Origin: an uncultured Erythrobacter sp. | GTDB taxonomy: Bacteria > Pseudomonadota > Alphaproteobacteria > Sphingomonadales > Sphingomonadaceae | DNA: 64,000 nt | Reading direction: 5' to 3' | Assembly (NCBI RefSeq): GCF_947499705.1 | Contig: NZ_CANMPJ010000001.1 | Location: forward strand, 531,501-595,500 | In this document: piece after piece, positions 1-64,000 of the stretch | Layout: every line of letters starts with the position of its first letter | Numbering within the stretch: position 1 is the stretch's first letter | Translations under genes and position numbers: made by a program | The notes under the pieces: model-generated | What the model was told of the DNA's origin: nothing | Database searches by the model: none | Seen by the model: the letters and a program-made list of their open reading frames with translations, nothing else

Positions 1-213
1 ATCCGAAGCGGCGGCGAATTCGTTCCATTCTTTTGGGAGATCGAACGACTTCTCGCTATCCCATTCGAAATCGAGCTCCTCCTGCGGAATCGCGTCGCAA
101 TAGGCCATCGAAGGCGCAGGATCGGGATGGGCCAGCGCGGGGGCGGCAATGCCAAGCACTGCCGAAGCCGCTACGACTTTCCACGCAGCTCGGATCGTCT
201 CTTGTCCCACCAT
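1..213 (-). CDS. Exported protein, N-terminal part only (runs off the left edge)
   Basis: The open frame starts at an ATG at 213 (or GTG at 210) inside the 3' end of rarA, overlapping it by 43 bases, and stays open to the window edge (71 codons). Residues about 8-28 form a signal peptide: a charged start, then a hydrophobic Val/Ala/Leu run ending in an Ala-Leu-Ala cleavage-like site. The mature part is acidic and includes one Cys. The overlap suggests translational coupling with rarA. I do not recognise the family from this fragment. Confidence 0.6.
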   Translation of the reverse strand, partial: MVGQETIRAAWKVVAASAVLGIAAPALAHPDPAPSMAYCDAIPQEELDFEWDSEKSFDLPKEWNEFAAASD

Positions 214-1496
214 TGCATTCGCTCCCTGACCTTACGCTCGAACCCGCGTTCTACCGGCTCGTAGTAGCTCTGCGGCTCCATCCCCTCGGGCCAGTAATTG
301 TCGCCCGAAAAACCGTCTTCGGCATTGTGATCGTAGGCATAGCCTTCGCCATAGCCAATATCTTTCATCAACTTGGTGGGGGCGTTGAGGATGTTGGCAG
401 GCGGCATCAGGCTGCCGGTTTCGCGCGCCGATTTGAAGGCAGACTTTTGCGCGGCATAGGCAGCGTTCGATTTGGGTGCAGTGGCCAGATAAAGGCAGGC
501 TTGCACAATAGCGAGCTCGCCTTCGGGGCTGCCGAGGAACTCATAGGCGTCTTTGGCGGCGAGGCATTGGGTGAGCGCCTGCGGATCGGCTAGTCCAATA
601 TCCTCGCTGGCGAAGCGGACGAGGCGGCGCAGCACGTAGAGTGGTTCCTCTCCGGCGGTCAGCATGCGAGCCATGTAATAGAGCGCCGCTTGCGGATCGC
701 TCCCGCGCAGCGACTTATGCAGCGCGCTGATCAGGTTGTAGTGTCCGTCGCGATCCTTGTCATAGACGGCGACACGGCGTTGCAGGAACTGGCCGAGGCC
801 AGCGGGATCGAGCGGCTCGGTGAGTTTGGCGTTGTAGAGCGTCTCGGCCTGACCAAGCAGGAATCTGCCGTCGCCATCCGCAGATGCGATCAGGGCAGCG
901 CGGGCATCTTCGTCGAGGGGCAGGGGGCCTTCTAACTCCTCTCCGCGAGCAAGCAGCGCTTCCAACGCAGCATGATCGAGCCGTTCGAGGATTAGAACCT
1001 GCGCGCGGCTAAGCAGAGCAGCATTCAGCGCGAAGCTGGGGTTCTCGGTGGTGGCACCAACCAAGGTCACCGTGCCGCGCTCCACGAATGGCAGAAACCC
1101 ATCCTGTTGCGCCCGGTTGAAGCGGTGGATCTCATCCACGAATAGCAGCGTTCGCTGGCCTGCCTGCGCCATCTTGTCCGCTTCGGCAAAAGCCTTCTTG
1201 AGATCAGCCACGCCAGAAAATACTGCGCTAATGGAAGTGAAGCGCATGCCAACGCTGTCGGCGAGCAGGCGCGCAATACTGGTCTTGCCGGTGCCTGGTG
1301 GTCCCCACAGGATCATGCTCGATAGCTTGCCCGCCGCCACCATTCTGCCAATCGCACCTTCGGGGCCGGTCAGATGTTCCTGGCCGATCACCTCGGACAG
1401 ATCGCGCGGGCGCAGGCGATCCGCCAAGGGCGCATCCTCTAGTGCTGCATCCCTGCGCGAGGGCGCAGGGGCGTCTTCTCCAAACAGGTCTGCCAT
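171..1496 (-). CDS. rarA: RarA/MgsA AAA+ recombination factor
   Basis: Replication-associated recombination protein A (MgsA/Mgs1/WRNIP1 family), an AAA+ ATPase that acts at stalled replication forks and gapped DNA. The 441-residue protein has a Walker A GPPGTGKT at residues 65-72, a Walker B LLFVDEIH at 117-124, and the C-terminal oligomerisation region typical of the family, ending in a Trp/Arg-rich tail. I chose the ATG at 1496; the frame extends four codons further to a TTG at 1508 with no better ribosome site. It is divergent from the padR-type gene and overlaps an exported-protein gene at its 3' end. Confidence 0.95.
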   Translation of the reverse strand: MADLFGEDAPAPSRRDAALEDAPLADRLRPRDLSEVIGQEHLTGPEGAIGRMVAAGKLSSMILWGPPGTGKTSIARLLADSVGMRFTSISAVFSGVADLKKAFAEADKMAQAGQRTLLFVDEIHRFNRAQQDGFLPFVERGTVTLVGATTENPSFALNAALLSRAQVLILERLDHAALEALLARGEELEGPLPLDEDARAALIASADGDGRFLLGQAETLYNAKLTEPLDPAGLGQFLQRRVAVYDKDRDGHYNLISALHKSLRGSDPQAALYYMARMLTAGEEPLYVLRRLVRFASEDIGLADPQALTQCLAAKDAYEFLGSPEGELAIVQACLYLATAPKSNAAYAAQKSAFKSARETGSLMPPANILNAPTKLMKDIGYGEGYAYDHNAEDGFSGDNYWPEGMEPQSYYEPVERGFERKVRERMQWWDKRRSELRGKS

Positions 1497-1570
1497 TCGT
1501 CGGATCAAATAGGCGACTGGTCAGAAATTTCCATCGCCCTCCCAAATTCGGGGTTGTATCGAAACATCTG

Positions 1571-1591
1571 CGATATATCTTAGTGCTATCG
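1571..1591. promoter_or_regulatory. Inverted repeat, possible PadR operator
   Basis: CGATA at 1571-1575 and TATCG at 1587-1591 form an inverted repeat around an AT-rich centre (ATATATCTTAG). It lies 35 bases before the padR-type start, in the 129-base gap it shares with divergent rarA. PadR proteins commonly bind AT-rich dyads of this kind at their own promoters. Autoregulation is inference. Confidence 0.4.
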
Positions 1592-1625
1592 AAGATGCAT
1601 AGATGCGTTTCTAAAGGAGAGACAG

Positions 1626-2288
1626 ATGACCTGGAACAAAGGCCGTAAATATCGCCGCGGCAATGCGGCGTGGCAAATGTACGGACCGCTGATGGCGGCA
1701 ATGGCCGCTTCCGGCGGAAAGTGGGGATCCGATTGGGGCTCTGGCTGGGGCGACGACATGCGCGATACCATGGGCGGAGGCTCTGGTGGTCGCCGGCGTC
1801 GTCGCGGACGGATGTTCGGCTCCGGAGAGCTGCGACTGGCAATGCTGGCACTGATCGCGGAGGAGCCGCGCCACGGATATGAGCTGATCAAAGCGATCGA
1901 AGACCTTACCGGCGGTGGCTACGCGCCAAGCCCGGGTGCAGTCTATCCAACACTCCAACTGCTTGAAGACGAGGGCAAGATCAAACCCGCGAAGGCCAAA
2001 GGCAAAGCCAAGGATGCCGACGCCGGAAGCAAGAAGCCGTTTGAAGCGACGAAGGATGGCAAGGCCGAACTCGAAGAACGCAAGGATGAGGTCGAAACCC
2101 TCATGGGCCGCCTCAACGAACACGGCGAACGCGCTGAGAAGGTCCGCTCACCCGACCTCTTCCGCGCCATGGGCAACCTTGCCAATGTGCTCAAGAACCG
2201 CGCCCGGGCGGGTAAACTCGATCAGGATGTGATGAACGAGATCGTCGACATTATCGACGAGGTCGCCAAGCGGATCGAGCGTATTTAG
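1626..2288 (+). CDS. PadR-family transcriptional regulator
   Basis: A 220-residue regulator. The first about 65 residues are a Gly/Trp/Arg-rich, low-complexity segment ending in a run of five Arg. The PadR winged helix spans about 68-145, with the family pattern RHGYELIKAIE followed by SPGAVYPTLQLLEDEG. A Lys-rich linker and a C-terminal helical dimerisation region follow. PadR proteins usually repress an adjacent gene in response to a small molecule or stress; no obvious target other than itself and rarA is next door. The start is supported by an AAGGAGAG ribosome site 7 bases upstream. The basic N-terminal extension is longer than in classical PadR. Confidence 0.85.
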   Translation: MTWNKGRKYRRGNAAWQMYGPLMAAMAASGGKWGSDWGSGWGDDMRDTMGGGSGGRRRRRGRMFGSGELRLAMLALIAEEPRHGYELIKAIEDLTGGGYAPSPGAVYPTLQLLEDEGKIKPAKAKGKAKDADAGSKKPFEATKDGKAELEERKDEVETLMGRLNEHGERAEKVRSPDLFRAMGNLANVLKNRARAGKLDQDVMNEIVDIIDEVAKRIERI

Positions 2289-2300
2289 TTCGCTACTGCG

Positions 2301-2429
2301 CCGGGATCACCCGCTCCCTCCGCCCTCCCACCCGGATTGTATCCCGGTAGGCATTGGGTGGAAGGCCAACCACGGGAAACAGTCTCCCGGACTGTTTCCA
2401 CTAATGGTCGCAGGGAGCGGGTGACCCGG
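2301..2429. repeat. Nested palindromic intergenic element
   Basis: Outer arms at 2301-2319 and 2412-2429 are reverse complements apart from one extra base. Inside them sits a perfect 10-bp hairpin (2375-2384 with 2390-2399, 5-base loop) and a weaker CACCC/GGGTG pairing. It lies directly after the padR-type stop. It may end that transcript, or be a member of a dispersed palindromic family. Confidence 0.6.
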
Positions 2430-2537
2430 TCTTCACGAACAAGAACATCGGATCGTTAATCGATTTGCCGCCGACAACTATCAGGCTTAGTCTCTCCGCA
2501 TGGATCGGGTCGCACCGATGGATGGGGAGGGAAACCC

Positions 2538-2960
2538 ATGAATAGCGCAACAAAAACGCCGAGGCACGTGTGGGTGGTAGGCGTGCTGACATTGCTTTGG
2601 AATTCAGTTGGCGGCTTCAGCTACACAATGACGCGGCTGGGCAAGCTCGCGGATCTGGGCATGAGTGAAACCGAGATCGCGTTCTTTGAGAGCAGTCCCG
2701 TCTGGTCCAACGCATTCTGGGCCCTAGGGGTGTGGGGTGCGATCGCAGGGTCGGTGCTGATCCTTCTCCGTTCACGCTTCGCGGTGCACGCAGTTGTGAT
2801 CGCGATTGTCGGCCTTCTCGGATCGAATACTTATCAATACGCTATCGCAGATATTCCCGAGAGCCTGCAAAGCCCGGCGCTCACGCTCATGATCTGGGCA
2901 ACGACCTTGTTCATGTTGTTCTATGCGTCTCGTATGACGCGCGCGGGCGTGCTGAGATAA
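2538..2960 (+). CDS. Small four-helix membrane protein, function unknown
   Basis: A 140-residue protein with about four hydrophobic segments (residues about 10-28, 55-75, 80-98 and 110-130) separated by short charged loops, so an inner-membrane protein. A GGGGAGGG ribosome site precedes the ATG. It stands alone between the palindromic element and the convergent glycosyltransferase gene. Similar proteins are common in sphingomonads under uninformative names; I cannot assign a function. Confidence 0.7.
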   Translation: MNSATKTPRHVWVVGVLTLLWNSVGGFSYTMTRLGKLADLGMSETEIAFFESSPVWSNAFWALGVWGAIAGSVLILLRSRFAVHAVVIAIVGLLGSNTYQYAIADIPESLQSPALTLMIWATTLFMLFYASRMTRAGVLR

Positions 2961-2991
2961 ATGGTTTTCCGGTAGAGCCGTAAACGAGCGG

Positions 2992-4176
2992 TTATGCTGC
3001 CAGTTCGGCAGCTTCTGCCGCTTGGAGCGCGTGCCGATCCTCGACCAGGCGGACATAGGTGTCCGCAACCACCTGATTGATCGCGTCCCAGCTGTATTCG
3101 CAGGCTCGTGCAGCCCCCGCTTCGCCGTGCTCCGCGCGTAGGGCGTGGTCGGTGCAATAGGGCGCGATCGCTTCGGCGTAGGCCGCCGCATCACCCGGCG
3201 GAACAAGTCTGCCGGTCTCGCCGTCATGGACGAGGCTCGATGCTCCGGTTGCGCCTGCGGCTACCACCGGCAGGCCGCAGGCCATGGCTTCCAGCGTTAC
3301 ATTGCCGAACGTCTCCGTGATCGACGGGTTGAAGAACACATCGCCGCTTGCGAGCGCTTGCCCCAATTCCCCGCCGGTTTTGAACCCGGCAAAGATGCCT
3401 CCGGGTAGCGCCTCTTCAAACCATCCGCGCGCTGGGCCATCCCCAATCACCAGCACCTTATGCGGCACCTGCCGCTTGCGCATTTGCACGATGGTCTCGG
3501 CAAAGACGTCGAGGCCCTTTTCCATGACCAACCGGCCGAGAAAGACGATCGCCACGTCATCATCGGCGAGGCCAAGCGAGCGGCGCCATTCGAGATCGCG
3601 CTTCTCCGGCGCAAAGATCGTGCGGTCGACACCGCGCGACCACAGGCCGATATCGTCGTGCATCTTCTGCGCGAGCAGCTCGTCGATCATGCTCTGCGAC
3701 GGGGCGACCAGCGCGTCGCAGCGATTATAGAACCGCCGAAGCATCTTCACGACTAGCGGTTCCAGAAAACCTAGCTTGTAATAGCGCGGGTAGGTCTCGA
3801 ACCGCGTGTGGACCGAGGCAAGCACTGGGACATCATGATCCTGCGCCCAGCGCAGCGCCGCGTGGCCCGATGGATCGGGCGACGACACATGCACGATATT
3901 GGGTTTGAACCGCGCAAGGTCCCGCTTGGCTCTCGAACCCAGTCCGGTCGGAATCCGATATTCACCGCGTCCGAACGGCATTCCAATCGACGGCGTGCCA
4001 ATCAACTCACCGGTCGGCTCGAAAGCGGGTTTTTCTACCGTTGGCGAGTAGACGCGCACCTTCGCGCCTTTCTCCAGCAGCGAACCCACGAGACGATTGA
4101 GCGCCTGATTGGCCCCATCGCGGGTGTAGTTGTAATTGCCACTGAACAGCGCAATGCGGAGGTCGGAGATTTCCAT
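2992..4176 (-). CDS. GT4-type glycosyltransferase (GT-B fold)
   Basis: A 394-residue GT-B glycosyltransferase. The N-terminal domain begins with a nucleotide-fold strand and a Gly-rich loop (residues 6-22). The C-terminal donor domain has GRLVMEKG (214-221), GDGPAR (245-250) and the retaining-GT pair E288/E296 in ITETFGNVTLEAMACG. It probably transfers a sugar from a nucleotide sugar to a lipid or polysaccharide acceptor at the cytoplasmic face; the acceptor is unknown. The frame extends 39 codons upstream, but the ATG at 4176 matches where the fold starts. It is divergent from serC across a 149-base gap. Confidence 0.9.
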   Translation of the reverse strand: MEISDLRIALFSGNYNYTRDGANQALNRLVGSLLEKGAKVRVYSPTVEKPAFEPTGELIGTPSIGMPFGRGEYRIPTGLGSRAKRDLARFKPNIVHVSSPDPSGHAALRWAQDHDVPVLASVHTRFETYPRYYKLGFLEPLVVKMLRRFYNRCDALVAPSQSMIDELLAQKMHDDIGLWSRGVDRTIFAPEKRDLEWRRSLGLADDDVAIVFLGRLVMEKGLDVFAETIVQMRKRQVPHKVLVIGDGPARGWFEEALPGGIFAGFKTGGELGQALASGDVFFNPSITETFGNVTLEAMACGLPVVAAGATGASSLVHDGETGRLVPPGDAAAYAEAIAPYCTDHALRAEHGEAGAARACEYSWDAINQVVADTYVRLVEDRHALQAAEAAELAA

Positions 4177-4325
4177 TGGTCGCCCGTCTAGGCGAAACGT
4201 CGCGGAGATTCCACACTCCACCATTCTCAATTCGATCTTCATTGACTTGTTACCGTCTGGCTCTAAAGCCGCCGACGGGCCACGCGGTCCCAACGCCGCG
4301 CGTGCTCTCTGTAAGGAGAGAATAC

Positions 4326-5504
4326 ATGACTGAACGTACCCGTGGGCTCTTGCATGAGCCCCCGCTCAAGCCTGAGCGTCCGCAATTTTCCTCCGGTCCT
4401 ACGGTTAAATTCCCAGGCTGGTCCCTCGACAAGCTGAAAACCGATTCGCTCGGTCGCTCGCACCGTTCGGCGCTGGCGAAAGGTCGTTTGAAATACGCGA
4501 TAGACCTGACGCGCGAGCTTTTGGGCGTGCCTGACGACTATCTCGTCGGTATCATGCCCGCATCGGACACCGGCGCTCTCGAAGCGGCGATGTGGACCAT
4601 GCTTGATCCCGCGCGCCCGGCCACGGTTGCGGCGTGGGAGAGCTTTGGCAATGTCTGGATTCAGGACGCGGTGAAGCAGCTCAAGCTGCCCAACTTGCAA
4701 ACGCTCAGCGCCGATTATGGGGAGATCCCCGATCTCACCACAATTCCGCAGCGCAACGATGTCGTCTTCACCTGGAATGGCACAACATCGGGCGCGATGA
4801 TCCCGAACACCGACTGGCTGGAGCCGGGCCGCGAGGGGATCACGATCAACGACGCCACCAGCGCCATTTTCGCGATGGAAATGGACTGGCCGAAACTCGA
4901 TGCCACCACTTTCAGCTGGCAAAAGGTGATGGGCAGCGAAGCTCAGCACGGCATGCTGATCCTGTCGCCCAAAGCGGTTGAGCGGATCGAAAGCTATGAT
5001 CCCGCATGGCCGCTGCCAAAGCTCTTCCGCATCAAGAAGGGCGACACAATCAACAAGGGCATCTTTGAAGGCGCAACCATCAACACGCCTTCGCTGCTGG
5101 CGACCGAAGATTATATCGCGGCGCTTGAATGGGCGAAGTCGATTGGCGGACGCAAGGCGATGTTCGAACGCGCCAACGCCAACGCCAAGATCGTGAAAGA
5201 CTGGATCGAAGCAAAGCCTTGGCTGCGCAATATGGCCTCCGATCCGGCACTGCGCACGAATACTGGCGTCTGCATGATGTTCCAGGGCGACTGGTACGAA
5301 AGCCTCTCGGCTGAAGATCAGGCGGCTGTCCCGAAGAAAATCGTCAAGCTGCTCGAAGAGCGCAATGTTGGCTACGATTTCAACGGCTATCGCGACGCCC
5401 CGCCGAGTCTGCGCATCTGGTGCGGTGGCACTCTCGAGCAAGAGGACATTCAGCGCCTCCTGCCGTGGATCGAGTGGGCCTACGAGTCCGTCAAGAACGG
5501 CTGA
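4326..5504 (+). CDS. serC: Phosphoserine aminotransferase
   Basis: Catalyses 3-phosphohydroxypyruvate + glutamate to phosphoserine, the second step of serine synthesis; PLP enzyme of class V. In this 392-residue protein NDATSAIFAMEMDW (from 174) carries the PLP-binding Asp and SWQK (K200) supplies the Schiff-base lysine. It is the longer alphaproteobacterial type of SerC. The frame is open 50 codons further upstream, but the ATG at 4326 has a strong AAGGAGAG site 6 bases before it. serA follows 92 bases later on the same strand, so the two are probably co-transcribed. Confidence 0.95.
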   Translation: MTERTRGLLHEPPLKPERPQFSSGPTVKFPGWSLDKLKTDSLGRSHRSALAKGRLKYAIDLTRELLGVPDDYLVGIMPASDTGALEAAMWTMLDPARPATVAAWESFGNVWIQDAVKQLKLPNLQTLSADYGEIPDLTTIPQRNDVVFTWNGTTSGAMIPNTDWLEPGREGITINDATSAIFAMEMDWPKLDATTFSWQKVMGSEAQHGMLILSPKAVERIESYDPAWPLPKLFRIKKGDTINKGIFEGATINTPSLLATEDYIAALEWAKSIGGRKAMFERANANAKIVKDWIEAKPWLRNMASDPALRTNTGVCMMFQGDWYESLSAEDQAAVPKKIVKLLEERNVGYDFNGYRDAPPSLRIWCGGTLEQEDIQRLLPWIEWAYESVKNG

Positions 5505-5510
5505 TTTTCC

Positions 5511-5533
5511 GGCGGCCCGCGCGCCGGGCCGCC
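5511..5533 (+). terminator. GC-rich hairpin in the serC-serA gap
   Basis: GGCGGCCCG (5511-5519) pairs perfectly with CGGGCCGCC (5525-5533) across a 5-base loop, 6 bases after the serC stop. No run of T follows, so it is more likely an mRNA-stabilising or attenuating hairpin than a full intrinsic terminator. Confidence 0.5.
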
Positions 5534-5596
5534 GCTTCCTCCCCAATTTCCAGCCGACGCGCTTCTGCGATTGCGAGCTGATGCAAGGAATTCCCC

Positions 5597-7180
5597 ATGA
5601 CAAAACCCAAAGTACTCATCTCTGACAAGATGGACCCGAACGCCGCGCGCATTTTTGAAGAGCGCGGCTGCGATGTTGATGTGATCACCGGCGAAAGCCC
5701 CGAGGAATTGAAGGCCCGCATTGGTGAATATCACGGCCTCGCGATCCGCAGCTCGACCAAGGTGACGCCAGAGATTCTCGATGCAGCGACCAATCTGAGG
5801 GTCATCGGCCGGGCTGGCATCGGCGTCGACAATGTCGATATCCCTTATGCCAGCGGCAAGGGCGTTGTGGTCATGAACACCCCGTTCGGAAACTCGATCA
5901 CCACTGCCGAACACGCCATTGCGATGACAATGGCGCTGGCGCGGATGATCCCGGCGGCCAACACCCGCACTCAGCAAGGCGAGTGGCCCAAGAAAGACTT
6001 CATGGGTGTCGAAGTGACCGGCAAGACCGTCGGCCTGATCGGCGCGGGCAATATCGGTTCGATCTTCGCCAGCCGCGCGCAGGGCCTGAAGATGAAGGTC
6101 ATCGCTTACGATCCGTTCCTGACCGAGGACCGCGCCGTCGAAATGGGCGTCGAAAAAGTCGATCTCGACACGCTGCTGTCGCGCGCTGACTTTGTGACCC
6201 TGCACACCCCATTGACCGACGAAACCCGCAACATCCTGAGTCGTGAGCGGCTCGAAAATGCCAAGCCGGGCATTCGCATCGTGAACTGCGCGCGCGGCGG
6301 CCTGATTGACGAAGCGGCTTTGCGTGATTGCCTCGAAAGCGGGCAGGTCGCAGGCGCGGCTTTGGACGTGTTCGCTCAGGAGCCTGCGAAGGAGAACCCA
6401 CTGTTCGGCGCGCCGAATTTCATCTGTACGCCCCACCTCGGTGCTTCGACGACCGAAGCGCAGGTCAATGTTGCATTGCAGGTCGCCGAGCAGATGGCCG
6501 ACTATCTGGTCAATGGCGGTGTCACCAACGCACTCAACATGCCGTCGCTGTCCGCTGAAGAAGCACCTAAGCTGAAGCCTTACATGGCGCTCGCAGAAAA
6601 GCTCGGCAGCCTTGTCGGCCAGCTTGCCCACGGCAACCTGACCAAGATCAGCATCGAGCGCGAAGGCGCGGCGGCTGAGTTGAATGGCAAGCCGATCACC
6701 GGCGCTGTACTGTCCGGCTTTATGCGCCGCTATTCCGACACGGTGAATATGGTCAACGCGCCATATCTCGCCAAGGAACGCGGGCTGGAAGTCAGCGAGA
6801 TCCGTCACGAGCGTGACGGTGCATTCAACACGCTGATCCGTGTCTCTGTGGAAACAGACCAAGGGACGCGTTCGGTCGCTGGCACCTTATTCGGCAATGA
6901 AGCCCCACGCTTGGTCGAGATTTTCGGCATCGGGATCGAAGCTGATCTCGCTGGCGACATGCTCTATGTGGTGAACGACGATAAGCCCGGCTTTATTGGC
7001 CGGATCGGGACGCTGCTGGGCAATCACGGCATCAATATCGGCACATTCAACCTCGGCCGCCGTGATGCTGGCGGGGAAGCGGTGCTGCTGCTGAGTCTTG
7101 ATGAAGCGCTGAAGGCCGAGACCATTGCCGAGGTCGAACAGGTCGAAGGCGTCAACATGGCGAAGTCGCTCGCTTTTTGA
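5597..7180 (+). CDS. serA: D-3-phosphoglycerate dehydrogenase
   Basis: First step of serine synthesis, oxidising 3-phosphoglycerate with NAD+. The 527-residue length is that of the long form, with an extra allosteric substrate-binding domain before the C-terminal ACT domain. The NAD-binding Rossmann motif GLIGAGNIGS lies at about 146-155, followed by the catalytic Arg/Glu/His region of D-2-hydroxyacid dehydrogenases. The ACT domain occupies about the last 75 residues (from LYVVNDDKPGFIGRIG). An AAGGAA ribosome site precedes the ATG. It lies downstream of serC. Confidence 0.96.
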   Translation: MTKPKVLISDKMDPNAARIFEERGCDVDVITGESPEELKARIGEYHGLAIRSSTKVTPEILDAATNLRVIGRAGIGVDNVDIPYASGKGVVVMNTPFGNSITTAEHAIAMTMALARMIPAANTRTQQGEWPKKDFMGVEVTGKTVGLIGAGNIGSIFASRAQGLKMKVIAYDPFLTEDRAVEMGVEKVDLDTLLSRADFVTLHTPLTDETRNILSRERLENAKPGIRIVNCARGGLIDEAALRDCLESGQVAGAALDVFAQEPAKENPLFGAPNFICTPHLGASTTEAQVNVALQVAEQMADYLVNGGVTNALNMPSLSAEEAPKLKPYMALAEKLGSLVGQLAHGNLTKISIEREGAAAELNGKPITGAVLSGFMRRYSDTVNMVNAPYLAKERGLEVSEIRHERDGAFNTLIRVSVETDQGTRSVAGTLFGNEAPRLVEIFGIGIEADLAGDMLYVVNDDKPGFIGRIGTLLGNHGINIGTFNLGRRDAGGEAVLLLSLDEALKAETIAEVEQVEGVNMAKSLAF

Positions 7181-7190
7181 TGAATGCGTC

Positions 7191-7290
7191 GCCCCGGGCC
7201 CTTCGGCGCGCTCATGAGACCCTTGACCCGGGGCCGCTATCCGCACAGTCGGACGACAACTGACAGAGATCCCGGATCAGGTCCGGGATG
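7191..7290. repeat. Two palindromic repeat units (REP-like)
   Basis: GCCCCGGG (7191-7198) and CCCGGGGC (7227-7234) form one long-loop palindrome. TCCCGGA (7270-7276) and TCCGGGA (7282-7288) form a second, tighter hairpin. Short palindromes of the second type are widespread between genes in alphaproteobacteria. They sit between serA and hisZ and may end or process the serA transcript. Confidence 0.5.
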
Positions 7291-7303
7291 ACGGATAGAT
7301 GTG

Positions 7304-8410
7304 ATGACCCAATCAACCGACCTCCTGCCTGAAGGCCTCGAAGACCGTCTGACGCAATCGGCAGCGCGCATCACCAGCGCCATGCGTGCCTGCCTCGATG
7401 TGCTGGACGCGCATGGTTATGACCGCGTGCGCCCGCCGCTGCTCGAGTTCGAACGTTCGCTGTCGAGCCGGATGAAGGGCATTCACAGCCGCAAAATGTT
7501 CCGCTTTGTCGATCCGGCGAGCTTGCGCACGCTTGCTCTGCGTAGCGACATCACCCCGCAGATTGGGCGCATCGCAGCAACCAGCATGAAGGACGCCCCG
7601 CGTCCGCTGCGAATGGCCTATTGCGGCGACACCGCGCTGATTCAGGCAAGCCAGCTCGATCCGGCGCGTGAGCGCCTACAACTGGGCGGCGAGTTGATCG
7701 GGGCCGACACGGTGGCTGCTGCGAGTGAAATCGTGATGGTCGCGATCGAAGCGATGAAAGCGGCGGGCATGACCGGTGTATCGGTCGATTTCACGCTCCC
7801 CGATCTGGTCGACACACTGACGGCGCAGGATATGTCCATGTCTGCCGATACGGTCGAAGCAATCCGGCGAGAGCTGGATACAAAAGACGCCGGGGGCCTG
7901 AAGGCTGTCGGCGGCGAAGCCTATCTTCCACTGCTGTACGCGACCGGGCCGTTTTCAGACGCGATGGCGAAACTGCGCGAGCTCGATGCCGGCGGTGAAC
8001 TCGCCACCCGGCTCGACGGGCTTGAGGCTATCGCGGGACGGATCGGTGATGCAGCGCGTATCACGCTTGATCCAACCGAGCGCTATGGCTTCGAGTACCA
8101 AAGCTGGTTCGGCTTCACGCTTTACGCCGAAGGGCTACGCGGCGCGGCTGGGCGCGGGGGAACCTACGCGATCGGCGGAAGCGAAGAGGCCGCGACGGGT
8201 TTCACTTTGTATGTGAACCGACTCGCGGAAGTGGCGCAGGATGTTGAGGCCGCCAAGACGCTATTCCTGCCGCTTGGGCATGACATAGACGCAGCGGCGC
8301 GGCTTCGCAGCGAGGGATGGCGTACCATCGCTCAATTGGCCGTAGGCGACGATCCAGCCGGGCTTGGCTGCACACACCGGCTGGAAGGTACGTCGGCCAC
8401 ACCGATCTAG
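7304..8410 (+). CDS. hisZ: ATP phosphoribosyltransferase regulatory subunit
   Basis: A catalytically inactive histidyl-tRNA-synthetase paralogue that activates the short form of HisG in the first step of histidine synthesis. The 368-residue protein shows class II aaRS-like features: the RPPLLEFERSLSSRMKG segment near residue 47 and DITPQIGRIAAT (motif 2 region). It lacks the C-terminal anticodon-binding domain, as HisZ does. The ATG at 7304 is preceded in frame by a GTG at 7301. A serA-hisZ-purA neighbourhood is common in alphaproteobacteria. hisG is not in this window. Confidence 0.9.
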   Translation: MTQSTDLLPEGLEDRLTQSAARITSAMRACLDVLDAHGYDRVRPPLLEFERSLSSRMKGIHSRKMFRFVDPASLRTLALRSDITPQIGRIAATSMKDAPRPLRMAYCGDTALIQASQLDPARERLQLGGELIGADTVAAASEIVMVAIEAMKAAGMTGVSVDFTLPDLVDTLTAQDMSMSADTVEAIRRELDTKDAGGLKAVGGEAYLPLLYATGPFSDAMAKLRELDAGGELATRLDGLEAIAGRIGDAARITLDPTERYGFEYQSWFGFTLYAEGLRGAAGRGGTYAIGGSEEAATGFTLYVNRLAEVAQDVEAAKTLFLPLGHDIDAAARLRSEGWRTIAQLAVGDDPAGLGCTHRLEGTSATPI

Positions 8411-8426
8411 CCAAAGAGGCTGACAA

Positions 8427-8816
8427 ATGAGCGACAAGGCAACAACGGTTTCAATCGATCCTGATCCGCTCGCGCCCTATGCGATCGCGCCGGCCTGGCG
8501 GGTAGGCGATCTCGTATTTCTCTCCGGTCAGGCGGCCATTGCCGAAGACGGTTCGATCGTCGATGAAGCCGACTTCGATGCGCAATTGAGCCAGACCTTC
8601 GCCAACATCGAGCGCGTTCTGGAAGCGGCTGGTGCGACCATGTCAGACATCGTCAAAGTCACGATTTACCTCACGGACATGGCCAATTTTCCAAAGATCG
8701 TCGAGGCGCGAAAGCGCTACTTCACGGCGCCTTATCCCGCTGACACGACTGTCGAAGTGTCATCGCTCGCTTTGCCGGAATTGATGGTGGAAATCGACGT
8801 AATCGCGGCCGCTTAG
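8427..8816 (+). CDS. RidA/YjgF-family protein
   Basis: A 129-residue single-domain RidA-superfamily protein. Family members hydrolyse reactive enamine/imine intermediates such as 2-aminoacrylate from PLP enzymes, or act in specialised degradations. Visible family features are GDLVFLSGQAA near residues 26-36, DIVKVTIYLTDMANF near 72-86, and a C-terminal VEVSSLALPELMVEID. The position equivalent to the catalytic Arg of canonical RidA is not obvious, so it may be one of the Rid subfamilies rather than archetypal RidA. It lies 16 bases after hisZ and is probably co-transcribed. Confidence 0.85.
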   Translation: MSDKATTVSIDPDPLAPYAIAPAWRVGDLVFLSGQAAIAEDGSIVDEADFDAQLSQTFANIERVLEAAGATMSDIVKVTIYLTDMANFPKIVEARKRYFTAPYPADTTVEVSSLALPELMVEIDVIAAA

Positions 8817-8825
8817 GTCGCTGAA

Positions 8826-9863
8826 TTAGCTAAATATTCTTGTCAGAAACGTGTCCACGGCCTGCGTCTGCACTGCGCCCGCCTCGGTGCCCAATTCACG
8901 GTTCAAGCGCCCGTGATCGGTGTTTGAGATCGCAACCGCCTCTGCCGTGGCGCCCGCGCCATCCAGAGCACCAGCAAGCATCTCGGCTTGCGCCTGTGTT
9001 TTCGCGCGTTCTTCGACGTAGAGCGCCAGCCAATTCGGTGCGTCTGCGCCGCCGACATGCGTTACGGGCGACAGAGCTGACTGCCGCGCCGGGTCTTCGC
9101 CAAAGACATCGAGATAGAGGTTGCGCGAACGTGGCTCAGCCGACGCGATGCTGCTGGCGATTTCGTATGCGCCGCTGTCCAGCAGTACGACGCCCTTGAT
9201 CGCAGCGAAGGCCTCGCCAGCATATTGCGGGTCGGTTGAGACCAAGGCCGCGAGATGCGCGCCCGCGCTGTGCCCCATCAAGACGATGCGATTTGGGTCG
9301 AAGCCGATTGCGGATGCCTGTCCGCGCAGGGCCTGAATTGCCGCGCCGATATCCTTCGCTTGATCCTCGACCGGGGCGCCAGGCAGCACACGGTATCCGG
9401 TCGATGCAAAGTAGTACCCGGCGTCATTGAAATGCTTCGGTTTGGATTGGACCGCAATCTTGTGGTTGCCGAACGACCAACCGCCGCCGTGAATGAACAG
9501 GATCAGCGGCAATTCATCGACCGCATCGGCAGGCTCGTACACGTCGATCTGCTGACGCTGGTGCTGGCCATAGATGACTGTCCGACTCACCTTGGCGCTG
9601 GGCTGGAATTGTACCTGACCGCCTTCACGATTGCCGCGCCTTTCCTGCGCGCGTTTTCTGACTTCCGCCGCGCAGCTCTCCGAGAGCTGGCTGGCCTTTT
9701 CTTGCAGGCACGCGCGAATCTGAGACCGGTCGCGTCCGCACAATTCGACGATCTCACGCACGCATTCTCGCGTGGGACGATCCCCACCGCGCTGGGCAAG
9801 GATGGGGGTAGCAATCAGTGCGGTGGCGAGGCACGCAGCGAGCGTTTTGGCAAATTGGTTCAT
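8826..9863 (-). CDS. Secreted alpha/beta-hydrolase (esterase/lipase type)
   Basis: 345 residues. Residues 1-23 are a signal peptide ending at Ala-Gln. A Cys-rich stretch (CVREIVELCGRDRSQIRAC) follows, then an alpha/beta-hydrolase of the carboxylesterase/HSL type. The oxyanion motif is HGGGWSFGNH, the nucleophile elbow is GHSAGAHLA, and a late His (NTDHGRLNRELG) completes the triad. It probably hydrolyses small esters in the periplasm; the substrate is unknown. The frame is open 42 codons further upstream, but the ATG at 9863 begins the signal peptide. It is convergent with the ridA-like gene and divergent from purA. Confidence 0.85.
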   Translation of the reverse strand: MNQFAKTLAACLATALIATPILAQRGGDRPTRECVREIVELCGRDRSQIRACLQEKASQLSESCAAEVRKRAQERRGNREGGQVQFQPSAKVSRTVIYGQHQRQQIDVYEPADAVDELPLILFIHGGGWSFGNHKIAVQSKPKHFNDAGYYFASTGYRVLPGAPVEDQAKDIGAAIQALRGQASAIGFDPNRIVLMGHSAGAHLAALVSTDPQYAGEAFAAIKGVVLLDSGAYEIASSIASAEPRSRNLYLDVFGEDPARQSALSPVTHVGGADAPNWLALYVEERAKTQAQAEMLAGALDGAGATAEAVAISNTDHGRLNRELGTEAGAVQTQAVDTFLTRIFS

Positions 9864-10042
9864 GGCGTCTCTCCATTGTCTCACTGGTCTGAACGCAGCC
9901 CGTACGCAAACCCTTTGCGCTGCCAATCGCAAAGCTGTCGCGATTTGTATCGTAAAGGCCGCCGATCCGCCTTGCCCTCGCACTCGCAACAGCCTACGCC
10001 CGCGCGGTTTGTGCGCACAGGCACTGCTTCAATCAAAGGTAG

Positions 10043-11335
<1,293 letters not shown>

Positions 11336-11428
11336 TCAGCCGCGAGTTTGTCAGCGAGTCCTTGCATGGGACATAGGGTCACAGGCGGAATTGTCTGAAC
11401 GCGGGGAGGGCGATACAAACCTTTCTCA

Positions 11429-11977
11429 ATGAAACGCTTGGTCGCCTCGATTGCTTTGCTTGCGGTTGCCGCTTGCGCCGGTCCGCCAAGCCAGCCTGCG
11501 AGCGAGCCAATTGTCTACCGCGCGCCCGCGGTGCGCACCCTTCCTGCCCCGGTCTCGCAGATCGCCGATTACCTGATCGTCGACAAATCGGACCGGATGC
11601 TGGTCGCCTATTCGCGGGGCCAGCCAATCCGGGTCTATTACGGGCTGCAATTCGGCGACGCGCCAATGGGCCACAAGCGCTTTGAAGGCGATGAGCGCAC
11701 GCCCGAGGGTGTCTACACCATCGACACGCGTAACCCTCGCAGCAGCTTTCACCTGAGCCTGCGTATCTCCTACCCCAACCGCAACGACCGCGCCTTTGCC
11801 GCGCAATATGGTCGATCTCCGGGCGGAGACATCTTCATCCACGGTCAACCGACCGGCTATCGCGGGCCGACGCTGGGGGGTGACTGGACCGATGGCTGCA
11901 TCGCGTTGACCAATGCAGAGATCGAGGAGCTGTGGAGCATCGTGCCCGACGGCACTCCGATCGAAATTCGGCAATAG
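11429..11977 (+). CDS. L,D-transpeptidase (YkuD) lipoprotein
   Basis: 182 residues. A lipobox ending at C16 (LAVAAC) marks it as a lipoprotein. The YkuD domain spans about 47-180, with H139 (FIHG) and the catalytic C157 in TDGCIALTN. Enzymes of this type form or cut 3-3 peptidoglycan crosslinks or attach proteins to peptidoglycan. The Ala after GCI, where many family members have Arg, places it in the ErfK/YafK-like branch. It may work in the periplasm on murein, anchored to a membrane. Confidence 0.9.
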   Translation: MKRLVASIALLAVAACAGPPSQPASEPIVYRAPAVRTLPAPVSQIADYLIVDKSDRMLVAYSRGQPIRVYYGLQFGDAPMGHKRFEGDERTPEGVYTIDTRNPRSSFHLSLRISYPNRNDRAFAAQYGRSPGGDIFIHGQPTGYRGPTLGGDWTDGCIALTNAEIEELWSIVPDGTPIEIRQ

Positions 11978-11978
11978 G

Positions 11979-12362
11979 TCACTTTTCGCTTAGCCTCCCT
12001 TCGCTCAATACGGCCACCTGCACTTGCAGGCGCTTAACTTCGCTCAGCACAGTCAGCATGTTCATCCGCGCGAACATCCATTCCTTCAGGAAACCCTGCA
12101 TGATCAGCAGGCCGATAGTGGTGAGCCCCCATCCGACCATGGCATCGGTGTTGGCGGCGGTGACAGCGCGAAAGAAGCAGTAGGCGAGGCCAATGCCGAT
12201 TACGATGGCGATAGCAAAGCTGAACTTCGCCCAGCCGCCCAGCGGCCCTTTCCAGCTGTCTCCGATCTGCTGGAACATGCCGCGATCACTATCGAGGCTG
12301 GCCAGAAAGGCGTGATCGTCGGCATCAAGCGCAGCGGCGATCCGTTCGTCTTGAGTGTTCAT
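11979..12362 (-). CDS. DUF6768-type small membrane protein
   Basis: 127 residues: a hydrophilic N-terminal helix rich in Asp, two transmembrane segments (about 47-65 and 75-95), and a C-terminal amphipathic helix. The ATG overlaps the stop of the upstream sigma-factor gene by 4 bases, so the two are translationally coupled. Proteins of this family recur directly downstream of ECF-like sigma factors in alphaproteobacteria. A role as membrane partner or anti-sigma factor is inference, as no zinc anti-sigma motif is visible. Confidence 0.75.
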   Translation of the reverse strand: MNTQDERIAAALDADDHAFLASLDSDRGMFQQIGDSWKGPLGGWAKFSFAIAIVIGIGLAYCFFRAVTAANTDAMVGWGLTTIGLLIMQGFLKEWMFARMNMLTVLSEVKRLQVQVAVLSEGRLSEK

Positions 12363-12958
12363 ACGGGTTCTCCTTCGGTGAGTTCGGTTGGTGTGTCGCT
12401 CAGTGCCGCTTTCAACTTGCGGCGGGCGTGGAACAGGCGGCTTTTGGCGGTGCCTTCGGCGATGTCCTGCACAGCGGCAATCTCGCGCAGGGTGAGACCT
12501 TCGACGAAGTGCAGGTGCGCTGCGAGGCGCTGATCCGGCGGTAGCGCCGCAAAGGCTAGTTGTAGGGCCAGACCCTCAGTCTGGGTTTCTGGCTGAACGT
12601 CTTCTGGCGAAGCACTATCATCTTCCGGCGTAGCAAACTGTGCCCTGTCCCGGATCGCACCGCGCAAATGGTCCGCACCGCGCCGATGCAGGATCGCAAA
12701 AGCGTAGGACCGGAATCGGGCAGGGTCGCGCATTCGCTTGATCCCCTTCCAGATGCCGATCCAGCATTCCTGCACCAGATCGCGCGCAATCTCCGGATCG
12801 CCGGTGTAGCGAAAAGCTGCCCGTGCCAGCCGCGCATTCCAGCGGCCATGCAGCCGTTCAAGCGCGCGCTTGTCGCCCTGCTGGATAAGCGTGACGAGCA
12901 GCTCATCGAACAGTGCTCCGGAAAGCTGAGCCGGTTCAGGGCGGGGAGAGTGCGTCAT
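12359..12958 (-). CDS. ECF-type RNA polymerase sigma factor
   Basis: 199 residues from the ATG at 12958; the frame reaches a TTG at 12979. Region sigma2 spans about 20-85 (ARDLVQECWIGIWKGIKR, the core-binding/-10 region). Region sigma4 spans about 125-185 (LTLREIAAVQDIAEGTAKSRLFHARRKLKAAL, the -35 helix-turn-helix). It probably directs a small regulon together with the overlapping downstream membrane protein. It is divergent from the winged-helix gene, and the 128-base gap holds a candidate LexA site nearer the latter. Confidence 0.88.
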   Translation of the reverse strand: MTHSPRPEPAQLSGALFDELLVTLIQQGDKRALERLHGRWNARLARAAFRYTGDPEIARDLVQECWIGIWKGIKRMRDPARFRSYAFAILHRRGADHLRGAIRDRAQFATPEDDSASPEDVQPETQTEGLALQLAFAALPPDQRLAAHLHFVEGLTLREIAAVQDIAEGTAKSRLFHARRKLKAALSDTPTELTEGEPV

Positions 12959-13050
12959 TGTGATGGTAGTCTGGCCCAATGTCCGAATGGTTCAATTCAC
13001 ACGGTGGAAAAGTGGGTTTAGAACTCGAATTCTTGACTTGAACTTGTTTT

Positions 13051-13065
13051 GTTCTACTCTCGTTC
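13051..13065 (+). promoter_or_regulatory. Candidate LexA (SOS) box, GTTC-N7-GTTC
   Basis: GTTC at 13051-13054 and GTTC at 13062-13065 are separated by exactly seven bases, the alphaproteobacterial LexA consensus. A TTGACT -35-like hexamer lies at 13033-13038, so the box would overlap the -10 region, 21 bases before the ATG at 13087. One such match is expected by chance every few tens of kb, so position rather than sequence is the main argument. Confidence 0.5.
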
Positions 13066-13086
13066 CATTCAAATTGGAGCGATTCG

Positions 13087-14079
13087 ATGAGCGTTGCCGA
13101 AAGCGGACAAGCGGACTTTTCTTACGATGTGGCGCAGGATTCGGCTGGCTTGCCCGCCCGCGTGGCCATTTTCGCCGACCGAGCGAGCACGCGCAGCCTG
13201 ATTGCCGAGGACCTTGCCGGGGCGGGGTTTCGCACGCTTGATGGCGGGGCAATCACTGTCTTGCTCGACGGGCCAATTGCGATGCTTGGCGATGTGGTGA
13301 TGGTCGATTGCCCGGTGATTGACGGAGCGACGCTCGCAGCGCTGACGCGGCTTGATATGCGCGCGGCGCGTTCAGGGGCGCAGTTGATCGTCTCGACGTC
13401 GCTTGAGGCGCTCGACGATGTGTTCGCGGCGCTTGATCAGTCGAACCCGCAAATTCTGGTTCAACCGAGCCGTGCTGAGCGTGTTGTCGCGGTTGGCCGC
13501 GTGCTAGGCCATGTATCGCATGCACGTGTGCGAGAGATGACCGAGGATGACCGGCTGAAACTGCTCAGATTGTCGCAGCAGGTTGAAGCGATTGCGCAGG
13601 AGCTTGACCGGATTTCGGGCGATGAGGAGGCCGAGCACAAACGCCTCAGCGATTTCAAACAGGAGTGGCGCGGGCCGCAGGACACCGCAGCACCTTTGGG
13701 CAAACAAATCGGCCGGGCGGCCAGCCATCCACTGCCAGACCCGCGATTGGTGCGTCAGATCATTGCCAACCGTCAGGCGCGTGCGCGGTTCTTCGATGCC
13801 GAGCTATTCGCCGACCCTGCTTGGGATATGCTGCTCGACTTGACGGCAGCCCATGCCGAGCACAGCCGTGTGTCGGTGACGTCGCTCTGCATTGCGGCGG
13901 GAGTCCCGGCGACCACGGCGCTGCGCTGGGTCAAGCAAATGGTCGAAAGCGGCATCTTTGAACGGATCGCCGATTCCTCGGATAAGCGCCGCGCCTTCAT
14001 CGCGCTCAGCGATCAGACGGTCGAAGCAATGGCGCGCTATTTTGCCGAGATCGAAACGCCGCTGGCGGCGGCGGCCTGA
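13087..14079 (+). CDS. Winged-helix protein with receiver-like N-terminal domain
   Basis: 330 residues. Residues about 22-145 look like a degenerate response-regulator receiver domain: alternating strands (RVAIFAD, AMLGDVVMVDCPVI, AQLIVSTS, PQILVQPS) without the standard phospho-Asp surroundings. A short coiled coil follows (about 150-185). A MarR-like winged helix lies at about 215-310 (VTSLCIAAGVPATTALRWVKQMVESGIFERI). It is probably a DNA-binding regulator. A TTGGAG ribosome site and a candidate LexA box precede it, suggesting DNA-damage control; the function is otherwise unknown to me. Confidence 0.8.
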   Translation: MSVAESGQADFSYDVAQDSAGLPARVAIFADRASTRSLIAEDLAGAGFRTLDGGAITVLLDGPIAMLGDVVMVDCPVIDGATLAALTRLDMRAARSGAQLIVSTSLEALDDVFAALDQSNPQILVQPSRAERVVAVGRVLGHVSHARVREMTEDDRLKLLRLSQQVEAIAQELDRISGDEEAEHKRLSDFKQEWRGPQDTAAPLGKQIGRAASHPLPDPRLVRQIIANRQARARFFDAELFADPAWDMLLDLTAAHAEHSRVSVTSLCIAAGVPATTALRWVKQMVESGIFERIADSSDKRRAFIALSDQTVEAMARYFAEIETPLAAAA

Positions 14080-14083
14080 AGGA

Positions 14084-14947
14084 TCAGTCTTCCGCTTGCC
14101 AGTCGAGGATGACGGTCAGACGGTTATGCTGAGCCGAGTCTTTCGATGCCGCGCAGTCTGGAATTGCGTTTGCATCTTTCGAACCGTTAGCCCTTGGGCA
14201 TAGTTGAATGTTGCACGTGGTCCGCTCCGCATCTGCGCGGGCTCGGGCGAGGATATCTTTGGGCACTTCGCCCCGAGTGCAGACGGTATCGGCAACACCC
14301 AAGAGTCGCGATTGTTTGATCGTGAGATCGTCCGGGTCTGCGCTGGTGATCACGAATGCGTGCCATTCGGAGGATTGTTCGACCGGCGATCCAGAGGCCC
14401 AATCTTCGACCCGCTCATGTGACGCAGCGTCGAGAGGATCGAGTGCGCCGCCTTCGTGCAAAGCCTCATCAATCGCGCGGCGACGATCAGAACCATCGGG
14501 ATAGGTATCGCGCAGCTTTGGTCGCGAGGTGAACAGCGCTCGCGCCAGTTTGCCGAGCGTGGGCGGTAGTATCCGCTCAAGCCGCAGCCGAACGTGCTTG
14601 GCCAACCCAGCCGATGCTCCGCCTGTCCCGACTGCGATCAACAACGGGTTGCGATCAAGAATGCTAGGTGTGGTGAAGTCGCACAGTTCGGGCCGATCGA
14701 CGACGTTCACCAGCATCCCGGCGCAGCGCAGGTTGATCGCGGCCACTTCGCAAGCCTTGGCGTCGTCGTAGGCGACAAACGCGATCCGCACCCCTTCGTC
14801 GATGGCCTGCGCGGAATCGTCGATGATGATCCCGCCAGCGCGTTCGACCAATCGCCGCTTGGGCTGCGCAGCCTCGCCTTCACCCAGAACGAGCACTTTC
14901 TGCCCGTCGATCTGGTGGAACAGCGGAAGGCTTTGTAGTTCAGCCAT
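14084..14947 (-). CDS. Siroheme synthase-like (precorrin-2 dehydrogenase) with SUMT remnant
   Basis: 287 residues. Residues 1-150 match the bifunctional precorrin-2 dehydrogenase/sirohydrochlorin ferrochelatase domain (CysG-B/Met8): QKVLVLGEGEAA dinucleotide loop (16-27) and the GGASAGLAKHVR segment (109-120). Residues about 196-242 (SADPDDLTIKQSRLLGVAD and ILARARADAER) resemble only the first about 50 residues of uroporphyrinogen-III methyltransferase, which then ends. So this is a CysG-type fusion with a truncated methyltransferase. It would make siroheme for sulfite/nitrite reductase if SUMT is supplied elsewhere. It lies 9 bases after lysA. Confidence 0.82.
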   Translation of the reverse strand: MAELQSLPLFHQIDGQKVLVLGEGEAAQPKRRLVERAGGIIIDDSAQAIDEGVRIAFVAYDDAKACEVAAINLRCAGMLVNVVDRPELCDFTTPSILDRNPLLIAVGTGGASAGLAKHVRLRLERILPPTLGKLARALFTSRPKLRDTYPDGSDRRRAIDEALHEGGALDPLDAASHERVEDWASGSPVEQSSEWHAFVITSADPDDLTIKQSRLLGVADTVCTRGEVPKDILARARADAERTTCNIQLCPRANGSKDANAIPDCAASKDSAQHNRLTVILDWQAED

Positions 14948-14956
14948 CTGGCTGGT

Positions 14957-16216
14957 TCACGCAAGCCATTCAGGCACGCGTTCGGCATCCATGATCGCGC
15001 CTGCTTCGATCCGGTCGGCAACGACCGCGTATTTGTCGCCATCAACCAGCACTTCGGCGACGAAGCCGCGCGAATTATAGCTGGACGCCATGGTCGCGCC
15101 GTAAGCTCCGGCAGTGCGGAAGACGGCTAGATCACCGCTCTCAAGTTTGTCGCAGTCGCGCCCCATCGCGAAGGTATCGCCCGTCTCACAGATCGGGCCG
15201 ACGATATTGGCCGTCATCTGCGCGCCGCTTGGCTCGACTGCCACGAAATCGTGATAGGCACCGTAAAGCGCTGGCCGCGCAAGGTCGTTCATCGCCGCAT
15301 CGACGATAACGAACGGGTTGTTCAGCCCGCGCTTCACCCGCACCACACGGGTTAGCAAAACGCCAGCATTGCCTGCGATCACGCGGCCCGGTTCAAAGAT
15401 CAGTTTGACGCCCCAGTCCTTCGTCACGCGCGCGACCATTGCGCCGTATTCCGCAGGGCTGGGGGGCTTTTCGCCGGCTTTGTACGGCACGCCAAGCCCG
15501 CCGCCGAGATCAACATGCGTGATCGTGTGGCCAGCCCCGCGCAATGCGCTGACCAGTTCACCAAGCTTTGCGAAGGCGTTTTCGAGCGGGGCAAGATCGC
15601 CCAACTGGCTGCCGATATGGACTGCTACGCCGCGCAGGTTCACGCTTGGTTTGCTCGCTAGCACCCCGAATATCTGGCCTGCCTGATCGATAGGCACGCC
15701 GAACTTGTTATCGGCCTTGCCGGTCGAAATTTTGTCATGCGTCCCGGCATCGACATCGGGGTTGATCCGAAGCGTGCACTCGGCGGTCATGCCCATTTCG
15801 GCTGCGAGTTCAGCGAGTTCGAGACCCTCTTCCTCGCTTTCGATATTGAACTGCCCGATCCCCGCTTCGAGCGCGGCCATGATCTCGGTGCGCGTCTTGC
15901 CCACGCCAGAGAACACGATCATTTCCGGTGCAATGCCTGCCGCCAGCGCGCGCCGCATCTCGCCTGCTGAAACCACGTCAGCACCATAGCCCTGCCGCTG
16001 CAGCACTTTGAGCACGGCGAGGTTAGGGTTCGACTTCACCGCAAAGGCGATCAGTTTGTCAGTCACATCAGCCAGACCGTCGCGGAATACCTGAGCATGC
16101 CGCTCCAGCGTCGCGCGCGAATAGACATAGACCGGCGTGCCAACATCTTCGGCGATGCGCGGCAGCGGTACATCCTCGGCGTGCATCACGCCGTCCTTCA
16201 GGGCAAAATGGTCCAT
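14957..16216 (-). CDS. lysA: Diaminopimelate decarboxylase
   Basis: Last step of lysine synthesis, decarboxylating meso-diaminopimelate; PLP enzyme of fold type III. The 419-residue protein has the PLP lysine K61 in FAVKSNPN, the HIGSQ segment, the Gly-rich phosphate loop (DLGGGLGVPY), and GPICETGD carrying the active-site Cys of the second subunit. Length is canonical. It follows a small lipoprotein gene by 12 bases, and argH lies upstream of that, so argH, the lipoprotein gene and lysA form one probable transcript. Confidence 0.96.
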   Translation of the reverse strand: MDHFALKDGVMHAEDVPLPRIAEDVGTPVYVYSRATLERHAQVFRDGLADVTDKLIAFAVKSNPNLAVLKVLQRQGYGADVVSAGEMRRALAAGIAPEMIVFSGVGKTRTEIMAALEAGIGQFNIESEEEGLELAELAAEMGMTAECTLRINPDVDAGTHDKISTGKADNKFGVPIDQAGQIFGVLASKPSVNLRGVAVHIGSQLGDLAPLENAFAKLGELVSALRGAGHTITHVDLGGGLGVPYKAGEKPPSPAEYGAMVARVTKDWGVKLIFEPGRVIAGNAGVLLTRVVRVKRGLNNPFVIVDAAMNDLARPALYGAYHDFVAVEPSGAQMTANIVGPICETGDTFAMGRDCDKLESGDLAVFRTAGAYGATMASSYNSRGFVAEVLVDGDKYAVVADRIEAGAIMDAERVPEWLA

Positions 16217-16228
16217 GCTTGTGTCAGT

Positions 16229-16468
16229 CTATTCAGGGGGCAGGTCGAACGGATCGTCTTCACGCTCTTCAGAGCGACGACGCAATTCCACACTACGCTC
16301 GGGCGCGGCAAGGGTTTCCAGCTCAAGCAATTGCTCAGAGCTGGGTTTCTCATTGGTTCCATAGGGAGCTACCGGGAGGCTGGCGCCCTCCAGCGGGGTC
16401 AAATCCGCGCGTGAACCGCAAGCCGACAGCGCGAGGGCGCATCCTAGAAGAATAACTGTCCGCATCAT
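16229..16468 (-). CDS. Small lipoprotein, LptM/LppL-like
   Basis: 79 residues with a lipoprotein signal ([11 protein letters not shown], lipidated Cys at 17) followed by [12 protein letters not shown], close to the CGxKGPL pattern of LptM (YifL/LppL). The family gene sits immediately upstream of lysA in many proteobacteria, as here. In E. coli LptM binds the LPS translocon LptDE. The remainder is acidic and disordered. The start overlaps the argH stop by 4 bases (ATGA). Identity with LptM rests on context and the short motif. Confidence 0.7.
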
Positions 16469-17874
16469 CCATCCATTCCCAGCTCACCGCGAGCTTTCTC
16501 CACTTGCAGTCTTACCTGTTCCGGCGCGGTACCGCCATAGGAAGCGCGTGCGGCGACTGACGCATCGATTGACAGCGCCTTGAAAACGCGCTCATCTATC
16601 CGACCGTCGATCACCTTGAGATCACCCAAAGGCAATTCGTCGAGCGCCACACCGCGTTCTTCCGCCAGCTTCACAGCAGCCCCGGTAATGTGATGCGCCT
16701 CGCGGAATGGGATGTCGGCTTCGGTCACCAGCCAATCGGCAAGGTCGGTCGCGGTGGCATAGCCCAGTTCGGCAGCCTCGCGCATTCGCTCCGTCTTGAA
16801 CGTGGCGTCGGCGATCATGCCGGTCATTGCCGCGATGCTGAGTTCCATCAGTCCTGCCGCCTCGAAAACAGGAGGTTTGTCGTCCTGCATATCCTTTGAA
16901 TAGGCGAGCGGCAGGCCCTTCATCGTGATCATCAGCGACGTCGCGCAGCCGATCACTCTTCCCGCATGACCGCGCACCAGTTCGGCGGCGTCAGGATTTT
17001 TCTTCTGCGGCATGATCGAACTGCCGGTTGAGAGCGTATCAGGCATCCGGACAAAGCCGAAAGGCTGGCTAGCCCACAGGATCAGCTCCTCAGCCAGTCG
17101 CGACAGGTGCAGCGCGCATTGACTGGCAGCGAAAAGGTAATCCATCGCAAAGTCGCGGTCGGACACGGCGTCGAGCGAGTTGGCGGTCGGGCGATCGAAG
17201 CCGAGCGCTTCCGCAGTCATATCGCGATCAATCGGAAAGCCGGTCCCAGCCAATGCTGCCGAACCGAGCGGGCTTTCATTGAGGCGCACGCGCGCATCCG
17301 CTAGCCGCGAGCGATCACGCCGGATCATCTCGTAATAGGCCATCAGATGGTGTCCCAGCGTCACCGGCTGTGCGGTTTGCAAATGGGTGAAGCCAGGCAT
17401 GATGCTGTCCGCGTGCTCGCCAGCGCGGTTCACCAAAGCGCGCTGTAAATCGGCGAGACCCGTATCCATCGCATCGAGCGCCTCGCGTACCCACAGCTTG
17501 AAATCGGTCGCGACCTGATCGTTGCGGCTGCGTGCGGTATGAAGGCGACCCGCCGCCGGACCTACCAACTCGGCCAGCCGCGCCTCGGTTGTCATGTGGA
17601 TGTCCTCAAGGTCCCAATCCTCGGGAACGCCATCCTTCTCGTATTCGGAAGCAATGGCCGCCAGCCCATCGGAAATCGTGCGCGCGTCTCCCTCGCTGAC
17701 GATTCCTTGCTTGGCGAGCATCGCCACATGCGCCTGGCTTGCAGCAATATCCTGCCGCCACAGCGCCTTGTCGAACGGGATCGAGGCATTGATTTCGCGC
17801 ATGATCGCGCTAGGTCCGTCGGCGAACCTGCCGCCCCACATCTGGTTGGAGGCGCCATTATCGGAGTCTGGCAT
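16465..17874 (-). CDS. argH: Argininosuccinate lyase
   Basis: Splits argininosuccinate into arginine and fumarate, the last step of arginine synthesis. 469 residues from the ATG at 17874. MWGGRF near the N-terminus, [24 protein letters not shown], and the fumarase/lyase signature [11 protein letters not shown] are all present. A second ATG at 17892 (475 residues) has an upstream AAGGA and cannot be excluded. The open frame extends far upstream only because it shadows the divergent tlpA-like gene. The start codon overlaps that of the tlpA-like gene within a CATG. Confidence 0.96.
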
Positions 17875-18454
17875 GTCCCGCTCGTTACTCATCGCTTTCG
17901 CACCGGTCCTTCTGTTGGCGGGGTGCGATACGGCCCCCGAAGAGACTTCGCAACGGGATAGCGCCACCTCGGCAGCCGATGCACCCGCACCGCCGCCCTT
18001 GCCGGGCCGTATCGTGCGCGCGCAGGCGGGAACCGAAATGCCTGAACTCAGCTTCGAAGATGCTGCTGGGAACACGCTCGCGCTCGCCGATCTCAAGGGG
18101 AAGCCGGTGCTGCTAAACCTCTGGGCGACATGGTGCGCGCCCTGCGTGGTGGAAATGCCATTGCTTGACGATCTCGCCACCGAATTGGGCGACGAGGTCA
18201 AGGTTCTCACGATTAGTCAGGACATCCGCGGCGCCGAAGTCGTCACCCCGTTCTTCGCTGAGCGCAATTTTCAGAACCTCGAACCGTGGCTCGACCCCGA
18301 GGCCGACCTCGCGGTGCAATTTACTCAGGGCGGATTGATGCCCACGACGATCCTGTTCGATGCCGAAGGCAAAGAGTTGTTTCGCGTCGCAGGCGACTAC
18401 GAATGGAACAGCGAAGACGCCATTGCGGAGATCAGGGAAGCGATTTCGGGATAA
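17873..18454 (+). CDS. TlpA-family thioredoxin-like lipoprotein
   Basis: 193 residues. A lipoprotein signal with lipobox LLAGC (C18), an Ala/Pro-rich linker (30-48), then a thioredoxin fold with active site WCAPC (87-91) and a cis-Pro region ([11 protein letters not shown]). TlpA/ResA-like proteins reduce disulfides in the periplasm, often for cytochrome c or copper-centre assembly; no such genes are adjacent. A GGAG site lies 8 bases upstream of the ATG. It is head-to-head with argH, sharing start-codon bases. Confidence 0.9.
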
Positions 18455-18460
18455 GGCACG

Positions 18461-18536
18461 TGGTGGGCGATGACAGGCTCGAACTGCCGACCCTCTCGGT
18501 GTAAACGAGATGCTCTACCAACTGAGCTAATCGCCC
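18461..18536 (-). tRNA. tRNA-Val, anticodon TAC
   Basis: A 76-base cloverleaf read on the minus strand: acceptor GGGCGAT pairs with the 3' ATCGCCC, the D-arm is AGCTCAGTTGGTAGAGC, and the anticodon stem TCTCG/CGAGA carries loop TTTACAC with anticodon TAC. The T-arm contains GTTCGAGCC. The 3' CCA is encoded (18461-18463). It reads codons GTA and probably GTG. Confidence 0.97.
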
Positions 18537-18645
18537 CACGGCCAAGACTTCGCCGAAGCGAAGCGGTGTGCGGCATTTAGCGTGCGTTTCTTGAAAATCA
18601 ATTGCTGTCTGGCCTGAAATGTCGCGTGAGGCTATCGGCGCCCTC

Positions 18646-19626
18646 ATGAACACGCCCAATCTTACCGTCTTCGCGACCGGCGGCACCATCGCTGGCAAGG
18701 CCGATTCAGCCACGCGACACGATTATCGTCCTGGCCAGATCGGGATCGCGGAATTCCTAGGGCTGGTCGAGGAATTGGGCATCGCGGCGAATCTGACCGG
18801 CGAGCAGATCGCCAATATCGGTTCGGAGGATATGGGGCCGGAGATCTGGCAGCGGCTGCATTTGGCCATTTCCAAATCGATTGCCGATCCCGATTGCGAT
18901 GGTGTGATCGTCACGCATGGTACGGATACGGTCGAAGAGACCGCGTTTCTGCTCGACCTGACGTTGCCGACAAGCAAACCTGTGGTGCTGGTTGGCGCAA
19001 TGCGTCCGGCAACGGCCGTGGGCTACGATGGTTTGCGCAATTTCGCCAATGCGATGCGCGTGGCGAGCGATCCGGATGCAGCGGGGCGCGGCGTACTGGT
19101 GGTAATGGGTGACCGTGTGTTTGCGGCGCGGGACATCCGCAAGAGCCGCACGCGCGGCACCGATGCGTTTCAGGGCTTTCCGCGTGCGTCGGTGGGGTTG
19201 GTGACGCCAAGTTCGCTCGACTGGTTTGGCGCGCCGTGGCGTGTGGGTGAGGAAGCGCGGTTTCCCTTCCGAGCGGACTTGCCCGATGTGCCGATCCTGT
19301 TCGTTCACGCCGGGATGACACCGGATTATGTCGCGCGCCTCGTCACGGATGAAACGTGCGGTGTGGTTGTGTCAGGTTTGGGCGAAGGGAATATGCCAGA
19401 CCCAGTGCGTCAGGCCTTGGCCGCAATGGCTGCCGAGGGAATGCCGTTGGTGCGCGCGAGCCGTCTCGATGAGGGCCTCGTCGACCGCGAACCGGAAGAC
19501 GACGAAAACCGATTTGTCGCGGCGCGCGCGCTCAATCCGCAAAAAGCGCGAATTCTACTGCAAATGCTGATCGCGGCGGGAGTTTCCGATCCCGCCGCGA
19601 TCCAGCGTGCTTTTGATAATCCTTAG
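18646..19626 (+). CDS. Asparaginase (L-asparaginase/glutaminase family)
   Basis: 326 residues of the bacterial asparaginase family, hydrolysing asparagine to aspartate and ammonia. ATGGTIAG at residues 10-17 holds the first catalytic Thr, and VTHGTDTVEETA holds the second Thr/Asp pair. No signal peptide is present, so the enzyme is probably cytoplasmic. An ATG nine codons upstream at 18619 is possible; neither start has a strong ribosome site. The gene is followed by a multi-hairpin element shared with the convergent dehydrogenase gene. Confidence 0.92.
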   Translation: MNTPNLTVFATGGTIAGKADSATRHDYRPGQIGIAEFLGLVEELGIAANLTGEQIANIGSEDMGPEIWQRLHLAISKSIADPDCDGVIVTHGTDTVEETAFLLDLTLPTSKPVVLVGAMRPATAVGYDGLRNFANAMRVASDPDAAGRGVLVVMGDRVFAARDIRKSRTRGTDAFQGFPRASVGLVTPSSLDWFGAPWRVGEEARFPFRADLPDVPILFVHAGMTPDYVARLVTDETCGVVVSGLGEGNMPDPVRQALAAMAAEGMPLVRASRLDEGLVDREPEDDENRFVAARALNPQKARILLQMLIAAGVSDPAAIQRAFDNP

Positions 19627-19634
19627 GAGAAGAG

Positions 19635-19767
19635 CCCCCTCCTTTTCAAAGGAGGGGGTTGGGGGTGGTTTTGCGACCGCATGGTCGCAACCGGCCTCGG
19701 CACCACCCCACTGCGACTAGCGAGCAAGCTCGCAAGTCTCGTTGCCCCTCCTCTGAAGAGGAGGGGC
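19635..19767. repeat. Multi-hairpin intergenic element between convergent genes
   Basis: Four perfect hairpins occur in 133 bases: 19635-19645 with 19648-19658; 19671-19678 with 19683-19690; 19720-19725 with 19728-19733; and 19744-19754 with 19757-19767. A GGGGTGGT/ACCACCCC pairing encloses the second. It lies between the asparaginase stop and the stop of the opposing dehydrogenase, so it could end both transcripts. The layered form resembles the GC-rich dispersed repeats of sphingomonads. Confidence 0.65.
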
Positions 19768-19776
19768 GAGTCCAGC

Positions 19777-20889
19777 CTACCCCTGCGGCGTCACCAGGTA
19801 CTTCTCGCCGGTCTTCATCTGCCGGTAATCGGTTATCGCTTCCTTGGTCAGCATCTCTTCAAGATTGACCTTCGCCTTGTAGTGCGAGGCGAATGTCGTG
19901 GTCAGATTCTGCTGCACACGTGTGCGCATCTTGATCACCGTCTCCATGCCAGCTTTCGCGAGGAACGGGGTCAGCAGCCAGCCCGAAACCGTCCATTGCA
20001 GGCCATAAGATGGCGTCAGGATAGTCGGGTTCTGCAGGTCGAGCCGTCCGTACTGATACATCTTCTTGTCCTGGTTGGACCCGTAACGCGAATACTCGTC
20101 CATCTGGGAAACAGCGACCTGCTCCATGGCTTTCAGCACATGGTCGGTGTTCTGACCGCCGCCGATCGGATCAAAGCCAAGGAACGCGCCGGTTTCGCTG
20201 ATCGCCGCACGCAATTGCTTCATGTAATCGTCGTCTGACGAGTTCACGACGTACTTCGCGCCAAGGCCCTTGAGCAGGTCGACATGCTCTTGCCTGCGCA
20301 CAATGTTGACCAGCTTCATCCCGTCTTCGAGGCAGATCTTGTTTAGCATCTGGCCGAGGTTGGAGGCCGCGGCGAGGTGGATGATCGCGTCGTGGCCTTC
20401 CATCTTCGCGGTTTCGACAAAGCCGAGTGCGGTCATCGGGTTCACGAAGCTGGATGCGCCAACCTCGCTCGAGTGATCGCCGAGCGGCAGGCACATCATC
20501 GCATCGGCGATGGCGTATTGGCTGAAGGCGTTGCCCGGGACGCATGCGACGCGCTGGCCCATCAGAGCCTTGGCCATATCGCCGTCACCGGTGGCGACTA
20601 CGGTGCCTGCGCCTTCGTTACCCGCTGGCAGGCGCTGGCCGTGGCGAGCGCGCTGACCGGACAGGAATGGTTCGGGCATGTCGGCGACGACCTTGCCGGG
20701 AGAATACTCCGCATTGTCGAAGTCAGCGGCGCTGGTCAGGATTGCGAGGTCCGACGGGTTGATCGGCGCGCCTTCCATTTGCACCAGCACCTGATTGCCG
20801 GTCGGCGCCGGGAAAGTCTCTTCGCTGATTTCCAGAGTGAGTTTGCCGTCTGCTGAAAGCGTGGTGAAAAGCTGTTTGCCGGTTGTCAT
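19777..20889 (-). CDS. MDR-superfamily zinc-binding-dehydrogenase-like oxidoreductase
   Basis: 370 residues of the medium-chain dehydrogenase/reductase superfamily. The N-terminal GroES-like domain includes VLVQMEGAPINPSDLAIL and AGNEGAGTVVATGDG. The nucleotide-binding Rossmann domain follows (AIIHLAAASNLGQMLNKIC). Cys/His ligands of structural or catalytic zinc are not evident, which points to the quinone-oxidoreductase/enoyl-reductase side. The substrate is unknown. It is the last gene of the run fmt-truA-membrane protein-oxidoreductase, and its ATG overlaps the preceding stop by 4 bases. Confidence 0.85.
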   Translation of the reverse strand: MTTGKQLFTTLSADGKLTLEISEETFPAPTGNQVLVQMEGAPINPSDLAILTSAADFDNAEYSPGKVVADMPEPFLSGQRARHGQRLPAGNEGAGTVVATGDGDMAKALMGQRVACVPGNAFSQYAIADAMMCLPLGDHSSEVGASSFVNPMTALGFVETAKMEGHDAIIHLAAASNLGQMLNKICLEDGMKLVNIVRRQEHVDLLKGLGAKYVVNSSDDDYMKQLRAAISETGAFLGFDPIGGGQNTDHVLKAMEQVAVSQMDEYSRYGSNQDKKMYQYGRLDLQNPTILTPSYGLQWTVSGWLLTPFLAKAGMETVIKMRTRVQQNLTTTFASHYKAKVNLEEMLTKEAITDYRQMKTGEKYLVTPQG

Positions 20890-21287
20890 GTATCGTTCTC
20901 CAAAGAAGTTTCGTTGTTCTCTTTTTCGCGGGGTATTAGCTCGACGGCGAGGACCATGAGAGCCCAGATGGCGAGGGTTGGTTGAAGTTTGGGGACTTCG
21001 GTGATGTCGAACAGATCAACCGCAATATACGGCAGGAACGCGATGCTGACCCCGGCCATGATCGCGTTGAACAGCTTGTATTCGCTCGATCCCAGATAGA
21101 GGATCATGATGACGATCGCAGAGCTGAGGACAAGCAGCCCGATAAAGTCTCGGACCTCGACATTCTCCGCGCCAACCAGCACGAAGCCCAGCACCGCGCC
21201 AAACACGATGTTCATGCCTTCGATATTGGCCCGATACTCGCGCTGCGTGATGCGAAAGCTCGGCGGGATTTTGTACCACTTCGCCAT
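20886..21287 (-). CDS. Small integral membrane protein, unknown function
   Basis: 133 residues with four hydrophobic segments (about 27-42, 48-64, 72-88 and 100-114), a basic N-terminus and an acidic Glu/Asn-rich C-terminal tail. It starts one base inside the truA stop (TAATG) and its stop overlaps the next gene by 4 bases, so it is translationally coupled on both sides. I do not recognise the family. Confidence 0.7.
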   Translation of the reverse strand: MAKWYKIPPSFRITQREYRANIEGMNIVFGAVLGFVLVGAENVEVRDFIGLLVLSSAIVIMILYLGSSEYKLFNAIMAGVSIAFLPYIAVDLFDITEVPKLQPTLAIWALMVLAVELIPREKENNETSLENDT

Positions 21288-22066
21288 TAGTCCCCCTCAT
21301 TGCCAGAATCGGTTTCTGGATAAAACGCTTTTACGAAGTAGAGACCATGGGGCGGGGCGTTAAGACCTAATTGTTGGCGGTCGCGTGCGGCGAGGGCTTC
21401 GGCGACCCGATCGACCTCCCATGTTCCGGATCCAACGAATTTGAGGCAGCCCACCATCGAGCGGACCTGATGGTGGAGGAAGCTGCGTGCGGCGGCGTGG
21501 ATGTGGATTTCCGGGCCGAATGGTCCTTCGGCCTCAACAACATCGAGCTGATCGAGCGTTTTTACTGGATCTTTCGCCTGGCATTTGACCGAGCGGAAGG
21601 TGGTGAAATCGTGGCGACCGACCAGCAATTGGGAGGCGCGTTGCATGGCCTCGACATCCAATTGCTGCGCGACCTGCCAAACCCGGTTCTTTGCCAGTGC
21701 CAGCGGCGCGCGGCGGTTGGCGATGCGGTACAGATAGCGCCGCCCGATGCAGGAAAAGCGGGCGTGCCATTCGTCCGGCACAATTGCGCAATGAGTGATC
21801 GCAATCGGATCGGGCCGGAGCTGCGCGTTCAATGCTTCGGAGAGGCGGAACGGTGTCAGGTCTTTTTCGATATCGACATGGCTGCGCATCGCCAGCGCGT
21901 GCACGCCGGTGTCGGTCCGACCGGCGCTGTTGAGCGCGATTTCCTCACCTGTGATGCGGTAGAGCGCTTCCTCGACCGTCTGCTGGACGCTCGGCCCATG
22001 CTTCTGGCGCTGCAGGCCCTGATACGGGGTGCCGTCGAATTCGAGAGTGAGCGCGAAGCGGGTCAA
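21287..22066 (-). CDS. truA: tRNA pseudouridine synthase A
   Basis: Converts uridines 38-40 of the tRNA anticodon stem to pseudouridine. The 259-residue protein has the catalytic D52 in [10 protein letters not shown], the N-terminal [16 protein letters not shown], and the C-terminal [14 protein letters not shown]. The start is a TTG at 22066 that overlaps the fmt stop (TTGA); no in-frame ATG lies near, and the sequence from this codon matches the family N-terminus. Translation probably depends on coupling to fmt. Confidence 0.95.
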
Positions 22067-22968
22067 GCGAGAATGGTTCCCGCTTCAACCGAGCGCCCGC
22101 GCAGGAAGTCCGCAAGGTCCATCGCCGGTTTGCCAGCGCGCTGCAGACGGAGCGGACGGATCGAGCCAGACCCGCAAGCGATTGTCAGGTTGTCGTCCAG
22201 CACCGTTCCCGGCTCGTCATTTCCCTCAAACACCACCGCACGCAGCACTTTCACGCGTTCCCCGTCCAGCTCGAACCAGGCGCCGGGAAAGGGGGCCAAA
22301 CCGTGCACATGTCGCACCAACTCTGCGGCAGGCTGCGACCAGTCGATCCGCGCCTCCGCCTTGTCGATCTTCGGCGCATAGGTCGCCAGCCCGTCATCCT
22401 GCGGCTGCGGCGCGTAGCCGGGAAGGTTCGCCAGCACCTCGACCATTGCGCCCGCACCAAGCTCGGCCAGTTCGGCGGTCAGTTCACCAGTGGTTTTGGT
22501 GTCTATTGGCGTGCGCACGATATGCAGCATCGGTCCGGTGTCGAGCCCCGCTTCCATTTGCATGATCGTAACCCCGGTTTCCTTATCACCCGCCATCACC
22601 GATCGGTGAATTGGCGCAGCCCCGCGCCAGCGCGGCAGGATCGAGGCGTGGATATTGAGGCAGCCGTGGGTCGGCGCATCTAGAATCGGTTGCGGAAGGA
22701 TAAGGCCGTAAGCGGCCACCACCGCCACATGGGCATTCAACGCCGCGAACTCCGCCTGCGCCTCTTCATTCCGAAGCGATTTCGGGGTTCGCACCTCCAC
22801 CCCAAGCTCCTCCGCCTTGGCGTGAACCGGAGATGGGCGCAGCTTCTTTCCGCGCCCGGATCGGCTAGGTGGTTGGCTGTATACGCAGGCGATCTCATGC
22901 CCCGCTTCATGCAAAGCGACCAGCGCTGGCACCGCGAAATCGGGCGTTCCCATAAAGATGATGCGCAT
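22063..22968 (-). CDS. fmt: Methionyl-tRNA formyltransferase
   Basis: Formylates initiator Met-tRNA using 10-formyl-tetrahydrofolate. 301 residues: N-terminal [12 protein letters not shown], the formyl-transfer region with [18 protein letters not shown] (catalytic Asn/His), [17 protein letters not shown], and the C-terminal OB-like tRNA-binding domain. It is the head of the fmt-truA run; recR is divergent (53 bases between starts) and def follows recR, so the formylation and deformylation genes are close together. Confidence 0.96.
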
Positions 22969-23021
22969 AAGGTGAGCCAGTGAGCTTTGTGAACGGAGCG
23001 CCAGCCCCTATCTCTCCCCCC

Positions 23022-23618
23022 ATGGCATCGCAAGAGATCGAAGCGCTTTCCGGCGCGCTGGCCCGGCTTCCGGGGCTTGGCCCGCGTTCTGCTCGGCGCG
23101 CGGTGCTGTGGCTCGTGAAGAACCGCGAACAGGCTTTGCCCGCTTTGCTCGAGGCATTGGATGCCGTGTCTGAGACGCTGGTGGAGTGCCAGACCTGCGG
23201 CAATGTCGACACTACCGACCCATGCGGCATCTGCGCCGATCCGCGCCGCGATACCAAGTCGCTGTGCGTGGTCGAGGACGTCGCCGATGTCTGGGCGCTC
23301 GACCGCGCGCGGCTGTTCCGTGGGCGGTATCACGTTTTGGGCGGGAAGCTCTCGGCGCTCGACGGGGTTGGGCCTGAGGACCTCAACATCGCCGCCCTGC
23401 TGTCGCGAGTCGAGGACGGCACGGTGGACGAGGTAGTTCTGGCCATGAACGCTACACTCGAAGGACAAACGACCGCGCACTACCTCGCCGAACGGCTGGA
23501 GCCGCATTCGGTGCGGATCACCCAACTCGCGCACGGCCTGCCCGTTGGCGGGGAACTGGACTATCTCGACGAAGGCACACTGGCGCAGGCGCTCAGAGCA
23601 AGGCGGCCGGTCGAGTAG
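23022..23618 (+). CDS. recR: Recombination mediator RecR
   Basis: RecR acts with RecO (and RecF) to load RecA on gapped DNA. 198 residues from the ATG at 23022: N-terminal helix-hairpin-helix with [12 protein letters not shown], a four-Cys zinc motif ([16 protein letters not shown]), the Toprim domain ([13 protein letters not shown]), and the C-terminal [21 protein letters not shown]. The frame also opens at a GTG at 22980, adding 14 residues not expected for the family. Confidence 0.96.
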
Positions 23619-23680
23619 CCAATTTCAGTAATCGAAAACGCTGGCTTGCACCGCTCGCACCGCGCCACTATTTTCGCCCC

Positions 23681-24244
23681 ATGGCTATTCGCGAAATCCT
23701 TGAAGTGCCGGACCCCCGGCTCAAAACTGTGTCCGTTCCCGTCGAACCGTCGGAGTTCAACGCCGAGCTCAAGACGCTCGTCGATGACATGTTTGAAACC
23801 ATGTACGACGCGCCGGGCATTGGCCTTGCCGCGATCCAGATCGGCGTTCCCAAGCGTGTGTTGGTGATCGACCTGCAGGAACGCGATATGGAGGCCGATC
23901 CGGTCAAGGATGAAGATGGCAATGAAAGCCAGCCGGTAATCAACGACCCGCGCGTCTTCATCAATCCGGTGATTGTCGATCCGGCCGAAGAATTGTCCAC
24001 CTACGAAGAGGGCTGCCTGTCAGTCCCAGAAATCTTCGCCGACGTCGATCGCCCTGCGACCTGCACCGTCAAGTATAAGGATCTCGAGGGCATAGAGCAC
24101 GAAGAAGCGCTCGAAGGTCTGCTCGCAACCTGCCTCCAGCACGAGATGGACCACCTCGAAGGCATCCTGTTCATCGATCACCTGTCGCGATTGAAGCGGC
24201 AGATGGCGCTGAAGAAGCTGAAGAAGCTGAGGGCTGCTGCTTAG
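23681..24244 (+). CDS. def: Peptide deformylase
   Basis: Removes the N-formyl group from nascent proteins; Fe/Zn metalloenzyme. 187 residues: motif 1 GIGLAAIQIG (46-55), motif 2 EEGCLSVP with metal ligand C112, and motif 3 QHEMDHLEG with ligands H154 and H158. An insertion of acidic residues at about 68-84 lengthens the loop before motif 2. The run of Lys/Leu at the C-terminus is family-like. It lies 62 bases after recR. Confidence 0.97.
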   Translation: MAIREILEVPDPRLKTVSVPVEPSEFNAELKTLVDDMFETMYDAPGIGLAAIQIGVPKRVLVIDLQERDMEADPVKDEDGNESQPVINDPRVFINPVIVDPAEELSTYEEGCLSVPEIFADVDRPATCTVKYKDLEGIEHEEALEGLLATCLQHEMDHLEGILFIDHLSRLKRQMALKKLKKLRAAA

Positions 24245-24255
24245 GATTTTCGTTC

Positions 24256-24570
24256 ATGATCGAATTGGACGACTTGGCTGGCGGCTTTGCGTTTCTGATC
24301 ATTCTCTCGCTGTTGTTTCTGGCGATTGGTTTCCTATCGGACTCTGTGGCTAGCGACCCAAGACGCGAGGAAGTGCCACCCACAAGAGGCTCCCTTTTCC
24401 TGGGAGCATTTGGCTGGCTCTGCCTAGCTGCTGGATGGATGTATTGGGCAGTCTCTGAGTGGCGTGAAGCGACCCGCGACTGGGTTATGATTTCGCTAGC
24501 ACTGGGGTGGGCACTCGTTGCGGTTTTGAACTGCGCTCGAAACGCTCGGAATGCACGAAAAATTGCCTAA
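24256..24570 (+). CDS. Small membrane protein, unknown function
   Basis: 104 residues with three transmembrane segments (about 10-30, 45-64 and 74-92) and a short basic tail. It starts 11 bases after def and may share its transcript. Its base composition is somewhat more AT-rich than its neighbours. I do not recognise the family. Confidence 0.6.
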   Translation: MIELDDLAGGFAFLIILSLLFLAIGFLSDSVASDPRREEVPPTRGSLFLGAFGWLCLAAGWMYWAVSEWREATRDWVMISLALGWALVAVLNCARNARNARKIA

Positions 24571-24597
24571 TTTGGGGATATCCAACAAAGTACTGGT

Positions 24598-24612
24598 GTT
24601 CCGCTTTTGTTC
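24598..24612 (+). promoter_or_regulatory. Candidate LexA (SOS) box before rmuC
   Basis: GTTC at 24598-24601 and GTTC at 24609-24612 are separated by exactly seven bases (CGCTTTT), matching the alphaproteobacterial LexA consensus. The site lies 17 bases before the rmuC ATG, where a repressor would block the promoter. rmuC encodes a DNA recombination-limiting protein, a plausible SOS target. Confidence 0.6.
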
Positions 24613-24629
24613 CATGCTATAAGCAACAG

Positions 24630-26033
24630 ATGGAACAACCGATTCTCTTAATTGTGTCGCTGATCGTCGGCCTTGCACTGGGCAGCGGCGTTGTCTGGTT
24701 TGTCATGTCGAAGTCAGCGACCGATCTGCGCGAGCGGCTGGATACTCGCGAAGGCGAGTTCAAGACTGCGATTGCCGAATTGGGCGAGGCGAAGATCGAA
24801 CTTTCGGCGACGTCCGAACGTGCGGCTAGGGCTGATGCGCTTGCGGGTGAATTGGACCGCGTGTGTGAAGAAAACGCTGCGTTCAAAGCCGAACGGGCCG
24901 GGTTCGCCGAACAGAAAAAGCTGCTCGAAGAATCCCGCGACAAGCTGCTCAAGGAATTTGAGAACACCGGCGCGCAGGTGCTGAGTAAGGCGCAAGAGGC
25001 GTTCCTTCGCCGCGCAGATGAGCGCTTCAAACAGTCAGAAGAAGCAGGCGAGCAGAAGATCAAGGCGCTGCTCAATCCGGTCGGCGAACGGCTCGAGAAA
25101 TACGAAAAGCAGGTCGAAACGCTGGAGAAGCAGCGCGTGGATGCGTTCGGGCAATTGAACGGGCTGATCCAGTCAATGCGTGAAGGGCAGGAAGAGGTCC
25201 GGCGCGAAGCGCAGCGGCTCGGCAATTCGCTCACCAACGCTCCAAAGGCGAGGGGGCGCTGGGGCGAACGGGCATTGCAGAACGTGCTCGAACAATGCGG
25301 ACTGGCAGAACACACCGATTTCCACCTTGAACAATCGATGGAAACCGATGCTGGGCGGCAACGTCCTGACGCGATCGTGAATGTGCCCGGTCAAAAACGG
25401 TTGGTTATCGACGCCAAAGTCTCGCTCAATGCCTATCAGGCCGCGTTTGAAGCCGACAATGACGAGGAACGTTCGCGTCATCTCGATCTGCACACCAAGA
25501 GCATGCGTAACCACGTCCAGACGCTCGGCTCGAAGAGCTACCAAAGTCAGTTCGACGACGCGCCTGACTACGTCGTGATGTTCGTGCCTGGCGAGCATTT
25601 TGTTGCCGCTGCGCTAGAGCACGATCCTGAACTGTGGGATTTCGCGTTCCGCAACAAGGTGCTGCTGGCTACGCCAACCAACCTCGTCGCTATTGCGCGC
25701 ACCGTTGCACAGGTCTGGCGACAGGACAAAATGGCAGCTGAAGCACAAGAAATCGGTCGGATGGGCGCGGAGCTTTACGACCGTCTGCGGGTCGCTGCCG
25801 ACCACATGAAGCGCGTAGGCGGCGGGCTGGAGAACGCGGTGAAGCACTACAACAGCTTCGTTGGCAGCTTTGAACGCAACGTGCTCACGTCAGGTCGCCG
25901 AATGGCGGAAAAGGGCATCGAGGTCGCCAAGGATATCGAGGAAGTACCGCTGGTCGAAGGCGCTCCGCGTTATAGTGCAAAGGATGCGGCAGAAGTCGAC
26001 GCGATCGAGGATGGGCGCGAGGCGGCTGAATGA
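24630..26033 (+). CDS. rmuC: DNA recombination protein RmuC
   Basis: 467 residues. A single N-terminal transmembrane helix (about 4-23) is followed by a long coiled coil (about 25-200, rich in Glu/Lys/Ala heptads), then the RmuC nuclease-like core (GRWGERALQNVLEQCGL, RLVIDAKVSLNAYQAAFE, DYVVMFVPGEHFVAAALE). RmuC limits inversion at short inverted repeats and is thought to cleave DNA structures. The frame is open upstream to 24507, but the ATG at 24630 begins the membrane helix and lies just after the candidate LexA box. Confidence 0.93.
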   Translation: MEQPILLIVSLIVGLALGSGVVWFVMSKSATDLRERLDTREGEFKTAIAELGEAKIELSATSERAARADALAGELDRVCEENAAFKAERAGFAEQKKLLEESRDKLLKEFENTGAQVLSKAQEAFLRRADERFKQSEEAGEQKIKALLNPVGERLEKYEKQVETLEKQRVDAFGQLNGLIQSMREGQEEVRREAQRLGNSLTNAPKARGRWGERALQNVLEQCGLAEHTDFHLEQSMETDAGRQRPDAIVNVPGQKRLVIDAKVSLNAYQAAFEADNDEERSRHLDLHTKSMRNHVQTLGSKSYQSQFDDAPDYVVMFVPGEHFVAAALEHDPELWDFAFRNKVLLATPTNLVAIARTVAQVWRQDKMAAEAQEIGRMGAELYDRLRVAADHMKRVGGGLENAVKHYNSFVGSFERNVLTSGRRMAEKGIEVAKDIEEVPLVEGAPRYSAKDAAEVDAIEDGREAAE

Positions 26034-26590
26034 GGCTTTCGCATTTGTTGGTCGTTTCGGCGCTTTCGGTCGCTGCCTGCTCAGCCCATGCTCAACCCCC
26101 TGATCTGGTTCGCGCAGCGGCGGATGCGATTGTTGCGCAGGATGCCGCAGCGCTGGAGGCCATGCGCTTCAGCGCCTACGATCTGGATCGAAAGCCACTC
26201 ACGGTGGAGGGGTTGCTTGGCCGCATTGCCCAATGCCAGAGAGTGGAGCGGCGTGGCCTAGGCCGTGAGGCCTATCCAAAAGAAATCCACTTTCAGTGCA
26301 GCGACACGCTGGAGAAACGCGGGGCGTGCGATGACGATGTTCTGATCGTCGCTCTGGACCGCGCCACCTCTCCCGACGTGTTTGCGCAATTGCGGTTCAA
26401 ACGACTTGAAACGGCCGAATGTGCGTTGCCGAAACCACCGACGCCATTGATGGCTAGTTTAACTCGGGCGGAAGACTTTCCTACTTCGCCGCGCGCTGTC
26501 ACCATGCGGTTCGCTCTTTCACATCGTCAGACGCCACTCGAAAGCAAGTTGGACAAGTGTCAACTTCGCTCTTTCACATCAACATTCTGA
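26030..26590 (+). CDS. Exported protein of unknown function, tail formed by a repeat element
   Basis: 186 residues with a signal peptide (1-22, ending Ala-His-Ala, with a Cys at 17 that could be a lipobox). The mature part has several Cys but no family I recognise. The ATG overlaps the rmuC stop (ATGA), so it is coupled. The last about 26 residues are encoded by the 135-bp dispersed element beginning at 26513, suggesting the natural C-terminus was replaced or extended when that element arrived. Confidence 0.65.
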   Translation: MRLSHLLVVSALSVAACSAHAQPPDLVRAAADAIVAQDAAALEAMRFSAYDLDRKPLTVEGLLGRIAQCQRVERRGLGREAYPKEIHFQCSDTLEKRGACDDDVLIVALDRATSPDVFAQLRFKRLETAECALPKPPTPLMASLTRAEDFPTSPRAVTMRFALSHRQTPLESKLDKCQLRSFTSTF

Positions 26591-26647
26591 AAATACGTAG
26601 TTAATCAGGAGAATTGGAGGGTGACACGCTGTCAATTGTGTCAACTT
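26513..26647 (+). repeat. 135-bp dispersed element, copy A
   Basis: The element starts with GCTCTTTCA, has AGTGTCAACTTC in the middle and ends with TGTCAATTGTGTCAACTT. The reverse complement of 35026-35160 has the same three blocks with identical 34- and 54-base spacings and the same 135-bp total, though the stretches between blocks differ. A GCTCTTTCACATC sequence occurs twice inside copy A. It provides the 3' ends, including stop codons, of both convergent genes here. Confidence 0.75.
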
Positions 26648-27447
26648 TGCCCGTCCAACCCAGCCAGCACTTCATAGGCTAGCACCGCCCCTGCCACCGC
26701 TGCGTTTAGACTGTCCGCCCGCCCACGCATCGGCATCGTGACCCGCAGATCGCACTCAGCCTCGTAGGTCTCAGGAAGCCCTTGCGACTCGTTGCCCACC
26801 AGAATGAAACACGGGGCTTCATAGGCCGCACCGCGATAGGGCACCGCGTCACGCAGACTCGCTGCCACCAGCTGCCCCGCACCACCGCGTAGCCAAGGCA
26901 GGAAGTCCTCCCACCGCGCCTGCGCCAGCGCTTGCGTGAAAACCGCGCCCATACTCGCGCGCACCGCTTCGGCGCTGAATGGGTCGGCGCAATCGTCGAT
27001 CAGGATCAGCCCGCCTGCGCCGACCGCATCGCCGGTCCGCAGCATGGTCCCAAGATTGCCCGGGTCGCGTAGCGCCTGAGCGACCAGCCAGATCGGCGCG
27101 GCTTCGCGGTCGATCTGATCCAGCGCTGTGTCCCATTCATCGAACACCCCCACGACGCTTTGCGCATTCGATTTGCCTGTGATCTTTGACAGAATATCGG
27201 GAGAAGTCTCGATCACCTCACCGCCGCCTGCGACCACCTCTGTTTCCAGACGGGTAAGCAAGTCATGCGGCTCTCGACTTTCCGACATGACCAATTGACG
27301 CAGAAGCCGCCCGCTGGTTCGTGCATCCTCGAGCAGTCGCAGTCCCTCGACCAGGAATTGCCCCGCACGCTTGCGATGCTTCTTGTCCCGCAAGCTCCGC
27401 AGATACTTGACGGTTGGATTGGAAAAGCCGGTGATGTGCTTGCGCAT
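26641..27447 (-). CDS. TrmH/SpoU-family RNA methyltransferase
   Basis: 268 residues from the ATG at 27447 (open to 27483). The N-terminal substrate-binding domain (HRKRAGQFLVEGLRLLEDA) is followed by the trefoil-knot SPOUT domain with motifs ALRDPGNLGTMLRTGDAVGAGG, CFILVGNESQGLP and MPMRGRADSLNAAVAGAVLAYE. It methylates the 2'-O of an rRNA or tRNA nucleotide; the target cannot be read from sequence. Its stop codon lies within the 135-bp element. It follows the HPr gene by 22 bases and probably shares its transcript. Confidence 0.9.
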   Translation of the reverse strand: MRKHITGFSNPTVKYLRSLRDKKHRKRAGQFLVEGLRLLEDARTSGRLLRQLVMSESREPHDLLTRLETEVVAGGGEVIETSPDILSKITGKSNAQSVVGVFDEWDTALDQIDREAAPIWLVAQALRDPGNLGTMLRTGDAVGAGGLILIDDCADPFSAEAVRASMGAVFTQALAQARWEDFLPWLRGGAGQLVAASLRDAVPYRGAAYEAPCFILVGNESQGLPETYEAECDLRVTMPMRGRADSLNAAVAGAVLAYEVLAGLDGQS

Positions 27448-27469
27448 AGTCAGGCTCTTAGAGCGCGGG

Positions 27470-27748
27470 TCACTCTTCGCCAAACCCGTCTTCGATCATC
27501 GCGCCCAGTTGATCGAACGCGGCTTGGGCATCCGCGCCGCTTACGATCAATTCGATCGTGTCGCCCTTTGCTGCACCCAGCATCATGAGTCCGAGGATGG
27601 AGCCGCCCGCCGCTTCGTTGCCGTCTTTGGCAACACTCACTTTGGTGTCCCCGGACAGACTGGCGACCGCGCCGACGAACTTGGCGCTGGCTCGTGCATG
27701 AAGCCCGCGTTGATTGACGATTGTGATATGCCGGCGAAGCTCGCTCAT
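27470..27748 (-). CDS. HPr-family phosphocarrier protein
   Basis: 92 residues. H17 in NQRGLHARAS is the phosphorylation site from Enzyme I, and S50 in GGSILGLMML matches the HprK-targeted serine. Together with the EIIA upstream, HprK and RapZ nearby, it forms the regulatory PTS of alphaproteobacteria, which controls carbon/nitrogen responses without transporting sugar. Enzyme I is not in the window. The gene starts 8 bases after the EIIA stop. Confidence 0.93.
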   Translation of the reverse strand: MSELRRHITIVNQRGLHARASAKFVGAVASLSGDTKVSVAKDGNEAAGGSILGLMMLGAAKGDTIELIVSGADAQAAFDQLGAMIEDGFGEE

Positions 27749-27756
27749 CCGGGCGC

Positions 27757-28206
27757 TCAGCCTTTGCCGCCGGTGGACTTCGCCCCGGAGCTTTCTTTCG
27801 GACCACTGTCATTGCCGAGCAATTCGCTTGCGACCGTGATGTAATTGCGACCAGCCGTCTGCGCCGCCTCGACCGCTTCGACAACGCTCATCGATTTGCG
27901 CGCTCCGGCAAGGCGGATCAGCATTGGCAGGTTGATCCCCGCAATCACTTCAACGCGGCCCGTTTCGAGCAGCGAAATGGCGAGGTTGGAAGGCGTGCCG
28001 CCGAACAAATCGGTGAGCACAATCACACCGCTGCCAGCTTCGACGTCCTCGATCGCCTTTGCGATTTCGGCGCGTCGCAGCTCCATATCGTCATTCGGAC
28101 CGATGCAGACAGTCGCAACACCAGCCTGAGGGCCGACGACATGCTCCATCGCTTGCACGAACTGTTCGGCCAAGCGGCCATGAGTCACCAGGATCAATCC
28201 AATCAT
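27757..28206 (-). CDS. PTS EIIA component (mannose-type, regulatory)
   Basis: 149 residues of the EIIA-Man fold. H9 in LILVTHGRLAEQ is the predicted phospho-acceptor, and VIVLTDLFGGTPSNLAISLL is the family core. A disordered Gly/Ser/Lys tail ends the protein. No EIIB/C permease genes are nearby, so it most likely acts as a regulator downstream of HPr. It is followed directly by the HPr gene. Confidence 0.9.
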   Translation of the reverse strand: MIGLILVTHGRLAEQFVQAMEHVVGPQAGVATVCIGPNDDMELRRAEIAKAIEDVEAGSGVIVLTDLFGGTPSNLAISLLETGRVEVIAGINLPMLIRLAGARKSMSVVEAVEAAQTAGRNYITVASELLGNDSGPKESSGAKSTGGKG

Positions 28207-28275
28207 GTGTGAAATCAGGCCCGTTAGCTCAGTTAGCGCGACGAATTGCGAGGCGATCTGGGGTCGGTGACGGTG

Positions 28276-29187
28276 TCAGCGTCGTTCGCGTTCGAGTTCA
28301 TCGGCCGCGCGCGATCCCAGATTGCGGTGCCGGACAGTGGGCGAAAATCCGGCCTCGCGCAAGCCTTGGGCCATGCGCTCGGCGGTGAAGACCGAGCGGT
28401 GTCTCCCTCCGGTACATCCGAAAGCGACGTGGACGTATGATTTTCCCTGCGCTTGATACAGCGGCAGGAGCGCTAGCAGCAGATCGTGAATCTTCGAAAA
28501 TGACGGGGCAAAGCCGGGGTCGCGCGTTATGTGTTCGCCGACTGGAGCGTCCTGGCCGGTAAGCTCACGTAAGCCATCGACCCAATGCGGGTTGTCGAGA
28601 AAGCGCATGTCGAAAACAAGGTCTGCGAGCGGCGGCATGCCTCTGGCAAAACCGAAGCTGGAGATGGTCAGCGACAAGGCTGGTGAACTGGATTCCCCAA
28701 ACAGGTCGCGGACATGGCCTTGCAAGTCATTGGCGGACATGTCGCTGGTGTCGACCACTATATCGGCCCAGCGCCGCAGCGGTTCCAGCAACTCGCGTTC
28801 GGCGGAGATTCCTTCTCGCAGGGGTCGGTCTAGCGCCATTGGATGCCTGCGACGCGTCTCATTATAGCGCCGCTCGACTTCGCCTCCCGCGCAATCGAGG
28901 AACATGAACGTCACCTCGATATCTTGCCGGGTCGCCAAATCCTTCACGAGATCGATCATCTTGCCCGGAACAAAGCCCCGCGTCCGCGAATCGAATCCGA
29001 TGGCGAGACGGCTTTGCTGCCCGTCGCTTTGAACCAGCAGCCGCTTGAGCAGGCGGACGGGGAAGTTGTCGATGGTCTCCCAGCCAAGGTCTTCCAAAAC
29101 GTCGAGCGCGGTCGATTTTCCAGCGCCCGAAAGCCCGGTGACGAGCAGCACGCTTTGAGAGGCAGCAGAAGTTGGGACCGATTCCAT
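28276..29187 (-). CDS. rapZ: RNase adapter / nucleotide-binding protein RapZ
   Basis: 303 residues from the ATG at 29187 (open to a TTG at 29229). Walker A GLSGAGKST spans 18-26, followed by ALDVLEDLGWETIDNFPV; the C-terminal domain has SFGFARGMPPLADLVFDMRFLDNP and GCTGGRHRSVF. In enterobacteria RapZ guides RNase E to the GlmZ sRNA to control amino-sugar synthesis; the role in alphaproteobacteria is less clear. It lies between hprK and the EIIA gene, a conserved arrangement. Confidence 0.94.
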   Translation of the reverse strand: MESVPTSAASQSVLLVTGLSGAGKSTALDVLEDLGWETIDNFPVRLLKRLLVQSDGQQSRLAIGFDSRTRGFVPGKMIDLVKDLATRQDIEVTFMFLDCAGGEVERRYNETRRRHPMALDRPLREGISAERELLEPLRRWADIVVDTSDMSANDLQGHVRDLFGESSSPALSLTISSFGFARGMPPLADLVFDMRFLDNPHWVDGLRELTGQDAPVGEHITRDPGFAPSFSKIHDLLLALLPLYQAQGKSYVHVAFGCTGGRHRSVFTAERMAQGLREAGFSPTVRHRNLGSRAADELERERR

Positions 29188-29259
29188 GGAACGCGTTCTC
29201 GCGCTGCTAGGGTCCGAAGGGAAGGGCAATCTATGCAGTATGCACTGGTCGGTGGACGG

Positions 29260-29697
29260 TTAGTCGAAATTCAGTCCGTGTGTGCGGAGCGCGGCCTCCG
29301 CCCGAAGCGCGGGCGCGATTGTTCCCAGTGTGAAGCCAAGTGCTGGAATGGAAACGCCAAAAACCTCCCGCTGCATAGGTCTTTCAGGCAGCCGCTCGGC
29401 ATTCTCTTCCAGGTTTATAGTCAAAGCGATGGGTGTAGGCGGCGCCACATTCATTTCGAGCAGCCCCACATTTCGGACCTCAATCAACCCGCTCGTGTTG
29501 GGAGGAGGGGCCGCAAAGACGCGATTATTGCCGCGCTCAAGACTTACCCCGTCATCACCGATTAAGTCTGCGCCCCGATCAATCAATGCGAGAGCGAGGC
29601 TGGACTTGCCGCTTCCGGGAGGACCTTCGATTATCAGAGCGCGACCCTTTATCGCGACCACGCTTACACCGAGGAGCAGTTTCTTCGCGTCGCTCAC
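29260..29697 (-). CDS. hprK: HPr kinase/phosphorylase, short alphaproteobacterial form
   Basis: 145 residues from a GTG at 29697 that overlaps the sensor-kinase stop (GTGA); a TTG at 29724 is an alternative. Only the catalytic P-loop domain is present: GPPGSGKS (25-32) and GDDGVSLERG, with the Glu-rich region after LEMNVAPP. The N-terminal domain of the Firmicute enzyme is absent, as usual in alphaproteobacteria. It presumably phosphorylates Ser50 of the HPr encoded downstream. The coupling to chvG links envelope sensing to PTS regulation. Confidence 0.9.
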   Translation of the reverse strand: MSDAKKLLLGVSVVAIKGRALIIEGPPGSGKSSLALALIDRGADLIGDDGVSLERGNNRVFAAPPPNTSGLIEVRNVGLLEMNVAPPTPIALTINLEENAERLPERPMQREVFGVSIPALGFTLGTIAPALRAEAALRTHGLNFD

Positions 29698-31280
29698 GCT
29701 GCGGGCAGTCGGAATCGCAAGCAAGCGCCGGGTTCTCCGTCTGGCCGGGCCTCTGCCGTGAGAGAGCCATCATGCGCTTCGGCAATGGCGCGGGCGATGG
29801 CCAGACCGAGGCCAGAGTGATTGCCGAAATCCTCGGCATCGGGGCGCACCGAATGGAAACGATGGAACACTTTTTCGCGCGAATCCTCTGGAATCCCCGG
29901 TCCAGAATCGCACACAAGCAAAGTCACGCATTCGCCATCATTGTCGACGATCACTTCGATCGGCGCTTCGGGTGGTGAGAACGACACAGCATTGTCGAGC
30001 AGGTTCTCGACTACCCGCTCAAGCCGTGCGCCGACCCCCATTACATTGGCCGCAAACCCGCGTGCCTTGAGCTCGATCCGGTGGTCCTGGTTTTCAGCGC
30101 GATTTTCGCGGCTGCCGACGATTGCGTTCACTAGGTCCGACAGGTCGATACGCTCGAGGGTCGCGCGCGACATTTCAGAATCAATCCGGCTCGCGTCCGA
30201 TATCTCGCTGACCAACCGATCGATCCGGCGGACATCGTGGGTGGCGATCTGTTCGAGTTCGCGGCGAGTGTCGGCGTCTTTGACCTTGGGCAGCGATTCA
30301 ACCGCGCTGCGCAGACTGGCAAGCGGGTTCTTGATCTCGTGCGCGACATCGGCGGCGAAGCTATCGACCGCGTCGATCCGCTGGCGCAGGGCTGTGGTCA
30401 TATCCGACACAGCTCGGGCAAGCAGTCCAATCTCATCTCCGCGCGCCGGTAAGCGGGGCACCTCAACTTCACGTTCCCGGCCCTGACGAACCTTGACGGC
30501 TGCCGTTGCGAGCTGTCGCAGCGGGGTGACGATCGTGCGCGCGAGGAATAGCGAGAGCATTGCCGAGGCAAATAGAACAAGCATCACCCCGAGCCCGAGC
30601 GTGGAACGCGCGGACCGGACGCTTTCAGTGATATCCACGGCGTTGCGCACGGTGAGCAATGTCGCGCCGTTTAGGCCGACTGGCGCTGCAGCGGTGATCA
30701 CCGGTGTCCCATCTTGCCAATCATACAAGGTGATCTGGCTGACTTCTTCATCGCGTGCGCGCACCAATTCCGGCCAGGCATCGGCTTGTGTTGCTTCCGG
30801 CTCGACATAGTCCGGCACGGCCTCGGCGCTGACAATCGTATCAACCGTACGATCGAGCCAACGCGCGAATTGCTGGTCCCAAGTGTCATCGCTGATGTCG
30901 TCGAATTCGAAGGCGGGTTCATCGAGCGCGAAGCTGTCGGCCCACAGTAAACCTTCAGAGTCGAACATCCGCAACCGCATGCGCTGCTCTTTGCCGATTT
31001 GCACCAGCAAGGCTTCCTGACGTTCGCGTGAGGCGCCGGCGAGTGCTTCGGCTGTAATTTGCGCTTCGATCCGCGCCATCTTGAAGCGTTCATTGATGAG
31101 CTGCGTGCGGTAGCCGTCGAGGTAGAACAATCCGCCACCCAGCAATGCGAGCGGGAGGATATTCACGATCAGAATGCGAGCGGTAAGCGAAAAGCGTCCC
31201 ACGGGGCTCAGCTGCTCGCCGCCGCGCGCGACGATCGGTGCGTCGTCATCGGCGTTCGCTAGGTGCGAATTCTCAGACAT
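29694..31280 (-). CDS. chvG: Sensor histidine kinase, ChvG/ExoS type
   Basis: 528 residues. An N-terminal cytoplasmic tail, transmembrane helix 1 (about 35-55), a periplasmic sensor domain of about 200 residues, transmembrane helix 2, a HAMP domain ([18 protein letters not shown]), an H-box with the phospho-His in [20 protein letters not shown], and an ATPase domain with [10 protein letters not shown] and GPGIPED plus [14 protein letters not shown]. It pairs with the response regulator upstream; start and stop overlap by 8 bases. In rhizobia ChvG/ChvI answers acid and envelope stress. Confidence 0.92.
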
Positions 31281-32022
31281 CGTTGAAGCTGTAGCCCGCC
31301 CCGTAAAGCGTATCGATCGCACCGAATTCGGGATCGACCACGCGGAACTTGCGTCGCATCCGCTTGATGTGACTGTCGACCGTGCGATCATCGACGAACA
31401 CATCGTCTGGGTAAGCAGCGTCCATTAGCTGGTTGCGGCTTTTGATCACGCCAGGACGGGCGGCGAGTGCTTCGAGGATCAGGAACTCAGTCACGGTCAA
31501 GCTGACTGGCCTGTCATTCCAAGTCACGTGATGGCGTGCAGGGTCCATATATAGGCGTCCGCGATCAATGCTCGGATGGACGGGCTCAATCTCTCCCGGC
31601 TCTGCACCAAAGTCTCGTCCCGGATCAGCGCGTCGCAGGATGGCCCGAATGCGCGCCAACAACAGGCGTAGACTGAACGGCTTCGCAATGTAGTCGTCTG
31701 CGCCCAGTTCAAGTCCCGCCTCTTCGTCGGCCTCGTCATCCTTGCTGGTCAGAAAGATCACCGGCAGCGGAGAGTGATCGCGAACCCGGCGGAGCAGCTC
31801 CATTCCGTCCATCTTGGGCATCTTGATGTCGAATACTGCGAGGTCCGGTGGGTTCTCGAGTAGCGCCTTCAAAGCCGTCTCCCCGTCGGAATAGAGGCGT
31901 GTGACAAACCCCTCCGCCTGAAGCGCAATGGACACGGTTGTCAGGATGTTGCGATCATCATCGACCAACGCGATCACGACCGCATCATTCCGGTCTTTCG
32001 TGTCTGACTGTGTATCCGCCAT
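31273..32022 (-). CDS. chvI: OmpR-family response regulator, ChvI type
   Basis: 249 residues. The receiver domain has an acidic pocket (DDDR at 21-24), phospho-acceptor D65 in [13 protein letters not shown], and the conserved Thr/Lys (FLTSKDD, IAKPFS). The C-terminal winged helix ([18 protein letters not shown] and [16 protein letters not shown]) is of the OmpR class. The frame is open 67 codons upstream, but the ATG at 32022 starts at the family position. It is divergent from pckA. Confidence 0.94.
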
Positions 32023-32227
32023 TGCGGCACTTTCCTCCCGGGATTGAACCTTCGATACGACTAGCGGCATGATCGCGCAGAAACAACGCATCGCAGGAAC
32101 GCCGCGGCGCAAGGTAGCCAGCTTTCCCGATGATTCCTGCCGGGTAGGTTTGACGGAATCGGGACGTGTGGATATGCGGGCACGGCTTGGGATCAAGTGT
32201 GATTTGAGCCGCGATTTGCCCATATGT

Positions 32228-32239
32228 GCATACGTATGC
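32228..32239. promoter_or_regulatory. Perfect 12-bp palindrome between chvI and pckA
   Basis: GCATACGTATGC is perfectly self-complementary and sits about 205 bases before chvI and 69 bases before the pckA start codon. It is a candidate operator for pckA control. Which regulator, ChvI or another, would use it cannot be told from sequence. Confidence 0.35.
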
Positions 32240-32307
32240 GTATTCCGGTATTAAGCGCGCCAAATCCCTCATTTACTGATTCGCCAATCGGCTCAGGAGA
32301 TCCAAAT

Positions 32308-33924
32308 TTGACCCCCCTTGCTCATCCATTGCCCGCTCAGGGAATCGAAACCCGGGCCACTATTCACGCCAATCTGGGAACGCCCGCGCTGGTTGAGGCA
32401 TCGCTCGCCGCGGATGAAGGTGCGCTGTCTAGGCATGGCGCTCTAGTAGTGGAAACGGGTGCGCATACGGGGCGCAGTGCGAAGGACAAGTTCATCGTCC
32501 GCGATGAGACGACCGAAGACACGGTGTGGTGGGGCAAGGTCAATGTTCCGATGACGCCCGATCACTTCGCCAACCTCAAGGAAGATTTTCTGAAGGCAGT
32601 CGGCGACAAGGAAACGCTGTACGTTGCCGACCTGTTTGGTGGTTCGCAGCCGGAGCACCGCGTGAATGTGCGCGTGATCAACGAGCTGGCTTGGCACAAC
32701 CTGTTCATCCGCACGCTGCTCGTGCGCCCGACCACCGACGAGCTGGCAGGTTTTGCGCCGGAATACACCATCATCGACCTGCCAAGCTTCCGCGCCGATC
32801 CGGAGCGACACGGCACGCGCAGCGAGACGGTGATCGCAGTCAACTTCTCCGAGAAACTGATCCTGATCGGCGGCACCAAGTATGCCGGTGAAATGAAAAA
32901 GAGCGTCTTCGGCATCCTCAATTACCTGCTGCCGACCAAAGGCGTGATGCCGATGCACTGCTCGGCGAATATCGGCGCGGACAACAAGACGGCCGTGTTC
33001 TTCGGCCTTTCGGGCACTGGTAAGACCACGCTCAGCGCCGATGCCTCGCGCACGCTGATTGGTGATGACGAGCACGGATGGTCGGACACGGCAGTCTTCA
33101 ACTTCGAAGGCGGCTGCTACGCCAAGATGATCCGCCTCAGTGAAGAGGCTGAGCCCGAGATTTACGCCACCACGCGCCGTTTCGGCACGGTGCTCGAGAA
33201 TGTCGTGATGGACCCGGCCACCCGCGAACTCGATTTCGACGACAACTCGCTCGCCGAGAATACGCGCGGGGCCTATCCGATCGACTACATTCCCAACACC
33301 AGCGAGGACAATCTCGGCCCGGTCCCGGCTAATGTCGTAATGCTCACCGCCGATGCGTTTGGCGTGTTACCTCCGATTGCGCGGTTGACGCCGGAGCAGG
33401 CGATGTATCACTTCCTGTCGGGTTACACCGCCAAGGTCGCTGGCACCGAGATCGGCGTGACCGAGCCGGAAGCGACCTTCAGCACCTGTTTCGGCGCGCC
33501 GTTCATGCCGCGCCACCCAAGCGTCTATGGCAACCTCCTCAAAGAGCGCATCGCCAAGGGACAGGTGCAGTGCTGGCTGCTCAACACTGGCTGGACCGGC
33601 GGCAAATACGGTGTCGGCAACCGCATGCCGATCAAGGCGACCCGCGCGCTGCTTAACGCTGCGCTCGATGGCAATCTTGAGAATGTCGAATACCGCAAGG
33701 ACGACAATTTTGGTTTCGACGTTCCTGTCCATGTGCCGGTGCTCGCCGAGCAAGGCATCGACCAGACCATCCTCGACCCGCGCCGCACTTGGGCTGACAA
33801 GGCTGGCTACGATGAAACCGCGAGCAAGCTTGTGCAGCTGTTCATCGACAACTTCGCCGAATTCGAAGCGCATGTCGATGAAGGCGTCCGGCAGGCAGCC
33901 CCGGCCAATGTTGTGGCTGCCTGA
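32308..33924 (+). CDS. pckA: Phosphoenolpyruvate carboxykinase (ATP)
   Basis: Converts oxaloacetate and ATP to PEP, the entry to gluconeogenesis. 538 residues: phosphate-binding P-loop [13 protein letters not shown], the kinase-2-like [18 protein letters not shown], and the Arg/Lys-rich substrate site ([11 protein letters not shown]). The start is chosen as TTG at 32308 because AGGAG lies 8 bases upstream and this is where family homology begins; the frame is open 28 codons further to an ATG at 32224. A strong terminator follows. Confidence 0.95.
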
Positions 33925-33950
33925 CACACAATTTTACAGTTGGAGAGGAG

Positions 33951-33994
33951 GGCCCCGCCCGGTCAGCGAGCCGGAGCGGGGCCTTTTCTTTTTC
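33951..33994 (+). terminator. Intrinsic terminator after pckA
   Basis: GGCCCCGC (33951-33958) pairs with GCGGGGCC (33976-33983), followed immediately by a T-rich run (TTTTCTTTTT). It is a textbook Rho-independent terminator 27 bases after the pckA stop. Confidence 0.9.
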
Positions 33995-34061
33995 GGCCTT
34001 TGCGACCACACTCTGCGCAATAGATTCGCGTAGAATTGAAACAACAGAAGGGACGCACTCA

Positions 34062-34427
34062 ATGAGCATGCTCGACGGAATTCTGAAGCAGGTTGCCGGT
34101 TCACCGGACACAGTCGCAAGTCTGGCTGAAAAGGTCGGTATCGATCCTTCGATGGTCGAAAAGGGCCTGGCCGCCTTGGGTCAGTCGCAACCGGAAGATG
34201 GCGACACTGTAGAACTCGCCGCGCAGAAGACGGGCATGGACGCAGGCGCGCTCGGTTCGATCATGGAACAGATGGGCGGCGAAGGCGCGCTCGGCAGCTT
34301 TGCAGGCATGGCCGACGCTGGCGAAGGCGGCCTTGGCGGTATCATGTCGATGCTCGACCGCGATGGCGACGGCAATGCGATGGACGATATTGCCGGTATG
34401 GCATCGGGCCTGTTCGGCAAGAAATAA
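34062..34427 (+). CDS. Small Gly/Met-rich protein, unknown function
   Basis: 121 residues. The N-terminal half is helical (ILKQVAGSPDTVASLAEKVGIDP), resembling the start of DUF937 repeats. The C-terminal half is rich in Gly, Met and Asp, with an EF-hand-like loop DRDGDGNAMDDI. No signal peptide is seen. It lies just upstream of a DUF937 protein gene and shares its composition, so the two are probably co-transcribed and related. The function is unknown. Confidence 0.7.
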   Translation: MSMLDGILKQVAGSPDTVASLAEKVGIDPSMVEKGLAALGQSQPEDGDTVELAAQKTGMDAGALGSIMEQMGGEGALGSFAGMADAGEGGLGGIMSMLDRDGDGNAMDDIAGMASGLFGKK

Positions 34428-34465
34428 GCCGCGCCAACACACTTGATATCGGGGAGGGATAGGCG

Positions 34466-34996
34466 ATGAGCCTTGCACGGATGTTGCAGCAGTCTGGCGC
34501 GATCGGCGCCATGGCCAAGGAACTTGGGATTGACGAGCAAACGGCTGGCACAGCCGCTGGCGCGCTCCTCCCCGCTATCGTCGCCGGCTTCGGTCGCAGT
34601 GCAACGGGCGGCAGCGCCACGCCTGATCCGATGGGCGGGCTCGGCGGACTTGCCGGTGCAATCCTCGGCGGCGGCGGAGGAGGCGGCGGTCTTGGCGGCG
34701 GCCTGCTCGATGCGGTGCTCGGAACCAGCCCGACCCCGACTCAGCCTGGCAACGATATTCTCGGCAATATCTTTGGCAGCAAGGATGTGAGCCGCTCGGT
34801 TGCAGGCGAAGTCTCTGCGCTGACTGGCCTCGATGAAGGTCTGCTCAAGAAGATGCTGCCTATCCTGGCCATGGCGGTCGCCGGATATATGGCCAAGCAG
34901 GCGACCGGCGGCGGTGCTTCGAGCGGCGGTCAAGGCGGGGGCGGTGCTCTCGGCGGTATCCTCGGTTCAATCGTCTCCGGAATGATGTCGCGCTGA
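34466..34996 (+). CDS. DUF937-domain protein
   Basis: 176 residues. An N-terminal DUF937 unit (MLQQSGAIGAMAKELGIDEQ, ALLPAIVAGFGR), a Gly-rich linker with long Gly runs (about 50-80), a second unit (ISAEVSALTGLDEGLLKKMLPILAM type, about 108-145) and a Gly-rich tail. DUF937 proteins are small, often abundant proteins of unknown role. A GGGGAGGG ribosome site precedes the ATG. Confidence 0.8.
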   Translation: MSLARMLQQSGAIGAMAKELGIDEQTAGTAAGALLPAIVAGFGRSATGGSATPDPMGGLGGLAGAILGGGGGGGGLGGGLLDAVLGTSPTPTQPGNDILGNIFGSKDVSRSVAGEVSALTGLDEGLLKKMLPILAMAVAGYMAKQATGGGASSGGQGGGGALGGILGSIVSGMMSR

Positions 34997-35025
34997 ACAT
35001 CAGTGCTGCGGTCGCAGGCTGGTTG

Positions 35026-35160
35026 AAGTTGACACAAATGACACTGTGTCAACCGCTCCTTTCGAAGGCAAGATACTGTTATTAAATGGAAATTGATAGA
35101 TTGGTGAAGTTGACACTTCTCCAACTCGGTTCCGTATTCCAGTTCACAGATTGAAAGAGC
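35026..35160 (-). repeat. 135-bp dispersed element, copy B
   Basis: The reverse complement of this stretch begins GCTCTTTCA, has AGTGTCAACTTC in the middle, and ends TGTCATTTGTGTCAACTT. The block order, spacings and 135-bp length are exactly those of copy A at 26513-26647. It fills most of the 218-base gap between the convergent DUF937 and peptidase-like genes. Confidence 0.75.
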
Positions 35161-35214
35161 CGAGAAGAACCTAACCGGCACTCGCCGTGTAGGAAAATCT
35201 CGCGCAGATTTTCG

Positions 35215-36771
35215 TCATTCGGTCAGGAAGTATCCTGAGATCGCGCTTTGCAACTCGATCGGCTGACCTTCCGGCTTGTCCGACAAGAAAGCGAGCAGTC
35301 CGCGCACCTGTTCGGCCTTTTCCCCGCCATGAGGATTGCTCGCGAGTGGCTGAAGGGCTGCGCGTGCATCGGCAATCCTTCCATCATTCATATGGATCAT
35401 GCCGGTGATCAGCCAGAGTTCCTGATCGAATGGCGCGAGTTCGGCGGCGCGAAAGAATGCGGCTTTGGCCTCGGCGCTCGGCACGGCACCGCGCTCTGCA
35501 TAAGCTCGGTAGGTGTAGATCAATGGCGTGATATGGTCGCCTTCGATTGCCTCGAGCGCCGTCAATGGCTCCATTGCCCGCGCATAGGCCGCGTCCTTTT
35601 CAGCTTGGTCCGACGGCGCGCGAGCCTGCCGAAATCTGGCTAGTCCTGCATAAACGTAGGCGTCGCGTTGGGCCGGATCGAGGGCAATAGCTTCGTCGGC
35701 TGCAGCGATGGCGGCTTCGTCTCTGCGTGCACCATATTCAGCTTTGGCCAGAATCGTCAGTATGCCCGCTCGACCGGGATGACTTGCAGCGACGCTTCGC
35801 GCTTCCTTTGCCAGTTTCTCGGCCTGATCTGCGTCTACGCCGCGGTCCAGCGGTATGCGGACCCCCATCATCTCTTGCTCGGCAGGTTCGAGGCGACGTA
35901 GTTCCACCGGACTGATGGTGATTTCGTCCGGCTTCACGTGGAAACTCCTGCGATTTCGATCACGAAAATGCCGATTAAGCTGTCGTTCGAGCACGCCCAG
36001 ATCGCCAAACGCGTCTTGTGCCGCATCGAGCGAGGATTTCCCTTTCAGCACCTGAAGCCAATACTCGCGCAATTGACCACTGCGTTCTTCGGACGTCGAC
36101 AGGTAGTGGTAGAGGAGCCAGCTACGCCCGTAGAATGACGCCTTCGACTTAACAGCACGGCTGTTCAGTCTGGGCCAATCCAGATCGAGCAGCTCCCGTA
36201 CGGACGTCATCTCGTCCTCTTTCCAGAAGATCGTAAAGTCCCGGCGGGATGAGGGGAGACCCAGATAGACCGAACCATCGTCGCGAAAGAATGCGGCGGA
36301 GAAGAACTCTGCTGCGCCTTCATTCATCCATAGCGGCATGGCGAACCTGTCGGTCGAACTTAGAAAGTGATGGGCGTATTCGTGCAGCAAAACGACGGTC
36401 GAAAGGTCGGGATAGCCATCCTTGTTCTTGATATCCTGCACAAACGCCACACTGCCTTCGGCGCGCGGAATGTAGAAGCCTTCAATCCCGCTTGCACCGG
36501 CCAGTCTTCGCACGTCCGCACCGGATCCGACCGCATAGACCGTGACGCGGTTTGATGGGCTGGGTGTGGCAAGATCGCGCCCGGTAAACCGCTCGAGAGC
36601 GCTGTGATAACGCTCCAGATTCTCAGCGTATAGGCGAACCTCGGCCTCGCTGCTGTCAGCGTAGATCACGAAATGATCGAAGGATGCCTCATACCATTCT
36701 GCGCGCGCGGGAGAATGGACCAGCAACATGGCGACCGCCAGAAACAAGACGGATTGGATCCGTGGAATCAT
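35215..36771 (-). CDS. Exported gluzincin-type peptidase with TPR region (paralogue 1)
   Basis: 518 residues. The signal peptide (1-24, ending Ala-Arg-Ala) is followed by a domain with a zinc-peptidase motif: H130-E131-x2-H134 (LLHEYAHHF), and a downstream Glu at 151 in WMNEGAAEFF that fits the third ligand of gluzincins. The C-terminal half (about 310-500) is helical with TPR-like repeats (ADEAIALDPAQRDAYVYAGLA). It is probably periplasmic. A tandem paralogue lies directly upstream. The substrate is unknown. Confidence 0.82.
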   Translation of the reverse strand: MIPRIQSVLFLAVAMLLVHSPARAEWYEASFDHFVIYADSSEAEVRLYAENLERYHSALERFTGRDLATPSPSNRVTVYAVGSGADVRRLAGASGIEGFYIPRAEGSVAFVQDIKNKDGYPDLSTVVLLHEYAHHFLSSTDRFAMPLWMNEGAAEFFSAAFFRDDGSVYLGLPSSRRDFTIFWKEDEMTSVRELLDLDWPRLNSRAVKSKASFYGRSWLLYHYLSTSEERSGQLREYWLQVLKGKSSLDAAQDAFGDLGVLERQLNRHFRDRNRRSFHVKPDEITISPVELRRLEPAEQEMMGVRIPLDRGVDADQAEKLAKEARSVAASHPGRAGILTILAKAEYGARRDEAAIAAADEAIALDPAQRDAYVYAGLARFRQARAPSDQAEKDAAYARAMEPLTALEAIEGDHITPLIYTYRAYAERGAVPSAEAKAAFFRAAELAPFDQELWLITGMIHMNDGRIADARAALQPLASNPHGGEKAEQVRGLLAFLSDKPEGQPIELQSAISGYFLTE

Positions 36772-36944
36772 GATGTGCGCGTCCCCAACGTGATGCCTGC
36801 GACCGCATCACCAAGGGTAAGTTATATTCGAAATCAGCGGCTTGGCTAGACCGTGATTGTCAAACGGCGGTTCAATCCGAACTTACCAGCGCGAAGCAGA
36901 CGGCAGGCAGCTTTGTGATGAATTCAGCCATTCAGACCAAACCA

Positions 36945-38570
36945 TTATGCCTCTTCATCTTCACCGCTATCCGCATCGTCCAACTGCTTCATCACCGTTC
37001 CGAAGTTCACACGCTGCCCATCGGGTATATCGGTCAAATAATCGATCATGGCCTGCGCCAGACTGCCCTGTTTTCCGCCATGCGGATCGGCTGCGATCGG
37101 TGCCAACAAATAGCGTGCAATGACAGTCTCGCCATCATTCGCTTTCATGCTGGCGACCTCCATCGCCAACTCTTTGTCGAACGGCGCCAGCTGCGTCGCG
37201 CGCTCAAGCGCGAACTTCGCTCCGTCCGGTGCGGCCTCGCCCCGACGAACAAAGCTGCGATAATAGTAAATGAGCGGCTGCGTGTGGTCGGATTCGAGGG
37301 CATTGAGAGCCTCGAACGGCTTCATTGCGTTTGCATAGGCTGCCGACTTGTCGCCAGCATCGGCGGCCTTGCGAAACAAAGCATAGCCTTTCTGGACATA
37401 GGCGTTCTTGACACCTTGATCAGCGGAGATGGCTTTGTCGGCGGCGGCAATTGCAGCGTCATCGTTGCCAGCATCGTATTCCGCCTCTGCCAGTGCCGCG
37501 AGCGCATGGGCATCATCCGGATATCGCGCTGCGATCTTTCGAGCTTCTTGCACAATCTCGGCGGCATCTTCATCACCGACCCCGCGCTTGGAGCGAATGA
37601 TCACATCCATCATCGCGGCATGGCCGTCGCTCAGCTTGCTAGCCTGAACGGCGCCCACTGAAATGTCTTGCGAACCAAAGCGCATTCCAGACATCGAACG
37701 CTGCCGACCATAGTTCAGAAGCTCACGTTCAAGCTTGTCGAGGTCGCCGAAGATCTTTTTGCCAGCCTCAAGGCTGTCAGCGCCCGACGCGACCGCCTGC
37801 CAATAGCTCACCAATTGCCCTCTGCGCTGAGGGTTGAAGCGCAGATAATGATAGAGCAGCCAGGCCCTGCCATAAAAAGCGGTGTAGCGATTGCCGCGCT
37901 TCTCCCGGTAGAGGCCGTAATCGAGCAGTTCGCGGACCGAGACCGGAGCGGCCTGGCTGATTTCCCAAGCGCGCTCATTGTTGGGCAATCCGATATCGAC
38001 CGAGCCATCATCGTTGAAGCGCGCCGAAGAGAAATACTCGGCGGACCCTTCGCTGAGCCAGCGCGGCATCGCGTGGCGTGCTGAAGAGATCAGGAAGTGG
38101 TGGGCATATTCGTGCAGAAGAATTGACCATGAACGGTCGCCTTCGAAGCCGCTAGCGCCACTGCTGCGCGAGAACCGCGTTCCAATCTGACCGCGACCGG
38201 CGTCTCTCGTCCCGAACTTGATATTAGGGACGAAGGTGACAGATCCGTTGGCGCGGGGGATGTAGAACCCGGCGACCGCCGATCGGCTCGACGCGCCATA
38301 GATGTCGCGCAGATTGTCGCGGCTGCCGACCATGTAGACAGTGAGCCGGTTTGACGGGCTGGGCACGGGCACCTTGCGTCCGCTCTCCAGCTCCATTGCG
38401 ACATGGTATTTCTCGAGCATCTCCGCGAACTTCTCGAGGTCTTCGCCGCGAGAATCCGAGTAGATCACAAAGCGGTCACTTTCGGCCTTGTGCCAGGCGG
38501 CGTGCGCGGGTGAGCTGGCCAGCAGCATGGCTGCTGCAAGAACAAGTACGGAGAAAATCCGTGTAATCAT
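36945..38570 (-). CDS. Exported gluzincin-type peptidase with TPR region (paralogue 2)
   Basis: 541 residues from the ATG at 38570 (open to 38630). Signal peptide 1-24, zinc motif H153-E154-x2-H157 (LLHEYAHHF), candidate third ligand E174 in WLSEGSAEYF, and TPR-like C-terminal repeats. It has the same architecture as the downstream gene. It carries an extra Gly/Ser/Arg-rich insertion at about 120-147 just before the zinc motif and an acidic C-terminus. The two genes look like a tandem duplication that included the promoter. Confidence 0.82.
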   Translation of the reverse strand: MITRIFSVLVLAAAMLLASSPAHAAWHKAESDRFVIYSDSRGEDLEKFAEMLEKYHVAMELESGRKVPVPSPSNRLTVYMVGSRDNLRDIYGASSRSAVAGFYIPRANGSVTFVPNIKFGTRDAGRGQIGTRFSRSSGASGFEGDRSWSILLHEYAHHFLISSARHAMPRWLSEGSAEYFSSARFNDDGSVDIGLPNNERAWEISQAAPVSVRELLDYGLYREKRGNRYTAFYGRAWLLYHYLRFNPQRRGQLVSYWQAVASGADSLEAGKKIFGDLDKLERELLNYGRQRSMSGMRFGSQDISVGAVQASKLSDGHAAMMDVIIRSKRGVGDEDAAEIVQEARKIAARYPDDAHALAALAEAEYDAGNDDAAIAAADKAISADQGVKNAYVQKGYALFRKAADAGDKSAAYANAMKPFEALNALESDHTQPLIYYYRSFVRRGEAAPDGAKFALERATQLAPFDKELAMEVASMKANDGETVIARYLLAPIAADPHGGKQGSLAQAMIDYLTDIPDGQRVNFGTVMKQLDDADSGEDEEA

Positions 38571-38644
38571 GATGGTAACGTCCCCTGTGCGGTGCCTGCG
38601 ACTGCATCGCTCGGGGCAAAGTATATTCAAAAAGTTGCGCTTGG

Positions 38645-40285
38645 CTAGATGGCCTTCTTGCTCTTCAGATCGTCGAGATATTGCCAGATTTGCGAGACGA
38701 CGACTGAGCCTTCTCCAACAGCGCTCGCGACCCGTTTGACCGAACCGGCACGAACATCTCCGACGGCGAAGATTCCATCAGTGCCGGTCTCGAATGGGCT
38801 GTCCCGGCCGACTTCCTTGCCGCTTAGGACAAATCCCTTTTCGTCGGTCTCGACCAGTCCGGACAGCCAATCGGTGTTGGGGGCAGCACCGATCATGATG
38901 AACACCGCGCGCGTATCTTGCCGCCTTTCGCCGTCGGGGCCCTTGAGCGTGACCGCATCGAGCGTTGTCTCGCCATGCAGTTCAGTCATCGATGTGTTGT
39001 AGTGGATCGTGATCCGTGGGTCGGCTTCCAGTCTGCTTGAGAGGTAACTCGACATCGAGGCCGCGAGGCTGCCTGACCGAACCAGCAGATGTACATGTGC
39101 TGCGGTTCGCGACAGGTACATCGCGGCCTGTCCTGCCGAGTTGCCGCCGCCGATTACGACAACTTCGGTGTTCTTGCAGAACCGCGCTTCCATTTCTGTT
39201 GCGGCGTAATAGATGCCGTGGCCTTCAAACTCGCGCAGGCGGTCGATCGGCAGGCGCCGATACTGCACTCCGGTACTGACCAGGACAGCGCGGGCGCAGA
39301 CTTCATCGGCGTCCTCGCCTTCGCCATCGAGGGTTGCGCAGAATGTGCCATCCTCACGCTTTTCGAGCCGTTCGACCCGGCGCGGCATCGCAAACTGTGT
39401 GCCAAATTTGAGCGCCTGTATCTGCCCGCGATAGGTCAGGTCGGTGCCGCTGATCCCGGTCGGGAAACCCATGTAGTTTTCGATCCGGCTGGACGTGCCC
39501 GCTTGTCCGCCGATCGCCATGTCTTCGATGACCAGCGCATCAAGCCCCTCGGAACCGGCATAGACGGCCGCCGCGACGCCAGCTGGCCCGCCGCCTACGA
39601 TCAGCAGATCGAACGTGCGCTGCGAGCAGATGTCGAGATCGAGGTTGAGATATTGCGCCACTTTTCGCGGCGTCGGATTCTCCAAATTCTGTGTCTGGCC
39701 GAGAATGACGGAGGGCTGATGTCCTGTCAGGTCGCACACCGCAGCGGTCTCGCGGTCGGCGGCGTCCATATCGTAGCTTTGGAACGGGATGCGATTGCGG
39801 GATAGGAAGCGCTCCACCTCTTGCACCGCCGGGTCCCGGTCGGCGCCGATCACTTTGACCGCGCCGTTGCTGTCTTCGAATTGCTTTTTACGGCGAGCGG
39901 CGAAGACGGTGATGATGTGATCGCTGAGTTCGGGCACGCGGCTCATCAGGTCGAGCATAGCCTTGCGCGGCGCTTCGATTACGCGGGTCGGCATCGCCGC
40001 GCGCATCCTCAGATACGCGGTGGCTCCCGTTAGAAAGCCGATCTCACCCATGAACTGCGTCGGGCCGAGGGCATGTTCGAACATCCGTTCGTCGGTATAC
40101 GGATCGACGACTTCGATCTCACCTTCGAGCACATAGACGAAAGTATCCATCGCTTCGCCGATTTGCGTGACGACTTCGCCGGTCTCGTAAGTGCGCTCAC
40201 CGCCAATCTCGCAGATCGCATCGACATGCGCCTGCGCCAGCGGCACGCGGCGCATTGTTTCGAGATCCTGACCCAAGCCTTCCAT
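38645..40285 (-). CDS. cNMP-binding domain fused to thioredoxin-reductase-like flavoprotein
   Basis: 546 residues. Residues about 10-130 are a cyclic-nucleotide-binding (CAP_ED) domain (GEVVTQIGEAMDTFVYVLEGEIEVVDP). A thioredoxin-like segment without a Cys pair lies at about 142-215. The C-terminal part is a thioredoxin-reductase-type FAD/NADPH module (LLIVGGGPAGVAAAVYAG, VVIGGGNSAGQAAMYLSR, GIFAVGDVRAGSVKRVASAVGEG). The redox CxxC expected just before the NADPH loop is replaced by AATE, so it cannot work as a normal thioredoxin reductase. It is probably a nucleotide-responsive NAD(P)H oxidoreductase. Confidence 0.88.
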   Translation of the reverse strand: MEGLGQDLETMRRVPLAQAHVDAICEIGGERTYETGEVVTQIGEAMDTFVYVLEGEIEVVDPYTDERMFEHALGPTQFMGEIGFLTGATAYLRMRAAMPTRVIEAPRKAMLDLMSRVPELSDHIITVFAARRKKQFEDSNGAVKVIGADRDPAVQEVERFLSRNRIPFQSYDMDAADRETAAVCDLTGHQPSVILGQTQNLENPTPRKVAQYLNLDLDICSQRTFDLLIVGGGPAGVAAAVYAGSEGLDALVIEDMAIGGQAGTSSRIENYMGFPTGISGTDLTYRGQIQALKFGTQFAMPRRVERLEKREDGTFCATLDGEGEDADEVCARAVLVSTGVQYRRLPIDRLREFEGHGIYYAATEMEARFCKNTEVVVIGGGNSAGQAAMYLSRTAAHVHLLVRSGSLAASMSSYLSSRLEADPRITIHYNTSMTELHGETTLDAVTLKGPDGERRQDTRAVFIMIGAAPNTDWLSGLVETDEKGFVLSGKEVGRDSPFETGTDGIFAVGDVRAGSVKRVASAVGEGSVVVSQIWQYLDDLKSKKAI

Positions 40286-40322
40286 ACGCGCCTCCTGACA
40301 ACCATCTTAGCGCTAGATGGGG

Positions 40323-42194
40323 TTAAGTTCTGGCACCTGCAATGTAGCGGCCGACCGTTTTCTCCACGACGTCTAGCGGCGCGTTTCCGCCAAGGATTAC
40401 TGCGGTGTTGAACGCCTTGAAGTCATAGGCGCTGCCAAGCTCGACTTCGGCCCGCGCGCGTTGCCGCACGATTTCGCTGTGTCCGATCTTGTACGAGCAC
40501 GCCTGACCCGGCCAGCTGCAATAGCGATCGACTTCGCCGGCGACTTCTTCAGGCTTCGAACCGTTGCGCTCGATGAAGAAATTGCGTGCCTGCTGACGTG
40601 ACCACCGCTTGTGGTGGAGGCCGGTGTCGACAACCAGGCGGCAGGCGCGGAATGCGAGACTTTGCAGGTAACCAAGCCGTCCGACTTTAAAGTCGTCATA
40701 GGCGCCGAGCTCATCGGCCAGCTGCTCACCGTAAAGCGCCCAGCCTTCGCTGAACGCGCCAAACGCCAGGATTGAGCGGATCAGTGGCAAGCGGTTCGAA
40801 TATTCGCCCTCCCACACATGTCCGGGAATGGCTTCGTGGAAGGTGAGGTCGGGGAGATCGTATTTGCGGTGCAGATCGGTGCTGCGCAGGTTGATCCAGA
40901 ACCGGCCTGGAATTTGACCGTCCTTGCTGCCCGCGCCGCCATAGGCACCGGGCGCGCCTGCTTCCTCGTTGATCGGGATTCGACGCACTTCCATATTGGG
41001 ATCGACCAGCTGATTGAAGGCGCGCGGCATTTCGCCTTTGATCCATTCGATGCGCTCATCGATGAATTCAAAGATTTCCGCGCGCCCCGGATCGCCTTCG
41101 GCAAACTTGTAGCGCGGGTCTTCGGATAGCGCCTGCATGCGTTCACCGACGGTCCCTGTCGTATATCCGATTTCCTTGAGGATCGGGTCCATCCGGCCAT
41201 GCAGTTCGGCTAATTCTTCGAGGCCCTGATCGTGGATTTCGTCCGGGCTGAGCGAAGTGGTTGTTGAGGCGCTGGTGGACCACGCATACCATTCATCGCC
41301 GCGCGGCTGCGCCCACATTCCCGGATCGGACTTGGCGATAGCGCGCTGAGCCTTGAGTTCTGCAAGCTGACGTTGGAGCGCGGGAACCACGCGATCATTG
41401 ACCATGCCGACTGCTTGCCGAGAGGAAGTGGTCGCGGCTTCCAGTTCAGACGTCAGCAATGGCGCGGCATAGGCACCGCCATTGTTTTGCGCATCCGAGA
41501 TGTTCGCTTCCATCTGTGCGATGGTCTTGTCGAGAAGGAAGTCGGGCGGGACGAGGCCCATTCCTCGCGCCTCCTGAACGCGTTCGGTTTCGCCATCGAG
41601 TACGGCGCTGACTTCGTTCAGACGACCGAGATAATATTCGATGTCCTGAGTATCGCGCAGCGGCTGCGTCGCGCCAAAGAAACGCGGAAAATCGATATAG
41701 CCGCCGACATTCTGGATAATCAGATAGGGAGCGTTGCGCCAGCTGCCGACCGCGACATCGCCGTAGGGAAGTGCCATGCCTTCGACGGCCTTTGAAAACG
41801 CGCTTTCAACCACGTCGAAGCCGACCTGTTGATCGGCAGTCAGGCCGTCCTTGGGATAGGCCCGCGCTTCGGCGAGCAGCCGTGTCAGCGTGGCTTTGTA
41901 ATCCGCGCGGCCTTCGGCACCCGAGGTGCCAAATGTGCCGCGCCACTGCGCATATTGGCCCGTATCGACACCAAGGCCGGTTGCGCGGCCCGGCTCATGC
42001 TTGAGCATGGCGTAGGCGAATTCATCGAGTTTGGCGTCGGCTCCGGTCAGCGCGGTCGCTGATTGTCCTGGTTCGCCCGGCGCACCATCTGCGGCATATC
42101 CAGATACGCAGCCTGGAAGCAGAGCCAATGCGGAAACGCCGCCAAGCCCGGTGAGGGCCTGACGGCGTGTAAAGTTATTCGTTGTGTCGCTCAT
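40323..42194 (-). CDS. DUF885 lipoprotein, predicted metallopeptidase
   Basis: 623 residues. The N-terminus has a twin-Arg (FTRRQALTGL) followed by a hydrophobic run and lipobox-like LLPGC (Cys at about 27), so possibly a Tat-exported lipoprotein. The long helical DUF885 domain includes LTFHEAIPGHVWEGEY, the family's HExxxGH-like metal motif, and a downstream GWALYGEQLADELG that supplies a further ligand. The family is related to carboxypeptidase-like metalloenzymes. It lies 37 bases before the cNMP-domain flavoprotein gene. The substrate is unknown. Confidence 0.85.
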   Translation of the reverse strand: MSDTTNNFTRRQALTGLGGVSALALLPGCVSGYAADGAPGEPGQSATALTGADAKLDEFAYAMLKHEPGRATGLGVDTGQYAQWRGTFGTSGAEGRADYKATLTRLLAEARAYPKDGLTADQQVGFDVVESAFSKAVEGMALPYGDVAVGSWRNAPYLIIQNVGGYIDFPRFFGATQPLRDTQDIEYYLGRLNEVSAVLDGETERVQEARGMGLVPPDFLLDKTIAQMEANISDAQNNGGAYAAPLLTSELEAATTSSRQAVGMVNDRVVPALQRQLAELKAQRAIAKSDPGMWAQPRGDEWYAWSTSASTTTSLSPDEIHDQGLEELAELHGRMDPILKEIGYTTGTVGERMQALSEDPRYKFAEGDPGRAEIFEFIDERIEWIKGEMPRAFNQLVDPNMEVRRIPINEEAGAPGAYGGAGSKDGQIPGRFWINLRSTDLHRKYDLPDLTFHEAIPGHVWEGEYSNRLPLIRSILAFGAFSEGWALYGEQLADELGAYDDFKVGRLGYLQSLAFRACRLVVDTGLHHKRWSRQQARNFFIERNGSKPEEVAGEVDRYCSWPGQACSYKIGHSEIVRQRARAEVELGSAYDFKAFNTAVILGGNAPLDVVEKTVGRYIAGART

Positions 42195-42230
42195 GGTCGC
42201 GGGTGTTACCGCGCCCAAAACCCAAGTCAA

Positions 42231-42599
42231 TCAGCCTTTGAGGTGATCCGGCACGATGCCGCCCGACTGTGCGATCTGTGCCAATACTTCCTTGTGAAGC
42301 GCAATGTTATCTTCGGCGGTGCCCGAATAGTCGGTGTTGCCCATTTCGACCGCCAATGACTTGCGGTTTTCGTAGCTCGGATCGACCTGAACGAGCGTCA
42401 GCAGGTCAGAAATCGACGTCTGCCAATTGAGCTTGTCAGCGCCCGGGATCGAACCGATGCGTGCCATCACGTCATCTTCGCTGATCCCAGCGCGCGCAGG
42501 TGCGGCGTCCGCTGCCGGTGCTGCTTCAGCAGGTGCTTCGGTGGTTGCTTCTTCGTCTTCGCCGAAGATTGCGTTGCTGATAGAGCTGAAAATTCCCAT
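42231..42599 (-). CDS. DUF3597-domain protein
   Basis: 122 residues. A short amphipathic N-terminus (GIFSSISNAIFGEDEE), an Ala/Glu/Pro-rich linker (18-38) and the C-terminal DUF3597 domain (DKLNWQTSISDLLTLVQVDPSYENRKSLAVEMG). The family resembles the C-terminal part of some peptidoglycan-related proteins, but its role is unknown. No signal peptide is seen. Confidence 0.85.
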   Translation of the reverse strand: MGIFSSISNAIFGEDEEATTEAPAEAAPAADAAPARAGISEDDVMARIGSIPGADKLNWQTSISDLLTLVQVDPSYENRKSLAVEMGNTDYSGTAEDNIALHKEVLAQIAQSGGIVPDHLKG

Positions 42600-42699
42600 G
42601 TCGTCCCTCCATTGTGGTTATCGTTCGGATATTCGCGGGATGTTTCAATCCCATGGCGAATCCGTCAAGAGGTTCTAGCACACGGAATTGGGACTGCGC

Positions 42700-42927
42700 A
42701 TGGATATTGTTCTTTCGATTGTGATGCTGGTGGCCTTCGCCTTGATTGCCGGGGCGTTCGCCTATTGGCGGCGGACGGGTGAGACGAAGCAGCCTGCCTT
42801 GATGGTGGTTCTGGCGCTTGTTGCGATCATCAATGTGCTGATCTGGACGCTGCCCGATGCAAGTGGGGTCTCGCCGGTAGAGCAGGTCGAATCGGCCGAG
42901 GAGGGAGGATCCCCGACCGATCCGTAG
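42700..42927 (+). CDS. Small two-helix membrane protein
   Basis: 75 residues from the ATG at 42700 (open four codons further upstream). Two transmembrane helices (about 2-22 and 33-51) are separated by a basic loop, followed by an acidic tail (EQVESAEEGG). It is convergent with the TonB-like gene, with stops 4 bases apart. The function is unknown. Confidence 0.6.
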   Translation: MDIVLSIVMLVAFALIAGAFAYWRRTGETKQPALMVVLALVAIINVLIWTLPDASGVSPVEQVESAEEGGSPTDP

Positions 42928-42931
42928 GGGC

Positions 42932-43624
42932 TTACTGCGGTATCTGCCAGTTCACCGAGCTGCTGAATGAGCCGGGGACCGAATTGCCGGAACTGTCCTT
43001 CGCCGGTTTGAATCGGGCGCGCTTTGTGATGAGCTGGCAAGTCGCGAGATCGAGCACATTGTGTCCGGTCGAGCCGACGACGGAGCAATTGCTAACCCGG
43101 CCAGACGCGCTGACTTCCAGATTGAACCGGGCAACACCTTCGCGGCCTTCGCGAATCCAGCGCGATTTGTAGTCCCGATCCGTGATCCAACCGCCCGGCG
43201 CGTTGCGCGGGGATGCTGCAATCGGGTCGGGCAGAGGCGGCGCGGGCGGCGCGATGCCCAGACCTGACCCTCCCACTTCAACCGGGCCCACGATCAGTTC
43301 TTGCCCAAGCGGAGGGAGCTCGCTGATTTCAATCGGCGGTCCCGGCCTAAGCTCGAACGGCGAGTCCGGAACCGTCACGACCTGCGGCGCTTGTGTGGTC
43401 GGCGTGGTTGTTGATCTCGGTGCGGGATCGGTGCGTTTGGGCGGAGGAGGTGGATCGACCGGCTTCGGCGTCACAAATATGGTGTCGGGGTTCGGCACTG
43501 CGGTTTTTGGCACGATCGTGACCGCCAGCCCCACAACGAGCAGCGCGCCGACGGCTCCTGGGATGCCAAGCGCGCCGACCATGGCGGCGGGGTTCGGGCG
43601 CCGGGATGCTGCGACATAATTCAT
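42932..43624 (-). CDS. Energy transducer TonB-like protein
   Basis: 230 residues from the ATG at 43624. One N-terminal transmembrane helix (about 17-35), a Pro-rich periplasmic spacer (about 45-90, with VDPPPPPKRTDPAP), and a C-terminal TonB domain (about 145-230: WIREGREGVARFNLEVSASGRVSNCSVVGSTG). TonB proteins with ExbB/ExbD energise outer-membrane receptors. No exbBD genes are here, so it may be an auxiliary TonB. The open frame extends 78 codons upstream without homology. Confidence 0.88.
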   Translation of the reverse strand: MNYVAASRRPNPAAMVGALGIPGAVGALLVVGLAVTIVPKTAVPNPDTIFVTPKPVDPPPPPKRTDPAPRSTTTPTTQAPQVVTVPDSPFELRPGPPIEISELPPLGQELIVGPVEVGGSGLGIAPPAPPLPDPIAASPRNAPGGWITDRDYKSRWIREGREGVARFNLEVSASGRVSNCSVVGSTGHNVLDLATCQLITKRARFKPAKDSSGNSVPGSFSSSVNWQIPQ

Positions 43625-44029
43625 AGCGGTGGTTCCTCTCTCTTTTTCGTCACGAGAGCGGTAGCCAGCATGAGTGTTCCAACTGGCTCCACTCTGAGGC
43701 AATGTTACAACGTCACATATGCAATGCAAGAAGTTTCGAGTTGCGGTTTGAGACCCGTTTGCGAATGCAACCGATTGAGGTTTTGGAATTTTGTTGTGAG
43801 GAGGGGGAGGGGTGTTTGCTTTTACGCAGCGCATCCGCGCTGCTTGGCTTCGCCGCATAAGCGGCGGCGGCCGGTCGGCCTTGCGATGCCGATGGCGTCG
43901 AGCCAGTACAGTCTAGCAACTGTGTCGCGGAGCACGGTTGCGCAGCAGCCGCAAGCCCAACCGGGCGCCCGCAGGCCCTTTAGGGCCGAGGAAGTCGCGC
44001 GCCCGGATGGGCGTGCGGAAAAAGAAAAC
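43625..44029. other. Long intergenic stretch, no convincing gene
   Basis: About 400 bases between the TonB-like start and the terminator of the alpha/beta-hydrolase gene. Short open frames occur on both strands but none has a ribosome site or recognisable protein. The segment 43820-44010 is unusually GC-rich with many short inverted repeats, and could be a dispersed repeat. The TonB promoter should lie at 43625-43740. Confidence 0.5.
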
Positions 44030-44057
44030 AATCAAGTGATCATCAGATCACTTGATT
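44020..44057 (-). terminator. Intrinsic terminator overlapping the hydrolase stop codon
   Basis: AATCAAGTGAT (44030-44040) and ATCACTTGATT (44047-44057) form an 11-bp perfect stem with a 6-base loop. Read on the minus strand it is followed by TGTTTTCTTTTT. The stop codon of the hydrolase gene (44048-44050) lies inside the upstream arm. Confidence 0.88.
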
Positions 44058-44704
44058 GGACAATCCGGCGACAGGCGGAAATCGAGGTAATTGTCGACCG
44101 ACGCCATCATGTCTTCCATTTCGTTTTCGAAGAAATGGTTGGCGCGCGGGATTTCGTCGTGGTGGATAGTGATGTGCTTTTGCGTACGCAGCTTGTCGAC
44201 CAGCTTTTGCACCGCGCTCGGCTGCACCACCGTGTCCGCCGCACCTTGCACAAAAATGCCGCTAGCGGGGCAGGGCGCTAGGAAACTGAAATCGTACATA
44301 TTCGCCGGAGGCGCAACTGAGATAAAGCCCCGTACTTCAGGGCGGCGCATCAGCAATTGCATGCCGATCAGCGCGCCGAAGGAATAGCCTGCGACCCACG
44401 TGGTCTGCGCTTCGGGGTGGATCGACTGAACCCAATCGAGCGCGCTCGCCGCATCGGAGAGTTCACCGATCCCGCTGTCGAAGCTGCCCTGGCTGCGTCC
44501 GACGCCGCGAAAGTTGAAACGCAGAACCGCGAATCCGCGATCGACGAAGGTCTTGTAGAGCCTCTGGACGATCCGATCATTCATCGTGCCACCGCCTTCG
44601 GGGTGGGGATGAAGGATCATAGCAACCGGAGCGCGCGGGCGCGGCGGCGGAGAGAAACGACCTTCGAGACGGCCTTCGGGGCCGGGAAAGATGACTGAGG
44701 GCAT
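44048..44704 (-). CDS. Alpha/beta-hydrolase of the YfhR/CC3885-like small type
   Basis: 218 residues from the ATG at 44704 (open to 44785). The HPHPEGGGTMND motif near residues 32-43, the nucleophile elbow GYSFGALIG, and a C-terminal catalytic His in RANHFF mark the small cytoplasmic alpha/beta-hydrolase family common in proteobacteria. The substrate is unknown. It is divergent from the cysteine-desulfurase operon, and a Fur-like site lies in the shared gap. Confidence 0.87.
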   Translation of the reverse strand: MPSVIFPGPEGRLEGRFSPPPRPRAPVAMILHPHPEGGGTMNDRIVQRLYKTFVDRGFAVLRFNFRGVGRSQGSFDSGIGELSDAASALDWVQSIHPEAQTTWVAGYSFGALIGMQLLMRRPEVRGFISVAPPANMYDFSFLAPCPASGIFVQGAADTVVQPSAVQKLVDKLRTQKHITIHHDEIPRANHFFENEMEDMMASVDNYLDFRLSPDCPIK

Positions 44705-44797
44705 CGGAGTCCTTATTGATCTGGAGTGCGCAAAGTGCCTGCTGGCACCTGCGAAAGCGCGCTCTATATACGAGTCGCATTGCATTCCGCAATTTTT

Positions 44798-44812
44798 TAA
44801 GAATCGTTCTCA
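44798..44812. promoter_or_regulatory. Fur-like dyad upstream of the cysteine-desulfurase operon
   Basis: TAAGAATCGTTCTCA is a near-palindrome of 7-1-7 form, close to the Fur pattern TGAGAAT-N-ATTCTCA. It lies 40 bases before the first desulfurase start, in the gap shared with the divergent hydrolase. Iron control would fit genes that make iron-sulfur clusters. Confidence 0.5.
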
Positions 44813-44851
44813 TTAAGGCGCTTTTGTTCAAGCCCAAATGGCAAAACCCAA

Positions 44852-45844
44852 ATGGCAAGACAACGCATCTATCTCGACCACGCCGCCACTTCCCCGCTGC
44901 GCCCAGAAGCGCAAGCGGCGATGGAGGAGGGCTTTCGGTTATGGGCGAACCCGTCCTCGCCCCACGCCGAAGGCCGCAAGGCAAAGGCTGCGCTGGAAGA
45001 TGCCCGCGAGCGGATCAAGGCGAGCTTGGGTTGGGATGGAGAGCTGACCTTTACCTCCGGGGCGAGCGAGGCGCTTTGGATTGCGTTGAACCGTGCGAAG
45101 GTGGATCGGCGGATTGTCAGTGCGGTTGAGCATGATGCAGTGTTCCGAGCGGCACCTGATGCGGAAGTTTTCGACGAAGACGACGCGCTGAATGATCAAA
45201 GCATCCTGGCCGTTCAGCACGTGAACTCCGAAACGGGTGTGACCAATCCCGTGACGCAGATGGTTGAGACGATCAAAGCGACTGGCGCAATCACCTTATC
45301 GGACTGTGCGCAATCGGCAGACAAGCTGGACTTGCCCACTGCCGATATGCTGGTCGTCTCCGCACACAAGTTCGGCGGGCCGATTGGAATAGGCGCACTT
45401 TTGGTCAGGGACTTCAATCTGCTTGAGCCGATGGGCGGGCATGAACGCGGGTACAGGCAAGGGACCGAAAACCTGCCGGCGGCGATGGGAATGGCAGCTG
45501 CGCTAGAGGCCGGGGATTGGCAGACTTCCCGCTCGGACCGCGCAGAATTCGCGGCGCAGATCGCTGATCAGCGTCTCTCGATTGGCGAGCAGGTCGACTA
45601 TATCATCGCACTCACTCACCCTTCGATAAGCGCCCAAGCCCTGCTGATCCGCCTCGATGCGATGGGCTTCGCGGTCTCCGCAGGTAGCGCGTGTTCCTCA
45701 GGCACACTGAAGAAAAGCCGGGTGCTGGATGCATTCGGTGTGCCGGACGATGTCGCATCGCGCACGATCCGGGTGAGCATCGGGTGGAACACCACGCCAG
45801 AGGATCTGGAGCGGTTCGCCGAGGCATGGAAATCGCTCACATGA
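44852..45844 (+). CDS. Cysteine desulfurase-like aminotransferase, first copy
   Basis: 330 residues of the NifS/IscS class V PLP family. IYLDHAATSPLRPEA at the N-terminus, the Schiff-base Lys in SAHKFGGP, and the catalytic-loop Cys in SAGSACSSGTLKKS. It is shorter than IscS (about 400) because internal loops are trimmed. It mobilises sulfur from cysteine for Fe-S clusters or thio-modifications. Its stop overlaps the start of a second desulfurase gene (ATGA). Confidence 0.9.
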   Translation: MARQRIYLDHAATSPLRPEAQAAMEEGFRLWANPSSPHAEGRKAKAALEDARERIKASLGWDGELTFTSGASEALWIALNRAKVDRRIVSAVEHDAVFRAAPDAEVFDEDDALNDQSILAVQHVNSETGVTNPVTQMVETIKATGAITLSDCAQSADKLDLPTADMLVVSAHKFGGPIGIGALLVRDFNLLEPMGGHERGYRQGTENLPAAMGMAAALEAGDWQTSRSDRAEFAAQIADQRLSIGEQVDYIIALTHPSISAQALLIRLDAMGFAVSAGSACSSGTLKKSRVLDAFGVPDDVASRTIRVSIGWNTTPEDLERFAEAWKSLT

Positions 45845-46917
45845 TCTACCTCGACTACCAAGCAACCACTCCGCTCGCACCGGAAGCCCGCGATGCCATG
45901 TTGCGTTGGCTCGATGGGCCGGAGGGGACCGGCTTCGGCAATCCGCACAGCCCGCACCGGATGGGGCGGATGGCGGCGGCGGCGGTCGAGTTGGCGCGTG
46001 ACAGGGTCGCGGCGCTGTTTCCGCCCGGCGGCAAAGTGATTTTCACTGGCGGCGCGACCGAAGCGCTCAATCTGGCGATCCGCGGAACCGGCAGTGAGGG
46101 CTCCGTCTCGGTTTCGGCGATCGAGCATTCGGCGGTTCTGGATACGGCGCAGGCGCTGGGACAGGCTCATGTGCTGAACGTATCGCAAGACGGTCAGTGC
46201 AACACCAGGCAGGACGTGCCCGACGATGTGCGCCTGATCGCCGTTATGCAGGTCAACAATGAGATCGGCACCGTCCAACCGACCATCGACTGGCATCGCA
46301 AGGCAAAGGAAGCGGGCGCTCTTTTCTTGATCGATGCCGTGCAGGCCTATGGCAAGATGCCGGTGACCGAGGCCGACATGATCGCGGTTTCGGCGCACAA
46401 GTTCCACGGCCCCAAAGGCATCGGCGCGCTGTGGGTGCGTGATGGGGTGGAGTTGAACGAAGTTCAGACCGGGGGTGGACAGGAATCGGGCCTGCGCTCC
46501 GGTACGCTGTCTCCCGCGCTGATCGCCGGTTTCGGCGTCGCGGCGCAGGTCGCGGCAGAGCGCATGATGCACGATGCCGAACATGTCGAAGCGCTATGGA
46601 TGCGCGCGCGCGAACTGTTTGCAGATTGGACGCTCAACGGCAGCAGCGATGCGCGCTGGCACGGCAATCTCAACATCCGCCGCGATGGCTTGGATGTGGC
46701 CCGGCTAATGAGCGAATGCCGCAACGTGATGTTTTCGGCGGGCAGCGCCTGCGCCAGCGGCTCAGGCCGCACCAGCCATGTGCTCAAGGCCATTGGGCTG
46801 ACCGACCAGCAAGCCAAGAGCTCGATCCGGCTGGGGTTTGGCCGATACACGACCATGGAAGAACTTGAAAAGGCCGCTGAAACCATCAATGCTGCAGTGC
46901 AAGATCAAGGCCTGTGA
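45841..46917 (+). CDS. Cysteine desulfurase-like aminotransferase, second copy
   Basis: 358 residues. IYLDYQATTPLAPEARDAM, the Schiff-base Lys in SAHKFHGPKGIGALWV, and the loop Cys in SAGSACASGSGRTSHVLKAIGL, all as in NifS/IscS. The ATG at 45841 overlaps the preceding stop, and the frame's upstream extension shadows that gene. The two adjacent desulfurases may form a heteromer or serve different acceptors; the Cys loop here is the longer, more IscS-like one. Confidence 0.92.
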   Translation: MIYLDYQATTPLAPEARDAMLRWLDGPEGTGFGNPHSPHRMGRMAAAAVELARDRVAALFPPGGKVIFTGGATEALNLAIRGTGSEGSVSVSAIEHSAVLDTAQALGQAHVLNVSQDGQCNTRQDVPDDVRLIAVMQVNNEIGTVQPTIDWHRKAKEAGALFLIDAVQAYGKMPVTEADMIAVSAHKFHGPKGIGALWVRDGVELNEVQTGGGQESGLRSGTLSPALIAGFGVAAQVAAERMMHDAEHVEALWMRARELFADWTLNGSSDARWHGNLNIRRDGLDVARLMSECRNVMFSAGSACASGSGRTSHVLKAIGLTDQQAKSSIRLGFGRYTTMEELEKAAETINAAVQDQGL

Positions 46918-47261
46918 GCAACGGAATGCCAGTCAAAGTCATCTTCATCGATCCGCGCGGAAACCCTGTTGAGGCGACCGGCGCACCGGGCGACAATTTG
47001 CTTCGCGTGGGACAAAGCGCCGGCCTTCCGCTCGAGGGGACCTGCGAAGGCCAAATGGCATGCTCGACATGCCATGTGATTGTCGCCGCCGAGTGGTTCG
47101 ACAAATTGGCAGAGGCGAGCGAGGAAGAGGAAGACATGCTCGATTTCGCAGCGGGAGCACGGCGGACAAGCCGCCTTTCGTGCCAGATTGACCTTACCGA
47201 AGAGCTTGATGGACTTACCGTCAGTGTCCCCGCCGAAAGCGCCGACGCACGGCGGATGTAG
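46914..47261 (+). CDS. [2Fe-2S] ferredoxin, adrenodoxin type
   Basis: 115 residues from a GTG at 46914 that overlaps the desulfurase stop (GTGA). Cluster ligands are CEGQMACSTC (three Cys, spacing 5 and 2) and a fourth in SRLSCQI. This is the Fdx/adrenodoxin family used as electron donor in Fe-S assembly or to cytochrome P450s. Its coupling to two cysteine desulfurases suggests it supplies electrons for Fe-S cluster synthesis. Confidence 0.93.
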   Translation: MSNGMPVKVIFIDPRGNPVEATGAPGDNLLRVGQSAGLPLEGTCEGQMACSTCHVIVAAEWFDKLAEASEEEEDMLDFAAGARRTSRLSCQIDLTEELDGLTVSVPAESADARRM

Positions 47262-47278
47262 TCCTTTGAAAAAAGGGG

Positions 47279-47353
47279 CTGGCTGACCGCTCGACCCCCG
47301 AAGAGCGGCCAGCCAGTGGTGGCGGGCGTTGGGGCCCAAGCGCCCACGCCCGC
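47279..47353. terminator. Paired hairpins between convergent genes
   Basis: CTGGCTGACCGCTC (47279-47292) pairs with GAGCGGCCAGCCAG (47303-47316) with one mismatch. GCGGGCGT (47322-47329) pairs with ACGCCCGC (47346-47353). On the minus strand the first hairpin is followed, after a few bases, by a T run (TTTTTT), so it should end the DUF4349 transcript. On the plus strand no T run follows. Confidence 0.7.
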
Positions 47354-47360
47354 GAATGAG

Positions 47361-48266
47361 TCAGGCTTCTGCGACCTCTGCCGGGCGCGTGAACCTGCGA
47401 ACCAGCCAGACGGCTCCACCAATGGGGATGGCGACTGAGCCAAGCAGGATCATGATCGCGACGAAGTAGCCGAAGATCGAACCGAGCGATCCGACAGCGC
47501 TTTGGACGGGACCCAGGAAATCGCTGCTCACAGGAATGCCGGTGTCGTAGCGCACGGTGACGCGTGAGTAGGCGACGCGGCCTTCCATTTCTTTCAGCCA
47601 GCTGCGGGCCTGATCGATCTCTTCATTGACGCGTGCAACGCTGCGTTCGGCTTCGACCAGTTCCTGAACCGTGCCTTTGCGGGTCTTGAGAACGTCGAGC
47701 AGTCGGTCGCGCAGTTCGGTGCGGGCACGCAGGCGCGCTTCGGTGTCGACCATTTGCTTCGACAGCTCATCGGATGTGATTTCGGCGGAGATCTGCTCGG
47801 CCCCTGCATCTTCCGCGTCGTCTTCAAGCAGCGCGCCGAACGCGCGGGCCTGGCGGCTGGCGACGGCCATTTTCAGGACGCCGATGACTTCGTTGGCTTC
47901 CTCGCCCGATTTATTCATGGCGAGGATCTGGCAGCTACCCGGGCCTTGCTGTTCGCACAGGCTTGCATGGCGGCGTTGCAGCGGACCAATCTCGGCTGCG
48001 GGCATCCGCCAGCGGTAATCGTAGGTGTAGGCGAGTTTGGGCATGGAGATGGGTATCTCGCCGAGTGCAGGGACGGCGGAGCCATCGGCGCTGCGGTCCA
48101 TCGACGCCTCAGCAGCGGCGTCTGCGCTCGCTTCTACCGAATCTGCTGGATAGCTCTCCTCCGCGTAGTCGCCGGATTCGCTACAGGCGGCGAGGGCAAG
48201 GCATGACGCCGAAACTCCCACCAGAACCACGCTTCGCATCGAACTCTTCAAAGTCATTTGCCGCAT
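47361..48266 (-). CDS. DUF4349 lipoprotein
   Basis: 301 residues. A lipoprotein signal (SCLALAAC, Cys at about 28), an acidic Ala/Ser/Asp-rich linker (30-65), a DUF4349 domain (about 78-285) including a coiled coil (about 165-225), and a C-terminal transmembrane helix (about 258-285) with a basic tail. So it is anchored at both ends. The family is widespread but uncharacterised. The start may also be codon 4 (48257). Phased repeats precede it. Confidence 0.85.
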   Translation of the reverse strand: MRQMTLKSSMRSVVLVGVSASCLALAACSESGDYAEESYPADSVEASADAAAEASMDRSADGSAVPALGEIPISMPKLAYTYDYRWRMPAAEIGPLQRRHASLCEQQGPGSCQILAMNKSGEEANEVIGVLKMAVASRQARAFGALLEDDAEDAGAEQISAEITSDELSKQMVDTEARLRARTELRDRLLDVLKTRKGTVQELVEAERSVARVNEEIDQARSWLKEMEGRVAYSRVTVRYDTGIPVSSDFLGPVQSAVGSLGSIFGYFVAIMILLGSVAIPIGGAVWLVRRFTRPAEVAEA

Positions 48267-48279
48267 TCTGGCCTCCTTT

Positions 48280-48321
48280 TTGCCATGATGTTGCCATAAT
48301 TACGCCATAATTTGCCTTATT
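48280..48321. repeat. Four phased copies of a TTGCCATAAT-like decamer
   Basis: TTGCCATGATG (48280), TTGCCATAAT (48291), ACGCCATAAT (48302) and TTGCCTTATT (48312) repeat at about 10-11 base intervals, one helical turn, beginning 14 bases before the DUF4349 start. They are followed by TGGCAAG, an inverted half. Binding of an oligomeric regulator on one face of the DNA is a reasonable inference. Confidence 0.5.
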
Positions 48322-48476
48322 TGGCAAGTCGGACATGAAAATATCTATAAATCAGCAGGATATGACCAATCTGCCGCTTGGCCGAGGGCTGTGATTGGGG
48401 CTCAAAAGCACGAAATGTGGCAGGAATTGCGACTCGGGTGATTGATCCGCTGGCAGTGCGCCCCATTTGGTTTGGC

Positions 48477-49301
48477 ATGATCTCCGCGCAAGACAGCCTC
48501 ACCCCGCCAGCGAGCGGCCTGCGTGACCGTGTGCGCGGGTGGTTGGAATCCGCCCTGTTCGAGCGGTTCATCATCGCCGTGATCGTCATCAATGCGATCG
48601 GGCTGGGGCTCGAAACTTCGCCTGATGTCATGGCGGCAATCGGCCCCGTGGTAGAGCAGCTGGATCGGATCGCGATCACCATCTTCGTGATCGAGATCGC
48701 ACTGAAACTGTTCGTCTACCGCCTCGGTTTCTTCCGCAACGGCTGGAATGTGTTCGACCTCGCCATTGTCAGCGCGGCGCTGATCCCGGCGGGCGAGCAA
48801 TTCTCGGTCTTGCGTGCCCTGCGCATCTTGCGCGCCCTGCGATTGGTTTCGGTAGTCCCAAGCATGCGCAAGGTGATCGCGGGCTTGTTTCGCGCGATAC
48901 CCAGCATCGGCACGGTGATCATCATGCTGCTTTTGCTGTTCTATATCAGCGCGGTGATGGCGACGAAGCTGTTCGGGGCTGCGTTCCCGGAATGGTTCGG
49001 CAGCCTTGGTGCCTCGCTCTATTCCCTGTTCCAGATCATGACGCTGGAAAGCTGGTCGATGGGCATCGTCCGGCCGGTTATGGAAGAGTACCCCTATGCC
49101 TGGGTGTTCTTCGTGCCGTTCATTCTGCTCACCAGCTTTATAGTGCTGAACCTGTTTATCGGTGTGATCGTCAACGCCATGTCTGAGGCGACCGAAGGTG
49201 AAGCCCATGACGAGCGCGAGATGATCCTGATCGAATTGCGGGGCCTGCGCGACGAGGTGAAGGCACTTCGCGAGCAAGGCGAACAACGCGCTGGTCCGTA
49301 A
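48477..49301 (+). CDS. Voltage-gated sodium channel, NaChBac type
   Basis: 274 residues from the ATG at 48477. It has six transmembrane segments. The S4 voltage sensor has Arg every third residue (RALRILRALRLVSVVPSMRK). The pore loop TLESWSMG matches the sodium-selective filter LESWS of bacterial Nav channels. S6 (FILLTSFIVLNLFIGVIVNAM) is followed by a charged C-terminal coiled coil. It forms a homotetramer in the inner membrane. The open frame extends 33 codons upstream without homology. Confidence 0.92.
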   Translation: MISAQDSLTPPASGLRDRVRGWLESALFERFIIAVIVINAIGLGLETSPDVMAAIGPVVEQLDRIAITIFVIEIALKLFVYRLGFFRNGWNVFDLAIVSAALIPAGEQFSVLRALRILRALRLVSVVPSMRKVIAGLFRAIPSIGTVIIMLLLLFYISAVMATKLFGAAFPEWFGSLGASLYSLFQIMTLESWSMGIVRPVMEEYPYAWVFFVPFILLTSFIVLNLFIGVIVNAMSEATEGEAHDEREMILIELRGLRDEVKALREQGEQRAGP

Positions 49302-49464
49302 GCGGCAGACGAAAGCGCTTCAATCGCCCTCGGTGAAGGCCGCGCGAGTTAGGCCGTTGTTCACCAAAGGATTTGAGCGCTGATTAACCCACTGGTTTAA
49401 TCGGGTTTCCAGCCCTCTCGGCTAATTCAAGCGCCAGAAAATACGGAAAAATCCGGGGGCGAGA

Positions 49465-49917
49465 ATGAACACTTGGTCAAGAAACATCTGCGTTGCAGTG
49501 GCGCTGTGCTCAAGCAGTGCCGCGCTGGCATCCGATTCCGGCTGGACGATCTCCGAGGCTGACGGCCAGGTATCGATCATGCGCGATGACAAGGCCGTTT
49601 ACGGAGCCAAGGGTACGCGCCTTCAGGTTGGCGATGTTATTCGCACCAAAAAGGCAGCGCGCGCCGTTCTGGTGCGCGGTGATGATTTCTACATCGTCGC
49701 GCCAAACAAGCAGGTGCGCATCATCAAGGTCGAAGAAGACAGCACCGCCACGAAAGTCATGAACTTCGTCGGGAATATGCTATCTTCGAACACGCAGCAT
49801 TCCAGCCTGAAACGGCCCATGGAAGCTGCCGTGGTCAAGGGAATGGGCGGAGGTCTCGAAAATGGCCTCGTGCAAAATGAGGGCAAAGCGGAAGACAGCG
49901 CGGGCACCGACGACTGA
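49465..49917 (+). CDS. Exported FecR-like domain protein
   Basis: 150 residues. Signal peptide 1-23 (ending Ala-Leu-Ala), then a FecR-like segment: WTISEADGQVSIMRDDKAVYGAKGTRLQVGDVIRTKKAARAVLVRGDDFYIVAPNK in outline, i.e. a small beta domain with a glycine turn at about 55-60. A disordered acidic tail ends it. FecR-like domains without a sigma factor often sit in the periplasm as carbohydrate- or peptidoglycan-linked modules. No sigma factor gene is adjacent. Confidence 0.7.
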   Translation: MNTWSRNICVAVALCSSSAALASDSGWTISEADGQVSIMRDDKAVYGAKGTRLQVGDVIRTKKAARAVLVRGDDFYIVAPNKQVRIIKVEEDSTATKVMNFVGNMLSSNTQHSSLKRPMEAAVVKGMGGGLENGLVQNEGKAEDSAGTDD

Positions 49918-50057
49918 GCGAGCTGGTAAATTCGCACTCGGCAGTCAGGCTCGGTGCTGTCCCAGCCAATACTCCGCATTATCTCAATTCCTGTTTGCGC
50001 GGGTTCGGGCATCGTGTGAGAACTTAACTCCCGCAGACCGAGGCCCGAGCGAGACCA

Positions 50058-51338
50058 TTGGCTAGCCCAAACAAGCTTCTTTATCTGAACGCCGTCCGCG
50101 CCTTTGCGCTCGCCCGGTGGCGCGCATGGCGATTGCGCGACAGGGCTGCGATTGACCGTCACCACCGCCGCCAATTAGCGAAGCTTCAGCGACATGCGCT
50201 GGAGAGCTTCCCCTACTATTCCGACTGCGGCGGCCTTCGCTTTCAGGATTGGCCGGTCATCGACAAGGGCGAAATGGTTGCCAATTTTGCCGACCTCAAT
50301 GTCGCGGGCGCGATGGCTGAGGAACTAAGGGACATTCTTGCGGGTGGCGGTGAACGGTTTCGCGGATACCCCATCGGCCATAGCACCGGCACCAGCGGCA
50401 ATCGCGGCTACTACGTGATCAGCGATGCCGAACGGTTCCAGTGGCTCGGCACGATACTCGCCAAGACTTTGCCGGATGCGCTTTGGCGCAAACACAAGGT
50501 CGCGCTGGCTTTGCCGGGGTTGTCAACGCTGTATCGCTCCGCGTCGAGCGGCAGCCGCATCGAACTGGTGTTTTTCGACCTCGCCGACGGAGTGGAAAGC
50601 TGGGCCGATGAATTGAATGCCGCCGCACCCGATACGATTGTCGCACCGCCAAAGGTCCTGCGCTTGCTGGCTGAGCGCGGCCAATTGCCATCGCACAACA
50701 TCTTCAGCGGCGCAGAGGTGCTCGACCCGATTGACCGTGCGGTGATCGAAGAGGCGACAGGGCGGATCGTCCGGCAGATTTATATGGCCACAGAGGGACT
50801 GTTCGCCGTCAGTTGCCCGCACGGCGCGCTGCATCTGGCGGAGGATGTGGTGCATTTCGAGTGGGAACAGCCGGTGCCGGGCAGCGTCTTGCAGACACCT
50901 ATCGTGACCGACTTCACCCGCCGCAGCCAAGCGATGATCCGCTACCGCATGAATGATCTGGTGGAGCTTGATACTTCTCCCTGCACCTGCGGTTCGGCCT
51001 TCGCGAAGCTGCGGCGGATCGAAGGCAGGGCGGACGACATCTTTCTGCTTGAGACGAGCAATGGAGAGGTCGCGACGGTGACGCCTGACGTGGTGCGCAA
51101 TGCAATCGTCGACGCCCATGCGGCTGTCCGCGATTTCCGCGCCAGGCAGGTGGCACCGTCGCGCATCGAATTGACGCTGGAGGCGCATTTGCCTCCCGAT
51201 ATTGACGAGATGGTTCGGGCCAAATTGATGGAGCGACTCAGCCCGTTTGGCGCGCAGCCGGATATCGTCATCGCCCGCGGTCTAGATGTTCCCTTCGACC
51301 GGAAACTCAGGCGCGTGACACGCGAGATTGAAGGATAG
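50058..51338 (+). CDS. CoF-synthetase/PaaK-like adenylate-forming enzyme
   Basis: 426 residues resembling the F390-synthetase-related (CapK/PaaK) branch of ANL enzymes, which activate carboxylic acids as AMP esters. Visible features are the Ser/Thr/Gly-rich P-loop GHSTGTSGNRG near 114-124, PPKVLRLLAE, FSGAEVLDP, the aromatic/Glu motif QIYMATEGLFA, YRMNDLVEL, and a C-terminal Lys in FDRKLRRVTREI. It starts with a TTG at 50058; no in-frame ATG is near. It converges on the Rieske gene at the end of the operon and probably serves the same pathway. Confidence 0.85.
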   Translation: MASPNKLLYLNAVRAFALARWRAWRLRDRAAIDRHHRRQLAKLQRHALESFPYYSDCGGLRFQDWPVIDKGEMVANFADLNVAGAMAEELRDILAGGGERFRGYPIGHSTGTSGNRGYYVISDAERFQWLGTILAKTLPDALWRKHKVALALPGLSTLYRSASSGSRIELVFFDLADGVESWADELNAAAPDTIVAPPKVLRLLAERGQLPSHNIFSGAEVLDPIDRAVIEEATGRIVRQIYMATEGLFAVSCPHGALHLAEDVVHFEWEQPVPGSVLQTPIVTDFTRRSQAMIRYRMNDLVELDTSPCTCGSAFAKLRRIEGRADDIFLLETSNGEVATVTPDVVRNAIVDAHAAVRDFRARQVAPSRIELTLEAHLPPDIDEMVRAKLMERLSPFGAQPDIVIARGLDVPFDRKLRRVTREIEG

Positions 51339-51370
51339 CGGTCCGGTCAGCACGCTTCGAGCGCGCCCAG

Positions 51371-52396
51371 CTAAAGATCCATCTCGGTCCGGCGCGTCTG
51401 CCCCGGTGGTGGCGGTTTGCCGCGCAGGAATGCGTCGATGAATGGCCTGACCACATCGAGCGGACCAATGCGCTTGCGGCGAGAATTGAACGCCGCGTCA
51501 TTGTCCGCGACTGCTTCGAGGATCGACTTGTCCTGCGCATGCACCAGCTTGATCCAGGGATAGAGAACCCAGAACTTGATCCACGCCCACCATCGCGGAC
51601 CCGGTAGGCCGACAAGGCCGTACCCTTCGACCTGGCCATTGCGCGTCGGAGTCATGTAACCCGTCATGACGAAGTTGACGCTCTTCGGGCCGTGGAATTC
51701 GACCTCTGCGACGTTTGGCGTGACAAAACGGCCGATGGATAGCGCCCTGTCCTTCTCATTCATGATCTTCGAGACGACCCCGCCCGCCTGACCTTCGCCG
51801 AAATAGCTCGCGACTAGGCCGTGTTCGTTGGTGGTCACCTCCACCGTCGTGCGATTGTTGTTCTTGACCGATCTGACGAGCTGACGGTGGACGAAAATGG
51901 TATGGGTCGGATCGAGAAAGTTTTCGAGCGCGTCAGGTAAGGGAGCGGTCACACGGCCTTTCACCGCGCGCCAGAAGGAGACCTCGGAAAAGCCCTCGTT
52001 GAGATACGGTCTCTCGCTAGTCTCGCCAATGCCGACGAAGACCAGGCCCCGCTTGACTGAGACTTTCAGCGTTTTCGCCGAGACCCTGGGAGGTGCATCG
52101 GTCAGGCACGGCATCGCGCAAAGCTCTCCCGCCCCGTTGAATTGCCAGCCGTGATAGGGGCACTCGATCCTGCCATCACGAATGCGCCCTTGAGACAGGG
52201 GCGCGCCGCGATGCGGGCAGCGGTCAACCAACGCGCGCACCTCGCCTTGCTCCAGATAGAGCGCGATCGGCATACCGTTGACCCAGCGCCGTTTGGGCTT
52301 CTTGGCCGAAAGCTCGTGCGCGCGCGCGACGACGTACCAGCCATCCAGCGCGTCCGCCTCCGACCATTCGACAACGTCAGTCTGATGCATGGTCAT
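51371..52396 (-). CDS. Rieske non-heme iron oxygenase
   Basis: 341 residues. The Rieske [2Fe-2S] motif is C60-P-H62-RG and C79-P-Y-H82. The C-terminal catalytic domain has the mononuclear-iron region NFLDPTHTIFVHRQ with two His, and a later acidic DNDAAF. This is the PaO/vanillate-demethylase-like class of oxygenase acting on a lipid-like or aromatic substrate; an electron donor is not in the operon. The ATG at 52396 overlaps the stop of the GNAT-like gene (ATGA). It is the last gene of the operon. Confidence 0.9.
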   Translation of the reverse strand: MTMHQTDVVEWSEADALDGWYVVARAHELSAKKPKRRWVNGMPIALYLEQGEVRALVDRCPHRGAPLSQGRIRDGRIECPYHGWQFNGAGELCAMPCLTDAPPRVSAKTLKVSVKRGLVFVGIGETSERPYLNEGFSEVSFWRAVKGRVTAPLPDALENFLDPTHTIFVHRQLVRSVKNNNRTTVEVTTNEHGLVASYFGEGQAGGVVSKIMNEKDRALSIGRFVTPNVAEVEFHGPKSVNFVMTGYMTPTRNGQVEGYGLVGLPGPRWWAWIKFWVLYPWIKLVHAQDKSILEAVADNDAAFNSRRKRIGPLDVVRPFIDAFLRGKPPPPGQTRRTEMDL

Positions 52397-53535
52397 AGCT
52401 GGTATCTCCTCATGATCGGGACAGCGATGCGATTCAGAATCAGGGCGACACCTTTGAGTATCCAGCGGCGATATGCCGGAAGGTGATCGATGAAATAGGC
52501 CGAGTATTCGGTCACCGGCCTCGCGCCGCGCAGCCGCTTGAAATGCGATGCGCCCGCCGAGCCATTGAGGCGCAGGCCCGCTTGCAGCGCCGCATCGCAG
52601 AACAGCCATGAGGCGATGCGGTACAGCCCGTTCGATTGGGGCTGCGCGGTGTCATAACCGACAACCGGGGGAGTAAGAATGCCGCCTCGCTCCAGCGACC
52701 CTGCGACCGCTTGAATTGTCCCATCCGCGTCGCGCGCGCAGCGATACCGGATCAGCTTGTTTTCGCAGCTGAGCTGTATCCACCTCGCCGAGAATACCGG
52801 GTTCAGTTCGGAATATTTGCCGACATAGAGCATGTAATACAGCTCAGCGATCCGGGCCGCATCGGCATCGCTCATCGTGTCGATGTCTTCCACACTCAGC
52901 CCGCTGCGTTTGAGCTTTCGCAAGTCCTCTGTCGCGTTGTTGCGAGGCAACCATTGGCTTTGAAGATCATCCGTTACCCAGATTTGCCGGCTCGGGAACA
53001 GGGTCCAACCGTCACCGCGCGCTTGGTTCAATAGCTGCGGGCACGACCAGTGATCCAGAGACCTGACGGCGATGATGTGATCGGGGTAATTCGCAAGCAG
53101 CAGGGCGCGAATGGCTGGGATATCATCCCCGTTCCAGTCGCCGTGCAGGTTGGTCGAAAGCAACCAATTGTCGACATGCACAATCCGGTTGATCCGGGCG
53201 ATCCGCAGCAGCCCGGCAGCAAGCCAGATCAATGGCAGCATCGCCCATTTTACGAGCCGTAGGCCGATGATCTCCAACTCCTGTCGCGCGTACAGAATGT
53301 ATGCACTGTATGGCTCGCAGACATAGCTTTTGCCTTGCACACCATCGTTCACCGTAACGGGAAACACACGGCCACCAGACTGCAGCACCAGCAGTTTGGT
53401 CTCCACGTTGGGAATGAGGTCGGCAACGTTGCTGCTGGCGAGCATCCGCAGATAGGCCGCCGCCTTGGGCGAACCAGGACCTAGTTCCGAAAGCTTGTGC
53501 GGTTCTTCTGCGGGATCGAACAATTCAGGGGTCAT
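52393..53535 (-). CDS. GNAT/FemAB-like acyltransferase, tentative
   Basis: 380 residues from the ATG at 53535, which overlaps the ATP-grasp stop (ATGA). No clear catalytic motif is visible, but the middle and end (SDADAARIAELYYMLYVGKYS, SARWIQLSC, IASWLFCDAALQAGLRLNGSAG, HFKRLRGA) resemble GNAT-fold acyltransferases. A basic, hydrophobic stretch at about 95-120 could bind the membrane. It probably moves an acyl or aminoacyl group in the same pathway. The assignment is weak. Confidence 0.65.
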   Translation of the reverse strand: MTPELFDPAEEPHKLSELGPGSPKAAAYLRMLASSNVADLIPNVETKLLVLQSGGRVFPVTVNDGVQGKSYVCEPYSAYILYARQELEIIGLRLVKWAMLPLIWLAAGLLRIARINRIVHVDNWLLSTNLHGDWNGDDIPAIRALLLANYPDHIIAVRSLDHWSCPQLLNQARGDGWTLFPSRQIWVTDDLQSQWLPRNNATEDLRKLKRSGLSVEDIDTMSDADAARIAELYYMLYVGKYSELNPVFSARWIQLSCENKLIRYRCARDADGTIQAVAGSLERGGILTPPVVGYDTAQPQSNGLYRIASWLFCDAALQAGLRLNGSAGASHFKRLRGARPVTEYSAYFIDHLPAYRRWILKGVALILNRIAVPIMRRYQL

Positions 53536-54683
53536 CCAATCGGTCCCCCGTTCCATTCGATGTCGGAGGTGGTGGCCGCTGCCGGGCTCAGCGAATTGCG
53601 CAGCGCCAACAGAGTGAATCCCGCCGCATCGGCCAGACATGCCAGCGTGACGAGGGGATTGCCTTCGCGGTCGATCACATCCCGCGACGCGCGCCAGCCT
53701 GATCGCAACTGCTTCAGCTGGCCGTTCTTGATCGCCATCGGCACCCCAATCAGGGCCATGGCGGGTCCCATGTGCCTCAGCGTACCAAGCGGTGGGGCGT
53801 CGCACGCTCGCTCGCCCAAAATGGCGCTCGCCATCGACGCATCGCCATCGAAAAGATGCAGTCCGCTAACGGCGCGCGGATTGCATTCGATCAGATAGGT
53901 CTCACCCGAATGATCGCAGATCGCATCGAATGAGAGATGCCCCGACAAGCCGGTCGCAGCCGCGATCTTTGTGCTCGCGTCATAGAGTGCAGGGCTCTCC
54001 ACACTCTCCAGTTGGAATGCGGCGCTGTTGCCCGAACGCCATCGCGGGCGATAGGCAGCGAAGGCCGTGACCTTGCCCCCATGCACGGCGCTCCAGGAGC
54101 AAAGTTCATCGCCTTCAATGCGTTGCTGCGCGACCCAGCGACAATCTTCGTCCGGCTGGATTTTGAGAACCTGCTTGGCGGTTGGGCCGATTAAGGTGTG
54201 CGTTGCGAAACGGGAATACTCCGGTTTGAAAACCAGTTCTTCCGGCGCAGCAAATTCAGTGGCGGATATGGGCCGGTCGAGCACCTGCGTTTCCGGCACC
54301 AAGAGTCCGGCTTCCTGCGCCAGCTGCACGAATTCCGCCTTTGAATGCAGTTGCCGCAAAGTCTCTGGCGGCGGCGCGAACACCGCATTCTCAAACCCAT
54401 CCCGCTTGGCAGCTTCGGCCAGCCAGAAAACCTCTTCGCAGGTGGGAATGATCCGCGTCGCGCTGGTCTTGTCGAGCAGCCGCAAAAGCTCGCGGCGGAA
54501 CTCGCCGAATGCTGTGCGGGGCGGCGGCAAGCGGTGCACGGGGAATTCCGGGCGCAGCGCGCGGGCGACCCAGGCGTGCGCGCAGTCGGCGAAATGCACC
54601 TCGCACCCGTACGCCCGCAGGCTTCGCGCAATGTCGTGGGCGACAGGTGCCCTCGCGCCGGTGACGATGACTGTCTCGCCCAA
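53532..54683 (-). CDS. ATP-grasp carboxylate ligase
   Basis: 383 residues. An N-terminal Rossmann-like pre-grasp domain (VIVTGARAPVAHDIARSL), the ATP-grasp fold with a phosphate-binding Lys region (EELVFKPEYSRFA), WVAQQRIEGDELCSWSAVHGG, and the metal-binding end YLIECNPRAVSGLHLF. Such enzymes join a carboxylate to an amine or thiol through an acyl phosphate. It starts with a TTG at 54683, 3 bases after the MBL gene's stop, so translation likely depends on coupling. It probably forms an amide in the pathway. Confidence 0.85.
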   Translation of the reverse strand: MGETVIVTGARAPVAHDIARSLRAYGCEVHFADCAHAWVARALRPEFPVHRLPPPRTAFGEFRRELLRLLDKTSATRIIPTCEEVFWLAEAAKRDGFENAVFAPPPETLRQLHSKAEFVQLAQEAGLLVPETQVLDRPISATEFAAPEELVFKPEYSRFATHTLIGPTAKQVLKIQPDEDCRWVAQQRIEGDELCSWSAVHGGKVTAFAAYRPRWRSGNSAAFQLESVESPALYDASTKIAAATGLSGHLSFDAICDHSGETYLIECNPRAVSGLHLFDGDASMASAILGERACDAPPLGTLRHMGPAMALIGVPMAIKNGQLKQLRSGWRASRDVIDREGNPLVTLACLADAAGFTLLALRNSLSPAAATTSDIEWNGGPIG

Positions 54684-54686
54684 CGC

Positions 54687-55526
54687 TCAGTCCTCGGTCG
54701 CTTCCGCAGCTCGAATTTGGCAATGGCTGGGGCTCAACCGGATTTCGGGATTGCGTAGATGCAGCTGGTGCAGTTTTTCCAGCGTGCTCCGCGTCGCGCC
54801 GACTTTGCCCAGCATGGCGCTTGAGATAGCGGGTGGCGGCATATTGCGCTCGATCGCGTCGAGCGACCACGCAGCGTCGGCCACCATGAAGTGATATCCA
54901 TACGCTGCGTCGCGAATGAGCAAGCCCCAATGGCCCGGACAATGGCCGGGCAAATCAATTGCCAATAGGGAGCCATCGCCAAGGATGTCCGCGCCGTCCT
55001 CGAACGGAGCGAGGTCCGATGGCAATGAAACTAGCGGTTTCTCTTCAAAAAACTGCGCCCGGCTCGCGAAATCGGCGGGCAGCAGGGCTGGGAGAATGCC
55101 TCTGCGGGTGCTTTGCAGCCTTCCGCTGCGCTGCGCATCGGCCAGACCGGCTTTGGCGCAATGGATGACCGCGTTGGGGAAGGCATGCGTCCCGGCCATA
55201 TGGTCGGCATGAAAGTGCGAAAGGACGAGATGCTGAATGTCGGCGGGATCGATTCCCCTTGCGCGGCACTGGCTTGCGGCGTCTCTCCCGTCCTCCAGTT
55301 CGACCGGGGTGGCCCAGCGATAGAACCGCTCGGGAAATGGCTCGGTCGCGGTCATGAACGCCGGGTCATATCCGGTGTCGAACAGGATCGCTCCCTCGCT
55401 GGGATGTTGCAGCAGAAAGGCGAGGGCGGGGTAGTCGACCGGTCGCCAGGTGCCACCCTTTATGGTCATGGCCTGCGGGTGCCGGCATTGCCCGGTGTGC
55501 AATATGTCGAGCTTCACGTCAGGCAC
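54687..55526 (-). CDS. Metallo-beta-lactamase-fold hydrolase
   Basis: 279 residues from a GTG at 55526 that overlaps the reductase stop by 8 bases; the frame extends to an ATG at 55598. The metal motif is H104-F-H106-A-D108-H109 (SHFHADH), with a further Asp/His in VADAAW and PGHCPGHWG. It resembles lactonase/N-acyl-homoserine-lactonase-like and thioesterase members. It may release or hydrolyse an acyl or lactone intermediate. It is the third gene of the operon. Confidence 0.87.
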   Translation of the reverse strand: MPDVKLDILHTGQCRHPQAMTIKGGTWRPVDYPALAFLLQHPSEGAILFDTGYDPAFMTATEPFPERFYRWATPVELEDGRDAASQCRARGIDPADIQHLVLSHFHADHMAGTHAFPNAVIHCAKAGLADAQRSGRLQSTRRGILPALLPADFASRAQFFEEKPLVSLPSDLAPFEDGADILGDGSLLAIDLPGHCPGHWGLLIRDAAYGYHFMVADAAWSLDAIERNMPPPAISSAMLGKVGATRSTLEKLHQLHLRNPEIRLSPSHCQIRAAEATED

Positions 55527-56511
55527 TGCGCATCTCCGCCAAAGCCCAATCCACTGCCTCCAACGGGGAGAACCGGGCACGCCAATTGAGCTTTTCATGG
55601 GCCGCGGTCAGATCGAATGTCTGGCTCCACCCGAGCACCATGGCGCTGTAGCGCGTCAATCGCGGCTCCTTGCGAGAAGGTGTCAGGCGCGCCGCCCATT
55701 CCATCATGCGAGCAGCGCCGATGGCGAACATGCCGGGTATCGCGACCACTTTGAGCGGTTTGTCCAAACGGGCGAACACATGCCGCGCCAGATCGGCGAG
55801 AGGGATGGGCGTTCCGCCCGATATGTTGAACGCCTGCCCGCTGACGTTTTCGGCCTGCGCTTCGGCAGCCATAAACGCCTCTGCTGTGTCTCTCGCATCG
55901 GTCGGCTCGATCAGCGCCTTGCCTCCTCGCGGCAGAGGTAGAACCCCTTTGTTACCGGCCTGCAAGAGGCGCGGCAGCAGGGCCGTGTCATACGGGCTGA
56001 TGATCGCTCGCGGGCGCAAGGCGACCGTTGCGAAACCGTCCTCTGCCGCAGCCAAAACCATTTGTTCGGCCTGATACTTGGTCGCTGCATAGCTGTTTGC
56101 AAAACTGCTTGGGAGAGGCGACTTTTCAGTCAGCCCAAACTGATCGACAGCCCGTGTGTAGATCGATGGCGTGGAGGCAAAGATGAAGCGCTGACACCCA
56201 GCGTCCTTTGCTGCTTTGAGCAATCGCTCGGTTGCGACGACATTGGCGTCGACAAAGTCCTGATGGCGGCCCCACGGGCTCGACAGTGCGGCGAGGTGAA
56301 ACACCGTTTCTACGCCTCCGCACAACCCAGTCAGATCGGCGCGCGCAAGGTCGGCAGGCTCGAAAGACAAACCCGCATTGGTGAGCTCTTGCCCGATCGC
56401 TGCATTGCGGCCGGTCGCGACTACATCGCGCCCTTGCGCGTGCAGCATTGGAGCAAGGATCCGTCCCAGCCCGCCGGTCGCGCCGGTCACCAGGACACGC
56501 CGCTTCACCAT
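55519..56511 (-). CDS. OleD-like NAD(P)-dependent epimerase/dehydratase-family reductase
   Basis: 330 residues, extended SDR. NAD(P) loop TGATGGLG (9-16), active-site STPS (113-116) and Y141-xxx-K145 (YAATK). The segment WGRHQDFVDANVVATERLL then FASTPSI..., YAATKYQAEQMVLA and ATVALRPRAI closely follows the pattern of OleD, the 2-alkyl-3-ketoacid reductase of olefin biosynthesis. It is coupled to the ketosynthase gene by a 7-base overlap. Its probable role is reduction of a beta-keto product of that ketosynthase. Confidence 0.9.
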   Translation of the reverse strand: MVKRRVLVTGATGGLGRILAPMLHAQGRDVVATGRNAAIGQELTNAGLSFEPADLARADLTGLCGGVETVFHLAALSSPWGRHQDFVDANVVATERLLKAAKDAGCQRFIFASTPSIYTRAVDQFGLTEKSPLPSSFANSYAATKYQAEQMVLAAAEDGFATVALRPRAIISPYDTALLPRLLQAGNKGVLPLPRGGKALIEPTDARDTAEAFMAAEAQAENVSGQAFNISGGTPIPLADLARHVFARLDKPLKVVAIPGMFAIGAARMMEWAARLTPSRKEPRLTRYSAMVLGWSQTFDLTAAHEKLNWRARFSPLEAVDWALAEMRSA

Positions 56512-57500
56512 CGGATAACCGACCCGCCCAGCGAGACACCCGCCGAAGTGCCGATCAGGAGCGTCTGCTCACCCGGCGTCAGCCGCTCATCCATGCGGGC
56601 GCGGTGCAATGCAAACGGCATGCTGGTGGCAATCTGGTTGCCGATATTGGCGAATATATCGACCGTTTTGCGATGCCCGTCTGCGAGGCATCTCTTGAGA
56701 TGCTCCAGCGCCGCTGCGCTCGCCTGGTGAGGGACGACCAAAGACAGGCCTTCGACACTGGTACCCGCCTTGCCCAGCAATTCCTGAAGGAAGGTGGGGA
56801 AGCGGCGGCTGGTCGCGCGGAACACTTCCGGACCGTCCATCTGAAACTTTGCGCGGGCAAGGAAATCCTCGAGATCGTCGCTGGGGCGTAGCCGGGTTCC
56901 CCCGACTTCGAGCTTGCAGGCCTCCGACGCGTCGCCATAGCTGCGAAAGCTGTGGGCGATCCGGTGATGCGGGCCTTCCGCCTCAAGCGCAAACGCGGCA
57001 GCGCCATCGCCGAACAGCACCGATGCCTCCGGTTCGGAAAAGTCGAGCGCCGCAGACGCGATGTCTGCGCTGACGACAAGCGCTCGGCGCCATTCGCCGA
57101 GTGCGAACCCGGCCAATGCGCGATCGAACGCCTGCAGGAATGACAGACAGGTTGCGTTGACGTCGAAACAGGTGATCCCGCTATCGCCCAGTCCAAGCCG
57201 CCGCTGAATGAGCAGTGATGTGCCGGGAATAGGCTGCTCCATTACTCCGCAGGCTCCGATGATTACATCGATGGACGAAGGGTCCCAACCTGCTTCGTCC
57301 AGCGCCTGCTGTGCGGCCACCGCGCCCATGTAGGAACTGGTCTCGTCCTGATCAGCCCAGTGCCGCTTGACGACGCCAAAGCGTTCGGCGGTTGCGCCAG
57401 CTGCCTGACCCGTCAATTCATCGAGTTCGGATGCCGAGACTTCGCGGCGCGGCAAATATGTGCCGCTGCCCGCTATACTGAAACTTCGCGTTTCATCCAT
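56505..57500 (-). CDS. Ketoacyl synthase III-family enzyme (FabH/OleA type)
   Basis: 331 residues, thiolase-fold condensing enzyme. Catalytic triad C118 (NATCLSF), H258 (VVPHQAS) and N288 (NIGNQIATS). The frame is open 21 codons upstream, but the ATG at 57500 starts at the usual position. FabH-like enzymes outside fatty-acid primer synthesis make beta-keto acids, ketones or quinolones; the adjacent OleD-like gene suggests an OleA-like Claisen condensation. It is the first gene of the operon, with the TetR-type gene divergent. The substrate is unknown. Confidence 0.9.
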   Translation of the reverse strand: MDETRSFSIAGSGTYLPRREVSASELDELTGQAAGATAERFGVVKRHWADQDETSSYMGAVAAQQALDEAGWDPSSIDVIIGACGVMEQPIPGTSLLIQRRLGLGDSGITCFDVNATCLSFLQAFDRALAGFALGEWRRALVVSADIASAALDFSEPEASVLFGDGAAAFALEAEGPHHRIAHSFRSYGDASEACKLEVGGTRLRPSDDLEDFLARAKFQMDGPEVFRATSRRFPTFLQELLGKAGTSVEGLSLVVPHQASAAALEHLKRCLADGHRKTVDIFANIGNQIATSMPFALHRARMDERLTPGEQTLLIGTSAGVSLGGSVIRW

Positions 57501-57571
57501 GTTCGCCACTCCCAAAACTGGAAATGCACAATATCCGAATCGGGATTGCGCATCGTGTGTCAAGGCGATAA

Positions 57572-57605
57572 TGAACAGTGTTCAATTAAAAGTAAACACT
57601 GTTCA
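57572..57605. promoter_or_regulatory. Two palindromic sites, probable TetR operators
   Basis: TGAACAGTGTTCA (57572-57584) and TAAACACTGTTCA (57593-57605) are near-perfect palindromes of the same core with centres 21 bases (two turns) apart. They lie between the divergent ketosynthase operon and the tetR-type gene, and only 19 bases before the latter's ATG, so the regulator would control both transcripts. Confidence 0.65.
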
Positions 57606-57623
57606 ATTTAGGTGTATTCGAGC

Positions 57624-58202
57624 ATGGGACGTAGATCAGACCACAGCAGCGCCGAATTGCGCGAAATTATCATCTCCGAAGCGCACCGCCAAATCAGCGA
57701 GGTCGGATTTGCCCGCTTTTCAGCCCGCGAAGTGGCGCGCCGGATCGGCTATTCGATTGGAACGATCTACAATGTCTTCGGCTCTTACGACCACCTGATG
57801 CTGGCCATAAATGGCCGCACGCTCGACATGTGGAGGAGCGCGCTCGAGACCCGCCTGGCCAATGCGGAAGAGGACAGGTTGCAGGCCGCCGTTGAAGCCT
57901 ATTTCGATTTCGCGCTGCAGAACCGCCACGCCTGGACCGCAATCTACGATTTTCGCTTGCCCGATGATGCTGAAGTGCCGGACGAATACAGCGACAGGGT
58001 CCGTTCGATCATGGATGTGGTCGCGCAGCTGCTGACCGAGATCCTGCCGCAGGAGCGAGCATCCGAAGCCCAGCAGCTATCCGGCTCGCTTTTGGCAATT
58101 GTTCACGGGCATTGCTTCTTCATGCTGAGCGGGACGTTCCGGGTCTTGGGTGAGGCAGATCCGCTAAACACCTGCATGCAGCGCGTCCGGACACTGATTT
58201 AG
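57624..58202 (+). CDS. TetR/AcrR-family transcriptional regulator
   Basis: 192 residues from the ATG at 57624 (a GTG at 57612 also opens the frame). The TetR N-terminal helix-turn-helix spans about 12-55 (GFARFSAREVARRIGYSIGTIYNVFGSYDHL). The C-terminal half is a helical ligand-binding domain of the WHG type (about 78-185). It is divergent from the ketosynthase operon and behind two palindromic sites, so it is a likely repressor of that operon responding to a pathway-related compound. Confidence 0.9.
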   Translation: MGRRSDHSSAELREIIISEAHRQISEVGFARFSAREVARRIGYSIGTIYNVFGSYDHLMLAINGRTLDMWRSALETRLANAEEDRLQAAVEAYFDFALQNRHAWTAIYDFRLPDDAEVPDEYSDRVRSIMDVVAQLLTEILPQERASEAQQLSGSLLAIVHGHCFFMLSGTFRVLGEADPLNTCMQRVRTLI

Positions 58203-58334
58203 GCCGCGTCAATTGGCGCCAAACGGCCGCGTCATGGCCAGCTTCGGTGTTGGACAAACGGTCCATATTGCCCGACCGAGGTGCTTTACCCCCATACCAC
58301 ACCTTGCTATCCCGCCGGAAACGGAGGGACACCA

Positions 58335-59234
58335 ATGCTCGAGCTACAGAACGTCACCCATGTCTATGGCAACGGCACACGTGCCTTGAACGACGTCACT
58401 CTGACGATCCCCAAGGGGATGTTCGGCCTGCTCGGCCCGAATGGTGCAGGCAAGAGCACTTTGATGCGCACCGTTGCAACGCTGCAGACGCCGACTGAAG
58501 GTTCGATCAAGTTCGGCGATATCGACATTCTCGCAGAGCCTGAGAAGCTGCGCGAAACGCTCGGCTATCTGCCGCAGGACTTTGGCGTTTATCCGCGTGT
58601 TTCTGCCTATGACATGCTCGATCACATGGCGGTTCTGAAGGGCGTCGCGTCCTCTTCCGAACGCAAGGATACGGTCGAGACCTTGCTCGCCCAGACCAAC
58701 CTGTGGGACGTGCGCAAGAAGGCGATTGCAGGTTTTTCCGGCGGCATGCGGCAACGCTTTGGCATAGCGCAGGCGTTGATAGGCAATCCGCAGCTCATCA
58801 TCGTCGATGAACCGACCGCAGGCCTGGATCCCGAAGAACGCAACCGTTTCCTCAACCTCCTTGCTGAAATCGGTGAGAACGTTGTGGTCATTCTCTCCAC
58901 CCACATCGTGGAAGACGTGTCAGACCTGTGTCCGAAAATGGCGGTCATCGTGCAAGGGGAGATCAAGCTGGAAGGCGCGCCAAAATCCTTGATAGAACTG
59001 GCCCGCGATACCGTCTGGGCGAAGACCATCGAGCGGGCCGATCTCGACCGCGTTCGCGAGACGCATGAGGTTATCTCGACGCGCCTTTTCGCAGGGCAAA
59101 CCATCGTGCACGTCCTGTCGGACACCGACCCGGGAGACGGTTTTGAAAGCGTCGATGGCGGGCTTGAGGATGTCTATTTCTCAACCCTCGCGCAGTCGCG
59201 CCGCCAGACGCCCTCCGCTGCCGCAGCGGCGTAA
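58335..59234 (+). CDS. ABC transporter ATP-binding protein
   Basis: 299 residues from the ATG at 58335 (GGAGGG site upstream). Walker A GPNGAGKST, Q-loop LPQDFG, signature FSGGMRQR, Walker B LIIVDEPTAGLDPEE, H-loop STHIVED. The C-terminal about 90 residues are an extra region seen in ABC-2 exporters. It is followed 11 bases later by the permease/M1 fusion gene, so the two form a pair. A role in export is inferred from the ABC-2 type. Confidence 0.95.
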   Translation: MLELQNVTHVYGNGTRALNDVTLTIPKGMFGLLGPNGAGKSTLMRTVATLQTPTEGSIKFGDIDILAEPEKLRETLGYLPQDFGVYPRVSAYDMLDHMAVLKGVASSSERKDTVETLLAQTNLWDVRKKAIAGFSGGMRQRFGIAQALIGNPQLIIVDEPTAGLDPEERNRFLNLLAEIGENVVVILSTHIVEDVSDLCPKMAVIVQGEIKLEGAPKSLIELARDTVWAKTIERADLDRVRETHEVISTRLFAGQTIVHVLSDTDPGDGFESVDGGLEDVYFSTLAQSRRQTPSAAAAA

Positions 59235-59245
59235 GGAGAGCGATC

Positions 59246-62200
59246 ATGTTCGGTAAGATCACCGCATTCGAACTGCGCTACCAGCTGCGCAATCCCGTTT
59301 TCTGGGTCGCGGCCGTCATCTTCTTCCTGCTGACCTTCGGGGCGGCAACCAGCGACGATATTCAGATCGGCAGCGGCGGCAATATAAACGCTAACAGCCC
59401 GGTTGCGATCATCCAGACTCATCTGGTGCTTACGCTGTTCTTCATGTTTGTGTCGACCGCCTTTGTAGCGAATGTGATCGTGCGTGATGATGAAAGCGGC
59501 TTCGGGCCAATGGTCCGATCGACTCAGGTCCGAAAATTCGACTATCTGATAGGCCGCTTCACCGGCGCATTTCTGGCAGCAGCGCTGGCCTTTGCGACCG
59601 TACCGCTCGCAATCTGGCTCGGTTCGCTGATGCCATGGGTCGATCCTGAGACGATCGGTCCGAACAAGCTATCATACTACGCCAGCGCATATTTCCTGTT
59701 CGCGATGCCCGGCATGTTCATGGTCTCGGCGCTGTTCTTTGCGGTCGCGACCATGACCCGTTCGATGATGTACACCTATGTGGCCGTGGTGGTTTTCCTC
59801 GTGCTGTGGACGGTGCTGATCGCGACTGTCCAAAGCCGGCCCGATCTTCAGGACACTGCCGCATTGTTCGAGCCTTTCGGGCTTGGTGCGCTGGCCAATG
59901 CCACGCAGTATTGGACCGCCGCGGAATCCAACACGCAATTGCCCGCGTTCGAAGGCGGCATTCTTGCCAACCGGATAATCTGGACCGGTTTTGCGCTTGC
60001 CATGCTTGGCGTCGCCTATTGGCGTTTCAGCTTCGCGGAAAAGGGGCTGTCCAAGCGCAAGCTACGCAAACAGGCCAAGAAACAAGAAAAGCTTGCCAAG
60101 GTCGCGCCGCGCACGGTTGAGACCCTACCCGCACTGCAACCGGACAAGAGCGCCATGGCGCGCCTGATCACCCGGACCCGGTTCGAAGTCGCTCAGGTTG
60201 TGAAGCACCCCGCGTTTTTCGTGCTGATCCTGATTGGCCTGTTCAACACCACGGGCGCGCTGTTCCTCGGCAATGATCTTTACGGCACGCCCAGCCGTCC
60301 GCTGACCTTTACCGTGATTCCCATCTTGCAGGGTGGTTTCAGTATCATCCCGGTCATCATCGCGATCTATTACGCAGGCGAACTGGTCTGGCGCGACCGG
60401 GATCGCAAGATGCACGAATTGATCGATTCCACCTCGGTTCCGGGTTGGAGTTATATGGTGCCGAAGACGATCGCCGTGGCGGTTGTGCTGTTCACCGCGA
60501 TCCTCGCCAGCGTCGTCTCGGCCATGTTCGTTCAAGCGATCCGCGGTGTGACACCGGAGTTCGGTAAGTTCTTCGAATGGTATCTGCTGCCGCTGTCGGT
60601 CGACATGCTGATCCTCGCGATCTTGGCTGTCTTTGTTCAGGCGCTCAGCCCGAACAAGTTTATCGGCTGGGGCATCATGGTGATCTACATCGTGGCCACT
60701 ATTGTACTGTCCAATCTCGGCTTCCAGCATCCGCTCTATCTTTACGGATCTACCGGAGGGAATCCGGTTTCCGACATCAATGGCAATGACGTTGGTAACG
60801 CGCTGGGCTGGGGACTCCGGCTCTATTGGGGTGCCGTCGCGCTTGTGCTTGCGGTTCTTGCGCATCTGCTCTGGCGGCGCGGAGCCGATGCAGCGCTGAT
60901 GCCGCGTCTCAAGCGTATGCCTGCAGGATTGAAATCGTCCTCCGGCCTAGTGTTAGGCGTTGGCCTGCTGACCGCAGTCGCCAGCGGAGGGTATCTGTTC
61001 AATCAGATGAATAGGGTCGAGCAATATCGTACCTCCGATGATGGGAATGCTCAGCTCGCCGAGTACGAGAAGAAATACCTTCAATACGAAACGCTCGTCC
61101 AACCAACTGTTACTGAGGTCGACCTCACAGTCGATCTGTATCCGCAGGAGACTCGGATGGAGGCGAGGGGCCGCTATGCGATCCTCAACGACACGGACGA
61201 AGCGATCGAGGTGCTACATGTGCGCCTGCCCGATCCGAATGCCGAAATTCTCGACATCCAGGTGGGCGGGGCGGCGCTCGAAACCAATGATGATGAGTTC
61301 AAATACCGCATCTACCGGTTCGATGAACCGCTCGCGGCTGGCGCATCGACTGAACTGACATTCGAGACGCGGCGCTGGCAGCGCGGTATCCGGGCGCGGA
61401 ACAATGACACGCGCCTCGTGAAGAATGGCACCTTCCTCAACAATTCGGAGTTCGCGCCGCAGATCGGAATGAACCGGTCAGGCCTGTTGCAGGACCGCTC
61501 AACCCGCCGGGAATACGACTTGCCAGCCGAGCTGCGTCCTGCGGCCCTGGGAGACGAAGCGTCACGGCAGCGCAACTATGTCGGGGCCGATTGGGTGACC
61601 GCCGATATCACGATCACGACCGATGCCGGGCAGACGCCAATCGCGCCGGGTGTTCGTGTGTCCGACGAGGTTGAAGGAGACCGGCGAACCGCGCGGTTCG
61701 TGTCGGAAAACCCGATCCTCTCGTTTTTCTCGATCCAGTCCGCTGACTATGAAATCGCCACTCGCGATGTCGATGGCGTCGAGCTGCAAGTGTATTACCA
61801 CGCTGCGCATGACACCAACGTCGACCGGATGCTGGAAGGGCTGGAAAAGTCGCTCGCTTATTACCGCGCGAATTTTGGCCCGTACCAGTTCCCGCACGCA
61901 CGTATCATCGAATTCCCTGGCTATGATAGTTTTGCGCAGGCCTTTGCCGGGACCATGCCCTATTCGGAGAGCATCGGCTTCGTCGCTGACTATGCCGATG
62001 AAGGCGATATCGATGCGGTGACCTATGTCGTGGCGCACGAAGTCGCGCACCAATATTGGGCGCACCAACTGATCAGCGCCGATCAACAGGGCGGCACGAT
62101 CATGGTTGAGACCATGGCCCAATATTCCGCGATGATGGTGATGAAGGAGATTTATGGGGAAGACCAAATGCGGCGCTTCCTCAAATATGAGCTCGACAAT

Positions 62201-62824
62201 TACCTCTCGGCTCGCGGCGGTGAAGTCATCGAAGAACTGCCGCTCGTGAAGGTCGAAAACCAGGGCTACATCCACTACCGCAAAGGCGCAGTGGTGATGT
62301 ACCTGCTGCAGGATCGGCTGGGTGAGGAGCGCGTCAATGTGATGCTGTCTGAACTGCTCGACCGTTACCGTTTCAAGGGCCCTCCTTACGCGATCTCGAC
62401 AGATCTGGTGGAAGGGTTCGAAAGCCTCGCTCGTAATGATGAAGAGCGGCAGTTGGTTGAAGATCTGCTGCGCAAGATCACACTCTACGACCTCAAAGTG
62501 GACGAGGCGGAAACCAGCGAATTGCCCGACGGGACATGGGAAACCGTGATGACGATCGAGGCGACCAAGTTCTATGCCGATGGCGAGGGCGCCGAGACCG
62601 AAGCACCGTTTTCGAACCAGATCGAAGTGGGGGCCTTCACGGCCCGTCCAGGGCTGGGAGCCTTCGACAATGCCAACGTGCTGATGATGGAGCGCCGGGC
62701 AATCGAAAGCGGCAAGCAGGAAGTCCGGATCGTGACCGAAGAGCAGCCGAGCTATGTGGGGGTCGATCCATATAACAAATACGTTGATCGCAATTCGGAC
62801 GATAACGTCTTTGAGCTTGGGTGA
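59246..62824 (+). CDS. ABC-2 permease fused to M1-family metallopeptidase
   Basis: 1192 residues. Residues 1-about 570 hold two sets of six or so transmembrane segments of the ABC-2 type, with a charged Lys-rich linker at about 265-290. Residues about 620-1190 are an M1-like peptidase: zinc motif H931-E932-x2-H935 (VAHEVAHQYWAH) and the third ligand E955 in VETMAQYSAMM. This fusion is a known but poorly understood family. The peptidase region lies in the periplasm or cytoplasm depending on the last helix. It probably handles peptides moved by its paired ATPase. Confidence 0.9.
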   Translation: MFGKITAFELRYQLRNPVFWVAAVIFFLLTFGAATSDDIQIGSGGNINANSPVAIIQTHLVLTLFFMFVSTAFVANVIVRDDESGFGPMVRSTQVRKFDYLIGRFTGAFLAAALAFATVPLAIWLGSLMPWVDPETIGPNKLSYYASAYFLFAMPGMFMVSALFFAVATMTRSMMYTYVAVVVFLVLWTVLIATVQSRPDLQDTAALFEPFGLGALANATQYWTAAESNTQLPAFEGGILANRIIWTGFALAMLGVAYWRFSFAEKGLSKRKLRKQAKKQEKLAKVAPRTVETLPALQPDKSAMARLITRTRFEVAQVVKHPAFFVLILIGLFNTTGALFLGNDLYGTPSRPLTFTVIPILQGGFSIIPVIIAIYYAGELVWRDRDRKMHELIDSTSVPGWSYMVPKTIAVAVVLFTAILASVVSAMFVQAIRGVTPEFGKFFEWYLLPLSVDMLILAILAVFVQALSPNKFIGWGIMVIYIVATIVLSNLGFQHPLYLYGSTGGNPVSDINGNDVGNALGWGLRLYWGAVALVLAVLAHLLWRRGADAALMPRLKRMPAGLKSSSGLVLGVGLLTAVASGGYLFNQMNRVEQYRTSDDGNAQLAEYEKKYLQYETLVQPTVTEVDLTVDLYPQETRMEARGRYAILNDTDEAIEVLHVRLPDPNAEILDIQVGGAALETNDDEFKYRIYRFDEPLAAGASTELTFETRRWQRGIRARNNDTRLVKNGTFLNNSEFAPQIGMNRSGLLQDRSTRREYDLPAELRPAALGDEASRQRNYVGADWVTADITITTDAGQTPIAPGVRVSDEVEGDRRTARFVSENPILSFFSIQSADYEIATRDVDGVELQVYYHAAHDTNVDRMLEGLEKSLAYYRANFGPYQFPHARIIEFPGYDSFAQAFAGTMPYSESIGFVADYADEGDIDAVTYVVAHEVAHQYWAHQLISADQQGGTIMVETMAQYSAMMVMKEIYGEDQMRRFLKYELDNYLSARGGEVIEELPLVKVENQGYIHYRKGAVVMYLLQDRLGEERVNVMLSELLDRYRFKGPPYAISTDLVEGFESLARNDEERQLVEDLLRKITLYDLKVDEAETSELPDGTWETVMTIEATKFYADGEGAETEAPFSNQIEVGAFTARPGLGAFDNANVLMMERRAIESGKQEVRIVTEEQPSYVGVDPYNKYVDRNSDDNVFELG

Positions 62825-62869
62825 GGTTGCTTAGAGGCACCTGGAATGGCGGTTCCAGGTGCTTCAGCC

Positions 62870-63901
62870 TCAAGCTTGCTGCTCCGCCAAGTCGCTTATC
62901 TGTGCTCGGTGCTTGTCAATTTCGGTGGCCTCCAGAAATGAGCCTTCGAACGAGTTGGCGGCGAGCGTCGCAATGTCTTCAATTGTCAGATCCAGCGCGT
63001 CTGCAATGGCGTGATAGTTGTCGTTGATATACCCGCCGAAATACGATGGATCGTCGGAATTGACAGTCGCCTTGATGCCCTGATCAAGCATCACTTTGAC
63101 CGGGCTCTCGACGATCTCGTCGATCACGCACAGCTTCAGATTGGACAGCGGACAGACGGTGAGCGTGTAGCCATCATTCACGATCCGCTTGATCAGAGTT
63201 TCATCCTCCAGCGCGCGATTTCCATGGTCGATCCGGTCAATCTTGAGCGTGTCGAGCGCCTGCCAGACATAGTCCGGCGGCCCCTCTTCGCCAGCATGCG
63301 CAACCAGCTTGAGGCCCAATTCGCGGCATTTGGCGAACACGCGGGTGAACTTTTCTGGGGGATGCCCGACTTCGGAGGAATCCAGGCCCACTCCTGCAAT
63401 TCGGTCCAGCCAAGGCTCGGCTTCAGCTAGCGTTTCAAATGCGTCCTCTTCGCTGAGATGCCGAAGGAAGCACATGATCAGTTTGTAAGTGATCCCCAGC
63501 CGCGCTTCGCCGTCGTCCAGCGCGCGAAGGATACCGCCAATCACCCGCTCGAACGGAATCCCGCGTTCGGTGTGGCCCTGAGGATCGAAGAATATCTCGA
63601 CATGCTGGACATTGTCGCGGTGAACCCGCTCCAGATAGGCCATCGTCAGATCATAGAAGTCCTGCTCTTCGACCAGCACCTGCATGCCGAGGTAGTAAAG
63701 GTCGAGAAACTCCTGCAGGTTCGAAAACTGGTAGGCGGCAGAGACTTCCTCAACGCTATTGTAGGGCAGCTTCACGCCGTTGCGGCCCGCCAGCGCGAAC
63801 ATCATGTCGGGCTCGAGCGAACCCTCGATATGCAGATGCAGCTCTGCCTTGGGGACGGCAGCAATGAAGGCGTCTCGTTTATCGCGGTAAGCCTGATTCA
63901 T
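62870..63901 (-). CDS. Adenosine/adenine deaminase family, probably adenine deaminase
   Basis: 343 residues from the ATG at 63901. Metal and substrate motifs: HLHIEGSLEP near 22-31, HAGEEGPPDYVWQALD, DHGNRALED, and the late TVNSDDPSYFGGYINDNY. The IEGSLEP stretch, EQDFYDLTMAYLERVHRDNVQHVEIFFDPQGHTERGIPFE in outline, and SDDPSYFGGY resemble the Aah1-type adenine deaminases of bacteria more than true adenosine deaminase (NTDDP). It therefore probably deaminates adenine to hypoxanthine. The ATG overlaps the stop of the upstream gene by 4 bases. Confidence 0.85.
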   Translation of the reverse strand: MNQAYRDKRDAFIAAVPKAELHLHIEGSLEPDMMFALAGRNGVKLPYNSVEEVSAAYQFSNLQEFLDLYYLGMQVLVEEQDFYDLTMAYLERVHRDNVQHVEIFFDPQGHTERGIPFERVIGGILRALDDGEARLGITYKLIMCFLRHLSEEDAFETLAEAEPWLDRIAGVGLDSSEVGHPPEKFTRVFAKCRELGLKLVAHAGEEGPPDYVWQALDTLKIDRIDHGNRALEDETLIKRIVNDGYTLTVCPLSNLKLCVIDEIVESPVKVMLDQGIKATVNSDDPSYFGGYINDNYHAIADALDLTIEDIATLAANSFEGSFLEATEIDKHRAQISDLAEQQA

Positions 63902-64000
63902 TGGTTCATTCCATTTGTGTTTCGTAGCTTGAGGATTTCGTTCGCACACGGCTTGTGCTGCGCGATCTCCTCCTCGGTTAGTCCATCAATCTCGTGGGGG
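63898..64000 (-). CDS. C-terminal end of an unidentified protein (runs off the right edge)
   Basis: Only the last 33 codons and the stop lie in the window. They read as a helical, charged tail (LTEEEIAQHKPCANEILKLR then NTNGMNQ). The stop overlaps the deaminase start (ATGA), so the two are in one operon, perhaps a purine-salvage unit. The family cannot be named from this fragment. Confidence 0.65.
   Translation of the reverse strand, partial: PHEIDGLTEEEIAQHKPCANEILKLRNTNGMNQ

Follow-up and report, generated by a model that had tools for sequence, protein, structure and literature searches.

Several described systems use enzymes of the kinds considered here. The PQS pathway (PqsA-E) contains an adenylating enzyme, a ketosynthase III (KS) and an MBL-fold protein; an SDR, an ATP-grasp ligase or a Rieske oxygenase is not known to have a place in it. 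The OleABCD pathway yields head-to-head hydrocarbons or beta-lactones. The nearest solved relatives of the KS studied here, MxnB and CorB, join chains built by large PKS/NRPS lines, and pyrones result (PMC5724707). For a cluster with the gene set described below, no description was found in the open-access literature that we searched, and this search likewise agrees with the initial annotation that no characterised pathway has this exact set; nor did we find literature on long-chain diols in Caulobacteraceae.

Organization of the locus

The window is the whole 64,000-nt stretch analysed, and coordinates are counted from its first letter. Six minus-strand genes follow one another in the order KS (56505..57500), OleD-like extended SDR (55519..56511), MBL-fold hydrolase (54687..55526), ATP-grasp ligase (53532..54683), double-GNAT-fold protein (52393..53535) and Rieske non-haem iron oxygenase (51371..52396). 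The KS and SDR genes overlap by 7 bases and the SDR and MBL genes by 8, a 3-base gap separates the MBL from the ATP-grasp gene, and the ATP-grasp/GNAT-fold and GNAT-fold/Rieske pairs overlap by 4 bases each, exactly as had been claimed. An adenylating-enzyme gene (50058..51338, plus strand, TTG start) is convergent with the Rieske gene at a distance of 32 bases, and a TetR-family regulator gene (57624..58202, plus strand; ATG start at 57624, with a GTG at 57612 also possible) diverges from the KS gene across 123 bases. These coordinates support the earlier proposal of one coupled operon with a convergent adenylating enzyme. No acyl-carrier protein was found in the operon.

The NCBIfam and Pfam calls agree with the families first assigned (KS III, OleD-like, MBL, ATP-grasp, Rieske and adenylating enzyme). 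In NCBIfam, the KS matched PRK07204 (320 bits, cut-off 402), the SDR had OleD as its best match (179 bits, cut-off 580) and the ATP-grasp ligase matched PRK06849 (252 bits, cut-off 406), each below the cut-off, while the adenylating enzyme, which is F390-synthetase-related and PaaK-like, matched TIGR02304 above it (286 bits, cut-off 251.9). The Pfam matches were Lactamase_B for the MBL protein, PF00355 for the Rieske protein, and TetR_N and TetR_C_33 for the regulator.

A core of four genes recurs in other genomes

The operon stands as proposed, but its genes do not form a fixed set: the KS, SDR, MBL protein and adenylating enzyme (the last a core member though outside the operon in the window) make up a core, and the ATP-grasp, GNAT-fold and Rieske genes are exchangeable. 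Where the sequence below the KS extended for 7 kb or more, the other three core genes lay near the KS in 83 of 89 loci, rather than being scattered separately, and, once the window and the 11 loci (L051-L061) reached via the adenylating enzyme instead of the KS are set aside, in 71 of 77; these counts are not independent, because the loci are related to each other and most of them come from the 80 top-ranking ones by KS similarity. The exceptions lacked either the SDR and MBL genes (L090, L097) or the adenylating enzyme (L122, L124, L153, L168). The tally leaves out 15 loci with less than 7 kb below the KS, L133 (a duplicate of L058/G572) and L157 (Pseudomonas pBASL58), whose genes are scattered across 10 kb.

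The core set is common to at least two bacterial phyla and occurs on two Bacillota plasmids; an Escherichia coli version is present in 672 of 5,426 complete genomes (about one in eight, ~12%). The KS has at least 545 relatives, and the group to which it belongs is sharply delimited and uncommon (9 of 299 genomes of the phylum at E <= 1e-75). The adenylating enzyme gave matches in 17 of 296 genomes in one set and 53 of 349 in another, from which five loci beside the window and six others, respectively, were inspected (G310 is in both sets); the matches left uninspected are mostly weak. A locus-specific oddity was rejected, since the set recurs across the loci of relatives, and a plain FabH duplicate was discounted in view of the discreteness and rarity of the KS group and its ties to the other core proteins.

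Catalytic residues are kept throughout these relatives, which argues that the gene set is more than chance. C118, H258 and N288 of the KS are present in 100/100 rows, the Y, K and S of the SDR in 93/93, the HxHxDH motif plus H, D and H (metal ligands) of the MBL protein in 92/92, and E, D, K and one R of the adenylating enzyme in 86/86; all seven Fe/FeS ligand positions of the Rieske protein are kept in 50/50. The tallies include the window and one duplicate pair, whereas two short rows each for the SDR and Rieske proteins were omitted by length. Certain other tallied positions vary across rows.

Relatives of the core enzymes

The KS profile, searched against solved structures, placed MxnB (4v2p) and CorB (4yuc) on top with 285 and 276 bits, followed by FabH with 242; in a single-sequence search, the two scored 185 and 181 bits versus 135 for the next. 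Both share with the window KS the Cys-His-Asn triad and a hydrophobic residue where OleA and PpyS carry a catalytic Glu; MxnB reads NASCLSF where the window KS reads NATCLSF. The hydrophobic residue is V94 in MxnB and CorB, according to PMC4578411. The column of OleA E117/PpyS E105, placed by our own count on the MxnB alignment together with that paper, holds I in 88, L in 11 and M in one of 100 cluster KSs. In the KS tree, the split from FabH is supported (97/86), but the inner forks are open and an OleA-like row stands on the same side on a long branch, so that placement with MxnB/CorB rather than with OleA is tentative. Unlike the MxnB and CorB systems, the locus has no PKS, and its KS is accompanied by a reductase, a hydrolase and an adenylating enzyme. 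Judged from sequence, this KS may perhaps join two long acyl chains as MxnB and CorB do.

These data bear on whether the locus is a variant of the OleABCD pathway, which we consider very improbable. The KS, reductase, adenylating enzyme and hydrolase do parallel OleA, D, C and B as four analogous activities, and OleD is the nearest, though below-cut-off, relative of the SDR. However, none of the 100 cluster KSs has the OleA Glu, and PRK09258 gives the window KS only 84 bits but is passed at 475 bits by a Xanthomonas protein that we take to be OleA. Moreover, an OleB alpha/beta hydrolase and an OleC-type ligase are absent at the locus, where the hydrolase has the MBL fold and the ligase is a PaaK/F390-like enzyme of TIGR02304, and the head-group enzymes would be left unexplained. 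We therefore discarded this pathway, given the absent Glu and the families to which the hydrolase and ligase belong.

Another reading, which we regard as unlikely, is that the locus makes a small secondary metabolite or diffusible signal by a PQS- or pyrone-type route, in which the adenylating enzyme would prime an acyl or aryl acid, the KS III would extend or join it, the MBL protein would act as a thioesterase and the other enzymes would decorate the product. A TetR switch is usual for loci of this kind, and the PQS combination of adenylating enzyme, KS III and MBL-fold protein is also present in the window, whose KS has PQS KS III proteins (3h76, presumably PqsD, and 6esz, PqsC) among its distant solved relatives. 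Consistent with this reading, the best solved relatives of the MBL protein are N-acylhomoserine lactonases, and the weak PDB relatives of the adenylating enzyme are PaaK-like ligases including AjiA1 and phenylacetate-CoA ligase. In addition, the nearest KSs produce pyrone antibiotics (PMC5724707). On the other side, the PqsA-E set was not found at the locus, which has a single KS III gene, an SDR, head-group modules and a TIGR02304-type adenylating enzyme, and the neighbours found in other loci (fatty acid desaturase, fatty acid hydroxylase, PAP2, GT21 and the betaine-lipid-synthase family) are more in keeping with a membrane lipid.

Exchangeable modules around the core

An ATP-grasp or DUF3419 gene was found in 58 of the 89 loci and a sulfotransferase, glycosyltransferase or PAP2 gene in 25, the two types never together (0/89), while six loci had the core without any tested module. 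The Rieske gene accompanies the amino-acid type, being present in 50 of the 58 ATP-grasp/DUF3419 loci (that of L075 sits just outside the counted range) and in 0 of the 31 others. The swapped neighbours comprise a sulfotransferase, GT21 with GT28, UDPGT, GT4 with PAP2, PAP2 with a fatty acid hydroxylase and desaturase, and DUF3419. Such swapping of head-group enzymes around the core quartet points to a lipid backbone as the product of the quartet; small molecules are also decorated by sulfotransferases and glycosyltransferases, which counts against this reading.

DUF3419, the family of the betaine-lipid synthase BtaA, is absent from the window; it takes the position of the ATP-grasp gene in L064, L068 and L075 and is also present in L172. 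The KS of L064 shows 67% identity to that of the window and falls in the same subclade. A diacylglycerol acceptor is putative in the DUF3419 loci, and the DUF3419 protein had no matches among PDB sequences.

The AlphaFold model of the ATP-grasp protein (pLDDT 94.8) has the ATP-grasp ligase fold of GAR synthetase, PurK, PylC and L-amino acid ligase. The GNAT-like protein of the window matched no Pfam or NCBIfam model (5 of 18 aligned family members match Acetyltransf_6), and its profile gave only chance matches among PDB sequences. Its predicted model (pLDDT 94.3) has a double-GNAT fold, best matched by an aminoacyl-tRNA-dependent peptide synthase (Z 17.4, 3.2 A, 257 residues) and then by FemX and MprF; the FemX, FemA, MprF and peptide-synthase matches span Z 17.4-13.7 over 246-282 residues. 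CoA-using GNAT pairs (such as VipF and mycothiol synthase) also appear, ranked below FemX and MprF, and an aminoacyl-tRNA donor is therefore putative. Thus, the GNAT-like assignment holds at the level of the modelled fold, but this fold resembles aminoacyl transferases rather than a plain acyl transferase. Identity to MprF, A-PGS and FemX is 9-18% in aligned rows, and the membrane part that MprF has is absent. Members of this family also occur apart from the cluster: 289 genomes of the class gave two matches, of which one (G264) lies elsewhere. The solved relatives of the Rieske protein are SxtDIOX, dicamba demethylase and SxtT.

The amino-acid module (ATP-grasp, FemX/MprF fold) would also suit an ornithine-lipid-like aminolipid with a single chain, in which a special 3-hydroxyacyl group would come from the KS and SDR and the ATP-grasp ligase would couple it to an amino acid through an amide bond, and the enterobacterial version carries an OlsE-like hydroxylase (a match below cut-off). 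This alternative is nevertheless doubtful: the glycosyl, sulfate and PAP2 modules require a different acceptor, and no OlsB or OlsA match was found among the eight proteins of the window in NCBIfam and Pfam, although these libraries may contain no such models.

An operator-like site between the TetR and KS genes

The regulator claimed at the head of the operon is supported by a conserved operator-like site. Relatives of the TetR gene are divergent to the KS in other genera too, and the pattern TGAACnnnGTTCA occurs exactly in 15 of 31 TetR-KS gaps and with at most one mismatch in 24. In 500 shuffles, the means were 0.002 and 0.142 gaps, respectively, a generous control because the shuffles were mononucleotide and the pattern was read from the window. 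There, the palindrome TGAACAGTGTTCA (57572..57584) is followed 21 bases on by a second copy, TAAACACTGTTCA (57593..57605), with one mismatch. TetR would repress the operon through these sites.

A proposed modular lipid pathway

Overall, we read the locus, with a probability of roughly 0.55, as a variant of a modular lipid pathway making an amino-acid-headed lipid, perhaps two-tailed. Points against this reading include the absence of an acyl-carrier protein from the operon, the variation of the core between loci and the six loci in which no tested module accompanies it. The acyl-metabolism theme of the initial annotation holds, but a polar-headed lipid is a better reading than its small acyl/amide metabolite, given that most of the exchangeable neighbours are enzymes for head groups or acyl chains. 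In the reactions, substrates and step order that we infer, the KS would link an enzyme-bound acyl chain to another thioester through a C-C bond; this partner would be malonyl or, as with MxnB, a beta-ketoacyl chain, in which case two tails result. The keto group would then be reduced by the SDR, a putative beta-keto reductase, the MBL protein, a putative thioesterase or lactonase, would cleave a thioester or a lactone, and the adenylating enzyme would activate a carboxylate to join or recharge the acyl part, so that a hydrophobic backbone bearing an acceptor group would result. The ATP-grasp ligase would attach an amino acid, the FemX/MprF-fold protein would extend this by an aminoacyl or acyl group, and the product would be hydroxylated by the Rieske enzyme.

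More tentatively, diacylglycerol and ceramide might be joined by a third two-tailed membrane-lipid backbone, made by the quartet, with C-C-joined acyl chains reduced to an alcohol. Bacteria of two or more phyla would fit it, by module swap, with heads of the amino-acid, homoserine-ether, sulfate, sugar or phosphate type; the ~12% of complete E. coli genomes would then encode a phosphate-headed, hydroxylated and desaturated form. If this is right, E. coli and other common bacteria contain an overlooked class of lipids whose head groups change as genes are swapped. It would also provide a natural enzyme set acting on a single backbone, give lipidomics a clear target and offer a testable role for a family that NCBI names by resemblance alone (F390 synthetase-related).

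Locus organization and family assignments

The six minus-strand genes that the initial annotation had described as overlapping or almost touching, encoding the ketosynthase III (KS, 57500-56505), the OleD-like SDR (56511-55519), the MBL hydrolase (55526-54687), the ATP-grasp ligase (54683-53532), the GNAT-fold protein (53535-52393) and the Rieske oxygenase (52396-51371), are arranged in this way according to their start positions. The gene for the adenylating enzyme converges on the Rieske end of the operon at a distance of 32 bases, and the TetR gene diverges from the KS gene with 123 bases between them. The flanks look unrelated to the cluster: an ion channel (48378-49301) and, at 58281-62824, an ABC ATPase followed by a 1,192-aa protein in which ABC-2 permease segments are fused to an M1 peptidase domain. 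The adenylating enzyme (TIGR02304, 286 bits versus a cut-off of 251.9) was the sole cluster protein above an NCBIfam cut-off. The best models for the KS (PRK07204), SDR (OleD) and ATP-grasp protein (PRK06849) all scored below theirs, so these proteins are relatives of those families rather than members.

The core genes co-occur in distant bacteria

A KS-only scan of named genomes yielded at least 545 relatives among 588 pattern matches, of which the best 80 were used; loci were added through the adenylating enzyme (11, L051-L061), through the KS (L153) and from plasmid records found via the KS (13 of 25). The tally set comprised 89 loci, the window included, with 7 kb or more of sequence below the KS (duplicate L133 dropped, L157 left out); these loci are mutually related, and the counts are thus non-independent trials. 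The SDR, MBL hydrolase and adenylating enzyme were all found near the KS in 83 of 89 loci. Because the adenylating enzyme was given beforehand in the 11 loci found through it, the fair count, without these and the window, is 71/77. Co-occurrence in other genomes was the check proposed in the initial annotation, and this core shows it; the window's ATP-grasp, GNAT and Rieske genes accompany it in 25/89 loci. Among the six exceptions, L122, L124, L153 and L168 have no adenylating enzyme nearby, and L090 and L097 have neither SDR nor MBL hydrolase.

These last two, from Asticcacaulis (L090:3913-9194 and L097:9995-15192), carry contiguous KS, adenylating enzyme, ATP-grasp, GNAT and Rieske genes. 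On Pseudomonas megaplasmids (L168:9004-13314 and L157:9001-18934), divergent KS, SDR and MBL genes are interspersed with small uncharacterised ORFs, and in pBASL58 (L157) they are scattered across 10 kb.

KSs of this group form a discrete, rarely found set: at E <= 1e-75, they were present in 9 of the 299 genomes that represent the phylum. The core also occurs in another phylum, on a Paenibacillus urinalis plasmid and a Pontibacillus plasmid. A KS-SDR-MBL-F390-PAP2-hydroxylase-desaturase version was detected in 672 of 5,426 complete E. coli genomes, 671 of which carry at least 80% of the seven-gene version. In both records opened (L156:8968-15849 and L162:4001-10882) this version bears only generic annotation names and adjoins narGHJI and purU; in the E. 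coli chromosome examined, it lies between narI and tRNA-Tyr/purU.

Ketosynthase chemistry

The best solved relatives of the KS were MxnB (285 bits) and CorB (276), followed by FabH (242); with the window KS sequence as query, the scores were 185 and 181 versus 135 for the next solved structure. The available text of PMC5724707 describes MxnB as coupling two activated beta-ketoacyl chains, and that of PMC4578411 describes a Glu required by OleA and PpyS and absent from MxnB and CorB. Counted on the MxnB alignment, this column is I91 in the window KS and holds I, L or M in 100/100 rows. The cluster KSs are thus like MxnB and CorB, and unlike OleA and PpyS, in having no such Glu, which makes an OleA-type reaction unlikely. 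In the tree, the cluster KSs together with MxnB/CorB split from FabH at 97/86; the inner forks are unsettled, with a long-branched OleA-like row on the same side. The KS reaction may be either MxnB-type or malonyl-type.

A shared operator-like site

The TetR-KS gap contains TGAACAGTGTTCA at 57572 and TAAACACTGTTCA at 57593. The pattern TGAACnnnGTTCA, read from the window, was exact in 15 of 31 such gaps (one duplicate pair included) and present with at most one mismatch in 24/31, the sulfotransferase type among them. In 500 mononucleotide shuffles, the means were 0.002 (exact) and 0.142 (at most one mismatch), with maxima of 1 and 3. Since the pattern is common to gaps of differing loci, a single type of regulator seems to be shared by loci whose heads differ, which is what would be predicted if the core product is the part that matters. 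Another exact TGAACnnnGTTCA palindrome, at 46454-46466 within a class-V aminotransferase gene, is probably there by chance.

Exchangeable modules point to a probable lipid product

Besides the window's type, the core was accompanied by ATP-grasp + Rieske (23/89 loci), a sulfotransferase (15), ATP-grasp alone (5), PAP2 + FA hydroxylase + desaturase (4), GT21 + GT28 (4), DUF3419 with or without GNAT/Rieske (4), UDPGT (1), GT4 + PAP2 (1), ATP-grasp + GNAT (1) or no tested module gene (6), the family names coming from scans of one or a few members each and the remaining members being assigned by similarity. ATP-grasp or DUF3419 was present in 58/89 loci, another head-type enzyme in 25, neither in 6 and both in none; the Rieske gene was found in 50 of these 58 loci versus 0 of the 31 others. 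Although the loci are related, swaps were seen in groups that are not related to each other (Rhodobacterales; Xanthomonas/Pandoraea; enterobacteria/Burkholderia; Legionella quateirensis; Rhizobium). In locus L064, whose KS is 67% identical to the window KS and falls within its subclade, DUF3419 occupies the ATP-grasp position. A Paracoccus sp. MA plasmid carries phosphatidylserine decarboxylase, pssA and methyltransferase genes (L158:16313-18366) 3-5 kb past its sulfotransferase-type cluster.

In the window, the ATP-grasp protein is, on its predicted model (pLDDT 94.8), of the carboxylate-ligase fold (GAR synthetase, PurK, PylC, L-amino acid ligases), a fold silent on substrate, and the Rieske protein is, judged by its ligands and relatives, an oxygenase. 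The GNAT-fold protein itself had no family match in Pfam and NCBIfam scans; Acetyltransf_6 was matched by 5 of 18 aligned members of its family. Its model (pLDDT 94.3) best matched aminoacyl-tRNA-dependent peptide synthases (Z 17.4, 3.2 Å, 257 residues), FemX and MprF/L-PGS (MprF, Z 15.7). CoA-using double GNATs ranked below these (VipF, Z 14.5 at 8.0 Å; mycothiol synthase, 13.6), so the donor may be of either kind. The module would yield an amino-acid head that is then acylated or aminoacylated further, plus a hydroxylation. This GNAT-fold family also occurs outside the cluster: in genome G264, a distant relative (L062:15842-16963) lies apart from the core, beside an ABC-type ORF, an FAD monooxygenase-like ORF and a 2,617-aa ORF, indicating that the family serves another pathway too.

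DUF3419 is the Pfam name given to an annotated putative betaine lipid synthase, according to the available text of PMC10685587. The best NCBIfam matches of the cluster GT21 (the hopanoid enzyme HpnI) and the enterobacterial FA hydroxylase (OlsE) were both below cut-off. Known members of DUF3419 and of the PAP2, FA hydroxylase and FA desaturase families found in the enterobacterial version act on lipids or acyl chains; DUF3419 includes bacterial BtaA, and GT21 includes ceramide glucosyltransferases. The mutual exclusivity of the modules may arise because one backbone, with one acceptor group, receives different heads. The initial annotation holds in what it observed and is half right in its interpretation: the pathway is uncharacterised, modular and scattered yet far-reaching, and its product is most likely a lipid with exchangeable polar heads rather than the small acyl/amide metabolite proposed there.
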